Virus record (IMG/VR): IMGVR_UViG_3300033233_000061
Span: 1-46,285 of that record
Length of the DNA stretch: 46,285 bases
DNA from: a virus
Direction: 5' to 3' (one strand)
In this document: piece by piece, positions 1-46,285 of the stretch
How positions within the stretch are numbered: the stretch's first letter is position 1
How the letters are laid out: every line of letters starts with the position of its first letter
Notes under the pieces: model-generated
What the model saw: only the letters and a program-made list of their open reading frames with translations
What the model was told of the DNA's origin: nothing
Databases searched by the model: none
Made by a program: the position numbers and the translations under genes

Positions 1-127
1 AGATGTTTGGAGGGCCAAAACGGGCCTGAAACACTGACAGAAACATGACAAAAACCTGCCATAAAGATGCCATAAAGATGACATGATGTTGTAAATGCCA
101 TTGTGCAAGAGTCTGTACATGGACACT
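1..127. repeat. Terminal direct repeat (copy 1), circularity mark
   Basis: Bases 1 to 127 are identical to bases 46159 to 46285. A perfect 127-base repeat at contig ends is what de Bruijn assemblers leave on a closed circle when the largest k-mer is 127. It therefore shows that the genome assembled as a circle, through a circular molecule or circularly permuted (headful) ends, rather than being a true long terminal repeat. The unique genome is 46158 bp. Confidence 0.9.
58..79. repeat. Tandem 11-bp repeat upstream of early promoter
   Basis: The 11-mer GCCATAAAGAT occurs twice head to tail. On the circular genome it lies about 60 to 80 bp upstream of the strong leftward promoter at 46131-46159, in an AT-rich stretch. 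It could be an activator or repressor site for the early operon. No function is shown by the sequence itself. Confidence 0.5.
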
Positions 128-184
128 GCCTGGAACGCCAAGGGCCCTGGCGTCGTTGCCAGGGCCTAGTTGGCAGCGCGCTGA
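128..184 (-). terminator. Hairpin ending the late leftward operon
   Basis: A perfect 9-bp stem (143-151 with 158-166, arms GGCCCTGGC and GCCAGGGCC) with a 6-base loop lies just beyond the last late gene, which stops at 185. No T-run follows on the minus strand, so it is either a Rho-assisted terminator or a 3-prime mRNA stabiliser. Together with bases 1-127 this forms the only clear break between the end of the late genes and the start of the early operon on the circle. Confidence 0.5.
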
Positions 185-529
185 TTACTGCCGTTGGGCA
201 GCAGGCTCGATCACCAAGAGACCCGTTGCAACGGTGTATACGTCCGAGGCGTCGTATAGGCGCAGCGCCCAGACCAGGATGGCAACGCTCGACACGGCAA
301 GGGCTGCGGTATCTGTCGGGACAAGCGTTAGTCGCGCCTTGCCGTTCACGGCATCAGTGTGGACTATGCCCGATCCGGTCGCTTTCTCGATAACCGGCAC
401 GCTGTCGCCAGGCTTCCACCTGGCTGCCCACTTGAGAGTCAGGCCGGTCAGATCCACAGGCGTGCCATTCAGGCTGACGGTATAGTCAGCAACGGTCGTA
501 TCGCCAGCATACATGATAATGTCGCTCAA
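185..529 (-). CDS. Small tail or baseplate-associated protein
   Basis: This 114-residue protein is the last gene of the late operon. The start is a TTG at 529 with GGAGG seven bases upstream; its TTGA overlaps the stop of the fibre gene before it. The sequence alternates short beta-type stretches (for example TPVDLTGLTLKWAARWKPGD near residues 23-42) in a pattern seen in small phage baseplate upper-protein (BppU)-like domains, which bind between tail tip and receptor-binding proteins. It lacks signal peptide and membrane segments. The family call is tentative; the position after the fibre genes is the main support for a tail role. Confidence 0.5.
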   Translation of the reverse strand: MSDIIMYAGDTTVADYTVSLNGTPVDLTGLTLKWAARWKPGDSVPVIEKATGSGIVHTDAVNGKARLTLVPTDTAALAVSSVAILVWALRLYDASDVYTVATGLLVIEPAAQRQ

Positions 530-2034
530 TGGTGCACCTCCATAGTGGCTGTTGGCCGGCTAACCTCAAGGCTGGCATTAGCACCGGGCCGGGCGTTGCT
601 GGTAGCATGCACCAGTACGACTTGCAGGTCGGTCCGTGAACCATACAGGTGCCGAATCCGGCCCGCAAGCGCCGCTGCAATCACCTGGCTGCCAGTGCTA
701 ACGGTAATGGCCGCAAGACGCAAGGCCCAAGGACTGGCTTGCAGCGAGCTCGCCGCCGCAATGGCAACCTGACCAGTGAGTAGTTGAATGCCAGCAGCTG
801 TAGCTACAAGCACGCTCTGGCCGGCGATTGACGCCATTGCCAGGCGTGAGCAAGCCCCTGTCGCCTGTAGGGCTGAACTGGCGGCAACGCTTGCGGCAGC
901 CAGTCGCCACGCCAGGCCAGTTGCTGCGGCTGCCGAACTGCCGCTGAGTGCCGCGATTCCTGAGAGTAGGCAGGAGCCGGTCGCGGCAATGACACTGCTG
1001 CCCCCGATCGTTGCTATACCGTAAGTAAGCTTCAGTCCAATCGCGCTGACTGCGCTGACGCCCGCAATCGCCGTCAGGCCCTGAACAAGCCTCAGCCCAG
1101 TTGCGCTGACTGTGCTAGTGCCCGCGAGTGTTGCTATGCCCTGGACAAGCCGTAGTCCTGCCGCGCCAACGTTGCTGCTGGATGCGACTGCCGCCAAGCC
1201 CAAAACAACCATCAGCCCAGTCGCGGTAACGGCACTGCTGCCTGCAATCACTGCCACCGCCTGAACGATCAGCTGGCCAGTTGCAATGACAGCACTGCTG
1301 GCCGCGACCGTCACTGCGCCCAGCGCCATGCGCACAGCGGTGGCAGCCACGCCACTGGTTGCCCCAATGGTGACGGCGCCTTGCATGACGAGACCGCCTA
1401 GGGCGGCGGTTGTGCTTGTGGCGGTTATCGCAGCCGTGCCAGCAACTGTTCTCAGTCCAGTCGCGCCTACAGCACTGGTCGTGACGAGCCCAGCTGCGCC
1501 GGCAACTACTGCCTGCCCAACAGCGTTTACGGTGCTAGTTGTCGCCAGTGCCGCCGCACCCGTGATCGGTGGTGGCGTGTAATCAACTGTGACCCGGACG
1601 AAGTCGAGGTAGAACGTGACAGCTGTACTGCTGTTGCCACGCGTGGCGCGAACCTGGATTGCCAGGTTGCTGTCCTGCAGGTCGGTAAGGGTCAGCCCTG
1701 AAACGGAGTAGCTGCGCGTGACCAGAGTGGTCGGTTCGGCAGTGTCTGTATACTCAGTGCCCTTGGCAGTCCCGCCGCTGTACAGCTGACTGCCCACTGT
1801 GGCGATGCTGGCCGTTGTCGAGACGTAGTACCCAAACTCGACCGTGACGCTGTTGATCGTCGACCCGGACGGAATAAGACTGCTGAACCCGAACCCGTTC
1901 CACTGGCCGGTGATGGTGGTATTCTTGGCCGGCGCCGCCGTGGCGTAGACGCTATCGGCAGCGTACGCATTGGCCGGGTTGGTCCAGCCGTTGCCAGTGA
2001 CGTAGGACGAGGCGTAACGGGTCAGTGTCGACAT
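526..2034 (-). CDS. Repetitive tail fibre protein
   Basis: This 502-residue protein has an N-terminal beta-sandwich-like domain of about 150 residues, a PPPITG hinge, then about fifteen 20-residue repeats of the type GIATLAGTSTVSATGLRLVQ (residues about 158-460), and a short charged C-terminal tail. Regular Ala/Ser/Thr/Val-rich repeats of this kind form elongated beta-structured shafts in phage fibres, and the terminal domains would attach and bind the host. It starts at ATG 2034 with only a weak ribosome site, and its stop overlaps the next gene by four bases. The repeat number may vary between related phages through recombination. Confidence 0.65.
   Translation of the reverse strand: MSTLTRYASSYVTGNGWTNPANAYAADSVYATAAPAKNTTITGQWNGFGFSSLIPSGSTINSVTVEFGYYVSTTASIATVGSQLYSGGTAKGTEYTDTAEPTTLVTRSYSVSGLTLTDLQDSNLAIQVRATRGNSSTAVTFYLDFVRVTVDYTPPPITGAAALATTSTVNAVGQAVVAGAAGLVTTSAVGATGLRTVAGTAAITATSTTAALGGLVMQGAVTIGATSGVAATAVRMALGAVTVAASSAVIATGQLIVQAVAVIAGSSAVTATGLMVVLGLAAVASSSNVGAAGLRLVQGIATLAGTSTVSATGLRLVQGLTAIAGVSAVSAIGLKLTYGIATIGGSSVIAATGSCLLSGIAALSGSSAAAATGLAWRLAAASVAASSALQATGACSRLAMASIAGQSVLVATAAGIQLLTGQVAIAAASSLQASPWALRLAAITVSTGSQVIAAALAGRIRHLYGSRTDLQVVLVHATSNARPGANASLEVSRPTATMEVHH
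655..1563 (-). repeat. Fifteen 60-bp repeats inside the fibre gene
   Basis: The shaft of the fibre gene is built from about fifteen diverged 60-bp units. The plus strand shows recurring segments such as CAGTCGCG, CACTGCTGG and TGCCGCC at 60-bp steps. The DNA repeat corresponds to 20-residue protein repeats, with units 1080-1200 being the most similar to each other (GLRLVQ repeated at the same phase). Confidence 0.8.
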
Positions 2035-2047
2035 TAGCTATCAGCCG

Positions 2048-2434
2048 CTAGTCAACCGTGAGCGTCAGATTACCTGCCGGAATCTTGAACTGGTCGCCGT
2101 TGTTTACGGTCTTGTTGGCAGTCAGTGCGCCCCAGGCAATCAGGTTACCGCCGGTGCTATTATCGAGTACCCCGATAGCAACGATAGTCCCCCAGTCAGC
2201 CGTCGCCTGGGGGTACGTAATATCGGCGCTGTTGCTCGTGCTGCCGGAGCTGGCCACCGAGAACGTGACCGTCTGGCGCGCGTAGCTGCCGCCGCTGACC
2301 TCAGTGCCGCCGCCAGCATCCGACGGCGTGACGGTGTACAGCGCCACGTACAGCGTAGATGGCGGAGTATACGCCTGGTTCCGCAACATATGGTTGATAA
2401 TCTGGTTCTCCATGTAGTCGCTGAAACTGCCCAT
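2048..2434 (-). CDS. Tail fibre-associated structural protein
   Basis: A 128-residue protein with ATG 2434 and GGAGGG seven bases upstream. It has the layout of a widespread small phage structural family: an N-terminal helical stretch (SDYMENQIINHMLRNQAYT), then STLYVALYT, a GGSYARQ motif, and a beta-rich part with ADWGTIVAIGVLDNSTGGNLI. Members of this family are found next to tail fibre or endolysin genes in many siphoviruses. The 13-base gap to the repetitive fibre suggests that both are made together. Its exact place in the virion is unknown. Confidence 0.6.
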   Translation of the reverse strand: MGSFSDYMENQIINHMLRNQAYTPPSTLYVALYTVTPSDAGGGTEVSGGSYARQTVTFSVASSGSTSNSADITYPQATADWGTIVAIGVLDNSTGGNLIAWGALTANKTVNNGDQFKIPAGNLTLTVD

Positions 2435-2491
2435 CTCTTTACCCTCCCCAGTTGGTGTTATCTGCTAGCAATCGCGACGTACAGCTGCTGT

Positions 2492-3862
2492 CTAGTACGT
2501 CTCTAGATGGATGTTACCCCAGTCGCCGATCGTGGCCCACACCCAACCCATCGCGTATCCCTGGCAGCGGCAGTCCTGGACGTTCAGCTCGATGGTGAGC
2601 GGCGCGCCCAGGTTGTGCTGCCGTGCGAACTGCGGGAACGCCGCTTGCGGGTTGTACGGTATCGGGCTGTCCTTGTTGATCGCGTTGATGACCGTGTTGC
2701 GCATGGTCTCTATGAGATCCACAGCAGTACCTCCGCTTGTCGGTTGCTCGGCCGGTGCCGGTGCCGGCTGTGCTGACGGCGCTGGCGGCGGCCCAAACAC
2801 AGACACAGTCATATGCGTTGCTGTCCCAGTCATGCCAAGGACCTGGCCAGCGGAGACGGTACTGCCCGCCTGGACGGATACGCTGGCCATGTTGGTGAGG
2901 TAGACGAACCCCCACCAACAGTTGACGCGAATGTAGCCGCCCTCGACCTTGTCGATGATGCCAGCCGCTGGCGCCAGGACAGGTTGCCCGGCCGTGACGC
3001 TCATGCTCATGGACGCCGGTGCAACGGTTCTAGGGTCGCGGTAGCTGCACTCCTGCCAGCGCCTACTCAGCCTGTCCATAATCGGCCACAGGTCGAAAGA
3101 CGCCCAATGGTTGTTGTCGTAGTCCAACAGGAAGATCGCCGTGCCCTTGACGCGCGGATCATACAGCAGCTGGTGATACTGGACGATCTGGCCAACGTAA
3201 GCATCGGCATCGAGCCGGCCGACCCAGCCGCCATTGTCGCCAGCGCCGTCCACGTTCAGATCGAACCCGCACTCATCGATGATGATGCTGTGCGTGGTCG
3301 GGCTGAGCATGTGTCGGCCACAGGTCCACGGCCACCAGGCCAACGGCCCCTTGCTGCCCCAGTACTCATGCAAACCCCAGTAGTCGCCTGGCCCCATGGT
3401 GGCCTCAACGGCGCCAAAGTCGGCCCACCAATCGTCACCATCGATGGCGGCAACGTGCGGCCAGCCGTTCGAGAACTCGCCCACAACGCCGTTGAGACCC
3501 AGTTGGTGCGCACGGGTCAGCCAGCGACAGGTGTAGTCGGCAACCTGCCGCCGCACAGCCGGCCCGTCCCAGATGTGCGGTTCGTTCTTCAGGATGATTA
3601 GACGCGGCAGGCGACTGTCACTGTCGACGGCCCTGGCCGTCGCTTCAGCGTCGGCTTCTGGCGTGCTCATGTCGGGGTTATCGCTGATCTCGCCATGGAC
3701 AAGGACGCGCAGGCTGCCAGAAGACAGGCGACTAACCTCGCCCCACCACTGCCCCGATGTGACGCTCAGAAACCCCTTCACAACGGACGGCTGTAGTTTG
3801 CCTATCCAGTCCAGTGTGCCCTGGACCTGGTGGCGCGGGAACGCAAAGAACCCCGGCCTCAT
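2492..3862 (-). CDS. Multidomain lysin-like protein with glycosidase domain
   Basis: This 456-residue protein has at least three parts. Residues about 1-280 look like a TIM-barrel glycoside hydrolase, with KNEPHIW near 90, GLHEYW near 165 and IIDECGFD near 195, where the two glutamates fit the acid-base and nucleophile of clan A hydrolases. Residues about 300-360 resemble a degenerate M23 or biotinyl-type beta barrel (VLAPAAGIID ... VSAGQVLGMTG), without the metal-binding HxH. A proline-rich linker leads to a C-terminal module (FARQHNLGAPLTIEL ... GDWGNIHLE), probably for wall or surface binding. The start is ATG 3862, overlapping the transglycosylase stop as ATGA. It could be the endolysin or a virion-borne depolymerase. 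Confidence 0.6.
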   Translation of the reverse strand: MRPGFFAFPRHQVQGTLDWIGKLQPSVVKGFLSVTSGQWWGEVSRLSSGSLRVLVHGEISDNPDMSTPEADAEATARAVDSDSRLPRLIILKNEPHIWDGPAVRRQVADYTCRWLTRAHQLGLNGVVGEFSNGWPHVAAIDGDDWWADFGAVEATMGPGDYWGLHEYWGSKGPLAWWPWTCGRHMLSPTTHSIIIDECGFDLNVDGAGDNGGWVGRLDADAYVGQIVQYHQLLYDPRVKGTAIFLLDYDNNHWASFDLWPIMDRLSRRWQECSYRDPRTVAPASMSMSVTAGQPVLAPAAGIIDKVEGGYIRVNCWWGFVYLTNMASVSVQAGSTVSAGQVLGMTGTATHMTVSVFGPPPAPSAQPAPAPAEQPTSGGTAVDLIETMRNTVINAINKDSPIPYNPQAAFPQFARQHNLGAPLTIELNVQDCRCQGYAMGWVWATIGDWGNIHLETY

Positions 3863-4461
3863 ATGTTCCCCCATCGCTGCACGCCTTCGTTGGCGGCAGC
3901 GGCCAGTTCGCCAAGCTGCTGGCTGACCGTGCCAAGCTGCTGGTTCAGCTGTGACAGCTTGCCAGCAAGATCTCGACCCCTTTCCAGTGCATCGGTGGCA
4001 ATGCCTTTCAGGTTCACCGCCGCCTCACGCCATGTCTGGGCCAGAGGCGCATACTCCAGAAAGTCGTCATCGGCGGTTAGGTCCCACTCGTGATAGTTCT
4101 GGGCCGCGCCCTCAACCATGTTGATGTATCTCCAGCCATCATCCGTCGGCCGGCCCAGATAGATACCGCCGTAATACGCGGCTAGGGCACATGCCTCATT
4201 GCCCTGCGCCTTCATGAGTTCGGCCAACAAGCTGCAACCAGTCCGGACATTGACGGTTGGGTCGAGCAGCTGATCTTTACTGGGCCGGCCAGGGATGATC
4301 TCGCCCGGCATGACCTGCATCAGGCCGACTGCCCCGGCCGGACTAATGACGGTTGGCTGCCCGCCGCTCTCAACGTCTATCAGCCCAGCGACAAGACTGG
4401 GCGGCAGGCTGTGCGCGCGCGCCTCACGTACAATCAGCGCGCGGTAGTCGGAGACGGCCAT
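3859..4461 (-). CDS. Lytic transglycosylase (SLT domain)
   Basis: The 200-residue form starts at ATG 4461 (GGAGG seven bases upstream). Residues about 10-110 carry the goose-lysozyme or SLT fold: ARAHSLPPSLVAGLIDVESGG gives the catalytic Glu in the VESGG motif, followed by GAVGLMQVMPG and ALAAYYGG, the standard signature. It should cut the glycan strands of peptidoglycan. The C-terminal 80 residues are helical. An in-frame ATG at 4521 with GGAGG nine bases upstream would add MPILAPLLSLLLVLSK, a hydrophobic signal-arrest-like segment, at the cost of overlapping the gene before; both forms may be made. It lies between tail-tip genes and the lysin-like protein, so it may be a virion lysin or part of host lysis. 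Confidence 0.8.
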   Translation of the reverse strand: MAVSDYRALIVREARAHSLPPSLVAGLIDVESGGQPTVISPAGAVGLMQVMPGEIIPGRPSKDQLLDPTVNVRTGCSLLAELMKAQGNEACALAAYYGGIYLGRPTDDGWRYINMVEGAAQNYHEWDLTADDDFLEYAPLAQTWREAAVNLKGIATDALERGRDLAGKLSQLNQQLGTVSQQLGELAAAANEGVQRWGNI

Positions 4462-4465
4462 ATAG

Positions 4466-4666
4466 TTACCTCCCTTGCTCAGTACCAGCAGCAGACTGAG
4501 CAGCGGCGCCAGTATCGGCATCTTGCGGTTCCTCCGGCTTGAGTAGTTCGTCACACATGGCGATCTGGCCGTTCAGGTAAGCCAGGCGGGCATTGGCCTG
4601 CTGGAACAAGTCGTCACGCTCCTTGATGAGTGCTTCGCGGCGGGTGCGGATACGGTCTTCGTTCAT
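4466..4666 (-). CDS. Small coiled-coil protein
   Basis: A 66-residue protein starting at ATG 4666 with GGGAGG upstream. Residues 1-42 are strongly helical and charged (RREALIKERDDLFQQANARL) and are followed by an acidic, Ala/Gln-rich tail. It resembles the tiny coiled-coil proteins that sit before lysis genes in many phages; the reading frame overlaps a possible extended start of the transglycosylase. Function is unknown. Confidence 0.6.
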   Translation of the reverse strand: MNEDRIRTRREALIKERDDLFQQANARLAYLNGQIAMCDELLKPEEPQDADTGAAAQSAAGTEQGR

Positions 4667-4733
4667 CAGTTCCTCCCTCTTGCGATGATTGGTCGTTCTC
4701 CGTCCGTACGTAGTATGGGCACGCTATCGGCCT

Positions 4734-5018
4734 TCATCTAACCAAATCTAACATTGCATTACGCAACCCACTAGCCAGTTGGCTTAGAAGCAGCAGCTGT
4801 GTACTCTGTAGTTGCCTCCAGTCAGGAGGTGGATTCAATGTAGTAAATGTAGTGTTCGGTGTTGGCCCAGGAGCATTTGGCGAGAATCTCATTTGAGAAC
4901 TTCCTACTGTATTACCATCACTATCAAGAAGATTATAGTTGACTGTCACAGTGCTGCTTAAGACATCAATAATAATCTGTTGAATCGAAAGGTCACTTAA
5001 TGTAATTGTTTTCGGCAT
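4734..5018 (-). CDS. Hypothetical protein in AT-rich island
   Basis: A 94-residue protein with ATG 5018 and GGGAGG upstream. The first 50 residues read as beta strands (TITLSDLSIQQIIIDVLSS, TVTVNYNLLDSDGNTV), the rest is Pro/Thr-rich and ends in a short helix. Base composition is clearly more AT-rich than in neighbours. It directly follows the tail fibre and shares its AT-rich 3-prime end, so it is probably a fibre accessory or fibre chaperone acquired together with the receptor-binding tip. Confidence 0.55.
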   Translation of the reverse strand: MPKTITLSDLSIQQIIIDVLSSTVTVNYNLLDSDGNTVGSSQMRFSPNAPGPTPNTTFTTLNPPPDWRQLQSTQLLLLSQLASGLRNAMLDLVR

Positions 5019-5068
5019 TGTTGCCTCCCAAGATAATGACTGCGCTTTTCAATTTGGTTGCTCCTCCA

Positions 5069-8000
5069 TTAGCCGTATAGAGAGTTGTACCAATAGGAGA
5101 TGGTGTTGCTGCCCTGGTTCGTGCTGAACCTGATTTGCAGGGCCATGCTGTTCCAACCTCCTGCCCACTGTAGTTGTATCTGCCCATTGCCAGCATAGTT
5201 TGAACTATTACCCGTTATGAACGTCCCACCATAGGTATTGCCGGCAATCCAGTAACCGATGCTGTGCACGCCGCTTATGGCAAAGTCAGCCCATACTTCG
5301 TACATTTGGTGGCCATTTAGACCGGAAACGATGTTGTACCAGTTGCTGTCAGCGGGGCAAGTACCGCTGTAGTAACCACGCCGACGATAAGCACTGAGCG
5401 TACCTGTTGCTCTAATATCTCCCGCGTTAGCTGTAATAATAGAAGTAGTACCAACGCTCAAACCGCCTGCAACTGCGAGATTCATGGATTGAAATAGAGT
5501 CATGCTTGGAGTGCCACTAAACGGTACATCTATCTGCGCCCAAGTTGTAGAGGTTCCAGAGTATGCTCCCTGAAAATACCAATAAGCATGACTTGTAGAT
5601 GCATTCCAATCAACTCGAAGCTCATTAAAGTTGCTTGAATCTTGCAATGCTCTAACAATCGTACTTGCTATCTGGCCAGAGCCATAATTTTCGCTGGCAA
5701 GATACATCACGTTCATAACAGGGCTACCACCAGTACTCATTCGTAGCTTGCCAATTGTGCTTGAGCCAGTTACAAAATCGAGATACCCATAGGATAGACT
5801 GCTTGGCACTGAAATACTGATACGGTTTTGATCGAAAGTAACGCTTCCTCCTGCACAATATGCCTTTCCGTCTGATGTTTGCAGGTAGAACTGCTTCGTA
5901 TTACTGCTGTTGTAGCCCTCGATACCGTTGTTGTTGATCTCGACACGGCTGCTGCCAGGGGTGCCGACTAGCAGTTTTCCATCGGCACGATAGAACTCGA
6001 AGTCGTCCAGTACGATTGTGCCGTTGGCGTCCGAACGGACCGTGGCCGTGACTCTGGCATAGGCCGCATTACTGGGCGCCTGTGCGACAATAGCAAATTG
6101 CTGGTACGTACTTAAGCCACCATAGAAATTGGAGAAGCCGATGGTGCCCCTGGCGGCAGTCAACCACTCGATGAAGCCGCCGCCTGAACCGCTTGGTGCT
6201 GTCGCCAAGGCGGCCCAGCAACTAGCGTAGTAGTTGAGTCCAGGCGTTACAGGGAATTCTTGGTAGCATAGCGAGTAGTTGTTAACGCCGTCTCCCGCCC
6301 CAACAAGCGCACAGGTGCCACTATGCGCGTCACCCGCCGTCGTGCTGATCCAGCTGTGAGTCAGGTACGTCCAGTCAGCAAACGTACCTGTCTCGAACCC
6401 AGGGTTGCCCAGCATGTTGGCACCATGGGCGTTGAACTTGTCGGCGGTGACGGTATTGGCCTGAATCGTGCCGCCATTGATGTAGGTCGTAGAACCATAC
6501 TGCCAGCCGTGGACGTAGCTGGCTGGCGTTCCGGCGATGTCACCGTTCGTGATGTAGACGTCGCCCTTGACGATCAGGTTGGAGCCATCCCACTTCCATC
6601 CCTTGGCGATGTCTCCGCCACTGATCGTGCCAACGTGCATCTTGTAGAGAGTATCGCTATCTCTACCAGCCCAAATGCCACTTGCGCTCAGGTAGCCCGA
6701 CGGTGCCGGGTTGCCAATGCCCATGTAAGGGTTGGTGCCAGGTTCGAGCTTGATGACCTGCGCGCTGCCATCATACAGATGGATCGGCAGGTTGTGGCCC
6801 TCGAGGAACTGGTTGCTCAGTCGCAGATACCTGTTCGCAGTGGCAGTGCCGTCGCCGGCGTACAGGCCATACTCGTTGGTGCTGCCAAACAGACCGCTGA
6901 GGTTGCCGAACCTGGCCCTTGTGATCGTGTCAGCGGCAGGGTGGGTTGACCAGGTCGCAATCTGAGCATACGGCGAGTTCGCCGCCCATAGACCGTCTAT
7001 GGCGTTGACCTCGTAGAACCCATTGCCAGCGGTGCCGTAGTCGAGCACCTGCGTCTTGGCGTTGATGGTGCCGCTGGCGATGCCGGCATTGCTGCCAGTC
7101 GAGCGGGTGAACGTCCACTTCTGCGTGCCGTTGGCCTGGTCTACGTAGTTGCTGACGGTGCCCCAGGCGTCGCCAATCGTCAAGCTGCCGGCACTCCTGG
7201 TGTACTGGCGAAACCGGACCATGTCGCCAGACTGGAACACGGCCTGATCCGGTACGCCCGGCAGGTCTTCGACATAAAAGTCGGCGCTGTTGCCAGCGGC
7301 CGGCAGGACAAAGTCGGCAGCCAGCACGGCCACGCTCTTGCAAATGATCTGCTCACCGGCCAGCGCCTGTTCAAGGTCAGCGATAAACGCCTTGGCGTGC
7401 AGCTCGTTGCTGTACAGATAACGGAAGTCGCCCTGACCGTCGTAGGTGATGCGCCAGCCAGTCGTCTGTGAGGCGTAGCCGTCGCTCTGCAGGGCCACGC
7501 CGTTCGTAGCCTTGACCAAACCCGACCCAGGGCTGAGCAACAGGTCCAGCGCCGGCTGTATCGTGAGCGAGGTACCGGCTTGCGAGTCGAGCAGCGACGT
7601 ACGCAGCCGGTCGGACAGTTCCAGTTTGTGCAGCTTCAGATCGCCAGAACCATCAGACTTCAGCAGATGCCCTGGGTAGACGCTGCCGTCCGAGTATGCT
7701 GTGACTGCGTGAGTGTGGTTGCCAGCACTGCTGTTGATGCTGGTGGAACTCAGCATGCCAGGCGTGGTCAGCGCAACGTCATCAGCATTGACGGTGATGC
7801 CGGCCCCAGCGCCAACGTTCAAGACGCCGGCGTTGTAGGTCAGGCCGGCGCCAGCAACAGACGAGGATAGGGCCACGTCATCGGCATTGACCGTGATTCC
7901 CAGGCCCGCCCCAACCGCTAGAACCTTGCTGGTGATCGTCAGCCCAGCCCCTGCGACTCCGTCGGCCAGGTCCAGCGTGACGGTGCCGTTAGCGCCGCTG

Positions 8001-8230
8001 TCGGTCATGGTAAGACCGGACCCGACGGCCAGCGCCCGCTCGGCAGTCAGGTTGCCGTCGTTCGTGATGGTGACGTAAGAAGGACCGAGAAAGTCGGCGG
8101 CAGGGTGGCCCTGCAGTGTCTGGGCATCGGTGCCAACAGTACCGCCGCCGCCAGCGCCGACGATGGTGGTTGATGCGCCGGTGCTCGAAATCGGTAGATC
8201 GTCAGACCTTAGAAACTCTGACCGTGGCAT
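5069..8230 (-). CDS. Large tail fibre / host-recognition protein
   Basis: This 1053-residue protein is the main receptor-binding candidate. The N-terminus has a glycine-rich segment followed by about 30-residue repeats containing GAGLTYNAGVLNVGAGAGITVNADDVAL, typical of fibre shafts. The middle holds segments such as GNPGFETGTFADWTYLTHSW (about residue 630), which is the usual start of a carbohydrate-binding jelly-roll domain, and VLDDFEFYRADG, its usual end. The last 300 residues are beta-rich and aromatic. Codon use becomes more AT-rich over the C-terminal third (about 5069-5950), a sign of module exchange. It starts at ATG 8230, overlapping the stop of the gene before. Confidence 0.75.
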   Translation of the reverse strand: MPRSEFLRSDDLPISSTGASTTIVGAGGGGTVGTDAQTLQGHPAADFLGPSYVTITNDGNLTAERALAVGSGLTMTDSGANGTVTLDLADGVAGAGLTITSKVLAVGAGLGITVNADDVALSSSVAGAGLTYNAGVLNVGAGAGITVNADDVALTTPGMLSSTSINSSAGNHTHAVTAYSDGSVYPGHLLKSDGSGDLKLHKLELSDRLRTSLLDSQAGTSLTIQPALDLLLSPGSGLVKATNGVALQSDGYASQTTGWRITYDGQGDFRYLYSNELHAKAFIADLEQALAGEQIICKSVAVLAADFVLPAAGNSADFYVEDLPGVPDQAVFQSGDMVRFRQYTRSAGSLTIGDAWGTVSNYVDQANGTQKWTFTRSTGSNAGIASGTINAKTQVLDYGTAGNGFYEVNAIDGLWAANSPYAQIATWSTHPAADTITRARFGNLSGLFGSTNEYGLYAGDGTATANRYLRLSNQFLEGHNLPIHLYDGSAQVIKLEPGTNPYMGIGNPAPSGYLSASGIWAGRDSDTLYKMHVGTISGGDIAKGWKWDGSNLIVKGDVYITNGDIAGTPASYVHGWQYGSTTYINGGTIQANTVTADKFNAHGANMLGNPGFETGTFADWTYLTHSWISTTAGDAHSGTCALVGAGDGVNNYSLCYQEFPVTPGLNYYASCWAALATAPSGSGGGFIEWLTAARGTIGFSNFYGGLSTYQQFAIVAQAPSNAAYARVTATVRSDANGTIVLDDFEFYRADGKLLVGTPGSSRVEINNNGIEGYNSSNTKQFYLQTSDGKAYCAGGSVTFDQNRISISVPSSLSYGYLDFVTGSSTIGKLRMSTGGSPVMNVMYLASENYGSGQIASTIVRALQDSSNFNELRVDWNASTSHAYWYFQGAYSGTSTTWAQIDVPFSGTPSMTLFQSMNLAVAGGLSVGTTSIITANAGDIRATGTLSAYRRRGYYSGTCPADSNWYNIVSGLNGHQMYEVWADFAISGVHSIGYWIAGNTYGGTFITGNSSNYAGNGQIQLQWAGGWNSMALQIRFSTNQGSNTISYWYNSLYG

Positions 8231-9615
8231 CAGGCATAGTCCTCGAACGCCATCAGGATTTTGTTGTTACCCGAGTCGTTGACCCAGTACTCCATGCCAT
8301 AGCCCAACCAGGTGACCGTGTCGAGATCCACGGTCTGTAGCTGCCCAGCCGGTGAGGTGTCAGGCAAAGAGAACGTATATAGCGCCGAACCGTCGCTTTT
8401 CCTGGCTACGCTTTCTAGTATACCAGAACCCCTATAACGGAGATAGCGCCAGCGGTGAACGAACCGGTAACGCTGGCAGCCGGTGTACAGACCATAGTGC
8501 ATGATGTCGTAACTATACGGTTGGTAACTCGTGAACCAATGGTGCGGCCAGATGGGGTGCGTGTTACTGGCTGTGTCTCTCATTGACGCCAGGTCAGACG
8601 CTATGCCGTTCAGCTGTGCTGCCGTGAGATGCGAGCCGTGCGCCCAGGTCGGCGGGACGTTAACCCTGCTGACCCCGCCCAGGTCGCGCAGCGATAGGTC
8701 GTTCACAACTACTACGAAGCCGCCGTATGTGCCTATCTCAATCTGATAGACGGTGCCGGTCGTCAGGCCGCGCGCACTCAGATCGTCATTGAAAACGTAG
8801 TTGTACGTGTTACCGCCAGTTGTATAGTCCAACAAGGTCGCCAGCCGGCTGCCACCGTCCGGGTAATGCTCGTTGTTCAGGTAGACATAGAGGTGGTCAG
8901 TGCTGGCATTGAGGTTCAGCGTCGTAAAGTCCAGACGCAGCCGCTGCACGCCACTGTAAATGAACGAGTACCAGAACATTGGCACGTAGGTCGGGTTGTT
9001 GCCGGAGTGGCTGGCGTCAGTCATGTTCGTGCCAAGATTCGGCCTGCTGGCGCGTTCGTACAGGTACTGCTCGGCAGTGCGGAGCGTGTTCAAGTCAGCC
9101 GCACTCGGTGCGGTCCCATCCACAAAAGTGGGGATAGTCGGCCAGGACGTCAGCCCAGACTCACCCCACATGAACGCGCGGTAGACATGCCCATAACCTG
9201 GACCGCCGACGTAGAACCGCAAGTGAACCATGTTGTCAGACGGCAGGCTGAGGCCGGACAAGCTGTAAGTGACGTCCTGTACGCCGCCGAACCAACGGGC
9301 ACCAGTGCCGCCATCGTATGCCAAGTTGGCCCAAGACCCACTCGCATTCATGTACTGGATCGCCGCCCAAGTGCCTCCATCTATGTGGGCCGAGAAGTAC
9401 AGCGTCGGGTGTTCTGGCCGCCAGGTGGACTCGCCCTCCCACACAACTGGGTTGCCCGCCAGCGCCCCGGTCTGCGCCTGGCGGAACGGATGGTCTACAG
9501 CATGGGCTTGGGCATATAGCCAGTTGTCCCGCCGCGCCAAGCTGTTCAACCAACTCTTGGCGCCCAGGAACTCGCCAGTACTCAGCTGTCGCAGTGCCGG
9601 CCATGAGGTGTACAT
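8230..9615 (-). CDS. Tail-tip / baseplate structural protein
   Basis: A 461-residue protein with start ATG 9615 inside the upstream stop (TGATG). It contains two copies of a short helical element with a preceding proline motif (PTFVDGTAPSAADLNTLRTAEQYL near 170 and PPTWAHGSHLTAAQLNGIASDL near 330) separated by beta-rich domains of about 130 residues. Such internal duplication suggests that it trimerises or stacks at the tail tip. No enzymatic motif is visible. It sits between the hub-like protein and the big fibre, which fits an adaptor role. Confidence 0.55.
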   Translation of the reverse strand: MYTSWPALRQLSTGEFLGAKSWLNSLARRDNWLYAQAHAVDHPFRQAQTGALAGNPVVWEGESTWRPEHPTLYFSAHIDGGTWAAIQYMNASGSWANLAYDGGTGARWFGGVQDVTYSLSGLSLPSDNMVHLRFYVGGPGYGHVYRAFMWGESGLTSWPTIPTFVDGTAPSAADLNTLRTAEQYLYERASRPNLGTNMTDASHSGNNPTYVPMFWYSFIYSGVQRLRLDFTTLNLNASTDHLYVYLNNEHYPDGGSRLATLLDYTTGGNTYNYVFNDDLSARGLTTGTVYQIEIGTYGGFVVVVNDLSLRDLGGVSRVNVPPTWAHGSHLTAAQLNGIASDLASMRDTASNTHPIWPHHWFTSYQPYSYDIMHYGLYTGCQRYRFVHRWRYLRYRGSGILESVARKSDGSALYTFSLPDTSPAGQLQTVDLDTVTWLGYGMEYWVNDSGNNKILMAFEDYA

Positions 9616-11108
9616 CAGTACAGCACCACGTCAGACGTGGCCCCCAGCGTGCTGGTGCCAACCTTGAAATAGTTCGAGTACTGATACAGTCCGGCGAGTG
9701 CAAACAGGTCTAAGTCCATAACGTAGTCCCCATCGCCAAACTTGCTGTGTTTGCCTACAAGGATGAAGTCCTCGTTCAGTCCCGTCAAACTCGACGTGAC
9801 GCCGATAATGTCACCCAGTTCGAAGAGCGGGTTGCCGTTGACCTGCCTAGCCTGGACTTGCAGCCTGACCGTGCTCATGCGGTCAGCCAGCATGTCGCAG
9901 AGCAGTTCGACCTGTTCCTGTGTCTGGACATACTGCGTGTTGGGCAGCTGATAGCGCCGTGGATACGGCTTGCCGCTGGACAGGTCACGGATGTACTGAG
10001 CCGCTGGCCTCTTGTCTATTGGGTAGGCCAACACGTCGAACTGGGTGATATAGACCTCGTTGAGAGTGTCGCTGTTGCTGAACGTGACGTCCCAGCGCTT
10101 GGCGTACTGCGGCGAGGACGGCGACACGCTGATGCTGGACGAAACGCCGCCAGCGGTGCAGGCACTCAGCGTGTAGCTCACAAACGCCAGGATCGGCCAC
10201 TGAAAGTTGAGCGTCTGACTGACGGACCCGGACGGCGGCACGCTGATGTACTGTTTCAGGCTGTAAACCGTGGTCGGCTTGCCGTAACGCATCGGCGTGT
10301 ACTCAGAGGCGATAATGTTGTACTCGCTCTCATAGTCGCGCTTCGGCAGCAACTCGGCGTACGAGCTCAGGCCCAGAACAACGTTGCCATAGCTGGCCCT
10401 GGTCTGACCAGCCCAGTGCGCCATGTTCCAGAACACAACACTGCCATCATTGTCGCAGAACAGCGCCCCGCCCTCACTGGCGGCGCAGTCGCGCATGTCA
10501 CGCAGAACTTCCGACTCGTCCAGCCAGCAGTACGGAATCCGCATTAGCCCCGTGTCTGTCTTGCTGGATACGGACAGGCCAACCAGGCCAGCCAGGGTTG
10601 TGATCCAATCAGCAGGACTGAGACCCTCCGGCAGATACGTGGACGAATTGTTGACTTTGGTGCTCAGAAACCTGGTCTTGGCGTCGCTGAGCATATCCTG
10701 GCAGGACAGACTGACCGTGCCTTCGGTCTCCGCCTCCGGCACGTCCATGATCCGCCCTACCCATTCGTAGCCGGCGGGGTACGTAGCCGTGCCGCCGATC
10801 ACGTAGCCGGCCCGAATCCGGACACGCTTGCCGCGTATGCCGTACGTGTTGGCCTGGCTACCGGATCTCGACTGGCTGTAGCGGCCATCGTCGTTTACCA
10901 CTACAATCTGAGCGGTGCCAATCGGCTGGCCGGCCAGACTCAGCCAGCCATACAGCGGGTTGACCATCTGCGTATCAATCACCCAAGACACAACGCGCGA
11001 TGTCTCGTTGGTCCAGCTGCCGCTCGTCCATTCAATTTCAACGGTGGTGCACGGCTGGGCCTCAGCCGCTGCCCAGGCAGCCATGATGCCGCCAGGATCG
11101 CTTTTCAC
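9615..11108 (-). CDS. Tail-associated hub protein (Tal/gp27-like)
   Basis: A 497-residue protein starting at GTG 11108 (GAGGAG eight bases upstream, GTGA overlap with the gene before). The pattern (N-terminal ID-TQMVNPLYGWLSLAGQPIGTAQIVVVNDDGRYS, then GKRVRIRAGYVIGG ... YEWVGRIMDVPEAE, a helical segment ADWITTLAGLVGL, and a late FELGDIIGVTSSLTGLN) follows hub proteins that close the tail tube, where beta barrels similar to gp27 form a ring. It follows the tape-measure and Dit-like genes, the standard place for this function. Assignment rests on order and domain pattern. Confidence 0.65.
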   Translation of the reverse strand: MKSDPGGIMAAWAAAEAQPCTTVEIEWTSGSWTNETSRVVSWVIDTQMVNPLYGWLSLAGQPIGTAQIVVVNDDGRYSQSRSGSQANTYGIRGKRVRIRAGYVIGGTATYPAGYEWVGRIMDVPEAETEGTVSLSCQDMLSDAKTRFLSTKVNNSSTYLPEGLSPADWITTLAGLVGLSVSSKTDTGLMRIPYCWLDESEVLRDMRDCAASEGGALFCDNDGSVVFWNMAHWAGQTRASYGNVVLGLSSYAELLPKRDYESEYNIIASEYTPMRYGKPTTVYSLKQYISVPPSGSVSQTLNFQWPILAFVSYTLSACTAGGVSSSISVSPSSPQYAKRWDVTFSNSDTLNEVYITQFDVLAYPIDKRPAAQYIRDLSSGKPYPRRYQLPNTQYVQTQEQVELLCDMLADRMSTVRLQVQARQVNGNPLFELGDIIGVTSSLTGLNEDFILVGKHSKFGDGDYVMDLDLFALAGLYQYSNYFKVGTSTLGATSDVVLY

Positions 11109-11482
11109 GGCGTGTACTCCTCAACAGTGAAGGTGACGTTGTGCCGTACTGTGCCGTCTGGCATGACGTAGGGTGAATCCTTCCAACCGTAGAAGAAACA
11201 GGAGTACGTCGTGCTCTCGTCGGGCGGTTTCCAGGTCGCGCCGGTGCTGCTCGTTGTGGCGGCGGTGTACGCCGTCAGCAACTTGTAGTAGTCGCCGCCA
11301 GCGCTCTCGCCCGTGACGCTCCAGGGAACGTCCTTCCAGATCCACTTGCGTGCAATCAGCCGGCGGCTGCCAGAGCCGTCAGCCATAACCCGCCGCTTCT
11401 CGACGGCGAGCTCCTCCTTGCCCTTGTACTTGGTACGGACCGGGTCAACGATGGTCGTGTCGCTGCCAATCGTAACGCTCAC
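11105..11482 (-). CDS. Small tail protein, possible distal tail component
   Basis: A 125-residue protein starting at GTG 11482 with AGGAG eight bases upstream. It contains basic stretches (RTKYKGKEELAVEKRRV, GSRRLIARKW) and beta strands rich in Trp and Tyr. Its position between tape measure and hub is that of distal tail (Dit) proteins, but it is much shorter than a normal Dit, so it could be only the N-terminal ring part or another tail-tip adaptor. Confidence 0.5.
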   Translation of the reverse strand: MSVTIGSDTTIVDPVRTKYKGKEELAVEKRRVMADGSGSRRLIARKWIWKDVPWSVTGESAGGDYYKLLTAYTAATTSSTGATWKPPDESTTYSCFFYGWKDSPYVMPDGTVRHNVTFTVEEYTP

Positions 11483-13713
11483 TTGGTCGTCTCCTGCTCA
11501 TGCAAGAGTGACAGCACTTTATCCTTTACGCCGCCGCCCCAGATCGCCTCGATGATCGCGCCGAGAACGCCACTGCCCATGCTCTTCGCACCGCTGGCCA
11601 TGGCCTGCATCATCCAGGTTGCGCCGTCCTTGCCAGCCGATTCCAGCGCCTTCTTATTGCCCATCCACTGGTCACTGAAACCTTGCATCCACTGACTCGC
11701 GGCATCAGCGCCCTGGGCCGGTGCCTGGAAGCCCAACGCCTTCATGACCTCCGACTTCTCCGGCCCCAGGCCACGTGCGCTGAGCTCCTGCATTGCCCGA
11801 TCTACCAGCGCCTGCTGTCCCAGCTTGGCCTGTATCTGCTCCTGATACTGGCGGGCAACAGCATCCCAGTTCACCTGTTCCAGACGCTGACCGCTGTAGA
11901 ACGCCTTCTCCTCAGTCAGCGCTTGGCCCTTGTCGCTGATGCCATACATAGCCGCGAACGGAGACTTGCTGCCCAGCTTGACGATGTCGGCCATCCGCCT
12001 GGCATACTCGTCCCACTGGTCCTGGTGCATGCCCAGCTGGTCTTCGATCTTGCTAAAGTCAGTAGACTGAGTTGGTTGCAGCAGAGCCGCAACACCAGAT
12101 TGGTAGGCGTCAAAATAGTTCTGCAGCGAACGGGTGTACTCGTCCACAGCGCTGCTGCCATGCTTAGCTGCCTGGGTGTCCATCTCCCAGAGGTTGTACT
12201 GTTCTGTGAACCTGGCATTGGCAACAGCCAACCCATCCGCCAGCACCCTGACGTCCTCACCATATTTGTGGACGTCGTAGCTGGTCGGCGCAACCGCCGC
12301 TTTGGCTGCTGACCACTCGTCTGCCCTGGCCGCCGTCCGGCCCGCTACAATGGTGCTGGCTGCCTGTTTGAGAAACTCCATCTGCGACCCAGCGCCTGCA
12401 GCCGCTGCGCCAATGTCACGCAGTTCAGCGGCCAGGCCTGGGGCAACACCGGCCAAAATCTGAGCTGTGTCAGCCAGGTTCTGTGCTGCCGCCTGGGCCT
12501 GTTTAAGACCGTCGCTGGCATCCTTGGCAGCCTCGTTCAGGTGTTGCAGTGACTCCCCACCTTTGGTACCGGCTGACACTGCCTGCCCGGCCATATCGCG
12601 AAGGGCCTGGGCCGCCTCAGCACTTATCGGTGTAACTTGCTCTATGAGCCGATTCAGCTGCTCCGTGCTCAGTGACGCCACATTCAAATCGCGAACCACA
12701 GACATCGCGATTTGGTCTACAGTCGTCATCTCCTGGGCGGCCTGCGCCTGTATGGCCCTCTGGTTGCTGAACAGCCTTTCTGCTTGCTCGTAGCTGCCAG
12801 GAGTAGACTCCCTTATAAACTGAGCCACGCCACCAGCTGCTTGCTGGATGCCAGGCCCCATCCGTTTCTTCCAGTACTCGTCCCACGCCTGGCCGGCGGC
12901 ACGCAGCTGGTCTATTTCAGCACCGTGGTACTCTTTGGCCGCTGCGTCGAGATCGCCCAACTTGCTCTTGGCTTCGTCCATCGCAGCGTTGAGAAGGGCC
13001 TGCTGTCTTTCCTGCTCGGTGAGCTGGTTGGTGCTCTTCCCGACGCTCTCGGCATACTTGTCGTAGACCTGTGAGGCGTCCAGAACGATGCCAGCATAGC
13101 GGAGCATACGCGGCGAGCCGTATTCAATGCCGCGTATCAAGCTATCGAGAACGTCCCTGAACTCACCCACGCCTTGCGCCGACTCAGCCATGGCGAGGGT
13201 GATAATCTGCGGCAGCTGGTCCGCCAGCTGCTGGCTGCCGGTGATCGTGGCCCTGATGTACATCTGCATCAGGTCCGTGTCATCCAGCATCCCCCTGGAA
13301 GCATCAGCCATAGCACGTGTGATGGCACCCGCAGATTCGCCAGCCGTTGACGCGAGGTGCTCGAACCCCTGTTCGACGTTAGCTATCTTGCCGGCCTCGG
13401 CACCGACGTCCATCATCTCGCCAAACGCCTGCTTGACAGCATCAATGGCGATGACGAGACCGCCCAGTTCCATGACGGACTGGATAGCGCCAGCGAACTG
13501 TTCGAATCCTTGCCTGACGCCCTCAACGCTTTCTTTCAGCCCGCCATAGGCCGACGTGGCTTCTTTCGAGGAACGGGCTGCTTCGGCTTGGCTTGCCGAT
13601 GCCTTGTCGGTCTCCTCTGCGGTGCCAGCGAGACTGTCCTTGACCTGCTGCAGGGCGACAGACGCATTGTCTATAGCGTTGATGACGATGCGGACTTCTT
13701 CTTCACTCGGCAC
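11479..13713 (-). CDS. Tape measure protein
   Basis: A 744-residue, mostly helical protein. The start is GTG 13713 with GAGGAG upstream; it overlaps the stop of the frameshifted tail-chaperone product. Long coiled-coil stretches (residues about 10-60 and 380-560), Ala/Gln-rich composition and a central glycine-containing hydrophobic part (GGLVIAIDAVKQAFGEMM) are standard for tape measures, which set tail length and pass into the host envelope on infection. By the usual rule of about 0.15 nm per residue the tail would be near 110 nm. It has no recognisable peptidase or transglycosylase domain. Confidence 0.85.
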   Translation of the reverse strand: MPSEEEVRIVINAIDNASVALQQVKDSLAGTAEETDKASASQAEAARSSKEATSAYGGLKESVEGVRQGFEQFAGAIQSVMELGGLVIAIDAVKQAFGEMMDVGAEAGKIANVEQGFEHLASTAGESAGAITRAMADASRGMLDDTDLMQMYIRATITGSQQLADQLPQIITLAMAESAQGVGEFRDVLDSLIRGIEYGSPRMLRYAGIVLDASQVYDKYAESVGKSTNQLTEQERQQALLNAAMDEAKSKLGDLDAAAKEYHGAEIDQLRAAGQAWDEYWKKRMGPGIQQAAGGVAQFIRESTPGSYEQAERLFSNQRAIQAQAAQEMTTVDQIAMSVVRDLNVASLSTEQLNRLIEQVTPISAEAAQALRDMAGQAVSAGTKGGESLQHLNEAAKDASDGLKQAQAAAQNLADTAQILAGVAPGLAAELRDIGAAAAGAGSQMEFLKQAASTIVAGRTAARADEWSAAKAAVAPTSYDVHKYGEDVRVLADGLAVANARFTEQYNLWEMDTQAAKHGSSAVDEYTRSLQNYFDAYQSGVAALLQPTQSTDFSKIEDQLGMHQDQWDEYARRMADIVKLGSKSPFAAMYGISDKGQALTEEKAFYSGQRLEQVNWDAVARQYQEQIQAKLGQQALVDRAMQELSARGLGPEKSEVMKALGFQAPAQGADAASQWMQGFSDQWMGNKKALESAGKDGATWMMQAMASGAKSMGSGVLGAIIEAIWGGGVKDKVLSLLHEQETTK

Positions 13714-14226
13714 GGGTGATCTCCTCGTGCAGCAGTTCTGATAGCGCCTTGTGCCAGCCAGACAGGGCAGCCTGGCCGTACAGCAGCTCTTCTGTGCTGA
13801 GACTGTCTACGTAGTCGAGTGTCCAGTGCATCGACTGGGCGATGATCCAACGCAAGGCTCGGTACGGCAGGGGCCTATCCTGCTGTGTCGCGAGATAGAC
13901 CTCTGCCTCTACGGGTTTGGGGGGAACAGTGCTACTACGGCGTGGTCGAGGACAGCGGCGCCTATACGGGCCAGATCGGCGGCAGGGAGAGATTCGTAGG
14001 ACCGTGGGTCATCCGGTGCCCCGTCATAGTCCCACTCGACGATGGTGGCAGCGCACAGGTCAACGGTCCGCTCGTACTCGGCCTTGTAGTCGCGCTGGTC
14101 GCCATCCTCCTGTGCCTTACGGTACAGGTCTAGCCGCGCCCGACATGCCTCCAGCGCCTGGTAGCCGATTGCCCCTTTGAACTCGTCGCGCAGCACGATT
14201 TTCTTGCCGTTGACTTCAATGTCCAT
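13703..14226 (-). CDS. Tail assembly chaperone, frameshifted G-T product
   Basis: Reading through the slippery heptamer CCCAAAC (13915-13921, minus strand) with a -1 shift joins the upstream G protein to a 70-residue extension that starts PVEAEVYLATQQDR and ends LLHEEITRAE, with the stop at 13703-13705, two bases from the tape-measure start region. The heptamer is in the correct X XXY YYZ phase with the zero frame (CCA AAC). Siphoviruses make such G and GT chaperones in a fixed ratio to wrap the tape measure before tube assembly. The short extension is conserved-looking (helical, LRWIIAQSMHWTLDYVD), which supports it as coding. Confidence 0.85.
13909..14226 (-). CDS. Tail assembly chaperone G
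   Basis: A 105-residue protein that starts at ATG 14226, right after the tail-tube gene. It begins with a beta segment (MDIEVNGKKIVLRDEFKG) and is then helical and acidic, matching tail chaperones in size and style. The zero-frame stop (TAG, 13909-13911) lies four bases past the slippery site. It works in the cytoplasm with the GT form and the tape measure and is not expected in the finished virion. Confidence 0.8.
   Translation of the reverse strand: MDIEVNGKKIVLRDEFKGAIGYQALEACRARLDLYRKAQEDGDQRDYKAEYERTVDLCAATIVEWDYDGAPDDPRSYESLPAADLARIGAAVLDHAVVALFPPNP
13915..13921 (-). promoter_or_regulatory. -1 ribosomal frameshift site CCCAAAC
   Basis: On the minus strand the G reading frame runs TTC CCC CCA AAC CCG TAG. 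The heptamer C CCA AAC fits the X XXY YYZ rule in the zero frame, and a -1 slip places the ribosome in an open frame of 70 codons that ends at the tape-measure start. A run of six C bases precedes the A run. No strong pseudoknot was noticed downstream, and an upstream Shine-Dalgarno-like stimulator was not obvious. Confidence 0.85.
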
Positions 14227-14229
14227 AGG

Positions 14230-14622
14230 TTAGAACGTCCCGACCGTTATCGCGCCTGACGGCTTGAGATGGGCCCTGAACCGGACCACGTTCTTGACCG
14301 GTGCAGTGATGTCTAGCCGGTCGAGAACCGCCGTGCCACTGTACTTGACATTGCCGGTCGTGCTGCCAGCCGGCCCAAAGATGAACGCCTTAGCGGTGCC
14401 CAGGTTCGGGTCAAGGTAACCGGCCACAGTCGCATCCCACACGCCTTCCAGGTCCAGACCGGCACTCTGCAGGATAGTCGGCGTGAACTCTTCGGCTGTG
14501 CTGCCGTAATGCGTGGTATCCTCAGTTGCCGCCCCACGCTGCAGGCCCTGGTTTGTCAGATACGCTGACAGGTCCTGGCTGTTGAAACTCAGATACGCAT
14601 TGTGCGCAGCAATTACCGCCAT
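14230..14622 (-). CDS. Tail tube protein, short paralogue
   Basis: A 130-residue protein from ATG 14622 with GGAG nine bases upstream. The sequence AATEDTTHYGSTAEEFTPTIL near residue 30 and LDITAPVKNVVRFRAHLKPSG near 105 are shared with the next gene upstream (ATTEDATHYGSVAEEFVPTIL, VNLTAPVKSIVKLDISAKSSG), so both come from a duplication. Tail tube subunits stack as hexameric rings around the tape measure. The position just before the tail chaperone supports this. Which of the two forms the tube is not clear. Confidence 0.75.
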   Translation of the reverse strand: MAVIAAHNAYLSFNSQDLSAYLTNQGLQRGAATEDTTHYGSTAEEFTPTILQSAGLDLEGVWDATVAGYLDPNLGTAKAFIFGPAGSTTGNVKYSGTAVLDRLDITAPVKNVVRFRAHLKPSGAITVGTF

Positions 14623-14634
14623 CTTTCTTCACTC

Positions 14635-15357
14635 CTAGCTGTTGATGTGTACCAGTTCAAGGAACGTAGCCGACCCGGCCGTCAGCGTCCAGTCCGCGCG
14701 CAGGTAGCGGTTGACAGCACCCGCTGTCGTGATCCGCTGCACACCAGGCGCAGTCGCAGCCGTGAACGTGGCCAAGTCGGCCCAGGTCACGTGGTCAGTG
14801 CTGTGCGCCACTTTGGCTGTCAGCGTCCCGCCCGAAACGGCGATGACAAACAGGTACGCCACTATGCCGTTAGACGCCGCCGCCAGGTTGTCGTAGTACG
14901 TTGCCTCCGGCCCATTTCCGGTCACCGCCGCTGCCCGGCTATGCAGAACCACTGATACGTCCCGCTGCCCGGACGACTTAGCGCTAATGTCCAGCTTCAC
15001 TATGCTCTTGACGGGTGCCGTGAGGTTCACCTTCATATGCGTTGTGTAACCGGCGTAAGCCGGCGTGCCCGCTTGTGAAACCGTGTCTCCGGCAGGGCAG
15101 GCGGCAAACAGCCCGACGGCGCCGTTCATGGCCTCGGCAACCTTCTCAAGATCGGATGCTAGCCCAGCGCCCTGGAAGAACCCTTTGTAGTCGAGCGACC
15201 AGGTCAGGATCGTCGGCACGAACTCCTCAGCAACGGAGCCGTAGTGCGTCGCGTCCTCGGTAGTCGCGCCGGCAGACAGCGTCAGGTCGTTGGCCTGGGC
15301 GGTAACGTCATAGTAGTTGACTACCAAAACGGCGTTTCTAGCTGCTATCCCCGCCAT
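14635..15357 (-). CDS. Tail tube protein, long paralogue
   Basis: A 240-residue protein from ATG 15357 with GGGGAGG upstream. Residues 1-130 match the shorter tail-tube gene downstream in motif order (ATTEDATHYGS, FVPTIL, TAPVKSIVKL). The last 110 residues are an extra beta-sandwich-like domain with TYYDNLAAASNGIVAYLFV and WTLTAGSATFLELVHINS, which could decorate the tail surface in the way that Ig-like additions do on other tail tubes. The genes probably form a mixed tube or the longer protein makes the terminal ring. Confidence 0.7.
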   Translation of the reverse strand: MAGIAARNAVLVVNYYDVTAQANDLTLSAGATTEDATHYGSVAEEFVPTILTWSLDYKGFFQGAGLASDLEKVAEAMNGAVGLFAACPAGDTVSQAGTPAYAGYTTHMKVNLTAPVKSIVKLDISAKSSGQRDVSVVLHSRAAAVTGNGPEATYYDNLAAASNGIVAYLFVIAVSGGTLTAKVAHSTDHVTWADLATFTAATAPGVQRITTAGAVNRYLRADWTLTAGSATFLELVHINS

Positions 15358-15520
15358 GGTCTACCTCCCCGGCCTCGTCCATATCAACGATCTCGATAGC
15401 GCCCACACGCAGCAGGTCCTCAATGACCCGCCGTGGCCAATCCACTTCTAGAATCTCACCCGCTTCGTGCCGTTCGAACGGCTCATCGCGGGTGATGCCA
15501 GTTGTGCAGAGTATCTTCAC
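15338..15520 (-). CDS. Small acidic protein
   Basis: A 60-residue acidic protein starting at GTG 15520 (GGGGG six bases upstream) and overlapping the tail-tube start by 20 bases. It reads MKILCTTGITRDEPFERHEAGEILEVD, the pattern of small beta-hairpin phage proteins found in head-to-tail connector regions. A role is unknown. Confidence 0.55.
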   Translation of the reverse strand: MKILCTTGITRDEPFERHEAGEILEVDWPRRVIEDLLRVGAIEIVDMDEAGEVDHGGDSS

Positions 15521-15530
15521 ACTTTACCCC

Positions 15531-15995
15531 CTACTCGGCGCGGTGCGTGCTGACATTGGCCACAACGCACCAAAACAGGCCCGTGCTGGCGTCCTGGGGG
15601 CCGACCTGGCGTGGCACCAGCGGCTGGATAGTCCAGTCGATGCCTTCGTTAGCGACGGTGCCTTGCTGGTGCGCCAACTCCAGTGCTGCCTCTAGATTCT
15701 CCGCCAACTCAGCGCAGGATTCGTAGATTGGCCCAGGGCCAATGTCGGCCCCGATGCGCTGCACGGCAATGACAACTTCGGCCAGGTGCACGGGCCAGAA
15801 CATGGACTGGTTGCCGTAGCTCAGCACGGTTGGTTGGATGGAACTGTTCCAGACCCAAAGGGCCGGCAGCTCGCTTGTCTCCAGGATCGTTGGCGGCGTT
15901 GTGCCAATGGTGTAGTTGCGCTTGACTCCGGCCACTGGCAACGCTGCCAGGGCCGTGATGAACTCCAGGTGAGTAGTGCGACCGTTACGGGGCAT
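15531..15995 (-). CDS. Tail terminator / minor tail candidate
   Basis: A 154-residue protein starting at ATG 15995, which overlaps the holin stop. The start has only a weak ribosome site. The order (connector, holin, this gene, tail tubes) and the alpha-beta pattern (THLEFITALAALPVAG, FWPVHLAEVVIAVQRIGAD, YESCAELAENLEAALE) fit tail terminator proteins, which are about 130-160 residues and cap the tail tube at the head end. No specific motif confirms this. Confidence 0.5.
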   Translation of the reverse strand: MPRNGRTTHLEFITALAALPVAGVKRNYTIGTTPPTILETSELPALWVWNSSIQPTVLSYGNQSMFWPVHLAEVVIAVQRIGADIGPGPIYESCAELAENLEAALELAHQQGTVANEGIDWTIQPLVPRQVGPQDASTGLFWCVVANVSTHRAE

Positions 15996-16419
15996 CGTTT
16001 TTGCTCTTGGCGCTTAGCTGTTCCAGCGCCGCTGTCAAGAACGGTGGCACCTGCCAGCCGCAATACTGCGCAATTGGCACGGCATTCTCAACGATGCTGG
16101 TAGCCTGGGCGACTGTGAAAAACACAACCACGGCATCACGCCAGGTGGAATTGGTGCCAAGCGTCTTATCCAACTGTGCCGCAAAGGTGACCAGCGCCCA
16201 GAGCAGAACAATTTTCACGCCGGTCTTCTTGATGCTAGTCGCCGAGGATAGCCGGCCCTGGATCGCAGACCTGACGGTGCCCAGGGCAAAGTCGAGACAC
16301 AAGAACACCACAAGGACCGTCATAGCCTGCGTCCAGCCTCCCATGAAGGCAGTCACCAATGCGGCAATAGACGCTATTGCGGCAGTTAGGCGGTCAAGCC
16401 GAAACTCCAGGTTGACCAT
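15985..16419 (-). CDS. Holin, family 4 (TcdE/phage_holin_4 type)
   Basis: A 144-residue membrane protein with ATG 16419 and GGGGAG upstream. Three to four hydrophobic segments are visible: AAIASIAALVTAFMGGW (about 13-29), AMTVLVVFLCLDFALGT (32-48), VKIVLLWALVTFAAQL (68-83) and VVFFTVAQATSIVENAV (98-114). The motif FLCLDFALGTVRSAIQGRLSS followed by KKTGVKIV is typical of this holin family, which opens the inner membrane at lysis. It is oddly placed, among connector and tail genes and more than 11 kb from the transglycosylase and lysin-like genes. Confidence 0.8.
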   Translation of the reverse strand: MVNLEFRLDRLTAAIASIAALVTAFMGGWTQAMTVLVVFLCLDFALGTVRSAIQGRLSSATSIKKTGVKIVLLWALVTFAAQLDKTLGTNSTWRDAVVVFFTVAQATSIVENAVPIAQYCGWQVPPFLTAALEQLSAKSKNDAP

Positions 16420-16429
16420 AAGCTCCCCC

Positions 16430-17044
16430 TCATACCATCCGCCGCCAGTGGCTCATTGACTCGACCATGTCTGGCGGCACTCCCTCGGGTACAGCCACGA
16501 TGCCCATGTCCTGCGTCGTCAGTCGGCCATACGGCACTTCACGTAGCTTGTAATGCCAGAACGCCAGACGGTTGATGATTGCTTCCAGCGCTGGCGGCGT
16601 GACTGTGAAGCCGGCGGCGTACGTCCACTTGGCCTGAATCTGCCCAGCTGCGCACGGCAGCAGGGTCGTGTTGTTCGGGTAGACGCGGACTGTCCAGGCG
16701 TCAGGCGTGATGTTGTCCGTGACTTGCACGGGCAGGATCAGGTCGTCTACGTTCCAGGTCAGTGTACGCCAGACCCGGTCACTGCGCACCAGGTCGCGGA
16801 TGCTGATAGCGGATACACCAGTGACCGGAGCAGCCTGTTGCGACGTCAGCCAGAGAAACCCGTAACGGTCCACAAACGGTTGCCGTGCAAACTCATCTTG
16901 GACGGTCTGGGCATAGAACGTGCAGCCGGTGTTGTGCCGAAAGACGTTCTCTGCCCACTCGATCTCGTCCGCCAAGACAGCGTCATCAGTGTTCTGTGTT
17001 ATGCTGGCATACGCTTTCAGGCTGCTCAGGCTCGTGTAGTGCAT
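16430..17044 (-). CDS. Head-tail connector protein
   Basis: A 204-residue protein starting at ATG 17044, directly after the capsid gene. The N-terminus (YTSLSSLKAYASI ... DDAVLADEIEWAENVFRHNTG) is the usual helical opening of gp6-like adaptor proteins, followed by a beta-rich part with WTYAAGFTVTPPALEAIINRLAFWHYKLREVPYG, another sign of this family. It should form the ring between portal and head completion proteins. Confidence 0.75.
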   Translation of the reverse strand: MHYTSLSSLKAYASITQNTDDAVLADEIEWAENVFRHNTGCTFYAQTVQDEFARQPFVDRYGFLWLTSQQAAPVTGVSAISIRDLVRSDRVWRTLTWNVDDLILPVQVTDNITPDAWTVRVYPNNTTLLPCAAGQIQAKWTYAAGFTVTPPALEAIINRLAFWHYKLREVPYGRLTTQDMGIVAVPEGVPPDMVESMSHWRRMV

Positions 17045-17045
17045 G

Positions 17046-18560
17046 TTATTCGACCCTCACTCCAGCCAACGCCATCTGGGCCGTCGGATGGAAGCACTTC
17101 AAGGTCTCGGTGAAGAACAGCGAGAACGGGAAGGTGCGGGTCGTCCGCGCCAGGTCGAAGTACGTGTACGGCGTTTGAACGTCCAGGGCGAAACCACGGG
17201 CCTCGCGGCTGTACTGGTAGGGCACCCGCTCGACCAGGAACAGGAAGTTGCCGTCTGGCATGTCAGGATGCGACCAGATGGGGATTACGGTTGGTTGGCC
17301 GTCCAGCATGGTGGCCGCGAACTTGTTGACGTAGTCACGCACCATCACGCCGCCGGAGAACCCGCCGCGTTCAGCAGTGAGATCCACGCGGTACATGAAG
17401 CCGCTGTTCATGCTCGCCAGCTTGTTGCTGACGTGGGCCACACCCTGTGGGCTGGTGACAATCAAGCTGGGGGACAACTTCCATTGCTGCCACATGCGCT
17501 GCAGGATATAGTCGAACTCGACTATGCCGCTACCAGCCAGAGTCAGTTCCTGACCGTTGGCGTTGTAGATCAGCCTCGGCGTGGCCCCGCCCTGGGTCAC
17601 ATCCACACCATAGATCGTGCTCTTCTCAGCCCAGGAGACCAGGCCCTCGAACATGTAGCTGTTCGCGGTGCCATCGCTGCTGGCAACCGTTTGGTTGGTG
17701 TTGGCAGGTGGTGCAGTGATGCGAACGCTGGTGACGCCGATATAGGCTGTACCATCGTCGGTCATCGTGTTGCTCGTGGCGGCATCATAGACCATCGCCG
17801 ACTTGGGCACGAGATAGGTAGTCGTGCCGCCAGCAGTAGCCGAGGCGTACACTTTGTACCCGACCGCGCCTGGCACTGGAGTCCAAGAGACTTTCAGGTA
17901 GCTTGCGCCGCTTGCGCCGACCACTATCGTGGCCGCCGTCGATGGCAGTGACTCGCCGACGTGACTAGGGCTAGCGCTGTTGCTGTTGGCGATGGTGCCC
18001 GCCAAGGTCAGAGCCGCAACTTGTACCTTCCAGTTACCCTGGGCAAATGCAGCACCGCTTGAGTCACAAGACCCAGTGACGGTGCCCATGGTCAGGGCGG
18101 TTTGGTTCGCACCCAGGATCAGCTTTTCCTCCAGACTGATAAGAGTGGCCAGTGCCCGGTTGGTCTCGATAGCCAGTGGGTCGTCGAACCCTTGGGCCAT
18201 CGGGATTGCTTCGTACGTGACCTCACCTTTGACAGCTTGGGTCTTGTAGTCAGCCTCGAACGTCAGAGCGTTGCCGGCGATGGCGGAGCCTACGTCACCG
18301 TAGTTGGTGCCAAAGGACGAGAAATCGAACCCGCCATAACCCAGCTGTGCCTTCCAAGTTGCCTTGACAGCACCACGGGCAGGGCGGTCAACGGCCATGC
18401 GGTTCCGCAAGCCGTTGTAGACAGGGAGCATGAGCCTCGCCGTCGGCTCAAGGTTGTAACCAGTGAAGTTACTGGCCACAGTCAGAGCCTTTTGGATCAG
18501 CTCAGGGTCCTGGATGCCTGTAAGGGCCTTCAGGTTTTCAATATCAACGGACGTAAACAT
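17046..18560 (-). CDS. Major capsid protein with FN3/Ig-like insert
   Basis: A 504-residue protein with ATG 18560 and AGGAG nine bases upstream. The N-terminal part (to about residue 175) and the C-terminal part (about 290-504) look like an HK97-fold capsid protein, with conserved segments such as EVTYEAIPMAQGFDDPLAIETNRALATLISLEEKLILGAN and FDYILQRMWQQWKLSPSLIVTSPQGVAHV. Residues about 200-285 (LKVSWTPVPGAVGYKVYASA) are a fibronectin-type or Ig-like beta domain inserted in the shell protein, which would be displayed on the capsid surface and may bind carbohydrate. The protease-scaffold gene follows on the upstream side, the normal head order. Confidence 0.85.
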   Translation of the reverse strand: MFTSVDIENLKALTGIQDPELIQKALTVASNFTGYNLEPTARLMLPVYNGLRNRMAVDRPARGAVKATWKAQLGYGGFDFSSFGTNYGDVGSAIAGNALTFEADYKTQAVKGEVTYEAIPMAQGFDDPLAIETNRALATLISLEEKLILGANQTALTMGTVTGSCDSSGAAFAQGNWKVQVAALTLAGTIANSNSASPSHVGESLPSTAATIVVGASGASYLKVSWTPVPGAVGYKVYASATAGGTTTYLVPKSAMVYDAATSNTMTDDGTAYIGVTSVRITAPPANTNQTVASSDGTANSYMFEGLVSWAEKSTIYGVDVTQGGATPRLIYNANGQELTLAGSGIVEFDYILQRMWQQWKLSPSLIVTSPQGVAHVSNKLASMNSGFMYRVDLTAERGGFSGGVMVRDYVNKFAATMLDGQPTVIPIWSHPDMPDGNFLFLVERVPYQYSREARGFALDVQTPYTYFDLARTTRTFPFSLFFTETLKCFHPTAQMALAGVRVE

Positions 18561-18575
18561 CGCTCTTTTCTCCTC

Positions 18576-20114
18576 TTAGCGTGCTTGTGGCACCACAGGG
18601 GCGCCAGGGTCATACACGATGAAACGGTTGGTCGTCACGCCAGCAGCCATTGTCTCGGCTGTGGCCAGCTTGAACACGAGGTCTTGAAGCTTGGCCTCAC
18701 CGCCCGCCAGCTTGACCGCCTCTTCCTTACGGCCTTCGAGCAACGCCTTGCGGATCATGCCGTACTGATCCAAGCCCTTCTTGGGAACGTCAGCAGCCGG
18801 CAGACCGGAGCCCGTTGGCGCCGCTGGTTGCACCGCCTCCGCCTTCGTCACCGACGGCGTCGGCGTGGTGGCCGTAGACGGCGCGCCCTGCGTCCGTGTC
18901 TGGGTCTGTGCTTGCGTCTGTGGCCCAGCCGCCTCTTTCATGCAGGCGGCGATCTTGGCCGGCAGTTCCTCCAGCATCCGGGCCAACTGGGCCAAGACAT
19001 CAGCCTGGGCCGGAGCGGGTGGCGCTGGTGCCATGACTGACGGCGTAGCCACTGCACTTGCCGTTAGCGGCGTTGCCGTTGCGGTGCTCGGAGTTGACTC
19101 CGTGAGCGACGGCGTAGACAGTGTGCTAGGCGTGCTTGGCGTGGTAGTGCTACTGTCAGAGCTGACCTCAACAGTCACACCCTTCTCCGTCGTACTCGTG
19201 CTGGCTGGAACCTTGGCAGTCTCAGGCGTGATAGTGTCGGTTGCCACTTGCAACACTGATCTCAGCTGCGACAGGATAGCCTCGGCATCAGTCCCTGGCT
19301 GGGCTGTCGCCGCCTCCAGGGTTGCCCTCAGGTTCTGCAGAACCTCGTTCGCGTCCATCTTCTTCACCTCTTTCTGCTGGACTTTGCCGTCCCGCAATTC
19401 ATAGTCTGCCTCCAACTTCTTGCTGGCGGCGGCAGCAATCCGCCGGCCAATAGTGTCCCACTCCGCCTGGGTGTACTTATCCTTGCCCCGGCCGCCGTTG
19501 TAGTACGAGATCGCCGACCGCACTCTAGCGGCCGTGTCAACCGGCCACGAGTAGTTGGCCGGGTCCGCATACTTGTCGGGGTCTTCGGGGTAACCGGCAG
19601 GTGGGCTCTTCGGCTCACCTTCTTTCTTTGGAATCTTGACCTTGTTCACATCTTCGTTCCCCTCCACCTTCACCAGGGTGATAACGCAACTTGGGTTGGC
19701 CGGTACGTCCACCAGGCTGATCTCGGTCAGCTGCAGGGCCTTAATCATGTTGACGAGCATGCCCTTGACGGTCGTGGTCACCTTGGACAGCGCCCGGCCG
19801 CCGATGCTGAACCCCTTCAGGACGCCTTCCTTGACCTTTTGCAGCGCATCTTCGCCATCCCGTGACTTGGACAGGTAGACCTGGATGCCGATGCGTTTGT
19901 GCTCGTGGTCCGGCCACCATTTACGCAGCCGGCCAACAGCTTTGGGTTGGTGCATCTCGCGGATGCCCAGACGCGGCGCGTATTGCTCGAACGCAGCGAC
20001 GGCGACGTCGAACGGGATGACGTCACCTTGCAGGTCGGGCTCGTCGGTGATCGCCCAGCCCTCGACTAGCCGCTGTTCCTCATCAACCTTCTGAATCTCA
20101 AACCACATGCTCAT
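18576..20114 (-). CDS. Prohead protease fused to scaffold
   Basis: A 512-residue protein from ATG 20114. Residues about 1-150 read as an HK97-type prohead protease (LVEGWAITDEPDLQGDVIPFD, REMHQPKAVGRL with the active-site His region, LKGFSIGGRAL with the Ser region and LTEISLVDVPANPSC). Residues about 175-240 (DPDKYADPANYSWPVDTAARVRSAISYYN) form a small domain found next to such proteases. A long Ser/Thr/Pro/Ala linker (about 290-440) and a helical end form a scaffold that should be cut away during capsid maturation. Confidence 0.8.
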   Translation of the reverse strand: MSMWFEIQKVDEEQRLVEGWAITDEPDLQGDVIPFDVAVAAFEQYAPRLGIREMHQPKAVGRLRKWWPDHEHKRIGIQVYLSKSRDGEDALQKVKEGVLKGFSIGGRALSKVTTTVKGMLVNMIKALQLTEISLVDVPANPSCVITLVKVEGNEDVNKVKIPKKEGEPKSPPAGYPEDPDKYADPANYSWPVDTAARVRSAISYYNGGRGKDKYTQAEWDTIGRRIAAAASKKLEADYELRDGKVQQKEVKKMDANEVLQNLRATLEAATAQPGTDAEAILSQLRSVLQVATDTITPETAKVPASTSTTEKGVTVEVSSDSSTTTPSTPSTLSTPSLTESTPSTATATPLTASAVATPSVMAPAPPAPAQADVLAQLARMLEELPAKIAACMKEAAGPQTQAQTQTRTQGAPSTATTPTPSVTKAEAVQPAAPTGSGLPAADVPKKGLDQYGMIRKALLEGRKEEAVKLAGGEAKLQDLVFKLATAETMAAGVTTNRFIVYDPGAPVVPQAR

Positions 20115-20584
20115 CGCAGCAACGCCTCGGTAAACATTCGAACGGCTCTTTCCATAACGCCGGCATCCTTCGCTTTTTGGACGGCATCCTTGTCGGTGAC
20201 CCAGCCGGTAGCACGGTGCTGTGGCTGCTGATGATTGGCACTCTGGACGTATTTGGCGTAGCTAGCCGAGTTCACAACAACAGCGCTCGTGTCGCCCTCG
20301 GGCATAACGAACCAACTGAGCCGCAGCCGTTCGCTCTGCGGGTCGACGTCGCGCGTATAGCGTGCTGGCAGCCCAGCCTTACGCCGTATAGCAAAGTAGG
20401 CCGCTCGCTGTCTTGGGCTTGCCCAGATGACCGGCGAGTGGGCCGGCCCTGGGTTCGCGACCAGCGGCTTGCGTATCTCTTCGCCTATTGCAACAGCCAG
20501 CCTTTGCAGGTCGGGTGTGATGTTGCGGCTGACCTTGGCTTGCAGCTCGTCCAACCCCTCAATCGTGACGCTCAACTCAGGCAT
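20111..20584 (-). CDS. HK97 gp10-like neck protein
   Basis: A 157-residue protein starting at ATG 20584, overlapping the MuF stop by eight bases. It begins VTIEGLDELQAKVSRNI, the standard opening of HK97 gp10-type head-tail connection proteins, followed by RLAVAIGEEIRKP and a Tyr/Gln-rich part (SASYAKYVQSANHQQPQHRATGW). Position between the MuF and protease genes is unusual for gp10 but the start motif is clear. Confidence 0.65.
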   Translation of the reverse strand: MPELSVTIEGLDELQAKVSRNITPDLQRLAVAIGEEIRKPLVANPGPAHSPVIWASPRQRAAYFAIRRKAGLPARYTRDVDPQSERLRLSWFVMPEGDTSAVVVNSASYAKYVQSANHQQPQHRATGWVTDKDAVQKAKDAGVMERAVRMFTEALLR

Positions 20585-22370
20585 CTTCGTCGTCCAGTTC
20601 GAGCGATATGGCGCATCGGCAGTTGTGGACTATGATGCTATTGCAGGTGTACAATGGTGCTAGGTAACATTGGAGGTCATAGACATGTCCAGAGTACTGC
20701 CGCGTTTCGACGTGGCTGATGCGGTCCGTTGCTATGTTGCCGGAGAATCCGAGTTGTCCTTGTCTAAGCGCTTGCATGTTGACCGTGGCACTATCCGCCG
20801 CCAGCTTCTCAAGAACGGCGTTGCCCCCAGAAACGGTAGCCAGGCTAACCTGTTGCGCATGGCTCGGCTTAGTCCCGAAGAGCGCGCTGTACTCACCGCT
20901 GCCGCCCATGATGCTGCTCGTGGCAGGCAGGCCTCCTTCGAAGAACTCTGCAAGCGCGCTCAGAGCAACGAGCGCTGCCTGTTCCGTGCTACGCCCGTAG
21001 AGACTGAGTTTGCTAGTGGCTTGCGCCATCGCGGCTTTGATGTTGTTCAGCAGAAAGCGGTTGGGCCCTACAACGTTGATGTAGCTATCCAAGAACCGCC
21101 CATCGCCGTGGAAATCTTTGGCGGTGGCTGGCACACGACGGGCTCTCATGCCAGGGGCTTTTACAAGCGCACCAAATATCTCCTCGATAGCGGCTGGCAC
21201 GTGCTCATAATCTGGGTAGATGGACGCCGCTATCCCCTCGGGCCTGGTGCTTACGATTACATTGTCACCTTCGCGCAAGAGCTTCGCTGCTTTCCAACCG
21301 GTCAGCGTCAATACCGGGTGATTCTCGGTAACGGCCAGCCATCGGCCCGCGTCCGTTCGCACTTCAATGATTCTGCCGACGTAATGCGACTCGAAAGCAC
21401 CGACTAGCCCTGGCCCAGCAACGACGTTACCAGGCAGAATGCAGTTGGTGTGGGCTGGTGGTCCGTCAGGGAACTCATCGGCCCACTCTGATTCTGGCTT
21501 CTTGTCGAGCGGCCCACAGATCGGGCAAACCAGTTCATCACCGGCGGTATTCCAGATGCGGTGCATCTTCAGCCCATACTTGGCCAATTCCGCCTGTTGC
21601 TCGTTCGTGGCCTCGGCGTATGCCTGGGTGACTTCGGTCGTGGCAATTGCCGACGCCCTGGCTTCGCCAAACGTGGGTTCCAGCAAGTCGAGCAACTGCT
21701 GTCGCTTCATGCCAGGCGTGGAGAGGTACGTGCTGACCGCCTCCTGGATTGCCTTGCGCGTGGTCGCCGAGACCTGGCTGACTGCCAGGCCGCCGTGCTC
21801 CCTCGCCCAAGCGACGGCACGCTCGTTCGCAACGGCATGATCCCAGTCAATGCCAACCGAGTGACCGATCGCCTCCAGCTGTTCGGCCATGACAGCGGCC
21901 AGCTCCGGTTCGAGCGTGGCCTTGAGGGCCGCCTCATACGCCGCCCAGTCGGGTTCGCGGCCGGCCATAATGTCCTCGACTATCTCGTTGTGGTAGGCGG
22001 CAAACACGTCCTGGGCCAGCGCGCCACCAATACGCGCTTCGTACGCCGCCCGCTCTTCGGCCTGCTGACGGAGCAACTCCGCCGGCGTGAGTCGTGGTGG
22101 CCGCTTAGGGGCCGCTTTCTCGACCTTGTGTCCAACTGCGTCGTCCGGTGCATGCTCAGCAATTGGCAGCAGCGTGTCGAGATCCTCAGGGTCAACCAAC
22201 GGCTTCCAGAACCATTTGGTGACAGCAGCCAACAGCAGCGCCCGTGCCTGCTCGGCAGTGACCGGCTTAAACCGCTGGTCCACAGCCCCATCAACTATCA
22301 CGTGAACGCGGCCCCGGCTGTCCAAGCCTAGATATGCATCACCTGTTTCGCTCTGGGCTAGCCGCTTCAT
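20577..22370 (-). CDS. MuF head morphogenesis protein with intein
   Basis: The precursor is 597 residues from ATG 22370, which overlaps the portal stop as ATGA (a GTG at 22379 is possible). Residues 1-309 and the last 14 form the MuF extein: a helical minor capsid protein with IATTEVTQAYAEA, DELVCPICGPLD and the terminal PPAHTN-CRCAISLEL signature. A 274-residue intein (310-583) splits that signature exactly before the first Cys of CRC. The spliced product would be 323 residues, a normal MuF length. MuF proteins sit near the portal inside the head. The gene overlaps the portal before it and the neck protein after it. Confidence 0.9.
   Translation of the reverse strand: MKRLAQSETGDAYLGLDSRGRVHVIVDGAVDQRFKPVTAEQARALLLAAVTKWFWKPLVDPEDLDTLLPIAEHAPDDAVGHKVEKAAPKRPPRLTPAELLRQQAEERAAYEARIGGALAQDVFAAYHNEIVEDIMAGREPDWAAYEAALKATLEPELAAVMAEQLEAIGHSVGIDWDHAVANERAVAWAREHGGLAVSQVSATTRKAIQEAVSTYLSTPGMKRQQLLDLLEPTFGEARASAIATTEVTQAYAEATNEQQAELAKYGLKMHRIWNTAGDELVCPICGPLDKKPESEWADEFPDGPPAHTNCILPGNVVAGPGLVGAFESHYVGRIIEVRTDAGRWLAVTENHPVLTLTGWKAAKLLREGDNVIVSTRPEGIAASIYPDYEHVPAAIEEIFGALVKAPGMRARRVPATAKDFHGDGRFLDSYINVVGPNRFLLNNIKAAMAQATSKLSLYGRSTEQAALVALSALAEFFEGGLPATSSIMGGSGEYSALFGTKPSHAQQVSLATVSGGNAVLEKLAADSATVNMQALRQGQLGFSGNIATDRISHVETRQYSGHVYDLQCYLAPLYTCNSIIVHNCRCAISLELDDEDA
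20622..21443 (-). mobile_element. Intein in the MuF gene
   Basis: The 274-residue element starts with Cys (CILPGNVVAGPGLVGA, block A), has block B TENHPVLTLTGWKAAKLL with the TxxH pattern, block F-like GHVYDLQC, and ends SIIVHN followed by extein Cys (block G). All four splice-junction residues are present, so splicing should work. The centre lacks LAGLIDADG or HNH motifs but has a TAKDFHGDG motif. Instead of an in-frame nuclease, a homing endonuclease gene lies antisense within the central part. Insertion at the conserved CRC motif of MuF is a typical intein choice of an essential site. Confidence 0.9.
20685..21407 (+). CDS. HTH-Vsr-like homing endonuclease, antisense in intein
   Basis: The 240-residue product starts at ATG 20685 with GGAGG eight bases upstream. 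Residues about 8-45 are a helix-turn-helix (DVADAVRCYVAG ... LSKRLHVDRGTIRRQLLKNG). Residues about 105-200 are a Vsr/DUF559-like PD-(D/E)xK nuclease: GPYNVDVAI (Asp132), PIAVEIFGGGWH (Glu143, His150), then YLLDSGWHVLIIWVD and YDYIV. It is the only plus-strand gene of the phage and lies wholly inside the intein DNA, with codons in exact register to the sense codons. It contains no TTA, CTA or TCA codons, which would be stops in the intein. It should cut intein-free MuF genes to spread the element. Confidence 0.85.
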   Translation: MSRVLPRFDVADAVRCYVAGESELSLSKRLHVDRGTIRRQLLKNGVAPRNGSQANLLRMARLSPEERAVLTAAAHDAARGRQASFEELCKRAQSNERCLFRATPVETEFASGLRHRGFDVVQQKAVGPYNVDVAIQEPPIAVEIFGGGWHTTGSHARGFYKRTKYLLDSGWHVLIIWVDGRRYPLGPGAYDYIVTFAQELRCFPTGQRQYRVILGNGQPSARVRSHFNDSADVMRLESTD

Positions 22371-25300
22371 CCGTTCCACGGCTTGCGCTCCACAACTTCA
22401 CCTTTGTCCGTCATCCTGGTCACTACTAGCTCCTGGCCAACAACTTTGGCGTCTTTGGTATATGACCAGTGGAACCCGGCCTCGCTCGTTGCCCGCAGGA
22501 TGGCTGCCGGCGGCTTCTGGTAAAAGTGCACATTAGCATCGCGCGGTATTGGGAACCGCCCGCCATCGTTGGTCACGAGCTGCGCCTCTACGTACCGGTC
22601 GAGCGTAGCATTGCGTGCAAGGTCACGGGCCATGCCAGATGCTTGTCCGTACTTTGCCAGAACGGCAGCGCGCTCGTAACGCAGAACGGTGCTTACGTCC
22701 TCTTCGGATACTGGTTCATGCCAAGCTTCGAATGAATCACCGGCGGTAAATGAGACATGCCCAGAAACAGATTCGATAGGGAAGCTGATGGCAACGTCAC
22801 CGAAAACGGCGCCAGCACCCTCGCTGCCGCTGCCGGCCAACGTTGCGTACCCATATACTGGGTTCATGCCGGACAGGCCCATGCGTTCTTCAGCCGCCTG
22901 CCTATCGTCTGCATAGCCTTTCCAGCGACCGTAGCCGGGCTTATTCTCTAGGTGCCAGTAAGAAGGCAACCCATTTTCGAGATTGTCGGCCAAATATTTG
23001 CTTCGGGTCTGTACGGTTATTTGAACGCCAGTGTCTGGCACTTGCTTTGCCAGCCGGTCCAGCTCTTCGCGGCTTACACCTGCCTCTTTTGCCAGACGGT
23101 CGGCAATTGCCTCGACACTGGCAGCGCTTTTGGACTGGACGCGCTCGGTATAAGAGCGAACCTTTTCGCTCTGACCGCGCAAAGAGCCAGGCTTATCGTC
23201 TGCTGCAGCGCCGCCCCCAGGTGCACTCCCACCAACCTGCCCAGGACGTCCAGCGTGGCCAAAGTTGCCACTGCCTGGACCGCCTTTTGCGATCTCCTCG
23301 GCCTTGCCCATGCCGTCAAGCGTGGACAGCAACCCGTTGATACGCTTCTCAGTCAGCGCCGCTGCTTGCTCACCGACAAGCTCTTTGACACGCTGCCAGC
23401 GCCGGTCCTGGGTCAGCCCCTCTAGCTTGACTAAGAGACTCATGCTGAACGGCCTCTCGCCCCAGGCAATGACAAACGGGCTGGATGGCGCATGCTCCGT
23501 CGCCGGAAAGGTCAGGCCGTTATCTATGAGCACTGGACGTCCAGGATCGTCTGGATGGGTCAGCCAGTTGCCAGAATGCCGGTCGAGATTGCAGAGCACT
23601 GTATCGAGCAGCGCCGCCTTCTCAAGCCAACGTTCCTGGTACTCAGCGACAGGCTTGGCTGGATCGTTGCCAGGAACGTAGTACAGGACGGCACCGCGCT
23701 CACCATCCAGGTCGCTCAGGTAAGCGACGGGAACCAGATACAGCCCCAACATGCGGTCGATCAGGTACGCCGCCTCCTCACGGCAGCCCTGCCAACCACC
23801 AATGCGCCGGATCAACCCCGGATGTTCACCATCCAACGGCTTCCACAACGCCGGCCGCTCCGGTAGGCCGACCGGCTTGATGGTGACGATCTCAACATCG
23901 TTGCGATGGTGCCCCAAGAGCGGCACGGGAACCGCCTGCTCGACTGGGCTGCCATAGTAGAGATCATCCTCTAGATCCACGCCCAGAACTTTGGTAACCG
24001 GCGTCGGGGACTGGAAAGGAGGACTGGAACCAGTCCCCGACTCACCGGTGGCAGGAGGTGCGGGAGGTGTCTCGGTTGGTTGCGGCGCCGGCTGGGTCAG
24101 TGCCTGCGAGATATTGATTACTTGCCCGCCCTGGACAGTCAGCAGAACATCGCCACCATCAACAGGGTCGTAGCCCAGCGTGGAACGGGCTTCATTGAGC
24201 TTGACGAGGCCGGCGTTGAACTCAGCGATAACGGCATTCTGGGCCTCTTTCGGGTCGAGTGTCTCCTGCGGCAGCTGCAGGTCGAACTTGACGTCCTCAA
24301 CGCCGAACTGGGTCAGAACATCGTTGAAGGCGCTGCAGACGTAGGATTTGAGTGGGCCTAGCGCCATGCGGTAGAACGTCTTGTCCATGACGTCCATGAA
24401 CCCACGGCCGCCCAGCCCCTGACCAGGCACGTTGCCAAACTCGGTCTGTGGCAGACCGAACGCCAGGGCGACGTTCTGCAACGCTTGCTTGTACAGCGCC
24501 TCTGGAAAGTCAGCTTTCTTGAGCACGCGCATGTTGCTGAACCCTGGCGGCAGGAACCGCACGCGCATACGCTCAGCGGCGCCGGAGGACATGCGGGCGT
24601 TGAACTGCTCTTCGTAGTAGGCAATCTGCTCCAGGCTCGCGCCCTCTGGCGCCTCAACCACACCTTCGGGCAGATTGCCCTCACGGTAATGCGCCAACTC
24701 GAACCCGGTGATGTTGGCGATCGTCAGGATCCACGGCCAGGCCTGCTCAATCGGTGTGCGACCGTAGGGTGCATCGTAGCGACGGAACCGTGGCTTGTAC
24801 CAGACGGCCTCTCTCGTCCACCACGAAAACGGCATGCCCTTAATGACCTGGCCATAGGCAGGTGCGGGCGGTTCTGGCGTCCGACCGTGCTCATCGACGA
24901 ACAGCAAGATCGTGCTGCCGTCCAGGAAGTGCAGCCCCTTGAGCTCCTCGCCATCGCGTTCGATATAGAACGCGCCAGCATCGAATACGAGAACGGACTG
25001 CAGAAAGCGCGTCAGCCAGACGGCCCAGGGCGTGACGCGGTCGGGTGATTCGGTCAGCCAGACGTAGGAGTGATCGTCTGCCGGGTTGCCGTCTTCGTCA
25101 ACGAGTTTGGGCTCGAAGTTACCCATCTCACGTATGAGCGTGAAGACACACATATTGACTTCGGCGACGGTCTCGTAGACGCTGGCCAGCGCTGAGAACG
25201 GCATAAGTCCGTAGGCGGTGCGCGGCACGAGCGTGACGTTGACCGCCATGGGATAGTCGATCTCGCGCGGCAGCTCGTCCTCGTACGGATGCACTGCCGG

Positions 25301-25456
25301 CGTGATCGGCCAGCCAGGGGCAAACGTCGTTGCCGCCCAGGCTGGTGGCAGCGGTTGGCTTGGCTGCACCATGCCGCTGCTGCCCGTGCTCGCCTTCGCC
25401 TTAGCGACGAACTCGCTGCCGAGCAGGAACTTCGCTATGCTGTCGCGTACTCCCAC
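22367..25456 (-). CDS. Portal protein fused to kinase-like and toxin-like domains
   Basis: This 1029-residue protein starts at GTG 25456 (GAGG six bases upstream). Residues about 60-435 are a phage portal (MPFSWWTREAVWYKPRFRRYDAPYGRTPIEQAW; FGLPQTEFGN). After a Pro-rich linker (about 455-490), residues about 515-715 resemble a PI3/PI4-kinase-like fold: IKPVG, KPLDGEHPG, CNLDRHSGNWL (622-632, catalytic loop) and LIDNGLTF (643-650, metal site). A GGPGSGNFGHAGRPGQVGGS linker (726-745) leads to a C-terminal domain (about 770-1029) with YGYATL, FGDVAISFP, VSFTAGDSF and RYVEAQL, a pattern known from phage-borne ADP-ribosyltransferase-like or toxin domains. The extra domains may be internal virion effectors injected with the DNA. 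Confidence 0.85.
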   Translation of the reverse strand: MGVRDSIAKFLLGSEFVAKAKASTGSSGMVQPSQPLPPAWAATTFAPGWPITPAVHPYEDELPREIDYPMAVNVTLVPRTAYGLMPFSALASVYETVAEVNMCVFTLIREMGNFEPKLVDEDGNPADDHSYVWLTESPDRVTPWAVWLTRFLQSVLVFDAGAFYIERDGEELKGLHFLDGSTILLFVDEHGRTPEPPAPAYGQVIKGMPFSWWTREAVWYKPRFRRYDAPYGRTPIEQAWPWILTIANITGFELAHYREGNLPEGVVEAPEGASLEQIAYYEEQFNARMSSGAAERMRVRFLPPGFSNMRVLKKADFPEALYKQALQNVALAFGLPQTEFGNVPGQGLGGRGFMDVMDKTFYRMALGPLKSYVCSAFNDVLTQFGVEDVKFDLQLPQETLDPKEAQNAVIAEFNAGLVKLNEARSTLGYDPVDGGDVLLTVQGGQVINISQALTQPAPQPTETPPAPPATGESGTGSSPPFQSPTPVTKVLGVDLEDDLYYGSPVEQAVPVPLLGHHRNDVEIVTIKPVGLPERPALWKPLDGEHPGLIRRIGGWQGCREEAAYLIDRMLGLYLVPVAYLSDLDGERGAVLYYVPGNDPAKPVAEYQERWLEKAALLDTVLCNLDRHSGNWLTHPDDPGRPVLIDNGLTFPATEHAPSSPFVIAWGERPFSMSLLVKLEGLTQDRRWQRVKELVGEQAAALTEKRINGLLSTLDGMGKAEEIAKGGPGSGNFGHAGRPGQVGGSAPGGGAAADDKPGSLRGQSEKVRSYTERVQSKSAASVEAIADRLAKEAGVSREELDRLAKQVPDTGVQITVQTRSKYLADNLENGLPSYWHLENKPGYGRWKGYADDRQAAEERMGLSGMNPVYGYATLAGSGSEGAGAVFGDVAISFPIESVSGHVSFTAGDSFEAWHEPVSEEDVSTVLRYERAAVLAKYGQASGMARDLARNATLDRYVEAQLVTNDGGRFPIPRDANVHFYQKPPAAILRATSEAGFHWSYTKDAKVVGQELVVTRMTDKGEVVERKPWNG

Positions 25457-25471
25457 TGGTTGCCTCGCAAC

Positions 25472-25518
25472 AAAAAAGCCCTGCTCCGAACCGGCTACTC
25501 GCGGGTTCGAAACAGGGC
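25472..25518 (-). terminator. Rho-independent terminator before portal
   Basis: On the minus strand GCCCTG (25513-25518 complement) pairs with CAGGGC (25478-25483 complement), with an inner CGAACC/GGTTCG stem, followed by six T residues (25472-25477). This is a clean factor-independent terminator between the terminase operon and the portal gene start at 25456. Only 15 bases separate the T-run from the portal start, so portal expression needs readthrough, antitermination or a processed transcript. Confidence 0.8.
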
Positions 25519-25567
25519 CGAGAACCCCAATCGGGGTTGTGGGCCAGATATTTATCTAGACACTAGT
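25519..25567 (-). promoter_or_regulatory. Short intergenic region with two small inverted repeats
   Basis: Between the terminator and the small gene that ends at 25568 are a 6-bp stem with a 4-base loop (AACCCCAATCGGGGTT, 25523-25538) and a 5-bp inverted repeat TAGAC-ACTA-GTCTA (25557-25570). The AT-rich TAGATAAATATCT on the minus strand could hold a -10 element, but no good -35 partner is at the right distance. This is the likeliest place for a late promoter or operator, at low certainty. Confidence 0.3.
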
Positions 25568-25759
25568 CTAATCCACAGTTCTGGGCGGCGCAACTGTCCG
25601 CTTTGCACGTTTGCTAGCAGGCCGCATGCCCAAACACTTCTCAATGGCGGCTACCTGCATGAGCAGCGCCCGCCGCATCTCCTCAAGCAGCGCTTTGTCA
25701 CTCATCAGGTTGGCTTGCCCTCCAGCAGGAGGAGGGGCAACTAGCTCCTTGTCTACCAT
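25568..25759 (-). CDS. Small protein after terminase
   Basis: A 63-residue protein starting at ATG 25759, overlapping the terminase stop by seven bases. Residues 1-17 are Pro/Ala/Gly-rich, residues about 20-45 are a helix (KALLEEMRRALLMQVAAIEKCL), and the end is basic (RPASKRAKRTVAPP). It could be a small head or packaging accessory. No family is recognised. Confidence 0.6.
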   Translation of the reverse strand: MVDKELVAPPPAGGQANLMSDKALLEEMRRALLMQVAAIEKCLGMRPASKRAKRTVAPPRTVD

Positions 25760-27135
25760 TTGCGCCCCCGTTGTGCCTTAGCCAGCCGCTCGTCGAAACC
25801 GGGCGGCCTTTCATCCACAAATCTCAGCGCCTTGCCGTCTGGCCTAACTACTAGGCCCTTGCCGTATGCCTCCAGCACATCCGCTGATGGTACGATAGCC
25901 GACTTGCCCAGATAGGCAACGGCGCCAGACACGGCGTCGACCTGGTCGTCGTGTTCATCACCGGGGAAGGCACAGACCTCGTCGAGAAAGTCAGCAATCC
26001 AGGGACCCGCAACCAGGGCAACCTGGCCCCGCTCCGCCCTGGCCGCCCAGGTCATCGCCCGGCTGACCTTGTCTGTGTCTACGTCTACGCCAATCAGCGT
26101 AACGTGCATCAGCGATTGCTCACGGCTCAGCTCCTGGACCGCCGCCAGCCCGTGCAGCGCCTTCTCGACTAGATGGATGACGCCAGGGTTGGCCTGCATC
26201 GTGGCAATAATGACGCTGCGTGCGTCAGGCCACTCCCAGCGTCCACGGATAACATTGCGGATGTAGAGCGTACCATCCCGACCTAACGCCGCTTCGGCAG
26301 ACGCCGTGTAGTCCGCCGACGTCTTGGTGCTGGCCGCCAGGTCCCAGTAACGTACCCAGCGCAGCCCTTCTGGTGCAGCGTCGACGACACGGAACCACTG
26401 GCGCTTGAAGAGCGCACCCTCGGCCTCGATGAACTCGCCCTCCAACTCCTGGCGAGCGAAGCTGTTGGTGTACTGCCGGCGTACTGAGTTGTAAAACTCC
26501 GGTGCCAAAAACGGATTGTCGAACGTACGGGCACGGAACAGGGCCACGTCTGTGCCATTTCTGCGCGCGTGCCCGAACACCTCGTAGGTCCAATGCTGCC
26601 GGCCCTTTGGGGTAAAGGTGGCCGACAGCCAGCCGGCACTGCCTGCATCACGGAGGCTAGCGATAACGATGTTGTAGGCATCGCGCTCCATCAAGCTGGC
26701 CTCGTCCAGATGCACACCAGTCAGGTTCAGGCCACGGGCACGTTCGGGGTTCTCCATGCTGCGAAAGACGATCTCGTTCTTGTTGCTCAGCGTGACGCGC
26801 AAGTCCGAGTTGTTGACAGCTACAATATAGTGCAGACGCTGGCCCAACTGCAGATACATGCGCCAAGTCGCGTCCCGGAGCATGGTATAGGTCGGCGCGT
26901 AAACGCCGTACAGCCTGCCGCCACCAGCATCAGGGGCACCGGCCCGTGTCAGCATGTCATAGGCGCCAGCAAAAGTCTTGCCGGCACCACGGCCACCGCA
27001 CAGGGCACGATAGCGGGCCTTACTGTGGCAGAATGCCGCCTGGGCTCTCGATAAGCCCACATCTATGGACGGCTCAGCCTTGCCCTTCTTCCTCGCCGCT
27101 GGTCTCTGCGACGTCATCGCTGTCTTCGTCTGCAT
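25753..27135 (-). CDS. terL: Terminase large subunit
   Basis: The 460-residue ATPase-nuclease motor pumps DNA into the prohead through the portal. Walker A is GGRGAGKT (residues 47-54), Walker B with catalytic Glu is VHLDEAS (141-147), and a motif III-like SATFTPKG follows. The RNase H-like nuclease has YWDLAAS (Asp265) and HDDQVD (395-400). The longest start is ATG 27135; ATG 27117 or a GTG at 27057 would remove only the basic N-terminus. The small terminase gene lies directly upstream. The circular assembly with no fixed end agrees with either headful packaging or cos sites joined in the sample. Confidence 0.95.
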   Translation of the reverse strand: MQTKTAMTSQRPAARKKGKAEPSIDVGLSRAQAAFCHSKARYRALCGGRGAGKTFAGAYDMLTRAGAPDAGGGRLYGVYAPTYTMLRDATWRMYLQLGQRLHYIVAVNNSDLRVTLSNKNEIVFRSMENPERARGLNLTGVHLDEASLMERDAYNIVIASLRDAGSAGWLSATFTPKGRQHWTYEVFGHARRNGTDVALFRARTFDNPFLAPEFYNSVRRQYTNSFARQELEGEFIEAEGALFKRQWFRVVDAAPEGLRWVRYWDLAASTKTSADYTASAEAALGRDGTLYIRNVIRGRWEWPDARSVIIATMQANPGVIHLVEKALHGLAAVQELSREQSLMHVTLIGVDVDTDKVSRAMTWAARAERGQVALVAGPWIADFLDEVCAFPGDEHDDQVDAVSGAVAYLGKSAIVPSADVLEAYGKGLVVRPDGKALRFVDERPPGFDERLAKAQRGRKW

Positions 27136-27520
27136 CCTCTGCCCGCTCTACAATATGCTCGACAATTCGCACCCGCAAGGGGCCGGCCTCAGGGCCAGTC
27201 AGCTCGGTGCTCTCCGTCCAGCCAGGCTCCCCCGGTCGCTCCCGACCTGGCCCATAGCGCAGCCACTTGAAGGCGTCGGTCTTGCGCACTTCAACCTCAG
27301 CAGCCAGGCGCGCCTGAGCCCGAGCGTGCTGGACCTCAGTACGAAACGTACGATAGGGTTCGTTCTCCGGTCCGGGTCGCTGCCCGCGTGCCATCCAACG
27401 CCGGAAGGTAAGAGGATCAATCCCTGCTGCTTGCGCTGCCACCCAATCGTAGGCGCCAGCGCGGATATAAGACACGATCGTCGCCTGTGTCTCTGGAGTG
27501 AGTTTCGTTGCCCTACCCAT
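27074..27520 (-). CDS. terS: Terminase small subunit
   Basis: A 148-residue protein from ATG 27520 (a TTG two codons earlier has a better-placed GGAG). Residues about 1-45 form a helix-turn-helix (TKLTPETQATIVSYIRAGAYDWVAAQAAGIDPLTFRRWMARG), the centre is a helical oligomerisation part (RTEVQHARAQARLAAEVEVRKT), and the tail is very acidic. This layout is typical for small terminases that recognise the packaging site. The gene overlaps both neighbours. Confidence 0.85.
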   Translation of the reverse strand: MGRATKLTPETQATIVSYIRAGAYDWVAAQAAGIDPLTFRRWMARGQRPGPENEPYRTFRTEVQHARAQARLAAEVEVRKTDAFKWLRYGPGRERPGEPGWTESTELTGPEAGPLRVRIVEHIVERAEDADEDSDDVAETSGEEEGQG

Positions 27521-28364
27521 TGTCAACCAACTCCGGCTGTAAGCCCATATCAGACATGCGTTCTAGAGCGACGGCAACATATTTAGGTTCCAACTCCATG
27601 CCATAACAGATGCGGCCTGCTTGCTCGGCGGCAACCATCGTCGTACCGGAACCAAGAAATGGATCAATAATCAACCCTTTTGTCCGGCCAATCAAATCTA
27701 CTAGAAGCTGCATCCCATAAGGCGGATCAGCAACTATGGCATCTGCCTTTCGCCCACCCATCAGCCGCGCCATATCCTCGGCCTTGGTGCTGTCGCCACA
27801 CATTACCCGGTGGCGCCGATCAAGCACAGTCAGACTTGGTATCTCCCACACTTGGCCGAGCTGGACTTGCCATTTCTGCTGCAACTCTTCGGCGCGATCA
27901 ACGTCTGCCTCTGGACCGTCGCCCAATTCCGCCCCGCTGTACTCTAACCCGTTCTTCTTGGCAAGCTCCGCCAGCATTGCTTGCACGCCAGCGCTGCTCG
28001 TTTCCACGTCGCGTAGCAGCTCGTCGAGCTTGCCCTTGTCGGCGACTGCCATGGCGCTGAGTGGATCTAGCGTCGCCAGAATCAGCGCTTCCTCGCGTTC
28101 GTCGAGATCAACGTAGAGCACCGGCACCAGCGGCTCCTTACGCCGCATGGCTAGGCTCACACGCAAATGGCCGTCTATGACAACGCCTGACCGTTGGTTG
28201 ACCACAATTTGCTGCACCCAGCCGACTTCGTCCAATACACCTTCGAGCGCCTCCTGTTGCGCCTTGGGGTGAATTCTCCAGTTAGCAGGGTTAGCGCACA
28301 GCTGCTCCGGGTCTTCCTCGCCAACGCCAACTATGCGGTTCCGCCAGGCCTCTTTGGTTACCAC
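27513..28364 (-). CDS. ParB-like domain fused to truncated DNA methyltransferase
   Basis: The 283-residue protein has a ParB/Srx-like N-terminal domain (residues about 20-120: LCANPANWRIHP, VVIDGHLRVSLAMR) followed by the ends of a beta-class amino-methyltransferase. DPPYG (213-217) and DPFLGSGTT (234-242, the SAM-binding loop) are both present but only 16 residues apart, where functional relatives have roughly 100 or more. The target-recognition region is missing, with a continuous frame and no stop. It is probably an inactive relic kept for its ParB part, or a minimal SAM-binding protein. It starts at GTG 28364. Confidence 0.8.
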   Translation of the reverse strand: MVTKEAWRNRIVGVGEEDPEQLCANPANWRIHPKAQQEALEGVLDEVGWVQQIVVNQRSGVVIDGHLRVSLAMRRKEPLVPVLYVDLDEREEALILATLDPLSAMAVADKGKLDELLRDVETSSAGVQAMLAELAKKNGLEYSGAELGDGPEADVDRAEELQQKWQVQLGQVWEIPSLTVLDRRHRVMCGDSTKAEDMARLMGGRKADAIVADPPYGMQLLVDLIGRTKGLIIDPFLGSGTTMVAAEQAGRICYGMELEPKYVAVALERMSDMGLQPELVDNG

Positions 28365-28415
28365 TTATGCCAACTCTCCATTTATCAATAGTCTACCACC
28401 GGGCTGGGCAAAAGA

Positions 28416-28742
28416 CTAGAGCAGCCAGGCCAGTGGCGTCATGGCGAAACGCTCGGCGCATTCTTGCCAAACCGCCTCCCGCCGCAGGCCGGCACACTCG
28501 CACCAAGTGTCGAAACTGTCGCCCCCGTCGCATATCCAGGCCAGCGCCTCTAGCCTCTCTGTGTCATCACGGACGATCTGGTACCAAGCCCTAGAGCGGT
28601 CAACGGTGCGGCAGCAAATATCATCCAGCGCCCGTGCGATGACAGCCAGAGCCAGACAGCGCAGCGTTGACTCCGGGTCGCGTGCTTTCGCGCCAGCATG
28701 CACTCCATGCAGTGGGTTCTCGGCAACATCATGCACCCTCAC
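28416..28742 (-). CDS. Hypothetical small phage protein
   Basis: A protein of 108 residues if the GTG at 28742 is used (AGGA eight bases upstream); GTG 28736 is an alternative. It is helical and rich in Cys, Trp and Asp (RCLALAVIARALDDICCRTVD, LEALAWICDGGDSFDTWCECAGL). The C-terminus reads REAVWQECAERFAMTPLAWLL. Its frame continues far upstream but that part is low-quality and overlaps the coiled-coil gene. Function unknown. Confidence 0.55.
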   Translation of the reverse strand: MRVHDVAENPLHGVHAGAKARDPESTLRCLALAVIARALDDICCRTVDRSRAWYQIVRDDTERLEALAWICDGGDSFDTWCECAGLRREAVWQECAERFAMTPLAWLL

Positions 28743-28920
28743 GGTGACCGTCCTGGGCCAGCAACTTGGCCAGGCGCTCGCGCAAGGCATCGTTCTGCCG
28801 CTGCAGGATCGCGCGTGAACGGTGCAGTTCCAGAATCTCACCCTGCAGCTGCTCGATGACCTGCTGCTGATTGCGCAACTGCTGGTACAGGGCCTGGACT
28901 TCCAGTGTCTCGCCAACCAT
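28729..28920 (-). CDS. Small coiled-coil protein
   Basis: A 63-residue protein from ATG 28920 with GGAGG five bases upstream. Nearly all of it is one coiled coil (VQALYQQLRNQQQVIEQLQGEILELHRSR and beyond). It may dimerise or join another phage protein. It lies between the nuclease and a small hypothetical gene and overlaps the latter. Confidence 0.65.
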   Translation of the reverse strand: MVGETLEVQALYQQLRNQQQVIEQLQGEILELHRSRAILQRQNDALRERLAKLLAQDGHREGA

Positions 28921-28931
28921 CAGTGCCTCCG

Positions 28932-29366
28932 CTATCGGGCATGGTCGTTGCCAAGACATGCCACTATGGCATCCCAGTCGTCTGGCCGCCAAACGTAGAC
29001 TTCCGCTGGTGTCTGGCGCAGCGCCTCCAGCCATTGCTGTTGGGCGGCCGTGAGCTTGCCACGGGCAGTCTTCAACTCGGCAAAGATCAGGCGGGCATCG
29101 CCTGGCCGGGCATCTGCCCTGACGAGCACAAGATCGGGAAACCCGGCTGGTGAATGGATGGACCGCCAAGTGTGGTAGCACAGCCAACCATAGAGACGGG
29201 CCAACTGGCGCACCTGGCCCTCGAACTCGCTCTCCTTGATGGGCAGCGGCCCGTTCTTCAGTCCACGCATGATTACCTCGACGTCAGCTAGTTCGGCCTT
29301 CAGCCGGTCGCGGTACTCCTGGCATATAACCAGCTCCTCCTCAGGCGTGCCACGGACGACCGGCAT
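28932..29366 (-). CDS. VRR-NUC family nuclease
   Basis: A 144-residue protein from ATG 29366, overlapping the csf3 stop. The N-terminal half is a helical segment (EEELVICQEYRDRLKAELADVEVIMRGL). The rest is a compact PD-(D/E)xK nuclease: ESEFEGQVRQLARLYGW, then GFPDLVLVR with catalytic Asp, FAELKTARGKLTAAQQQWLEAL with the ExK pair and Q-W that mark the VRR-NUC family, and WRPDDWDAI. These enzymes act as Holliday-junction or flap nucleases in phages. It is coupled with the CRISPR-Cas operon but is also common alone in phages. Confidence 0.85.
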   Translation of the reverse strand: MPVVRGTPEEELVICQEYRDRLKAELADVEVIMRGLKNGPLPIKESEFEGQVRQLARLYGWLCYHTWRSIHSPAGFPDLVLVRADARPGDARLIFAELKTARGKLTAAQQQWLEALRQTPAEVYVWRPDDWDAIVACLGNDHAR

Positions 29367-30088
29367 CAGCAGTTACCCTGCCGCTCTTCGCCACCGTTAC
29401 TGGGAGGCATGTAACACATGGCCTGGTTGGCAGATTCGTAGTAAGGCGGGTAGTAACCCCAAAACACCTGCCGTATTCCGGGTGCTACCAGTCGCTGCGT
29501 CTCTGACGTCACCGGGACCGATCGCTGCGGCACACCGGCAACAATGACACTCTTGTCCTCGCTCATCTCTTGCACTTCCCATCTGAGAACCCGACCCCAA
29601 CCGTAGACACGCTTCTTGCCAATTGCCGCGATCGTCGCCAACAGGTCTTTGATAGCAGCAGCATCACCAACTGCCCACCAGCGGACCCAGGGCGCAACAC
29701 GATAGAAGACTGGCATGTGGTACGCCTTGTAACGCCCCTTGCTGGTCTCGATCCGACTTACAGCAACATCCAAGAGGTCGGTATGCTTGCCCGAGTCCTC
29801 ACGCTTGTTCCAGTAATCGCGGCCCTCAGCGAAAGGCCGGCCCCACTCAGCAAACGAGCAGGCGTAATAGCGATAGTCACCGTCGTAGACCATCAGCAGG
29901 GGAAGCGTTGGCGCCATCATCTCTCTCGAAAGGGCAGCCAGCGAACCCTGTCCAGGGATGCTTGCCTCTGGCTGGCCATTGAACTGGCGGCGGCACGCCT
30001 CGTAGAGCAGTATGCCGTCCAGCGGCAGATACGGGTCAGAGATGACGCCACAACGAAGCCAAGCGGTGATACAGATTGGTCTAAACAT
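29366..30088 (-). CDS. csf3: Type IV CRISPR Cas5 subunit Csf3
   Basis: A 240-residue RAMP-fold protein, last gene of the Cas operon. The start ATG 30088 overlaps the cysH stop by eight bases. The N-terminus MFRPICITAWLRCGVISDPYLPLDGILLYEACR and the glycine-rich loop GKKRVYGWGRVLRWEV (residues 157-172) are hallmarks of Csf3, which in type IV complexes caps the Cas7 backbone and would hold the 5-prime end of a guide RNA. It also contains an aromatic centre (HMPVFYRVAPWVRWW). No Cas6 gene lies nearby, in line with subtype IV-B. Confidence 0.8.
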   Translation of the reverse strand: MFRPICITAWLRCGVISDPYLPLDGILLYEACRRQFNGQPEASIPGQGSLAALSREMMAPTLPLLMVYDGDYRYYACSFAEWGRPFAEGRDYWNKREDSGKHTDLLDVAVSRIETSKGRYKAYHMPVFYRVAPWVRWWAVGDAAAIKDLLATIAAIGKKRVYGWGRVLRWEVQEMSEDKSVIVAGVPQRSVPVTSETQRLVAPGIRQVFWGYYPPYYESANQAMCYMPPSNGGEERQGNC

Positions 30089-30881
30089 AGATCGCCAGCT
30101 TCGGGAATTCGGCTACCAGCCGATTCCACAATCCTGGGTCGAGACGCTTCAGATAAGCGTAGCGGCCAAACCCAACGGCGGCGGCACCGAGGACTGGAGC
30201 AATCCTCATCTCCTTGCGATCAAGCCCTAGCGCCGCCATCTTGTCATATGCCGGGTTGTACGGTACCTGGAATGTGGCCAGGTAGGCCCAAATATCGTCA
30301 ACGCTCCAGAAGGTGAGCGGGCAGAGATGCCAGGTGCCATCCTCCTGGCAAAAATAGAACTCGCCCTTACGCAGAGCATTGAAATGCCGACCAGTGCTTT
30401 CGTCTGCCCGCAGGCCAATCGCAACGGTCTCCAGGCTGAAGCGCTGGACAAACTCGGCTGAGGGCTCCTGGATCAGATGCTGGCCGAAATTGAACTCCAG
30501 GTCCGGCGTGCTAGTTGGGTGGCCCCAATAGCCGCCCTGGCGACACATTTCAAGCAGTGATGGCTTGGCAGCAATCACCGTGACGTTGGCTGTGGCGGCA
30601 ATGAACTCGTACGTGTCACCAAGCTGGGCACCATCATCGAAGAACGCCGCCGGCGCCTCGGGGACAATCGAGCGGACAAGATGCAGCAACACCGTGCTAT
30701 CCTTGCCGCCCGAAAAGGCGACGCCGATTGGGCCTGCCAGGGCAGCTTTTTCAATCAAACGCTTGGCCCGTTCGACCCTGCGCCTGAAAGAAGCAAGCTG
30801 CCCCAGCAAGCAGTCCGCCTTGCGGACTACTTCTCCTGGCCGCGTTTGTCGGCCATATCTCACCTCCTCATTGCATAGCAT
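30081..30881 (-). CDS. CysH-like PP-loop protein of type IV-B locus
   Basis: A 266-residue member of the PAPS reductase/ATP pyrophosphatase superfamily. The PP-loop is SGGKDST (residues 57-63), followed by FFDDGAQLGDTYEFI, AIGLRADESTGR, CPLTFWSVDDIWAYL and YNPAYDKM. This gene is a well-known companion of type IV-B CRISPR loci, where its job is unproven; the related DndC protein works in DNA phosphorothioation. It overlaps csf2 by 14 bases and csf3 by eight. A strong AGGAGGTGAG precedes a short out-of-frame ATG, so the exact start is unsure. A role in real sulfate assimilation is unlikely in this context. Confidence 0.9.
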   Translation of the reverse strand: MLCNEEVRYGRQTRPGEVVRKADCLLGQLASFRRRVERAKRLIEKAALAGPIGVAFSGGKDSTVLLHLVRSIVPEAPAAFFDDGAQLGDTYEFIAATANVTVIAAKPSLLEMCRQGGYWGHPTSTPDLEFNFGQHLIQEPSAEFVQRFSLETVAIGLRADESTGRHFNALRKGEFYFCQEDGTWHLCPLTFWSVDDIWAYLATFQVPYNPAYDKMAALGLDRKEMRIAPVLGAAAVGFGRYAYLKRLDPGLWNRLVAEFPKLAIYV

Positions 30882-31833
30882 TCAGGAGCTCCCGGATGGC
30901 AGCAGCATTGTCGGACAGGTGCTTGTCGTAGGCCGCGCCAGCCGGCAGGGCTACCTGCGTACCCTGCGCTTTCAGCCGTGGGTTGATCTCGCACCAATCG
31001 AACTGCACGGCAATCTTGCCCATCCCGACCCGACTCATGCCGCCGATGTACGGCCGCTTGGAGAACACTGCCAGACAGGACAGAAACGCTTCGTATTCGA
31101 GTTCGTCCACATCATGCAGAAGGATTTCCCAGTAAAACTCACTGCCGGCGGCAAAGGTCTCAACGAAATAGCGCATCTGCTGGTGCTCGCCCACGGAATC
31201 ATCTGTCACATTCTCCCCCTGGCGCTGCTTCTCCCGTTTCGCGGCCGCTGACGCTTCGAGAAGGTGCCGAACCTCAGGAGCAATCAGTAAGCGCAGATTC
31301 TCGTTCTTCTCGTCGTCGCGCCGGGTGTAGGCCTCTTCCTGAAGCATTTCCCAGACGGACCGGTCCTTGTTGGCAAAACGGTCCGGGACGATCAAGGCAG
31401 TTTCTCGGCAAAGAGGGAACAGTTTGCCGACTGTAAGCTTGCCCTCCATGATCTGATTGCCCATCGCGCCACCAAACACAGAAACAAGCGGGATCAGGCG
31501 GCGGAGCTCACGAGCAGCATCAATATCCAGGCCACGATCGCCGACCTTGGTAAGGGCACCACCAGAGAAGAGAAAGTAGAAGGCCGGCAAGGGCAGGCCG
31601 TGCACTTCCCCTGTCTCCTCGTCCACGCCATAGCCGAGCCGGCGGCACATGTAGAGCATGCCGCAATCGCGCAACTGGCCACGAACACTATTGCCGGAGA
31701 TGATCGGGATTTCTTCGATCCCATCGGGGGTAACGACCTTCTCGCGCCGGAGCTTGGCATTGATCCCGAGCGTCTCACCGATATGAGAAATACTGGACAA
31801 AGCGGTCACAAGACCCTCAAACTGGTAATCCAT
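30868..31833 (-). CDS. csf2: Type IV CRISPR Cas7 backbone Csf2
   Basis: A 321-residue RAMP-fold protein starting at ATG 31833 with AAGGAG six to seven bases upstream. It contains IISGNSVRGQLRDCG (about residues 44-58), the conserved Cas7 motif after the first strand, FGGAMGNQIMEGKLTVGKLFP (about 120-140), and the glycine-rich KRPYIGGMSRVGMGKIAV (259-276). In type IV complexes several Csf2 subunits form the helical filament along the RNA. Start and stop overlap cas11 (17 bases) and cysH (14 bases), so all are translated together. Confidence 0.85.
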   Translation of the reverse strand: MDYQFEGLVTALSSISHIGETLGINAKLRREKVVTPDGIEEIPIISGNSVRGQLRDCGMLYMCRRLGYGVDEETGEVHGLPLPAFYFLFSGGALTKVGDRGLDIDAARELRRLIPLVSVFGGAMGNQIMEGKLTVGKLFPLCRETALIVPDRFANKDRSVWEMLQEEAYTRRDDEKNENLRLLIAPEVRHLLEASAAAKREKQRQGENVTDDSVGEHQQMRYFVETFAAGSEFYWEILLHDVDELEYEAFLSCLAVFSKRPYIGGMSRVGMGKIAVQFDWCEINPRLKAQGTQVALPAGAAYDKHLSDNAAAIRELLNAMQ

Positions 31834-32257
31834 CACTCTCTCCTTCCTGCCAGAATGCATCATCGGCGATCTCGGCATCGTCCCATTCATCCATCTCGGC
31901 GGCAGCCCGTTCGGCCCGTTGTGCCTTACGTTCTTCCGACCAGACTCGCACTTGCAGCACCAGCGTCGTCGCTTCATCGCGAAATAGACGCAGCAGTTGC
32001 CTCTCCTCCGCGGGAGAAAGACTGTTGAGCAGTGTCTCGATCTGAGAGCGCTGGGCCTTATTCGTGCCCAGTACCGGCACCTGCATCTTAGAACAGAGTG
32101 AGTTGACGAATCGGCTCAGGCTGTTCGTGTACGCCGCGCTGCGCACGTTGTCCGTCAGGATGCCCCAGTACTTCAGCCGCTTCTCGCCCCACACCGACCA
32201 GTCCATGCTCAGATGGACCGCCTGAATCAGTCTCGCTGCTGTCTCTTCCAGTTCCAA
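31817..32257 (-). CDS. Cas11-like small subunit of type IV-B complex
   Basis: A 146-residue, mainly helical protein. TTG 32257 is chosen as start because a perfect AAGGAGG lies six bases upstream; ATG 32206 is a weaker choice. Helical segments include LEETAARLIQAVHLSMDWSVWGEKRL, SLSRFVNSLCSKM and AEERQLLRLFRDEATTLVLQVRVWSEERKAQRAERAAAEMDEW. Size, position between csf1 and csf2 and all-helical nature match the small subunit of IV-B loci, which packs along the Cas7 filament. It overlaps csf1 by 170 bases, which is unusually long. Confidence 0.65.
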   Translation of the reverse strand: MELEETAARLIQAVHLSMDWSVWGEKRLKYWGILTDNVRSAAYTNSLSRFVNSLCSKMQVPVLGTNKAQRSQIETLLNSLSPAEERQLLRLFRDEATTLVLQVRVWSEERKAQRAERAAAEMDEWDDAEIADDAFWQEGESDGLPV

Positions 32258-32918
32258 CGTCTGCCTCCTTCTGGGCCAGAAATAGAGCCAAGGCGAATAG
32301 CGATGAACCACGCCACGGTCGGAGTGATCCTTCGAGCACCCGCCAGGAGCTCAAGCCAAACTTCACAATGCGATGGGCGAGATAATCCCCAGTCTCAATT
32401 TCGTGCTTCGAAAAGAGCGTGAGGAGTGAGCACATTGCTGCGAGCAACGACTCCAGTCGTGCCATATCCGGCACCACCCGCTGTTCCTCGAATTGCCATA
32501 GGCCGGGCTGGGCACGAAAGAGCAGGTGTTTTTGGCCCGAATCGGCGATGACAGCCAGGATCGCCTCAGGCAATAAGGCGACCATGCGTTTCTTCTCAGC
32601 CTTCGAGAGTGGATACCATTCACCAGCCACGACAAAGTGGCTGTAGTTGCGCATGCACTGCGGCTTGTCCTTGCCAAGCCGAGCTTGCAGAAGAGCACTG
32701 CGCTCGTCGGCACAGAAAGCACAGGCCGGGCAGACCCAGTCGCTTTGCCACTGCCGCGCCTTGTCGTGGTCGGTGAACGTCACCTTCACGAACTCGCGAT
32801 AGGGCACCGCCCGGCCGGGCAGGACAGCGCCACAGAGCCAACATCTACCCTCAGCTGGAACCGCAGCGGCAACTTCGGGCTCACCAGCAGCTCGATAGAG
32901 CAATTCAGTCGCGGTCAC
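32088..32918 (-). CDS. csf1: Type IV CRISPR large-subunit-like Csf1
   Basis: A 276-residue protein from GTG 32918 (GGGGAG ten bases upstream, 14-base overlap with the gene before). A zinc-finger signature is formed by CWLCG (26-30) and CPACAFC (63-69), the mark of Csf1, followed by NYSHFVVAGEWYPLSKAEKKRM and a helical C-terminal half (LESLLAAMCSLLTLFSKHEIETGDYLAHRI). The last 60 residues after AQKEAD are Gly/Ser/Glu-rich and overlap the small-subunit gene in another frame, so a frameshift in the assembly or during translation may be involved. In other type IV systems Csf1 is the Cas8-like subunit. Confidence 0.75.
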   Translation of the reverse strand: MTATELLYRAAGEPEVAAAVPAEGRCWLCGAVLPGRAVPYREFVKVTFTDHDKARQWQSDWVCPACAFCADERSALLQARLGKDKPQCMRNYSHFVVAGEWYPLSKAEKKRMVALLPEAILAVIADSGQKHLLFRAQPGLWQFEEQRVVPDMARLESLLAAMCSLLTLFSKHEIETGDYLAHRIVKFGLSSWRVLEGSLRPWRGSSLFALALFLAQKEADVGTGRDSSETDSGGPSEHGLVGVGREAAEVLGHPDGQRAQRGVHEQPEPIRQLTLF

Positions 32919-33183
32919 TGGCGCTGTTCTCCCCGCAATCCAAGACCTCACGACGCGCGATCTGCCCACAGGCAAGCCACCTCGGGTTCCACTTCTGCAC
33001 CGCCGTCCGGCCCGGGTGATGCAACCGCCGTAGCTCATGTGCGATCTGGCATTTCCAGATGGGGTGTTGGTCCGGATCGCGCGCTATGGATACGTTCTGC
33101 AGCCAGCTGCAGTCCATGCACATGCCGGTCGCGAACCCGAATGCTCGGTGCATTCGGGCAATGGCTTCAGGGTCCTTGCCCAT
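32905..33183 (-). CDS. Small Cys/His-rich protein at head of cas operon
   Basis: A 92-residue protein starting at ATG 33183 and overlapping csf1 by 14 bases. It has MCMDCSWL (CxxC), KCQIAHELRRLHHPGR (C-x3-H and HH) and LACGQIA, which could bind zinc. N-terminal MGKDPEAIARMHRAFGFATG is helical. It is translationally coupled to csf1, so it may serve the IV-B complex, although the known IV-B gene set does not include it. It could equally be a general phage zinc protein. Confidence 0.6.
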   Translation of the reverse strand: MGKDPEAIARMHRAFGFATGMCMDCSWLQNVSIARDPDQHPIWKCQIAHELRRLHHPGRTAVQKWNPRWLACGQIARREVLDCGENSASDRD

Positions 33184-33203
33184 TTACCTGCCCCCCAGTC
33201 ATA

Positions 33204-33641
33204 TCATGCGTGCTCCTCGCGCCAGGTTTGCACTGCCTTTCTCAGTAGCTTGGCCGCCTTCTCAGCCACATGGGCTTCACGTTGCACGTCCTCCTCGTCC
33301 ACGAGCCTGCCCAGTTCATGACAGGCCACAGCATGCTGGTACTGGTACTCCCGTTTCTCCCAGCGCTTGTCCGCATCTGCCCATTCGAGCACTGCATCAA
33401 TCAGCGCCTTGGTGTCCGAGTCCGGCTCGTAGATAAGAACCGGTCGTTCGACGATCCGCTCAATTGGTTTCTCTGCCTTGTAGAGACCTGCCTTGTAGGC
33501 AGCCAGATCAGCGCGGGCCAGACCGACCTCTACCTGGAGCAGCCCGATAAGCTCATGTGCCTGGATAACGTGCTCACGGACCCAACTGAGATCCACTGGA
33601 TCGAGAATATCGCGCGCTTGGGACGGTACGGGCTCACTCAT
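33204..33641 (-). CDS. Hypothetical helical protein
   Basis: A 145-residue protein from ATG 33641 (GAGGGG eight bases upstream), overlapping the HTH gene before it by eight bases. It is helical throughout (SWVREHVIQAHELIGLLQVEVGLARADLAAYKAGLYKAEKPIERIVERP, DTKALIDAVLEWADADKRWEKREYQYQHAVACHELGRL, EDVQREAHVAEKAAKLLRKAVQTWREEHA in separate segments). No family is recognised. The gap of 20 bases to the zinc protein keeps it in the same transcript as the cas genes. Confidence 0.6.
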   Translation of the reverse strand: MSEPVPSQARDILDPVDLSWVREHVIQAHELIGLLQVEVGLARADLAAYKAGLYKAEKPIERIVERPVLIYEPDSDTKALIDAVLEWADADKRWEKREYQYQHAVACHELGRLVDEEDVQREAHVAEKAAKLLRKAVQTWREEHA

Positions 33642-34524
33642 GGCTGTCACCCCTCTGGAAAGACTTCACCACACGACTACTGATAGTCTGCGTGCTGCGC
33701 GGCACAAGCCGACTGCGGCCACTACCAGCCATGCGTGCAATGGCTGCCCACGGCATACCTTGCTGGGAGCACCGACGCATGAACTCCATACCATCCGCAC
33801 CTGGCTGCCAATACCGGGCACCGAACCAGCCCCGCCGGATCAACTTGGCCAGCCAGTCCACATCGTCAGCGTGCAGCAACCAGTTTGGCCATCGCGTTGT
33901 CCGCACGTGCGCACGCATGGCCCACCTCAGGGCTGCAGCCTCGTCTACCTTCCAAATTGCCGCTGCCTCTCGTAACGTCAGCCAGCGGTGAGGGCGCCAA
34001 TAGCGCCGGGCGAACCGGCGCAAGGTCTCATCGCGGAAACGGTCCGGATCGTAGCAAGGGAAATTCTGCTCGGCCTGCAGGAATGCCAGCAAGTTGATCC
34101 GTGGCACGCGCCAGATAGTGTGTCCACCGCCAATGTCGCAGCAGCGCTCAGGCCGCAAGCGCCCAGCTTTTACTAACAGAGTTGCCGAGCCATCCGGCTC
34201 ACCCATTGCTCGTTCGATCTGCCGCAACGACAGGTACCGCCCCGAGCCACGCAAAGAGCGACGAGCGTGATCCTCCAGGCGTATGTGTACCGCGTTTGTC
34301 GTCCGCCCAAGTTCGCGAGCTAGCTCCAGCACGCTCATCCGGTCGGCATTCCGGCTGAGGAATTCATCTTCCTCTGCCGTCCAGCGTCGGGCCTTTTGAG
34401 CTCGCCGTCTGCCATGCAGTGCCAGCCAAGGTGGCAGACCGCGACGGCGAAACAGCTTTGCCGTCTGCAGCGATCTGTCCGCTGCCGCGATGGCATAGGC
34501 AACGTCAGAACTTGCCAAGGCCAT
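33634..34524 (-). CDS. HTH/SANT-like DNA-binding protein
   Basis: A 296-residue basic protein from ATG 34524, overlapping the ParB stop by one base. Residues about 45-85 (RRWTAEEDEFLSRNADRMSVLELARELGRTTNAVHIRLEDHAR in two parts) are a Myb/SANT-type HTH of the sort seen in phage GcrA-like or homing-associated regulators. A second, MerR-like segment follows (YLSLRQIERAMGEPD ... HTIWRVPRINLLAFL), and the third part (WLTLREAAAIWKVDEAAALRWAMR) resembles another HTH. It probably binds several DNA sites, as a regulator or replication accessory. Confidence 0.6.
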   Translation of the reverse strand: MALASSDVAYAIAAADRSLQTAKLFRRRGLPPWLALHGRRRAQKARRWTAEEDEFLSRNADRMSVLELARELGRTTNAVHIRLEDHARRSLRGSGRYLSLRQIERAMGEPDGSATLLVKAGRLRPERCCDIGGGHTIWRVPRINLLAFLQAEQNFPCYDPDRFRDETLRRFARRYWRPHRWLTLREAAAIWKVDEAAALRWAMRAHVRTTRWPNWLLHADDVDWLAKLIRRGWFGARYWQPGADGMEFMRRCSQQGMPWAAIARMAGSGRSRLVPRSTQTISSRVVKSFQRGDSHE

Positions 34525-35375
34525 TAACCTGCTCCTCCAACCTGAGCGAGAAACCGCAGAAACTGGGTCAGCGGGCAATCGTGGCAAATGTCCGCAAACC
34601 CACGGCATTCGCACTCAGCACATACCAAGCCCTTCGCCTGCTCCACTTCTTCCCAGCGTGGTGCGCGCTGAGTAGCCTCGGCTAGCGCACAAGCGGCGCA
34701 TGTGGCCCTGGTCGCCAAGCGGACGCCACTAGCTGTCAGTGTATGTGGCGCCACAGTCGCAGGAGCCTGTTGTGCCACACGGCGCTTGGCGAGGCGCACC
34801 ATTGCCTCAGTTTCCTTGGACGTCATTGCGCCCTCGATGACATTGCGGGCCATGGCGCGCATCTGCTCTTCACTTTCTAGGTTGGCAAGCGCTGCAGCTG
34901 CCTGCAAAGGCAGGCGTTTCTCGTCCACTTGCCTCTGCAGGTCATCGGGCAACCGGAGTAATGCCATTCGGTCCACGACAAAGTTCCAGGCTCTGCTCGA
35001 CACGCTGGCAATTTTCTGGATGCTCATGCCTTGAGCAGCCATCGACTGGAACAGCCGTGCTTCCTCTGTCGGCAACAGACTCTCACGAGCCACATTCTCG
35101 GCAGCAATGGTGGCCAGCTGGCCCAGTTCATCGAGATCGTCACGTATGAGGCACGGTACGGTCGCCATTTTCGCCATCTTGGCTGCCCGCCAGCGGCGGT
35201 GACCACAGATGATGACATATCGCCCGTCTGCCGGGGTGACAACCAGCGGCTCCAGAATGCCAAGCTCCTGGACCGACCGCATCAGCTGTACCATCTCTTC
35301 AGCCGGGTAGTCTCGGCGCGGGTTGTGCGGATGCGGGTCCAGAAGGCTAGTCGGGATGAACGTAATTGCTACCAC
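34524..35375 (-). CDS. ParB-like partition/nuclease-family protein with zinc finger
   Basis: A 283-residue protein starting at GTG 35375. The N-terminal ParB domain has LLDPHPHNPRRDYPAEEMVQLMRSVQELGILEPLVV (in two pieces), GRYVIICGHRRWRAAKMA (the CTP-binding GHRR motif) and ENVARESLLPTEEARLF. A central HTH (GMSIQKIASVSSRAWNFVVDRMALL) follows. The C-terminal 70 residues have CAAC, CAECEC and CHDC, a zinc-binding module not usual in ParB. No ParA gene is present, so it may be a DNA-sliding clamp for regulation or replication, or serve plasmid-like segregation with a host ATPase. Confidence 0.8.
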   Translation of the reverse strand: MVAITFIPTSLLDPHPHNPRRDYPAEEMVQLMRSVQELGILEPLVVTPADGRYVIICGHRRWRAAKMAKMATVPCLIRDDLDELGQLATIAAENVARESLLPTEEARLFQSMAAQGMSIQKIASVSSRAWNFVVDRMALLRLPDDLQRQVDEKRLPLQAAAALANLESEEQMRAMARNVIEGAMTSKETEAMVRLAKRRVAQQAPATVAPHTLTASGVRLATRATCAACALAEATQRAPRWEEVEQAKGLVCAECECRGFADICHDCPLTQFLRFLAQVGGAG

Positions 35376-35401
35376 TTGCTACACCTGCTTACCCACTAGT
35401 C

Positions 35402-36583
35402 CTACTCCGGCACGTGTCGGGGCGCCAGCATGTATACGTGCTCACCCTCGTGCAGCTCGGTCGCGCAGATACGGGCCAACGTCATGCCGCCACCGTCCGT
35501 CAGACCAATCCTGACATGCTCGCTTTCGACCGTGCTCAGGAACTCCAGCAGCAATTGCACGCCGAGGGGAATCGTTGCCTGGTCCTGGGTGACAGCATCC
35601 ACCGTGATCTCACACGAGCCAGTGCTCTCCTCGCCACCACTGAGTTTCAGGCCACCGTCGGCACTTGGCCACTCGAACCGCACTGTCCCGCCCTTGGACG
35701 TGACTTTATCAATGCGCTTCAGAGCGGCGACAAGATCCGCCACAGCGACAAGACAATATGGCTGCATCAGCGGCAGGCTAAAGAAGCGCTGCCAGTTCGG
35801 ATATTCTTCAGTGACCAATCGCGCCGTCACTTCGACCCGCAGATCAGCCTCGCCGTCGCCCCTGATCTGTATCTTTGGCGTTTCTGTGTCAGCGAATAGG
35901 CCGATGGTGACGTCTCCCTTGCCGGCAAGCACGCGCTTTGTGGCCGCAATCGTCGGCGCCGGCACGGTGAAGGTCGCCTCGGAGATACCAGGGGCGGGTA
36001 TCACCGGCAGCGTCCGTGTGGCAATGCGGAAGTTATCCGCACCGACCAGACGCATCTCGTCGTTAGCGAGGACGAAGCGGACGCCGCTGAGGGCATTACC
36101 CAAGCTGGGGTTGCAGGCATACTCCACCTGGCCCAGCGCGCGCTTGAATGCCGGCGCGGCTACCATCCATGTGCCGCGCCATTCCACAGGTGCTGGCGTC
36201 TGATAGGCGTCGATCCCGTCCGGGTCGTTCCAGAAAGCAGCCAGGCGGGCCTTGCCTCGGCCTGCCATGTAACTGAGCTCCAGGGTAGACGGAGCCTCAG
36301 CGGTCACCCGGCCTTCAACGAACCCAGGCCCCAGCGCAGCAATCAGATCGCCAAACATAGGAGCGGCAAGAACGATTGCCCCCGTTTCTCTCTCACCCAC
36401 GTCCGGTAACGAGAGCACCCGCACGCCGGTCTGGCCATCGGTGCCAGCCATCTCAAGCGTGCCGTCTGCCTGCACCCTGAGCAGCACTCCCGAGAGGGCG
36501 GGTATAGTCCGCGCCTTCCCAGCCACGGTCCGCACCGCCTTCAGCATGGCCAGCAGTGTCTCTTGCCTGGAACTGAACCTCAT
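35402..36583 (-). CDS. dnaN: DnaN-like DNA polymerase sliding clamp
   Basis: A 393-residue protein of normal beta-clamp length. Three repeated clamp domains are visible: ETLLAMLKAVRTVAGKARTIPALSGVLLRVQADGTLEM (first, in two pieces), GTWMVAAPAFKRALGQVEYACNP (second) and YPNWQRFFSLPLMQPYCLVAVADLVAALKRID (third), and the C-terminal EGEHVYMLAPRHVPE matches the conserved clamp end. It would tether a polymerase to DNA. As no phage DNA polymerase is present, it probably captures the host polymerase III. The start ATG 36583 overlaps the gene before as ATGA. Confidence 0.85.
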   Translation of the reverse strand: MRFSSRQETLLAMLKAVRTVAGKARTIPALSGVLLRVQADGTLEMAGTDGQTGVRVLSLPDVGERETGAIVLAAPMFGDLIAALGPGFVEGRVTAEAPSTLELSYMAGRGKARLAAFWNDPDGIDAYQTPAPVEWRGTWMVAAPAFKRALGQVEYACNPSLGNALSGVRFVLANDEMRLVGADNFRIATRTLPVIPAPGISEATFTVPAPTIAATKRVLAGKGDVTIGLFADTETPKIQIRGDGEADLRVEVTARLVTEEYPNWQRFFSLPLMQPYCLVAVADLVAALKRIDKVTSKGGTVRFEWPSADGGLKLSGGEESTGSCEITVDAVTQDQATIPLGVQLLLEFLSTVESEHVRIGLTDGGGMTLARICATELHEGEHVYMLAPRHVPE

Positions 36584-36852
36584 TTTGACGCCTCTGGCGG
36601 TTGTTGCTCGGCGGCTTCGCCCTCATCGGGTGGCTCTTTGGTTCTGGCACTCAGCCGCATTATGTTGCCTACGAGTAGTAGGGACCATCGCCGCAGGTCG
36701 GCATGGTGGCATGACCTCTGCGCTTGGCCAGCAAGGAGTGCAAGCAGACAGGCAACAAGCCCCCAGGCGATGCCTGCCGGCATCGAAACCGTCAGGGCCA
36801 GGAACCCACAGAGCAACGCCAGCATGACCAGCAGGATCTCAAGAACGTCCAT
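36580..36852 (-). CDS. Small membrane protein, two TM segments
   Basis: A 90-residue protein from ATG 36852 with GGGGAGG six bases upstream. Residues about 4-22 (LEILLVMLALLCGFLALTV) and 27-44 (IAWGLVACLLALLAGQA) are membrane segments, followed by a basic and then acidic cytoplasmic tail ending PPDEGEAAEQQPPEASK. It has holin-like topology but stands between replication genes, so it may instead tie replication to the membrane or exclude other phages. Function unknown. Confidence 0.65.
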   Translation of the reverse strand: MDVLEILLVMLALLCGFLALTVSMPAGIAWGLVACLLALLAGQAQRSCHHADLRRWSLLLVGNIMRLSARTKEPPDEGEAAEQQPPEASK

Positions 36853-37099
36853 TCAGCACCTCCCCGCACGCTTTCGCAATCGCCGCTCTCTCGGCGGCAG
36901 CCTTGCGCCTTAGCTCGTCCGTCGTTGCCGGCGCGAACCTCCTCACCAGGTCGGCTGCGTACTCTAGCAGCTCCGGCCCATCATAGCCCAGCGCGTCACC
37001 TTGCTTGCACGCCGCCAGCAGATCGGGTGCCGCCAACACCAGGCTCCTGTAGGCGCTGGCATCAATCTCGTGTAACTCCTGCGTCTCATCCCGTTCCAT
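36839..37099 (-). CDS. Small helical protein
   Basis: An 86-residue protein starting at ATG 37099, with GGAGG six bases upstream. It reads as helices (HEIDASAYRSLVLAAPDLLAACKQGDALGYDGPELLEYAADLV in parts; ELRRKAAAERAAIAKACGEVLNG). The segment YRSLVLAAPDLLAACK resembles small phage proteins of about 80-100 residues with an LAAPDLLAAL motif that are common near replication genes and have no known role. Confidence 0.6.
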   Translation of the reverse strand: MERDETQELHEIDASAYRSLVLAAPDLLAACKQGDALGYDGPELLEYAADLVRRFAPATTDELRRKAAAERAAIAKACGEVLNGRS

Positions 37100-37658
37100 C
37101 CCGCACCTCCTCGCGTATTTTGCCCGTCTCACCCCGGCGCAGCCGGGCCAATTCGACCAACCGTTCAGCCATGCCCCTGGCAATCCATGTATCTGGTGCC
37201 TTGGGGCAAGGCGTCCGTACCTGGCTCGCAACGATGCTGGCGAACCAGTCCTGCCAACGCTTGTCCTCAACCTGCAAGGACACGCTGCAGTAGTTGCCGA
37301 TCAGGGTAACGAGATAGCCCATCTTGTAGCCCTTATCGATCACCTCCTCGATAGTCTGCGACGCCAGAATGACGTCATACAGGCGACCATGGGCCGCAAT
37401 GTAGAAATCCCAGCGACGCAGCCCAGATTCACGGACCAGGTGGTTCATGCCACACATCAGGAGCATGTTGCCCAGCAACAGCCGTTCAAGCACGGCGTCA
37501 TGGACGCGGGCAATATCCCGCCCTTGCTGTGCCGTCCGTTTCCAGGAGAGATACGGTCTAGCAGCATCCTGCCACAGCGCGGCCCCATCCCACACGGGCT
37601 GACCCGCTCCCGCCCTAAGCTGCTCCAGAACCGTCTCTCTCTTCGCTAACTCAGCCAT
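37086..37658 (-). CDS. Hypothetical protein near replication site
   Basis: A 190-residue protein from ATG 37658. It is helical with many Arg and Trp residues (AVLERLLLGNMLLMCGMNHLV, RRWDFYIAAHGRLYDVILASQTIEEVI, GYLVTLIGNYCSVSLQVEDKRWQDWF). It is the first gene after the palindromic site at 37694-37746. A role in replication is possible by position only. Confidence 0.55.
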   Translation of the reverse strand: MAELAKRETVLEQLRAGAGQPVWDGAALWQDAARPYLSWKRTAQQGRDIARVHDAVLERLLLGNMLLMCGMNHLVRESGLRRWDFYIAAHGRLYDVILASQTIEEVIDKGYKMGYLVTLIGNYCSVSLQVEDKRWQDWFASIVASQVRTPCPKAPDTWIARGMAERLVELARLRRGETGKIREEVRDGTG

Positions 37659-37853
37659 TGCCGTCTAATCTCTCTCCAAGCTGCACAGCGCACATTGCGC
37701 ACGCACAGGGGGATATATATATCCCCCTGTGCTGTGCGTGCGCAATGCAATGGGGGTTGAAGTGTGCACAGGGGGTGTGCGCACGGTGTGCGTAATGCAA
37801 TAGCCATTGAACTGGTGCCCAGGTATGCACTCCGGCCTCCTGGCGGTCTCTGG
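37659..37853. other. Candidate replication origin with 53-bp cruciform site
   Basis: This 195-bp non-coding gap follows the RecA/RepA-like ATPase gene. A perfect 28-bp palindrome at 37704-37731 has arms CACAGGGGGATATA around a TATATATA core. Outside it, ATTGCGCACG (37694-37703) pairs with CGTGCGCAAT (37737-37746), leaving a 5-base CTGTG bulge. Direct repeats TGCGCAATGCAAT (37739-37751) and TGCGTAATGCAAT (37789-37801) and a second CACAGGGGG (37767-37775) follow. Palindrome, iteron-like repeats and a helicase-like gene next door fit an origin, but an operator or RNA element is also possible. Confidence 0.5.
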
Positions 37854-39128
37854 TCATGACGCCAACCCCCATTGCCCGGTTGACAGAGTGACAACTTTGC
37901 CTTGACGCCTGAGTTCGCTCAGCCGTGCCCGCAGCTTGGATTCGTCGTTGTCGTCCAACTCCAGGGCCTCGGCCAGCTCACGGTTGCTCATGGCGCCGTT
38001 TCTCAGCGCTGAGAGGATACGGGATGCAAGAGGTGCGTGCTCAGCAAATTCAGGCGTTGCGGTCAAGTCTGTCTGGCGCAGATCAACCTGCTCAAGAACC
38101 CCATCGGCGCGCTCTTGGATGGTCATGACCAGAGCATGCTCAGGCAGGCTGCCGCGATAGTTCGCCTTGTGACACGTCAGCCGCACGGCAGTCGTGTGTT
38201 CATCGCGACGTTTCGATTCCATTTGCCAGACAATGCGGCTGGCGTTGAAGAAGTACACCGATCCAAACATCTTGTCGGCGCCAGTTGCAAACGGGCTCTT
38301 ATTGGGGTGGTGCAGACAGAGAATGCCAACATCGCGCAGTGTGCCCAGGGCCCTGAACATCGCTAGCGCTGAATCAGCCTCCTCCGGGGCCCCATTTGCA
38401 GCCATCCCCAAAGAGTCCACCACAACCATGCCGATGTTGTGTTTCCGAACCTGTGTTCGGATAGCACCGATTGACGATGCGAGCGGCGCCGCCTGCCGCT
38501 GGTGCAACACGGCCGGCGCATTAGCACGCCGGCCTTTGGCGATTGCGCGGAGACGCTCTGCATGGGTTTCGTAGTTGGTTTCCCAGTCGAGATACAACAC
38601 ATTGCGTGGCTTGCCGACACAGCGGCCAATGATGGCGTCGCCGGTTTGGATCGAGTAGGCCATGGCCAGTGCAAGCATGCTTTTGCCGCTCATGCCAGGC
38701 CCAAACAGGAGTGTTGGCCCGTCCAGGCTGATGTACGGTGACAGCAGCCAGGTATCGCCAGCTCGCGGTGAAACCGTGGCCAGATTGACTGGTTCCTCGC
38801 CAGACCGCCAGCGGTCAATAGCGAGTATGCTGACCTGGTTGAACGCAGCATGCCAGTCAAACTCCAGCCGCTCCTGCAGCGTCTTGGACAGCGATGCCCG
38901 TGTCTGGGCCGACATCAGGTTGAGGCGGCCGTACCATAGGAACTCGTCTGCTTCGGCAAACATGCTCGTGACGGTGCATTCTGCGGTTATGTCATCTTTA
39001 CCCTCCCGTATGTATTGGAGACTGATAGTGACGCCGCTGCCCGCCCAAGTAAACTCGAACCCGTCATCTATCGTGTTCACCGTTGGTGGAGGCAGCGCGG
39101 GGGCAGTCGAAGAGGTTATGGACGGCAA
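37854..39128 (-). CDS. RepA/RecA-fold ATPase (AAA_25, helicase-like)
   Basis: The 424-residue protein starts at TTG 39128 with AAGGAG seven bases upstream; the frame extends further but overlaps a promoter-leader with an inverted repeat. Walker A is GPGMSGKS (about residues 143-150) and Walker B GMVVVDSLG (about 233-241), followed by LCLHHPNKS and a sensor-like RIVWQMESKR. This is the RSF1010 RepA-like/RadA-like hexameric ATPase group. The C-terminal 70 residues are a winged helix (RILSALRNGAMSNRELAEALELD ... LRRQGKVVTL). It is the best candidate for the phage replicative helicase or loader. It is transcribed from the promoter at 39298-39326. Confidence 0.8.
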   Translation of the reverse strand: MPSITSSTAPALPPPTVNTIDDGFEFTWAGSGVTISLQYIREGKDDITAECTVTSMFAEADEFLWYGRLNLMSAQTRASLSKTLQERLEFDWHAAFNQVSILAIDRWRSGEEPVNLATVSPRAGDTWLLSPYISLDGPTLLFGPGMSGKSMLALAMAYSIQTGDAIIGRCVGKPRNVLYLDWETNYETHAERLRAIAKGRRANAPAVLHQRQAAPLASSIGAIRTQVRKHNIGMVVVDSLGMAANGAPEEADSALAMFRALGTLRDVGILCLHHPNKSPFATGADKMFGSVYFFNASRIVWQMESKRRDEHTTAVRLTCHKANYRGSLPEHALVMTIQERADGVLEQVDLRQTDLTATPEFAEHAPLASRILSALRNGAMSNRELAEALELDDNDESKLRARLSELRRQGKVVTLSTGQWGLAS

Positions 39129-39157
39129 TGAGGATCTCCTTGCATATAGACGGGGAA

Positions 39158-39238
39158 GCACAGAGCCCGACCCTTCATGCCGCCACACTCCCCTGGCAAG
39201 GACCATGGCAACACGACATGACTGGTCGGGCTCTGTGC
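39158..39238 (-). promoter_or_regulatory. 15-bp inverted repeat in leader of the ATPase gene
   Basis: GCACAGAGCCCGACC (39158-39172) is the exact reverse complement of 39224-39238, with 51 bases between. It lies in the roughly 160-base leader between the promoter and the TTG start at 39128. It could fold in RNA to control readthrough or translation, or be a two-site operator for a dimeric regulator. Confidence 0.6.
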
Positions 39239-39297
39239 TCAACTATCTTGTTGAAGGTGTGGTCTGTCATGGCCTTATCCTTGCCAGGGATACCTTG

Positions 39298-39326
39298 AGT
39301 ATACAATGCGTGCTACTGACTTGCAA
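39298..39326 (-). promoter_or_regulatory. Sigma70-type promoter for replication operon
   Basis: On the minus strand the -35 is TTGCAA (39321-39326 complement), then 17 bases, then the -10 TATACT (39298-39303 complement). Spacing is optimal. It faces the ATPase gene and the downstream DnaN, ParB and cas genes. Confidence 0.7.
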
Positions 39327-39342
39327 GCGCTAATGGGCATAT

Positions 39343-39371
39343 GCGGCGTTTCACGTCTCACACGTCGCCGC
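39343..39371 (-). terminator. GC-rich hairpin after the Transposase_20-like gene
   Basis: GCGGCG (39343-39348) pairs with CGCCGC (39366-39371), with an inner ACGT/ACGT pairing. It lies between the stop of the upstream gene (39418) and the promoter of the ATPase gene. No T-run follows, so termination may be weak or factor dependent. Confidence 0.4.
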
Positions 39372-39417
39372 TGTTTGGCCGGGGCAATGAGTAACCATCT
39401 CCCCAGCAATTATGGCC

Positions 39418-40269
39418 CTACGCCACTGGCTCGTTGACGGCCCCTGGCGCTGTGATGATGTTGGTGTGCCCCATGATCGCCTGGACGTAGGGTTCGGATA
39501 TGGGCAGCCCTTCTAGCTGGCGCCACGTCACCCAGAGGTGCTGCAAGAATATCTTCACCATCTTGCGCCGGGCGCGGTTGTGGATGTGCGCATCCGTAAA
39601 GTCCCAGGAACGGGCTTTGCGATGGGCAGCAGGGTGGCGGCACTCTGTAGCTACGCAGGCACACTTGGTGCAGTATGGCTCAGGGTGCTGCCGCCGCTGT
39701 TCCGCCTTCTCTTCGTAGTAGATCTCGGCGTAGATAGGCGTCTGCATGCGGATGAACTCGTCACCGATCAGATACAGCAGTGACTTGAGCCGGCGGTTGT
39801 AGGGAAGAACCTGGCCCTTCGTTGGTGCATCTATGTGCCCGTCAATGACTGCGTAGCCGCAATAGCGCCACAGTTTGGAGACAGTGTCGAAACGACCAAT
39901 GTCATCGATCTGCGCCAAGAGCTGAGCAGCCATTTTCCCTTCGCTCAGTCCACGTATAGACGTGATCCATTCCCAGATTGGGCCAGTGGTGGCCTTGGCA
40001 GCCTTAATCATCTGCCGACGGGCTGATTTTAGGGCACTATCAAGCCCGAATCCAGCGCCTTTTGCCCCACGGCCAAACGTGTCTATGAAATCCTGCTCCA
40101 TACCAGCGTCCATCTGGCACACGCCGCGCTTGATTGCGCTAATGCGGAGCAAATGGCGCTTGCGCATTTCTTCAAGCTCTTCGAAGAAGAGATACTGCTG
40201 CCAGAGCATGGACAGCTTGTGGATCTTCTGCGGACGGTCGACTTCGGCTTCCTGCAATTCATCGGACAT
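39418..40269 (-). CDS. IS110-type Transposase_20-domain protein, no DEDD domain
   Basis: A 283-residue protein starting at ATG 40269 with TAGGAGG upstream. Residues 1-95 are a helical coiled-coil-like part; residues about 105-200 carry the Transposase_20 pattern of IS110/IS116: ISIRG-LSEGKMAAQLLAQIDDIGRFDTVSKLWRYCGYAV (in two parts), YNRRLKSLLYLIGDEFIRMQTPIYAEIYYEEKA. A Cys-rich insert (CTKCACVATECRHPAAH) and NRARRKMVKIFLQHLW follow. The N-terminal DEDD RuvC-like domain of IS110 enzymes is absent, and the usual QSG serine position reads PTKG, so it is unlikely to recombine DNA. It may be a domesticated DNA- or RNA-binding protein. Confidence 0.7.
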   Translation of the reverse strand: MSDELQEAEVDRPQKIHKLSMLWQQYLFFEELEEMRKRHLLRISAIKRGVCQMDAGMEQDFIDTFGRGAKGAGFGLDSALKSARRQMIKAAKATTGPIWEWITSIRGLSEGKMAAQLLAQIDDIGRFDTVSKLWRYCGYAVIDGHIDAPTKGQVLPYNRRLKSLLYLIGDEFIRMQTPIYAEIYYEEKAEQRRQHPEPYCTKCACVATECRHPAAHRKARSWDFTDAHIHNRARRKMVKIFLQHLWVTWRQLEGLPISEPYVQAIMGHTNIITAPGAVNEPVA

Positions 40270-40280
40270 TGGTTCCTCCT

Positions 40281-40686
40281 ATTAGCGCACTCATGATATG
40301 GGTTTCACCTTTCGGCTAGCTCGCACACTAAGGCTGGGTTCCACTCACTCTTTGGCTCGCACACGTCAGCTGGGTTTCACATGGTGAGTGGCTCGCACAC
40401 CCGGCTTGGGTTTCACGGCTCTTGTGGCTCGCACAGCAATGCTGGGTTCCACATGGCGAGTGGCTTGCACTCGAAGCTTGGGTTACACGAGCACCGTGGC
40501 TCGCATGCTTCTCTTGGGTTTCACTACTAGCATGGCTCGCACCTCGGGCGTGGGTTTCACCCGGCCAATGGCTCGCACTTGCTGCCTGGGTTTCACGCGT
40601 TCGATGGCTCGCATGTAGGGCATGGGTTCCACAGTGGCCGTGGCTCGCACCGCTCAGCTGGATTTCACTAGCCGCCTGGCTCGTCT
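40281..40686. repeat. Array of 23 ten-base boxes at exact 18-bp spacing
   Basis: Box A (TGGCTCGCAC) and box B (TGGGTTTCAC) alternate, each separated by exactly eight variable bases, giving a 36-bp unit and an 18-bp half-unit. Twelve A boxes start at 40281 and every 36 bp to 40677; eleven B boxes start at 40299 and every 36 bp to 40659. A and B share the pattern TGGSTYKCAC. All 22 eight-base spacers differ. The array lies in a 420-bp gap without genes, directly upstream of the Transposase_20-like gene. It has the look of a protein-binding array such as iterons or a centromere; the spacers are far too short for a CRISPR array. Confidence 0.9.
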
Positions 40687-40689
40687 CGG

Positions 40690-41229
40690 TTATGCCATTT
40701 CCACTTCTGCCTGTACTGCCAACTGGGCTGCCAGCTCGTCAAGCTTCGCCTTGAGAGCGGCTATTGTTGCTAGCACGTCCCCACCGCTGGCGGCAATGAC
40801 TGCCAGCCGTGGCCGAGCGTGCCCGATGAGCGTCTTCAGCAAGTACTCCTCTACCCTGGCTAGGGCGTCTGGATCACTGCTTCTTACATACCCTGTGTCC
40901 TCTGTCGTTCCGCCGACGAAATCAGGCACGTCAGCTTTTCGCCCGGACCCTAGGATTATCTCCGTCGTGCACTTGTTCGCTTCGTTTATTATCTCTTCGG
41001 CCACGCCCATGCGCAGCATGATCTTGTTTGGTGGCAGGATGTCAGCCGGTGCAGTGCCAACCTCCCTTGCTGCCACTAGCATTGTCCCTATCTCGCTGGC
41101 GGTCATCTTACGGTCCGCCATTATCTCAAGGGCCTCTTTCATGCTCGCCACCGGCGGCAGGTTCCGCGCCTTACGAGCCTCATTCCAGTCGGTGACGTCA
41201 ATCGTTAGTACGACCTGCTGCTCAGCCAT
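40690..41229 (-). CDS. Hypothetical protein
   Basis: A 179-residue protein starting at ATG 41229, preceded by AGGAG and GAGGA. The N-terminus is beta (VVLTIDVTDWNEARKARNLP), the centre helical (MKEALEIMADRKMTASEIGTMLVAAREVG), and the C-terminus is a coiled coil (IAALKAKLDELAAQLAVQAEVEMA). It lies between the single-strand annealing protein and the 18-bp array. No family is recognised. Confidence 0.6.
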   Translation of the reverse strand: MAEQQVVLTIDVTDWNEARKARNLPPVASMKEALEIMADRKMTASEIGTMLVAAREVGTAPADILPPNKIMLRMGVAEEIINEANKCTTEIILGSGRKADVPDFVGGTTEDTGYVRSSDPDALARVEEYLLKTLIGHARPRLAVIAASGGDVLATIAALKAKLDELAAQLAVQAEVEMA

Positions 41230-41327
41230 TCCTCACTGTCTCCTTTTCTTTGTACTAGGGGGGAACGGTTGCCCATTTCCCTGGCGGTTGCCGTCATCAG
41301 TGCCGCCCTTGCCCGTCCACAGCCGGC

Positions 41328-42206
41328 TTAGGACTTTTCTTCTGCTTTACCAATCGCAGCAGCGATCTGGCGGCGCGACAGCCCGTCTGCTGTCCAGTGC
41401 GCGATAGCATCGTCAGCCCTGGCTTGGGTCCAGCCACAATGCACCAGGAGGTACTGACGGACGTTCTTCTGGTGCTCAGCGTCGGACAGGTAGTCAGGCT
41501 CGTCATCCTCAGACACGGCCTGCGCAGCCCCTGGCGCGCTGTTGGCTTCCTGCTCCGTTTGGGCCGCTGCTGCGGCTGGCGGCGCAAGCTGTTGCAGCTC
41601 GCCAGTCCCGACGTCTACGTTGACTCGCCGTGCCGTTGGTACAGTCTCGATCTCGGTCTCGTCCAGCCAGCCCAGGCCGACGATGGACAGGGTAGCACGG
41701 CGCTTCCCTTTGGTGGTCGCCTTCATCAGAGCGTTAGCCCGCTCGTCGCCGCGCAGCGGTACCCATTTCCCGTTCTTCTCGAAGTAACGCTTGCCATTCG
41801 GTGCCGTCTTCCACTCGCCATCTTCCTTTACGAGTGAGACGGCCCCGATCTCCGTGTCGACCCGGCCGTCTGGCGTGCTGGCCTCAACGGTGACGATATA
41901 AATGTCGTCCACGATCTCGCGATTGACCACCCGCAGGCTGATGTTGTACAGCTTGCGCAGCTGGTCGGTTGCGCCACGCGTGGCGTACAATGTCAGTTTG
42001 CCGTTCAATTCGATATAGTCGAACGGCTTGGTAAGGGCGTTGAGCCCCAGGCTCTTGCACACTGCCTGATAGTAGTTGACCCGCTCCGCTGGCGTGAGCT
42101 GGGCCAAATCACCTTTGGCAATGACGGCCTCGATCACCTCCGCACCAGCCGGCGCTACCGGCTGCTTCACCGTAACTGCTTGCTGTGTTGCTTGCTGTTC
42201 AGTCAT
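41328..42206 (-). CDS. Bet/RecT-like single-strand annealing protein
   Basis: A 292-residue protein from ATG 42206 with AAGGAGG upstream. Residues about 38-75 read LTPAERVNYYQAVCKSLGLNALTKPFDYIELNGKLTLYA (in two pieces), then ATDQLRKLYNISL, and residues about 155-190 have ANALMKATTKGKRRATLSIVGLGWLDETEIE. This pair of motifs marks a phage family of recombination proteins similar to Bet/RecT, which anneal complementary strands. The C-terminal 50 residues form a small helical domain (WTQARADDAIAHWTADGLSRRQIAAAIG). No partner exonuclease lies next to it. Confidence 0.65.
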   Translation of the reverse strand: MTEQQATQQAVTVKQPVAPAGAEVIEAVIAKGDLAQLTPAERVNYYQAVCKSLGLNALTKPFDYIELNGKLTLYATRGATDQLRKLYNISLRVVNREIVDDIYIVTVEASTPDGRVDTEIGAVSLVKEDGEWKTAPNGKRYFEKNGKWVPLRGDERANALMKATTKGKRRATLSIVGLGWLDETEIETVPTARRVNVDVGTGELQQLAPPAAAAAQTEQEANSAPGAAQAVSEDDEPDYLSDAEHQKNVRQYLLVHCGWTQARADDAIAHWTADGLSRRQIAAAIGKAEEKS

Positions 42207-42633
42207 TGTCGTCCTCCTTGTCTTTCATGAACTCCTCTAGACCGGCGAAAAGCCGAGCGGCGCACTCCTCGCATATTTTATGCGTGGCGCCGCGCTTGCC
42301 CTGTCCAGGCTTGCTGCCCAACGGCTTGCCGCACCAGGCGCAGCGCACTTCGAGGCTGTCGGAAGCCTGACACTCGTCATTGTATGTGCAAGTCTCACAA
42401 CCGTTCACTTGGCCCTCCTTCTGCTGGGCCGATTGTGCCGGCCCAGCCACATACCCAGGTATGTACGGATCATAGGCAGGCAGTTGTACGTTAGCCGCGA
42501 TCCTGGCAATCGCACACTCCTGGCCCGTCCACCATGCGCATTGGCCGGTGATGCAATCCCAGGCCGGCCAGGACCCGAGCGGATTCATCGCCATTCGCAA
42601 GGGGCAGCGCTTCGCCACCTGGTGCTGGGTCAT
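42199..42633 (-). CDS. Cys-rich zinc-ribbon protein
   Basis: A 144-residue protein starting at ATG 42633 with GGAGG seven bases upstream. Cysteines occur in clusters: CDCITGQC-type near residue 27-32, CETCTYNDEC near 79, CAWCGKPLG near 97 and CEEC near 121. The second half looks like a zinc ribbon. The N-terminal half contains CPLRM, WPAWDCITGQCAWW and QECAIARIA, a pattern seen in small phage proteins. It overlaps both neighbours. It may bind nucleic acid or help the recombination protein downstream. Confidence 0.65.
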   Translation of the reverse strand: MTQHQVAKRCPLRMAMNPLGSWPAWDCITGQCAWWTGQECAIARIAANVQLPAYDPYIPGYVAGPAQSAQQKEGQVNGCETCTYNDECQASDSLEVRCAWCGKPLGSKPGQGKRGATHKICEECAARLFAGLEEFMKDKEDDND

Positions 42634-43205
42634 GCTGGCACCTCCGTGATCTCGCCCGTCTCGGCATCCACCCGGCGCAGGAACTCGTGCGTCTCCCGCT
42701 CGGCAGCATAATGCTCGCGTGTCCAGCGGGCGATCTCTTCATCTGCCGCTTGGTCCGCTTGCAGCCGTCGGGTTGCAGCCTCCAGGTCGGAACTGATAAC
42801 GGCCTGGGGCACCTCTTCCACCTCGGCGCAGTCGGGCCGAAGGGCCTTGGCTGCCTGCTCGAATGCTTTCGTGTCCAGCTTGAGCAAACGGAAGTGCTTA
42901 TTCTCGATCGCCCAGGAAATCGCCTGCTCCGGCTCGTAGTGCGTACGGGTGACAAGCCGGATTGAGACGCCGGGAACGGTCTTGCGAATGCCCGTGAGAC
43001 GGTATACCTCCTCGGCGCTGTCGCGTATCTCCAGCTCCAGATCGCGAGCGCGATCGGTGAGGAACCGCTCTTTCTCCAGCAGCTCGGCATTCTCGCGGGC
43101 GAAGGCCTGGCGTTTCTGTTCCAGCATGTCATGCACATTGGCAGCAGAACGGCGAGCGTCTGCCAGGGCCAGAACAAGGGCAGCGATCTCTTTCTCGGTT
43201 TTCAT
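42630..43205 (-). CDS. Gam-like/host-nuclease-inhibitor-type protein
   Basis: A 191-residue protein from ATG 43205 (ATGA overlap with the gene before). The N-terminal 70 residues are a long coiled coil (TEKEIAALVLALADARRSAANVHDMLEQKR, LEKERFLTDRARDLELEIRDSAEEVYRLTG), followed by a beta-alpha part with IRLVTRTHYEPEQAISWAIENKHFRLLKLDTKAFEQAAKAL (in two pieces). This order resembles phage proteins related to Gam or to siphovirus proteins with the domain of a host-nuclease inhibitor, but the match is loose. Adjacent to the annealing protein, a recombination role is plausible. Confidence 0.5.
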   Translation of the reverse strand: MKTEKEIAALVLALADARRSAANVHDMLEQKRQAFARENAELLEKERFLTDRARDLELEIRDSAEEVYRLTGIRKTVPGVSIRLVTRTHYEPEQAISWAIENKHFRLLKLDTKAFEQAAKALRPDCAEVEEVPQAVISSDLEAATRRLQADQAADEEIARWTREHYAAERETHEFLRRVDAETGEITEVPA

Positions 43206-43414
43206 ATGACGCTCCCACTCCTTGCTATCGCGTTGATCTTCCTGACGTCGTTGGGGCCAGCACCCAGTTCGCGCGCCCTTTCCGCCCAGTAGGCGCACCG
43301 GTCTTCGATGTTGCTTATCCACTCGCCATCCTCGGGATACTTGGCGATCCGATAAGCCTGGACGGCCTCGCGTGTCCAGAACTCTAACATAGCGAGTGCT
43401 TCCTGTTTGTCCAT
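43202..43414 (-). CDS. Small hypothetical protein
   Basis: A 70-residue protein from ATG 43414 with GGGAGG five bases upstream, so the upstream in-frame GTG/ATG codons are not needed. It reads KQEALAMLEFWTREAVQAYRIAKYPEDGEWISNIEDRC in parts and is helical with several Trp. It is linked by an ATGA to the coiled-coil gene that follows. Function unknown. Confidence 0.6.
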   Translation of the reverse strand: MDKQEALAMLEFWTREAVQAYRIAKYPEDGEWISNIEDRCAYWAERARELGAGPNDVRKINAIARSGSVI

Positions 43415-43415
43415 G

Positions 43416-43532
43416 CTACCTCCCATCCCCGTCATGGTCCTGGTACTTGGCCACGGCTATTGCCGAGCAGATGAGCAGCATCGCGAAGCTACCGATGAGA
43501 ACGCCGACGAGCACACCCAACCCGAACGCCAT
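43416..43532 (-). CDS. Tiny membrane protein (38 residues)
   Basis: A very short gene, ATG 43532 to TAG 43416, with AGGAGGTGAG six bases upstream. The product has one membrane segment (GLGVLVGVLIGSFAMLLICS, then AIAVAKYQ) and a charged end DHDGDGR. The strong ribosome site and tight spacing in the operon support it as real. It could be a small lysis or membrane-modifying protein. Confidence 0.65.
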   Translation of the reverse strand: MAFGLGVLVGVLIGSFAMLLICSAIAVAKYQDHDGDGR

Positions 43533-43535
43533 GGC

Positions 43536-43649
43536 TCACCTCCTGTGCGCCTTCCAAAGGGCATACGCTGTTTCGCACGCGAGCATGAACAGCGTCAGAA
43601 TCACAATCGCTAGCCCTAGCATCAGAAGCGCCTGTGCGACGTCCGCCAC
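43536..43649 (-). CDS. Tiny membrane protein (37 residues)
   Basis: GTG 43649 follows AAAGGAGG; the stop at 43536 overlaps the ribosome site of the next tiny gene. The product has a single membrane span (QALLMLGLAIVILTLFMLAC) and a basic end (YALWKAHRR). Two adjacent one-span proteins, each with a perfect ribosome site, suggest a pair that works together. Confidence 0.6.
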   Translation of the reverse strand: MADVAQALLMLGLAIVILTLFMLACETAYALWKAHRR

Positions 43650-43676
43650 GAACCATCACCTCCTTTGTGAAACAGG

Positions 43677-43717
43677 CCGAGCCTAGGCGTGATCGCTGGA
43701 ACCACACCTAGGCTCGG
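43677..43717 (-). terminator. 11-bp hairpin at the end of the regulator gene
   Basis: CCGAGCCTAGG (43677-43687) and CCTAGGCTCGG (43707-43717) form a perfect stem with a 19-base loop. The stop codon of the regulator at 43683 lies within one arm. No T-run follows on the minus strand. It may attenuate transcription or serve as an operator for a palindrome-binding protein. Confidence 0.5.
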
Positions 43718-43922
43718 TTGCTTCTGAGGCCAGAACGTAGTCCAGCCTCAGAGATGGATAGGCCCGCTTGAGCCCCAATATGACTTTACGGCCTGGTTGG
43801 CGCCGACCATCGCGCACGGCACGGAGCATGCCGTGGCTTATGCCTAACCGCTGCGCCATTTGGCGGTTAGACAAGCCGTCCTTTTCTTGCAAACGCCTCA
43901 ATTCGTCCCTTATCGTTGCCAT
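43683..43922 (-). CDS. XRE-like HTH regulator, leaderless
   Basis: A 79-residue protein starting at ATG 43922. Residues about 3-60 are a helix-turn-helix (IRDELRRLQEKDGLSNRQMAQRLGISHGMLRAVRDGRRQPGR in parts) with GLSNRQMAQRLGISHGMLRAV as the two DNA-reading helices. The start codon lies at the predicted transcription start of its own promoter, so the mRNA should be leaderless, as known for lambda cI. It could be a repressor of early genes. No integrase is present, so lysogeny of the standard kind is not implied. Confidence 0.8.
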   Translation of the reverse strand: MATIRDELRRLQEKDGLSNRQMAQRLGISHGMLRAVRDGRRQPGRKVILGLKRAYPSLRLDYVLASEATEPRCGSSDHA

Positions 43923-43928
43923 GCCGCA

Positions 43929-43957
43929 ATTGTAGCCTACGCGGCGCCTCTTATCAA
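43929..43957 (-). promoter_or_regulatory. Sigma70-type promoter giving leaderless mRNA
   Basis: On the minus strand the -35 TTGATA (43952-43957 complement) is 17 bases from the -10 TACAAT (43929-43934 complement). The ATG of the HTH gene at 43922 begins seven bases after the -10, at the expected +1. No ribosome site is possible. Confidence 0.75.
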
Positions 43958-43972
43958 GCCCCATGTTGCTGT

Positions 43973-44590
43973 TTACCATGCGGCAGCGGCCGCCTTCTCA
44001 GCTATGTCGGCCTCGGCGTCGGTGACAATGACGCCGTCGGCGGTTACCTCGACATTGAAAACATGCGGGTTCCCGTAGGTCCGGCCACTGCGCCGGATGC
44101 TGAAACGGGTGCCAGCCTGGCAGCGCAAGAGATACTCGCTGCCGCCACCCATGCGCCCAGCGTCGCCCTGGGCGCGGTAGCCGTGCGCAATCACCTTGCC
44201 GAGGTGGTCCGCCTCGACGGGGTTGTCGGGAAGGTGGTGCTGCGTGGAGACGGCGCCGAACCAACCGCCCGGGGCACCGCAGCCCGGGCAGCGCTCGTTG
44301 GAGGGTATGGGCTGCCCATCGAACGGGCAGTGGGCGGTAAGTGGTTCCGAGAACCACCAGCCGCCCCGAAAGCCTGCGTGGTCACGAACCAGCAGGACGA
44401 CGCCCGGCCCGGGCACTTCGGCCAGGACAGGCTGGCCGAAGGCGTCCTGGGTGAACGTGGCGCCTTCGGGCGGCTTGACGCGCACCAGCCGCCGGGCGCG
44501 CCCTTCCTCACCGACCCAGATGGTGCCGTCAGCGCGCAGGCTGATGCCGGGGCTGACGACGCCGCGGTCAACGGTAAAACACTTTGCCAT
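43973..44590 (-). CDS. Hypothetical early protein with CxxC pair
   Basis: A 205-residue protein from ATG 44590 with AAGGAG eight bases upstream. It is beta-rich in the first half (ISLRADGTIWVGEEGRARRLVRVKPPEG) and has a CPFDGQPIPSNERCPGCG zinc-type segment near residue 88 and a second beta part (FSIRRSGRTYGNPHVFNVEVTADGVIV). Function unknown. It belongs to the early operon and follows one copy of the repeated GC hairpin. Confidence 0.6.
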   Translation of the reverse strand: MAKCFTVDRGVVSPGISLRADGTIWVGEEGRARRLVRVKPPEGATFTQDAFGQPVLAEVPGPGVVLLVRDHAGFRGGWWFSEPLTAHCPFDGQPIPSNERCPGCGAPGGWFGAVSTQHHLPDNPVEADHLGKVIAHGYRAQGDAGRMGGGSEYLLRCQAGTRFSIRRSGRTYGNPHVFNVEVTADGVIVTDAEADIAEKAAAAAW

Positions 44591-44598
44591 GCCGGTAG

Positions 44599-44634
44599 CT
44601 CCTTGCCGGCCTATTCTGGCCCGGCCGGCGGGGC
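44599..44634 (-). repeat. GC hairpin before ribosome site, copy 1
   Basis: On the minus strand, GCCCCGCCGGCCGGGCC, then AGAATAGGCCGGCAAGGAG: GCCGG and CCGGC runs can pair and the element ends in the ribosome site of the gene at 44590. Two similar copies precede the genes starting at 45043 and 45425. Confidence 0.65.
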
Positions 44635-44644
44635 GGTTGGTGTA

Positions 44645-45043
44645 CTACGCCTGCTGCGACTCGTTATAGTGGGCCAGGCCTGCTGCGAGGGCCTGGGCGG
44701 GCGTGGCGAAGCCGGTGTAGTCATCCGACTCGTAGGCCAGGCCGTCGCGGCTGACGCCGTCGAAGCGGTAGGCCCAGGAGCCGGCCGTGACGCTCCAGAA
44801 GACGATCATCTGGTCGCCGGGCGTGAAGCCTGACCCAGGGTTGAGTCCCTGGGCGGGCTTGCGCTCGCTGAGGGTGCGGACGGTGTAGGTCCAGCTGTCC
44901 GGCGTGACGGCGGCAACGGTCGTGTCGCCATGGCGCTCGCAGTAGGCATACATGCCCAGGGCGGGCATGACGGCGAAGGCGTCAGGCTGCTCCCAGTCAC
45001 TGGTGCAGCCGCATTCGAGTGTGACTTTCCAGTAGTTGCCCAT
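44645..45043 (-). CDS. Hypothetical early protein
   Basis: A 132-residue protein from ATG 45043 with AAAGGAG upstream. The N-terminus YWKVTLECGCTSDWEQPDAF and CERHGDTTV contain a possible CxC/C zinc site, followed by a beta-rich part (DQMIVFWSVTAGSWAYRFDG). The C-terminus DDYTGFATPAQALAAGLAHYN is a short alpha-beta segment that resembles a phage single-domain small protein. Function unknown. Confidence 0.6.
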   Translation of the reverse strand: MGNYWKVTLECGCTSDWEQPDAFAVMPALGMYAYCERHGDTTVAAVTPDSWTYTVRTLSERKPAQGLNPGSGFTPGDQMIVFWSVTAGSWAYRFDGVSRDGLAYESDDYTGFATPAQALAAGLAHYNESQQA

Positions 45044-45049
45044 AGTTGT

Positions 45050-45087
45050 CTCCTTTACCGGCCTATTCTCGCCCGGCCGGCAGGGTC
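45050..45087 (-). repeat. GC hairpin before ribosome site, copy 2
   Basis: The minus strand reads GACCCTGCCGGCCGGGC, then GAGAATAGGCCGGTAAAGGAG. It is nearly identical to the copy at 44599-44634 over 30 bases and again ends in a ribosome site (gene start 45043). Confidence 0.65.
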
Positions 45088-45092
45088 GTTGA

Positions 45093-45425
45093 CTAGACGT
45101 GCGCCAGAGCACGGGCGCCCACTATGCGCCCGCTTTCGTCCCGAACCGTGTCGTCCGGGACCAACAGGTCCTGGCGCTCAGGCAGGGCCTGGGCGACAAT
45201 CGACGACACAATGTACCAGACGCCTTCAGCCGGGTCGGGCAGGTTCTCAACCTGGCCGAAAGCTACGCGGTTGACGGGAATAGTGGTCCCGTCCACGTCC
45301 AAGACGTCCACCTGCTGCCGGGTCGTCGCCGCGCGGGCGATGGTGCCAGACGGGGGTACGACCAAGTGGGTTTCGCCCCTTACGAGAACGACCTCGTGAG
45401 GAGTGAGATTTACTAGCGTTGACAT
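45093..45425 (-). CDS. Small conserved-type phage protein
   Basis: A 110-residue protein from ATG 45425 with GGAGG close upstream. It reads STLVNLTPHEVVLV, VVPPSGTIARAATTR, VAFGQVENLPDPAEGVWYIVSSIVAQALPERQDLLVPDDTVRDESGRIVG (in parts). This NLTPHxV ... PPSGxxAR ... YIVSxxVAxA order is a pattern shared by many phage proteins of unknown role, often in early regions. It is a soluble beta-rich protein. Confidence 0.7.
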   Translation of the reverse strand: MSTLVNLTPHEVVLVRGETHLVVPPSGTIARAATTRQQVDVLDVDGTTIPVNRVAFGQVENLPDPAEGVWYIVSSIVAQALPERQDLLVPDDTVRDESGRIVGARALAHV

Positions 45426-45430
45426 ACGGC

Positions 45431-45463
45431 CTCCTTGCCGGCCTTTAGCCCGACCGGCGGGGC
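45431..45463 (-). repeat. GC hairpin before ribosome site, copy 3
   Basis: The minus strand reads GCCCCGCCGGTCGGGC, then TAAAGGCCGGCAAGGAG. It is a shorter version of the two copies at 44599 and 45050 and precedes the gene starting at 45425. Confidence 0.6.
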
Positions 45464-45469
45464 ACATTA

Positions 45470-45751
45470 TCACCAGCGGATGCTTGCCAGAGTGCGGCGC
45501 GCATCGACTATGTCCAGATGCGCGCCGCCCCAGTCGTTGCCATCGGCAGCATCGGCAGCCCTGCGCATCAAGGCGACTGCCCTGTGCAGGTCTGCAACGC
45601 TCGCGACACTGCCGAGCTCATGCTCGATGCGGTGCACGGCCGCTGCTAGGCAAGCCAGCGCCAGCTGCCGGTCGTGCCCCAGGGACGCCATGTCGGCATC
45701 CCTGAGATCCCGGTCCGTTTCCTGAATCGTGTCTTTCTGCCAGTAATCCAT
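45470..45751 (-). CDS. Small helical early protein
   Basis: A 93-residue protein from ATG 45751 with GGAGG six bases upstream. It is all helical (QLALACLAAAVHRIEHELG, VADLHRAVALMRRAADAADG, HLDIVDARRTLASIRW). It is the second gene of the early operon. Function unknown. Confidence 0.6.
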   Translation of the reverse strand: MDYWQKDTIQETDRDLRDADMASLGHDRQLALACLAAAVHRIEHELGSVASVADLHRAVALMRRAADAADGNDWGGAHLDIVDARRTLASIRW

Positions 45752-45772
45752 TATAGCCTCCAGCGGTACGCG

Positions 45773-46102
45773 CTAGCCGAGCACACTGTCGTGGAACACG
45801 CCCCAAGCGACCTTGCGGGCGTTGGCGGCAATAGCCGCCTCGCTCCTGGCAGCCGCCTCGGCGGCCTCGGCCAGGAAGCAATCGTGGCAGAAAATGGGAT
45901 ACTGTGCGCCGACGCTACCGGTGCTGACTTCTCTGCCGCACCGTGGGCAGCGACGCACTTCACAGAGTATCCACTGCGTGAATTCGCGGTCCGTGCCTTC
46001 AAGAACAACGTGCTTTTCAATCTCGAAACGGGCTTGCGGATACTTGGCTTGGACTTGTGCGAGTAGTTCGCGGATCTCTTTCTCGGTGTTTCGGATGGCC
46101 AT
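45773..46102 (-). CDS. Early zinc-ribbon protein
   Basis: A 109-residue protein from ATG 46102 with AAGGAGG upstream; it is the first gene behind the strong promoter. The N-terminal half is alpha-beta (TEKEIRELLAQVQAKYPQARFEIEKHVV). CRRCPRCGREV-type cysteines (RRCPRCG) and FCHDCFL form a zinc ribbon near residues 58-80. The C-terminus is Ala-rich and helical. It could be a host-takeover protein expressed first. Confidence 0.65.
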   Translation of the reverse strand: MAIRNTEKEIRELLAQVQAKYPQARFEIEKHVVLEGTDREFTQWILCEVRRCPRCGREVSTGSVGAQYPIFCHDCFLAEAAEAAARSEAAIAANARKVAWGVFHDSVLG

Positions 46103-46130
46103 TTCGTCCTCCTTCGTCTTATCTGCTACT

Positions 46131-46159
46131 ATTGTAGCGCCCTCCCCCATGCTTGTCAA
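46131..46159 (-). promoter_or_regulatory. Consensus sigma70 promoter of the early operon
   Basis: On the minus strand TTGACA (46154-46159 complement) is exactly 17 bases from TACAAT (46131-46136 complement). This is the best promoter of the genome; transcription should start near 46124 and run left. The -35 touches the first base of the terminal repeat, so the sites upstream of it are in bases 1-127. Confidence 0.85.
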
Positions 46160-46285
46160 GATGTTTGGAGGGCCAAAACGGGCCTGAAACACTGACAGAA
46201 ACATGACAAAAACCTGCCATAAAGATGCCATAAAGATGACATGATGTTGTAAATGCCATTGTGCAAGAGTCTGTACATGGACACT
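46159..46285. repeat. Terminal direct repeat (copy 2)
   Basis: This is identical to bases 1-127 and shows that the contig closes into a circle. It should be counted only once in the genome. Confidence 0.9.

Follow-up and report, generated by a model that had tools for sequence, protein, structure and literature searches.

The stretch of DNA analysed here (the window) is a virus record of 46,285 nt, which carries on its minus strand the five genes csf1, cas11, csf2, a cysH-like gene (CasCysH) and csf3, in that order, all recognised by PADLOC and Pfam profile searches as they had been read in the earlier note (Table 1). The cysH-like gene is located between csf2 and csf3, overlapping both, and successive genes share 8-17 nt where csf2, cysH and csf3 start.

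Table 1. Components of the type IV-B operon and of the Tas-associated locus in the window, with their best supporting matches.
Feature	Position	Strand	Supporting evidence
csf1, type IV Cas8-like large subunit, zinc finger CxxC...CxxCxxC	32088..32918	-	PADLOC Csf1_0_IV 8.8e-22
cas11 ORF, small subunit; true start uncertain	31817..32311	-	PADLOC typeIV_Cas11 1.1e-24
csf2, Cas7-like backbone subunit	30868..31833	-	PADLOC Csf2_0_IV 2.1e-76
cysH-like (CasCysH), PP-loop ATP pyrophosphatase fold	30081..30881	-	Pfam PAPS_reduct PF01507 7e-19
csf3, Cas5-like subunit	29366..30088	-	PADLOC Csf3_0_IV 8.7e-47
Tas homologue (Nop domain)	39418-40269		phmmer 5.3e-29 to 9mty, 6.1e-9 to TasH structures (21kl)
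TIGR array	40299-40686		22 alternating 10-nt repeats, internal spacers all 8 nt, 36-nt period

The operon had been delimited earlier at 29366-33183, of which 29366-32918 stands, with a GTG at 32918 as the most likely start of csf1, while the remainder belongs to a separate 92-aa ORF (32905-33183). This start coincides with the edge of a block common to another viral contig, L005. The 92-aa ORF, present only in the window and in its 95%-identical relative L005, was rejected as an extra subunit, as was the VRR-NUC gene (28932-29366), which was found only in L005, plus a VRR hit in L094. Regarding the individual subunits, the PADLOC match of cas11 starts at ORF residue 20; TIGR03116 also matched csf3 (7e-13, under the curated cut-off of that profile), and a Csf2 profile built from the window and its relatives matched the solved type IV-B Csf2 (7jhy) at 1e-54. 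The AlphaFold model of Csf1 (pLDDT 85.9) aligned over about 195 residues with two type IV-A effector chains, 8rc3_G (Z 12.1) and 7xg1_A (Z 11.3), and in Foldseek the single match below 0.001 was a type IV-A Csf complex, followed by a second one of the same kind (0.0025), with all further rows at chance level, so that only type IV-A Csf complexes match well. The tail of Csf1, overprinted by cas11, is predicted to be disordered from residue 225 (last 50 residues). Moreover, all four zinc-finger cysteines of Csf1 are 84-97% conserved (91 loci), and G157, G163, G165, R189 and P192 of Csf3 are invariant over 89 loci. The profile matches of the five genes and the fold match of Csf1 are not the product of chance.

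By every testable defining feature, the operon is a member of type IV-B, combining type IV Csf2 and Csf3, a zinc-finger Csf1, Cas11 and an adjacent cysH-like gene. Neither dinG (type IV-A) nor a Cas10-like gene (type IV-C) was found among ten neighbouring proteins with four profile libraries, and a search of the whole record gave no PF10040 match indicative of cas6. The reading of the locus as a phage-borne type IV-B operon that lacks an array was upheld; indeed, the RAMP proteins matched the Csf2 and Csf3 profiles, and a placement outside these families was not seen. As for the claim that an array is lacking, the window contains no CRISPR-like repeat and no Cas6, but an array for a different kind of guide RNA does occur, at 40299-40686. 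No Rfam RNA was found in the window, and a conserved non-coding RNA adjoining the operon was considered and rejected, since in relatives the space separating csf3 from cysH is occupied by small regulators, methyltransferases or cas6 and not by an RNA common to them.

The window itself is a tailed phage, as denoted by its genes for terminase, portal, head protease, major tail protein, beta clamp and an AAA_25 helicase (37854-39242). Its first and last 127 bases form an exact repeat, and consequently the contig is probably complete and circularly closed, at about 46.2 kb; the phage setting that the earlier note had proposed for the operon is thereby confirmed. Nearly all likely genes are on the minus strand, where the operon lies inside an unbroken run of genes bounded by the beta clamp and the terminase. 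We infer that it is co-transcribed with replication and packaging genes, with which the gene spacing is compatible. The phage may or may not be virulent: its genome gave no tyrosine integrase or recombinase, yet it does encode ParB and a small HTH regulator. Near the end of the window, two 37-nt repeats (44603-44639 and 45055-45091; 86% identical), rich in inverted CCGGCC, stand upstream of small genes and are possibly regulatory.

An alignment search with Csf2 retrieved 77 viral and 15 cellular contigs, and tblastn added 71 plasmids and a single isolated phage (Skermania phage SPI1). The five genes occur together within 3.5 kb in 73 loci; viral loci, with the window and SPI1 counted, make up 63 of these. 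Among the remaining loci many are cut by contig ends, and cysH or csf1 went undetected in a few. CysH and the zinc-finger Csf1 are kept in nearly all relatives, and their absence in close relatives was not seen. In the Csf2 tree the window falls within a clade of 43 rows with support 96/97, of which 39 are viral and 4 come from metagenome-assembled genomes; the actinobacterial plasmid loci lie outside it. The statement that such loci are known mainly from plasmids therefore understates the viral share, given 77 viral contigs with this kind of Csf2 and a published viral type IV-B (PMC10848311). In fact, viral type IV-B is already known, with prophages and several lytic phages also cited in that report (PMC10848311), and the window adds one member.

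Compared with plasmid type IV-B, represented by the Csf complex of Mycobacterium sp. JS623 (7jhy), the window shares csf1, cas11, csf2, csf3 and the cysH-like gene, as well as the lack of array, cas6 and dinG, whereas it is phage-borne, belongs to a separate, mostly viral clade, has cysH between csf2 and csf3, and encodes a Csf2 31-35% identical to those of two aligned plasmid loci. The Fuxivirus system is likewise a viral type IV-B with a CysH-like protein; however, it comes from an archaeal virus (a Bathyarchaeia virus) and includes a two-repeat mini-array and cas4, in contrast to the window, which has no CRISPR array (PMC10848311). The five genes recur in an isolated phage, Skermania phage SPI1 (KR011061, orf40-44), where they bear only hypothetical annotations; its Csf2, however, is 34% identical to that of the window and its cysH is the last gene of the operon.

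Several further features were observed around the relatives' operons. In L065 (11667-14874), L074 (11633-14002) and L093 (10962-13406), a ParB-like gene and a second, longer PP-loop protein are found beside the type IV-B operon, pairs that we take to resemble IbrA/IbrB. Plasmids L003 and L102 encode a DUF3440 protein nearby. Genes resembling modification enzymes are inserted in the operons of L043 (12135-12548), L045 (12128-12526), L053 (4167-4646) and L029 (9253-9972), judged by eye as SpoU-like methylase, methyltransferase and tgt-like (RNA or nucleic-acid modification). Additionally, L017 (about 2150-2900) and L011 (about 2430-2680) contain long, apparently non-coding runs of 5-nt GGCNN units, in which the last two bases differ from unit to unit.

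The operon is both maintained and mobile. All five reading frames are intact and under purifying selection, with dN/dS between the window and L005 of 0.04 for csf2, 0.05 for cas11, 0.10 for cysH, 0.14 for csf3 and 0.26 for csf1. L005 is 95% identical to the window at the nucleotide level over 29322-32917, while the TerL proteins of the two are only 30% identical; hence, the operon moves between phage backbones.

Within the operon, csf1, cas11, csf2 and csf3 evolve together and cysH is exchanged independently. Pairwise identities among the former four genes correlate at 0.69-0.84, and that of cysH correlates with each of them at only 0.35-0.45. Between L015 and L018, Csf2 is 89% and Csf3 90% identical but CysH 37%, and in L007 and L010 the respective values are 82%, 75% and 33%, with cysH downstream of csf3 in all four loci; conversely, L033 and L086 share 44% identity in Csf2 but 70% in CysH. 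When gene splits with support of at least 0.95 were compared with supported core splits, 13 of the 21 strongly supported cysH splits conflicted with the core tree, against 1/23 for csf1, 0/15 for cas11, 1/23 for csf2 and 2/23 for csf3. Fast evolution alone would be expected to yield weaker support, not supported conflict. A further candidate swap, between L065 and L066, was rejected because different cysH copies had been compared, and this pair was left out of the final test. No mention of independent cysH exchange was found in the literature searched, a search that left out Pinilla-Redondo 2020, Moya-Beltran 2021 and Al-Shayeb 2022; within the same scope, the size of the viral set and the frequency of cas6 were also absent.

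Regarding the enzymatic site of CasCysH, the SGGKDST PP-loop is intact in the window, and over 69 loci S57, G59, K60 and S62 are 100% conserved and D61 94%. A pattern search recovered the reductase cysteine motif of ECG[LI]H type in none of the 69 type IV-B CysH proteins. The structural model (pLDDT 91.7) resembled APS/PAPS reductases, FAD synthase and ATP sulfurylase, all tied at Z about 18. CasCysH has the fold of PAPS/APS reductase (CysH), DndC and other N-type ATP pyrophosphatases in common but, unlike the reductase, combines an intact PP-loop with the lack of the cysteine motif, which suggests that it is probably not a reductase and would fit an ATP pyrophosphatase, a point also argued elsewhere (PMC8175902). 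This reading sits badly with the label "inactivated" given to CysH (PMC11656645).

Standard type IV-B loci, to our knowledge, have neither cas6 nor CRISPR arrays. Nevertheless, at least 18 of the 77 viral contigs carry Cas6 within about 4 kb of csf2 (two pairs being nearly identical), calls of PF10040 or PF08798 type that were backed by PADLOC and Pfam for the loci tested. Operons of this kind, including L044, L069, L075, L078, L083, L084, L088, L026, L090 and L091, also encode cysH and cas11. Furthermore, L047, a member of the window's 43-row clade, has a single 35-nt spacer between two perfect 28-nt repeats immediately before csf1, on its upstream side (127-217), and L089 has a four-repeat CRISPR array near cas6 (about 15500-15710). 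The L047 spacer had no protospacer in the viral contigs or plasmids, and its repeat occurred in no other viral contig. Since cas6 and arrays are present in these contigs, some relatives look crRNA-guided.

A second putative RNA-guided system is present in the same genome. From its sequence features, 39418-40686 looks like a complete TIGR-TasA system: TIGR arrays are defined by alternating repeats of 8-12 nt, spacers of about 9 nt and a 36-nt unit (PMC12045711), and the array in the window agrees with this definition. No exact match to the tandem spacers was found in the window or in the relatives' loci. Tas and type IV-B occur together in 3 of 78 viral records. L008 has a tas gene and a similar array, and L060 has a tas gene. 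A weaker fourth hit, in L093, was discarded as a 451-aa ORF that looks like an IS110 transposase.

The uses suggested previously for the complex, against other mobile elements or in binding non-CRISPR RNA or host guides, are plausible. Our preferred reading, tentative and held at somewhat less than even confidence, is a guide-RNA complex whose guides have an outside source, CysH serving it as an exchangeable effector that uses ATP. By homology to the plasmid complex (PMC7937560), Csf2 and Cas11 would form a helical RNA-binding filament, with Csf3 as the cap at the RNA 5' end and Csf1 as the putative large subunit. Since the phage has no recognisable CRISPR guide, the RNA that it loads during infection would have to be provided in trans, the likeliest candidates being crRNAs of the host or small RNAs that the host has processed. 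CasCysH may then act by activation or adenylation on a substrate, which might be the nucleic acid held by the complex, and the phage would profit through counter-defence or by keeping out mobile elements that compete with it. This proposal accounts for cas6, the mini-arrays and the conserved Csf3, yet the only published type IV-B complex bound heterogeneous RNA, in which co-expressed crRNAs were not enriched (PMC7937560). The lack of cas6, CRISPR array and Rfam RNA in the window and of a protospacer for L047 also counts against it, and the cas6-bearing loci, a minority, may work differently from the window.

A rival reading is an RNA sponge, in which the complex would coat host crRNAs or small RNAs, not as guides, and so disarm RNA-guided defence, a direct gain for a phage if host CRISPR is the target. 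The sponge accounts for the missing guide source of the window and for the published heterogeneous RNA, of uniform length, on which the purified plasmid complex assembles (PMC7937560); we consider it rather unlikely, as it leaves the near-universal cysH, the strongly conserved residues of Csf3 and Csf1, and the cas6 genes and small arrays of related viral loci unexplained. Less probable still is a purely regulatory role, in which the complex would hold one fixed small RNA, or a few, of phage or host origin to control genes of either, and would take no part in defence or competition. The window has no variable CRISPR spacers, and the position of the operon in the beta clamp-terminase run implies probable expression with phage replication genes; against such a role stand its mosaic relationship to L005, its spread over diverse phages and plasmids, which suits a portable module better than a regulator tied to one genome, and the failure to find a conserved RNA. 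That the complex draws guides from the phage's own TIGR array, for which the presence of this 36-nt-period array in the same genome speaks, is very improbable, because a Tas homologue accompanies so few viral type IV-B records and the array adjoins its own tas gene, the two systems looking independent. Finally, the lack of array and nuclease might denote a non-functional remnant gained by recombination, the least credible of these explanations given five intact frames, the low dN/dS (0.04-0.26) and the retention of the five-gene set in 63 viral loci; the invariant residues of Csf3, a putative guide-end binder, likewise argue against a degraded complex.

Extending the preferred guide-RNA reading to the family, viral type IV-B could be an effector platform that keeps its RNA-binding complex and swaps CasCysH variants with different substrates so as to keep pace with host or competitor. 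Its guides would come from host arrays or, in certain lineages, from a mini-array and a cas6 that had been captured; we regard this broader scheme as possible but doubtful. Reviews up to November 2025 describe the function of type IV-B as open, CysH as an inactivated reductase and phage type IV as merely less common (PMC12669027, PMC11656645, PMC8175902). In this context, the viral loci provide a large comparative set for type IV-B and argue for an active-type ATP site retained in CysH, besides demonstrating its exchange independently of the complex. Guide use is directly testable in the relatives with cas6 and mini-arrays, and Skermania phage SPI1 offers an isolated phage in which the operon is open to deletion.

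What the first reader, a model, noticed from the sequence alone, without database searches (positions are those of the whole stretch)
39418..40269. Domesticated IS110-type Transposase_20 protein beside the array
The protein keeps the Transposase_20 half of IS110 enzymes but has no DEDD RuvC-like half, and the usual catalytic serine position appears replaced (PTKG). It has a zinc-type insert. IS110 enzymes work with a bridge RNA made from non-coding DNA next to the gene; here the neighbouring non-coding DNA is the 23-box array. Inference: a phage protein derived from an RNA-guided recombinase that binds the array DNA or its transcript.
Basis: partly seen in the sequence, partly recalled or inferred. 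Interest (0 to 1): 0.7.

Follow-up and report, generated by a model that had tools for sequence, protein, structure and literature searches.

The report
Phage TIGR-TasA RNA-guided DNA-binding system
This phage carries a small protein next to an array of short, paired guide sequences, which together form a TIGR-TasA system: an RNA-guided DNA-binding machine described in 2025, not a tamed transposase as first guessed.

Summary
The ORF at 39418-40269 (- strand, 283 aa) has weak Transposase_20 similarity and lies beside a 23-box array. It is not a domesticated IS110 enzyme; it is the effector of a TIGR-Tas system. NCBIfam's TIGR-Tas model scores 168 bits (cut-off 100), the IS110 model 14 (cut-off 140). 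The best solved relatives are PDB 9mty (TasR) and TasH. No nuclease domain was found, so it is TasA type. The array (40286-40685, - strand) has alternating edge (TGCGAGCCA) and loop (TGAAACCCA) repeats at an exact 18-nt step: 11 guide units of 36 nt with 9-nt spacers. The first edge is truncated 5'; the last (TGCG) ends just before tasA's ribosome-binding site. A scan for the array pattern alone gave 120 viral loci, of which 87 encode a Tas homologue; for 88 tas genes the nearest array was always on the same strand, median 14 nt away. No natural target was found in this phage or 12 relatives. One new lead: an unnamed 179-aa gene directly upstream is conserved in 8 of 12 close relatives and is unrelated to the ParB-like partner already reported. 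New member of a known kind.

The parts
39418..40269 (-). tasA, 283 aa: solo Nop/Transposase_20-type RNA-binding protein of the Tas family, with a Cys/His (zinc-type) insert and no nuclease domain
   Evidence: NCBIfam NF052498 168.2 bits (cut-off 100), PHROG 4285 1e-41, PDB 9mty 5e-29 and TasH 6e-9
40286..40685 (-). TIGR array: 12 edge boxes (consensus TGCGAGCCA; first GACGAGCCA truncated 5', last TGCG truncated 3') alternating with 11 loop boxes (TGAAACCCA); 9-nt spacers whose last base is a purine; 11 units of 36 nt
   Evidence: tandem repeats of period 36/72
40677..40685 (-). first edge repeat, 5' truncated (GACGAGCCA), directly after the stop of the upstream gene
40270..40289 (-). 3'-truncated last edge (TGCG) followed by the ribosome-binding site AGGAGG of tasA
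   Evidence: sequence read directly
40690..41229 (-). unnamed 179-aa gene directly upstream of the array, conserved next to array and tasA in related phages; candidate accessory gene
   Evidence: no Pfam, PHROG or credible PDB match

Best explanation
The locus is a dual-repeat TIGR-TasA system of a tailed phage. Shown: an operon-like run on the minus strand (179-aa gene, array, tasA); box D (UG) and box C (CCA) motifs in the repeats (exceptions: the last full edge reads CTA, plus the truncated end edges); and a Tas-family protein without a recognisable nuclease. Inferred from the tested relatives of Faure et al. 2025: the array is transcribed with its neighbours and cut in the middle of the edge repeats into eleven 36-nt tigRNAs. 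Each tigRNA is held by a TasA dimer. Spacer A pairs with one strand and spacer B with the other strand of an adjoining 16-18-bp DNA site, which is opened and sharply bent. Having no nuclease, TasA would act by occupying or bending the target, most likely to silence or hinder a competing mobile element or a host gene, perhaps with the upstream gene's product. The target and the purpose are not shown (family identity 0.95; blocking/silencing role roughly 0.5).
For: Family model and cut-offs; all 46 aligned relatives match the same TIGR-Tas model; best PDB relatives are 9mty and TasH, with IS621 far weaker; array anatomy matches the published rules point by point; the array pattern alone retrieves tas genes, 87 of 120 loci; the protein alone retrieves arrays; Microcystis phage Mvi-JY20 has a 34%-identical protein with TGCGAGCC/CGAAACCC boxes of the same 36-nt period directly downstream.
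Against: No terminator was found after the array, where Faure et al. describe one as typical; here the array runs straight into tasA. No target was found in the phage's own genome (at least 3 mismatches in 18 nt) and there was no enrichment in 1.13 Mb of TIGR-bearing contigs or in 12 relatives' contigs. RNA processing and DNA binding cannot be tested here. The fold was not predicted.
Confidence: 0.95

Rival explanations
1. Domesticated IS110 transposase that binds the array DNA or its transcript.
For: Shared Transposase_20-like RNA-binding domain; weak Pfam and IS621 matches.
Against: IS110 model 13.7 bits against cut-off 140, while the Tas model scores 168; no DEDD half; the array is a dual-repeat guide array, not a bridge RNA; the published evolutionary proposal runs from TasA to IS110.
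Confidence: 0.02
2. The boxes are iterons or operator sites: DNA-binding repeats for a replication or partition protein, with tasA only a neighbour.
For: Regular 18-nt spacing; an AAA-ATPase gene and a DNA clamp gene lie nearby.
Against: Two alternating repeats with UG...CCA boxes, random spacers and truncated ends are TIGR hallmarks; the array is on the same strand as tas in 88 of 88 cases and at a median 14 nt across dissimilar phages.
Confidence: 0.02
3. A TIGR-TasA system (same identity as the best explanation) whose natural job is regulating the phage's own genes.
For: TasA lacks a nuclease, so binding its own genome would not be lethal.
Against: No self-targets above shuffled controls in this phage or in relatives; mismatch-tolerant regulation is not excluded.
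Confidence: 0.12

Closest known systems
TIGR-TasA systems with dual-repeat arrays (e.g. Flavonifractor plautii FpTIGR; Faure et al., Science 2025, PMC12045711)
   Same: Solo Nop-domain protein, edge/loop repeats with UG and CCA boxes, 9-nt spacers, 36-nt units, truncated end repeats, phage context
   Different: Array lies between an unnamed 179-aa gene and tasA with no terminator; zinc-type insert in the protein
TasR (PDB 9mty) and TasH (PDB 21kl)
   Same: Homologous RNA-binding domain, E 5e-29 and 6e-9
   Different: Those carry RuvC or HNH nuclease domains; none is found here
TIGR-TasA with TasParB operon (Faure et al. 2025)
   Same: A second conserved gene in the operon; array may lie between the two genes; 10-nt repeats (here RTGCGAGCCA / GTGAAACCCA if the fixed purine is counted)
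   Different: The partner here has no ParB motif, and profile comparison with ParB-motif (DGxHR) genes found upstream of tas in other loci gives probability 0.2%
IS110 family transposases (IS621)
   Same: Distant similarity over the RNA-binding domain (E 1e-5 by family profile)
   Different: No DEDD domain, no catalytic-serine motif aligned, no bridge RNA; score far below the IS110 cut-off

Membership tests
TIGR-Tas | Protein of the Tas (Nop-domain) family | tested here: met
   NF052498 168.2 bits, cut-off 100; PDB 9mty and TasH as best relatives
TIGR-Tas | Array of two alternating 8-12-nt repeats with about 9-nt spacers, 36-nt unit | tested here: met
   11 loops and 12 edges (two truncated) at an exact 18-nt step
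TIGR-Tas | UG (box D) and CCA (box C) in both repeat types | tested here: met
   TGCGAGCCA and TGAAACCCA consensus; one full edge reads CTA
[quoted passage not shown]
   GACGAGCCA at the start, TGCG at the end
TIGR-Tas | Rho-independent terminator after the array (described as typical, not obligatory) | tested here: not met
   The array runs into the tasA ribosome-binding site; no terminator there. Close relatives with upstream arrays have the same layout, so this is not treated as a defining feature
TIGR-Tas | Processing into 36-nt tigRNAs bound by the Tas protein | not testable with these tools
   Needs RNA sequencing
TIGR-Tas | Dual-strand DNA targeting by spacers A and B | not testable with these tools
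   Target searches found nothing above controls, which neither proves nor disproves targeting
TasA subtype | No RuvC or HNH nuclease domain | tested here: met
Tas / IS110 shared fold | Predicted three-dimensional Nop/Tnp fold | not tested
   Job interrupted, then tool switched off
IS110 transposase | N-terminal DEDD RuvC-like domain | tested here: not met
   Model positions 1-198 have no counterpart
IS110 transposase | Score above the IS110 family cut-off | tested here: not met
   13.7 bits against 140

The most novel reading that the evidence does not exclude
A subtype of TIGR-TasA in which a previously unnamed, non-ParB gene directly upstream of the array is a functional partner, for example a tigRNA maturation factor or an effector recruited by the nuclease-less TasA.
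Probability: 0.4. Interest if true: 0.55.

Novelty: new member of a known kind. Interest (0 to 1): 0.4.

Why it matters
The purpose of nuclease-less TasA and the enzyme that matures tigRNAs are both stated open questions (Faure et al. 2025). This locus is a compact, textbook example in a phage contig with direct terminal repeats. Its close relatives share a module of unnamed gene, array and tasA although most of their other genes differ. That makes the unnamed gene a concrete candidate to test for maturation or effector function.

Tried and rejected
Targets: all 11 guide pairs against the window with gaps of 0-2; 1,442 unique guide pairs against 1.13 Mb of TIGR-bearing contigs with swapped, reversed and shuffled controls; guides of this phage and its relatives against 13 phage contigs. 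No enrichment in any. Exact scans of IMG/VR for single 18-nt targets were not spent, because by my rough estimate about one chance match per guide is expected in a collection of that size. Host: not identified; no similar DNA among phage records for 20500-45000, only distant capsid relatives, no tRNA genes. Structure prediction failed once and was then switched off. Searching with the single protein found nothing in IMG/VR or GTDB; the alignment of close relatives found 12 IMG/VR loci and nothing in GTDB genomes. Partner gene equals TasParB: rejected. The partner's weak PDB matches (cytochrome c6, E 0.015) were taken as chance.

Full report
What was checked. The finding is an ORF on the minus strand at 39418-40269 (283 aa, ATG start). 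The minus-strand gene order is: 179-aa gene (40690-41229), array (40286-40685), tasA (39418-40269), AAA_25 ATPase (37854-39242). A 127-bp direct terminal repeat bounds the contig, and terminase, head and beta-clamp genes show a tailed phage.

The protein. Pfam Transposase_20 is a sub-threshold hit (19.7 bits, cut-off 21.3). NCBIfam names the family outright: NF052498, TIGR-Tas, 168.2 bits against a cut-off of 100, while the IS110 model gives 13.7 against 140. (The NCBIfam model is called an endonuclease; no nuclease domain is present in this member.) The closest solved structures are 9mty (5e-29) and TasH 21kl (6e-9). 9mty is a 331-residue protein, the stated length of TaTasR in Faure et al., and that paper cites the code 9mty. 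A family profile reaches IS621 only at 1e-5. All 46 aligned relatives match the TIGR-Tas model. There is no HNH or RuvC domain by Pfam, so this is a TasA.

The array. On the minus strand, 10 full edge boxes (consensus TGCGAGCCA) alternate with 11 loop boxes (consensus TGAAACCCA) at an exact 18-nt step, plus a truncated edge at each end. Spacers are 9 nt; the last base is G in all A spacers and a purine in all B spacers, so about 8 positions vary. Across 9-nt spacer pairs from all loci, position 9 is purine-rich and the others are nearly random. Faure et al. describe alternating 8-12-nt repeats, 9-nt spacers, UG and CCA boxes, truncated end repeats and 36-nt products. All sequence features match except the terminator. 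No comparable chain appeared in 100 shuffled loci.

Independent association tests. 86 held a homologue of this protein by phmmer and 87 by profile; many of the rest were cut near the array. Of 88 tas genes the nearest array was on the same strand in 88, within 200 nt in 83, median gap 14 nt. (b) Searching by protein gave 12 loci (some overlap with the first set). Ten had an array by the same detector, ending 7-68 nt upstream of the tas reading frame. In L133 and L135 the sequence shows diverged repeats (GTTACCCA, GATACCCA) that the detector, tuned to GAAACCC, did not call. (c) Microcystis phage Mvi-JY20 carries a 34%-identical protein with TGCGAGCC/CGAAACCC boxes directly downstream, ending in a GC-rich hairpin and T run.

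Targets. The published rule is that A pairs with one strand and B with the other. From the stated 8-nt 3' overhangs and the C-5 rule I derived the site as A plus reverse-complement B, with a gap of 0-2. In the window the best hits have 3 or more mismatches in 18 nt. Across the larger sets the real pairs did no better than shuffled or swapped controls. So neither self-targeting nor mutual targeting among these phages is visible; mismatch-tolerant binding or host and plasmid targets remain possible.

A conserved neighbour. The 179-aa gene directly upstream has profile homologues directly upstream of the array in 8 of the 12 protein-found relatives (L125, L126, L129, L130, L133, L134, L135, L136) and not in L127/L128 (with equal scores, probably near-identical phages), L131 or L132. 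In the first set of loci it was found only in the five that carry close tasA relatives. It has no Pfam or PHROG match and only chance-level PDB matches. A separate set of upstream genes with a DGxHR motif and a weak RepB match probably corresponds to the ParB-like partner of Faure et al.; that is inference. It is unrelated to the 179-aa family by profile comparison (probability 0.2%). Among the window genes tested, only tasA is shared with all 12 relatives.

Mechanism. Shown: locus anatomy and family. Inferred from the tested members of the family: transcription with neighbours, maturation into 36-nt tigRNAs, TasA dimers opening and bending matched DNA. The natural role (blocking a competitor, silencing a host gene, aiding integration) is unknown; blocking or silencing is my best guess because there is no nuclease.

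Verdict. A new member of a known kind, correctly spotted as RNA-guided and IS110-related but misnamed. Interest comes mainly from the neighbour gene and from the clean locus.

Noticed in passing
40690-41229 (-): Unnamed 179-aa gene conserved directly upstream of the TIGR array and tasA in 8 of 12 close relatives; not ParB-like.
   Followed up: partly
1-127 and 46159-46285: Exact 127-bp direct terminal repeat containing 11-nt tandem repeats (consensus GAAACATGACA); the contig may be a complete phage genome.
   Followed up: partly
L113 218-1451: A very long TIGR array, 69 boxes in 1.2 kb, in another IMG/VR contig.
   Followed up: no
L133 3700-4004 and L135 3700-4004: Repeats GTTACCCA and GATACCCA around the start of the tas reading frame, apparently diverged TIGR arrays, some overlapping the reading frame itself.
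   Followed up: no
L091 2615-3442 and L036 11041-11880 (Tas proteins): A different zinc-ribbon-like insert (CxxC...CxxC) right after the GIGP motif in a group of Tas proteins.
   Followed up: no
37700-37745: Palindromic stretch CAGGGGGATATATATATCCCCCTG in the intergenic gap between the genes at 37086-37658 and 37854-39242.
   Followed up: no

What the first reader, a model, noticed from the sequence alone, without database searches (positions are those of the whole stretch)
40281..40686. Unusual 18-bp-period array of alternating ten-base boxes
Twenty-three boxes of ten bases (A: TGGCTCGCAC, B: TGGGTTTCAC) alternate with exactly eight variable bases between them over 406 bp. The spacers are all different while spacing is never broken. 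This is strong selection for boxes and for phase (36 bp is also a multiple of three). It could be an iteron origin, a centromere for the ParB-like protein, a binding site for the Transposase_20-like protein, or a repeated RNA (GTGAAACCCA-N8-GTGCGAGCCA units on the minus strand).
Basis: seen in the sequence. Interest (0 to 1): 0.85.

Follow-up and report, generated by a model that had tools for sequence, protein, structure and literature searches.

The report
Phage TIGR array with TasA protein
The striped DNA stretch is a store of eleven short two-part guide RNAs next to the gene for the protein that carries them, a phage copy of the recently described TIGR-Tas RNA-guided DNA-targeting system, here of the type that lacks a DNA-cutting domain.

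Summary
At 40281-40686, ten-base boxes of two kinds alternate every 18 bp with variable 8-base spacers: 21 full boxes plus a half box at each end. In 2,000 dinucleotide shuffles no 18-bp register held more than 4 boxes; the real one holds 21. It is not an iteron origin or centromere. Read on the minus strand it is a TIGR (tandem interspaced guide RNA) array: 10 edge repeats (GUGCGAGCCA), 11 loop repeats (GUGAAACCCA) and 11 predicted 36-nt dual-spacer tigRNAs. The gene directly downstream (39418-40269) passes NCBI's TIGR-Tas model (168 bits, cut-off 100). Its predicted fold best matches the solved TasR and TasH complexes, but it lacks their N-terminal nuclease, so it is a TasA. About 40 other viral contigs carry the same design; all 44 arrays within 1.5 kb of a tas gene are co-oriented with it. 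TIGR-Tas was published in 2025 (PMC12045711), so this is a new member of a known kind. Beyond that: a conserved small gene upstream in five phages, 36-bp units that reshuffle between near-identical phages, no self-targeting, and an unannotated array in an isolated Microcystis phage. No natural target was found.

The parts
40281..40686 (-). TIGR array: 10 edge repeats, 11 loop repeats, half edge repeats at both ends, 22 spacers of 8 nt, 11 tigRNA units; transcript reads from 40686 towards 40281
   Evidence: sequence; shuffles; same design in about 40 other contigs
40677..40683 (-). 5' truncated edge repeat CGAGCCA, start of the array
   Evidence: sequence; [quoted passage not shown] seen in many relatives
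40286..40290 (-). 3' truncated edge repeat GUGCG, end of the array
   Evidence: sequence; same GTGCG ending in many relatives
40646..40681 (-). predicted tigRNA 1 (36 nt: AGCCA, spacer A GGCGGCTA, loop GUGAAAUCCA, spacer B GCUGAGCG, GUGCG); tigRNA k lies 36(k-1) bases lower
   Evidence: inferred from published processing inside the edge repeat; not shown by RNA data
40286..40321 (-). predicted tigRNA 11 (last unit, spacers GCCGAAAG and TATCATGA); its 3' end lies in the 5' leader of tasA
   Evidence: sequence; processing inferred
40299..40668 (-). the 21 full repeats: loop repeats (consensus GUGAAACCCA) at plus-strand starts 40299 + 36n, n = 0-10; edge repeats (GUGCGAGCCA) at 40317 + 36n, n = 0-9
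40275..40280 (-). AGGAGG ribosome-binding site of tasA, directly after the array's end
   Evidence: sequence
39418..40269 (-). tasA: 283-aa Tas protein, solo Nop domain, no RuvC or HNH nuclease
   Evidence: NCBIfam NF052498.1 168.2 bits, cut-off 100; PDB profile hits 9mty TasR and 21kl TasH; AlphaFold2 pLDDT 88.4; Foldseek best hits TasR and TasH
40690..41229 (-). 179-aa protein of unknown function, stop codon 6 bp before the array's half edge repeat; relatives in four other phages also lie directly before the array and tasA
   Evidence: moderate-confidence model without a fold match

Best explanation
The stretch is a TIGR array of a phage TIGR-TasA system. It is transcribed on the minus strand, probably together with the gene before it (40690-41229) and with tasA after it, since there is no convincing terminator in between. 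By analogy with published systems, the precursor is cut inside each edge repeat into eleven 36-nt tigRNAs, each with two 8-nt spacers held by box C (CCA) and box D (UG) motifs. A TasA dimer binds one tigRNA; spacer A pairs with one strand and spacer B with the other strand of an adjacent DNA site, which is unwound and sharply bent. Because this Tas lacks a nuclease domain, it most likely binds and does not cut: it would block transcription or replication of competing DNA (other phages, plasmids, the host) or serve as a guided DNA-bending factor. Shown here: array anatomy, family and fold of the protein, missing nuclease part, conserved neighbourhood and polarity. Inferred from relatives: processing, dual-strand pairing, binding without cutting. 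Unknown: the targets.
For: Array anatomy fits the published rules: two alternating repeats, UG and CCA motifs, short spacers, half edge repeats at both ends, array next to tas. The inner pair that marks edge repeats is kept in 504 of 520 edge repeats (469 C-G, 35 U-G) and only 117 of 598 loop repeats; edges were picked by similarity to CGAG, which favours this. The protein passes the TIGR-Tas model, as do all 24 aligned array neighbours. Profile search of the PDB finds TasR 9mty (E 2.7e-65) and TasH 21kl (E 3.6e-35), aligning to the part after their nuclease domains; Foldseek ranks TasR and TasH 1-11. One protein family occurs in 37 of 42 array contigs and, apart from some extra arrays in multi-array genomes, sits beside the array or a gene or two away; 44 of 44 arrays near tas are co-oriented. 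Between phages whose Tas proteins are about 98% identical, spacers move mostly as A+B pairs: 35 kept pairs against 11 half-only matches, as expected if the 36-nt unit is functional.
Against: No RNA or binding data exist for this phage. Repeats are 10 nt with 8-nt spacers, at the short end of the published range. No terminator follows the array, unlike the typical published arrays; the tasA ribosome-binding site follows instead. No target was found in own genomes, held contigs or scans of IMG/VR.
Confidence: 0.9

Rival explanations
1. A DNA-level array: iterons of a replication origin or a centromere bound as duplex by a phage protein (ParB-like, ATPase or the Tas protein).
For: Regular phased boxes in an intergenic gap; ParB-like genes occur in this phage; TasA loci are sometimes operonised with a ParB-like gene.
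Against: Boxes carry the tigRNA box C and D motifs, edge-type repeats keep an internal RNA pair, arrays are co-oriented with tas in 44 of 44 cases, up to six arrays occur per genome, spacers shuffle as 36-bp units, and relatives process such arrays into RNA. The ParB-like genes here are not next to the array.
Confidence: 0.03
2. A TIGR array whose guides act on RNA, or a regulatory leader that controls tasA, and not a DNA-targeting system.
For: The array directly precedes the tasA ribosome-binding site; no nuclease; Nop proteins of box C/D snoRNPs act on RNA; no DNA target found.
Against: Characterised Tas proteins use DNA, and TasR did not act on RNA substrates. In 25 of 44 cases the array lies after tas and not before it. 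Spacer diversity is not needed for a leader.
Confidence: 0.06
3. A translated repeat protein (hexapeptide repeats).
For: 18 and 36 are multiples of three and two frames are open over much of the array.
Against: Frame-breaking 17-, 19- and 20-bp steps in related arrays; the open plus-strand frame opposes the neighbouring genes; no sign of coding conservation in the spacers.
Confidence: 0.01

Closest known systems
TIGR-TasA systems (Faure et al. 2025, PMC12045711), for example Flavonifractor plautii FpTIGR
   Same: Dual-repeat array next to a solo Nop-domain protein without nuclease, in phages and other mobile elements
   Different: Here repeats are 10 nt with 8-nt spacers, the array sits before tasA without a terminator, and a small unknown gene (40690-41229) precedes it
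TIGR-TasH of Salicola phage CGphi29 and TIGR-TasR (PDB 9mty; TasH 21kl, 9w04)
   Same: Same Nop fold, same UG and CCA box motifs; SpTIGR also has 16 nt of spacer per tigRNA
   Different: The window protein lacks the N-terminal HNH or RuvC nuclease
TIGR-TasA with TasParB (fig. S14 of the same paper)
   Same: TasA operonised with a second protein and arrays with 10-nt repeats
   Different: The partner here (40690-41229) shows no ParB match in Pfam, PHROGs, NCBIfam or Foldseek; the phage's ParB-like genes are elsewhere
IS110 transposases with bridge RNA
   Same: Homologous Nop-type RNA-binding domain (weak Transposase_20 hit; IS621 and ISCro4 hits)
   Different: No DEDD catalytic domain, no transposon; an array of many guides in place of one bridge RNA

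Membership tests
TIGR-Tas (dual-repeat) | Alternating edge and loop repeats of 8-12 nt with short variable spacers | tested here: met
   10-nt repeats, 8-nt spacers, 36-bp unit
TIGR-Tas (dual-repeat) | Repeats start with UG (box D) and end with CCA (box C) in both edge and loop repeats | tested here: met
   Window sequence; in 52 non-redundant arrays the box C and D columns are conserved in both repeat types (boxes were picked by these motifs with one mismatch allowed)
TIGR-Tas (dual-repeat) | Edge repeat has an extra inner base pair, loop repeat is A-rich | tested here: met
   504/520 edge repeats pair (C-G or U-G), 117/598 loop repeats; loop core AAAC or AAAA. Edge assignment by similarity to CGAG favours this
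TIGR-Tas (dual-repeat) | Array begins with 5' truncated and ends with 3' truncated edge repeat | tested here: met
   CGAGCCA at 40677-40683, GUGCG at 40286-40290; also in many relatives
TIGR-Tas (dual-repeat) | Rho-independent terminator after the array (typical, not obligatory in the paper) | tested here: not met
   None between array and tasA; matches in the region at chance level. Arrays upstream of tas are also described in the paper
TIGR-Tas (dual-repeat) | Adjacent Tas protein with Nop domain | tested here: met
   NF052498.1 above cut-off; PDB profile and fold matches
TIGR-Tas (dual-repeat) | Processing into 36-nt tigRNAs bound by Tas | not testable with these tools
   No RNA data
TIGR-Tas (dual-repeat) | Dual-strand DNA targeting by spacers A and B | not testable with these tools
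   Target searches found nothing above controls
TasA subtype | Solo Nop domain, no HNH or RuvC | tested here: met
   Alignment starts at TasR residue 111 and TasH residue 65, no Pfam nuclease; 283 aa, mostly helical Nop-like model
TasA-TasParB operon | ParB-like gene in the tasA operon | tested here: not met
   Neighbour 40690-41229 has no ParB match; ParB-like genes lie at 34524-35375 and 27513-28364
Iteron origin or ParB centromere | Repeats bound as duplex by a Rep or ParB protein | not testable with these tools
   No binding data; gene-polar orientation and RNA-type features argue against

The most novel reading that the evidence does not exclude
The small protein at 40690-41229, seen directly before the array and tasA in five different phage contigs, is a dedicated second component that gives nuclease-less TasA its activity (for example a DNA-binding, silencing or processing partner), making a two-protein TIGR subtype that is not described.
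Probability: 0.25. Interest if true: 0.6.

Novelty: new member of a known kind. Interest (0 to 1): 0.38.

Why it matters
The role of nuclease-less TasA, the natural targets of TIGR arrays and the way arrays gain spacers are stated open questions. This locus and its relatives add material: a recurring gene before TasA, groups of near-identical phages whose arrays differ by reshuffled 36-bp units, evidence that the arrays do not target their own genomes, and an array in an isolated phage with a known host (Microcystis phage Mvi-JY20), where targets can be sought by experiment.

Tried and rejected
Coding repeat: rejected. Known RNA family: none in Rfam. Self-targeting: 289 units against their own contigs, no exact match and no gap enriched over mispaired controls. 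Cross-targeting in 1.77 Mb of held contigs: one exact match, as in mispaired controls. Conserved unit AGCTCATC/TAAGTTTC in IMG/VR gave 47 of 60 hits at gap 2 and looked like a target, but other pairs peak at other gaps, and one peaks at gaps 1 and 4, that is in one reading frame. I therefore read the peak as codon-frame bias (K-F-x-D-E-L codons, stop avoidance) and dropped it. An 18-nt pattern from the Mvi-JY20 array found nothing in IMG/VR, and that array has no self-target in the first 100 kb of its 108-kb genome. Fold of the neighbour 40690-41229: moderate model, no match. No relative of the Tas in PLSDB plasmids. Four of the five genome-contig hits (L077-L080) are short tandem runs of A-type boxes without alternation, not TIGR arrays; only the Thermoplasmatota contig L081 is. 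A first peptide-pattern search for the Tas protein found no relative, probably because the patterns were too specific.

Full report
What was reported. The sequence confirms it: 11 boxes TGGGTTTCAC and 10 boxes TGGCTCGCAC (with a few substitutions) at exact 18-bp steps, and a half box at each end. In 2,000 dinucleotide shuffles of the same stretch no 18-bp register held more than 4 boxes; the real one holds 21. The window is a whole IMG/VR record of 46,285 bp, a tailed phage with most genes on the minus strand (terminase, portal, head and tail genes, sliding clamp, AAA ATPase). The array fills the gap between two minus-strand genes.

Related sequences. A pattern that fixes only TGG and CAC at 18-bp steps, and a second based on box A, found the same alternating design in about 40 other viral contigs and one contig binned with a Thermoplasmatota archaeon. 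Box A (core CTCG) is nearly invariant; box B varies between genomes (GTTT, TTTT, TTCT, GTTA, TACT). Steps of 17, 19 and 20 bp occur in some arrays, so the stretch is not translated. Several genomes hold two to six arrays. I fetched the contigs, called genes with a simple longest-ORF method and clustered proteins. One family, which includes the window's 39418-40269, occurs in 37 of the 42 array contigs. It is usually the direct neighbour of the array; in multi-array genomes some further arrays lie one or more genes away. All 44 arrays within 1.5 kb of it have the same orientation: the strand GTGAAACCCA-N8-GTGCGAGCCA-N8 is the coding strand of the gene.

Identity. The protein matches NCBIfam NF052498.1, 'TIGR-Tas system RNA-guided endonuclease', at 168 bits (cut-off 100), as do all 24 aligned relatives. 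A profile of the family finds TasR (9mty, E 2.7e-65) and TasH (21kl, E 3.6e-35) in the PDB, followed by IS110-type transposases. AlphaFold2 gives a confident model (pLDDT 88.4), whose eleven best Foldseek matches are TasR and TasH complexes. The alignments begin after the RuvC or HNH domain of those proteins and the window protein has no extra domain in front, so it belongs to the solo-Nop type, TasA. The word 'endonuclease' in the NCBI name does not apply to it. The family paper (Faure et al. 2025, PMC12045711) describes arrays of alternating edge and loop repeats of 8-12 nt with short spacers, starting with UG and ending with CCA, with half edge repeats at both ends, processed into 36-nt tigRNAs whose two spacers pair with opposite strands of a DNA target.

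Anatomy by these rules. On the minus strand the edge repeat is GUGCGAGCCA and the loop repeat GUGAAACCCA. The array starts with the half edge CGAGCCA (40677-40683), six bases after the stop codon of 40690-41229, and ends with the half edge GUGCG (40286-40290), directly before the AGGAGG site (40275-40280) and ATG (40269) of tasA. That gives eleven 36-nt units, with spacer pairs GGCGGCTA/GCTGAGCG, CGGCCACT/TGCCCTAC, TCGAACGC/GGCAGCAA, TTGGCCGG/CGCCCGAG, TGCTAGTA/AGAGAAGC, CGGTGCTC/AGCTTCGA, CTCGCCAT/GCATTGCT, CAAGAGCC/AGCCGGGT, CTCACCAT/GCTGACGT, AAGAGTGA/GCCTTAGT and GCCGAAAG/TATCATGA. Across 52 non-redundant arrays the inner pair expected in edge repeats is present in 504 of 520 edge repeats (469 C-G, 35 U-G) but in 117 of 598 loop repeats. 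Edges were recognised by at least three matches to CGAG, which biases this count, but the 35 U-G cases keep the pair by a one-sided change.

What is different or new here. No terminator separates array and tasA, so the last tigRNA would be cut out of the tasA leader; this is inference. The gene before the array, 40690-41229, has relatives in four other array phages (G004, G014, G021, G029), each time directly before the array and tasA. It has no family match, its model is of moderate confidence without a fold match, and it is not recognisably the TasParB of the paper. In a group of contigs with near-identical tas genes (G005, G013, G020, G022, G023) the Tas proteins are 98-99% identical, yet arrays share only 2 to 7 of 8 to 13 units, in changed order, with point variants; A and B spacers stay together in 35 cases, against 11 half-only matches. 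Arrays therefore turn over by 36-bp units faster than the gene. An isolated phage with a known host, Microcystis phage Mvi-JY20 (PP438412.1), has a relative of this Tas annotated as hypothetical (XAI95461.1) followed by an unannotated array with 9-nt spacers that ends in a half edge repeat and a terminator-like hairpin with a T run.

Targets. No unit matches its own contig better than mispaired controls (289 units), nor other held contigs. Four pattern scans of IMG/VR gave hits whose gap distribution follows reading frame, so a first impression of a target (KFPDEL codons) was dropped. An 18-nt scan for a Mvi-JY20 unit found nothing. Natural targets remain unknown, as in the paper.

Verdict. 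This is a TIGR-TasA system in an uncultivated phage: a known kind, a new member. The mechanism by analogy is RNA-guided, two-strand DNA binding and bending without cutting; its purpose (blocking competitors, host control or help in recombination) is open.

Noticed in passing
L090:4791-5900 (PP438412.1, about 21367-22476): Isolated Microcystis phage Mvi-JY20 carries a tas gene annotated as hypothetical and an unannotated TIGR array (edge ATGCGAGCC, loop ACGAAACCC, 9-nt spacers) ending in a terminator-like hairpin; the annotated ORF 22294-22434 on the other strand is probably spurious.
   Followed up: partly
L081:3896-5058 and 6373-6725: A contig binned with a Thermoplasmatota archaeon (GC 36%) has two long TIGR arrays (63 and 19 boxes) flanking a tas gene; possibly an archaeal virus or provirus.
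   Followed up: partly
G002 (IMGVR_UViG_3300036863_000086) 44185-49547 and 67227-69073: A 72-kb phage contig with six TIGR arrays in two clusters (about 80 parsed tigRNA units) and mixed 8- and 9-nt spacers.
   Followed up: no
G038:27617-28618 and G039:21811-22812: The Tas protein of these near-identical contigs has an extra N-terminal part of about 100 residues (start DVKNYAVDWSHKTDKLAV) that looks like the RuvC domain of TasR.
   Followed up: no
window 27513-28364: A ParB-like N-terminal domain joined to a DNA methyltransferase-type C-terminal part; a second ParB-like protein lies at 34524-35375.
   Followed up: no
window 30081-30881: Phosphoadenosine phosphosulfate reductase-like gene, a possible auxiliary metabolic gene or DNA-modification component.
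   Followed up: no
G007, G026/G033, G027, G031 (protein cluster c9): A second family of roughly 215-270 aa proteins recurs next to TIGR arrays and tas in five contigs; it did not cluster with the window's 40690-41229.
   Followed up: no
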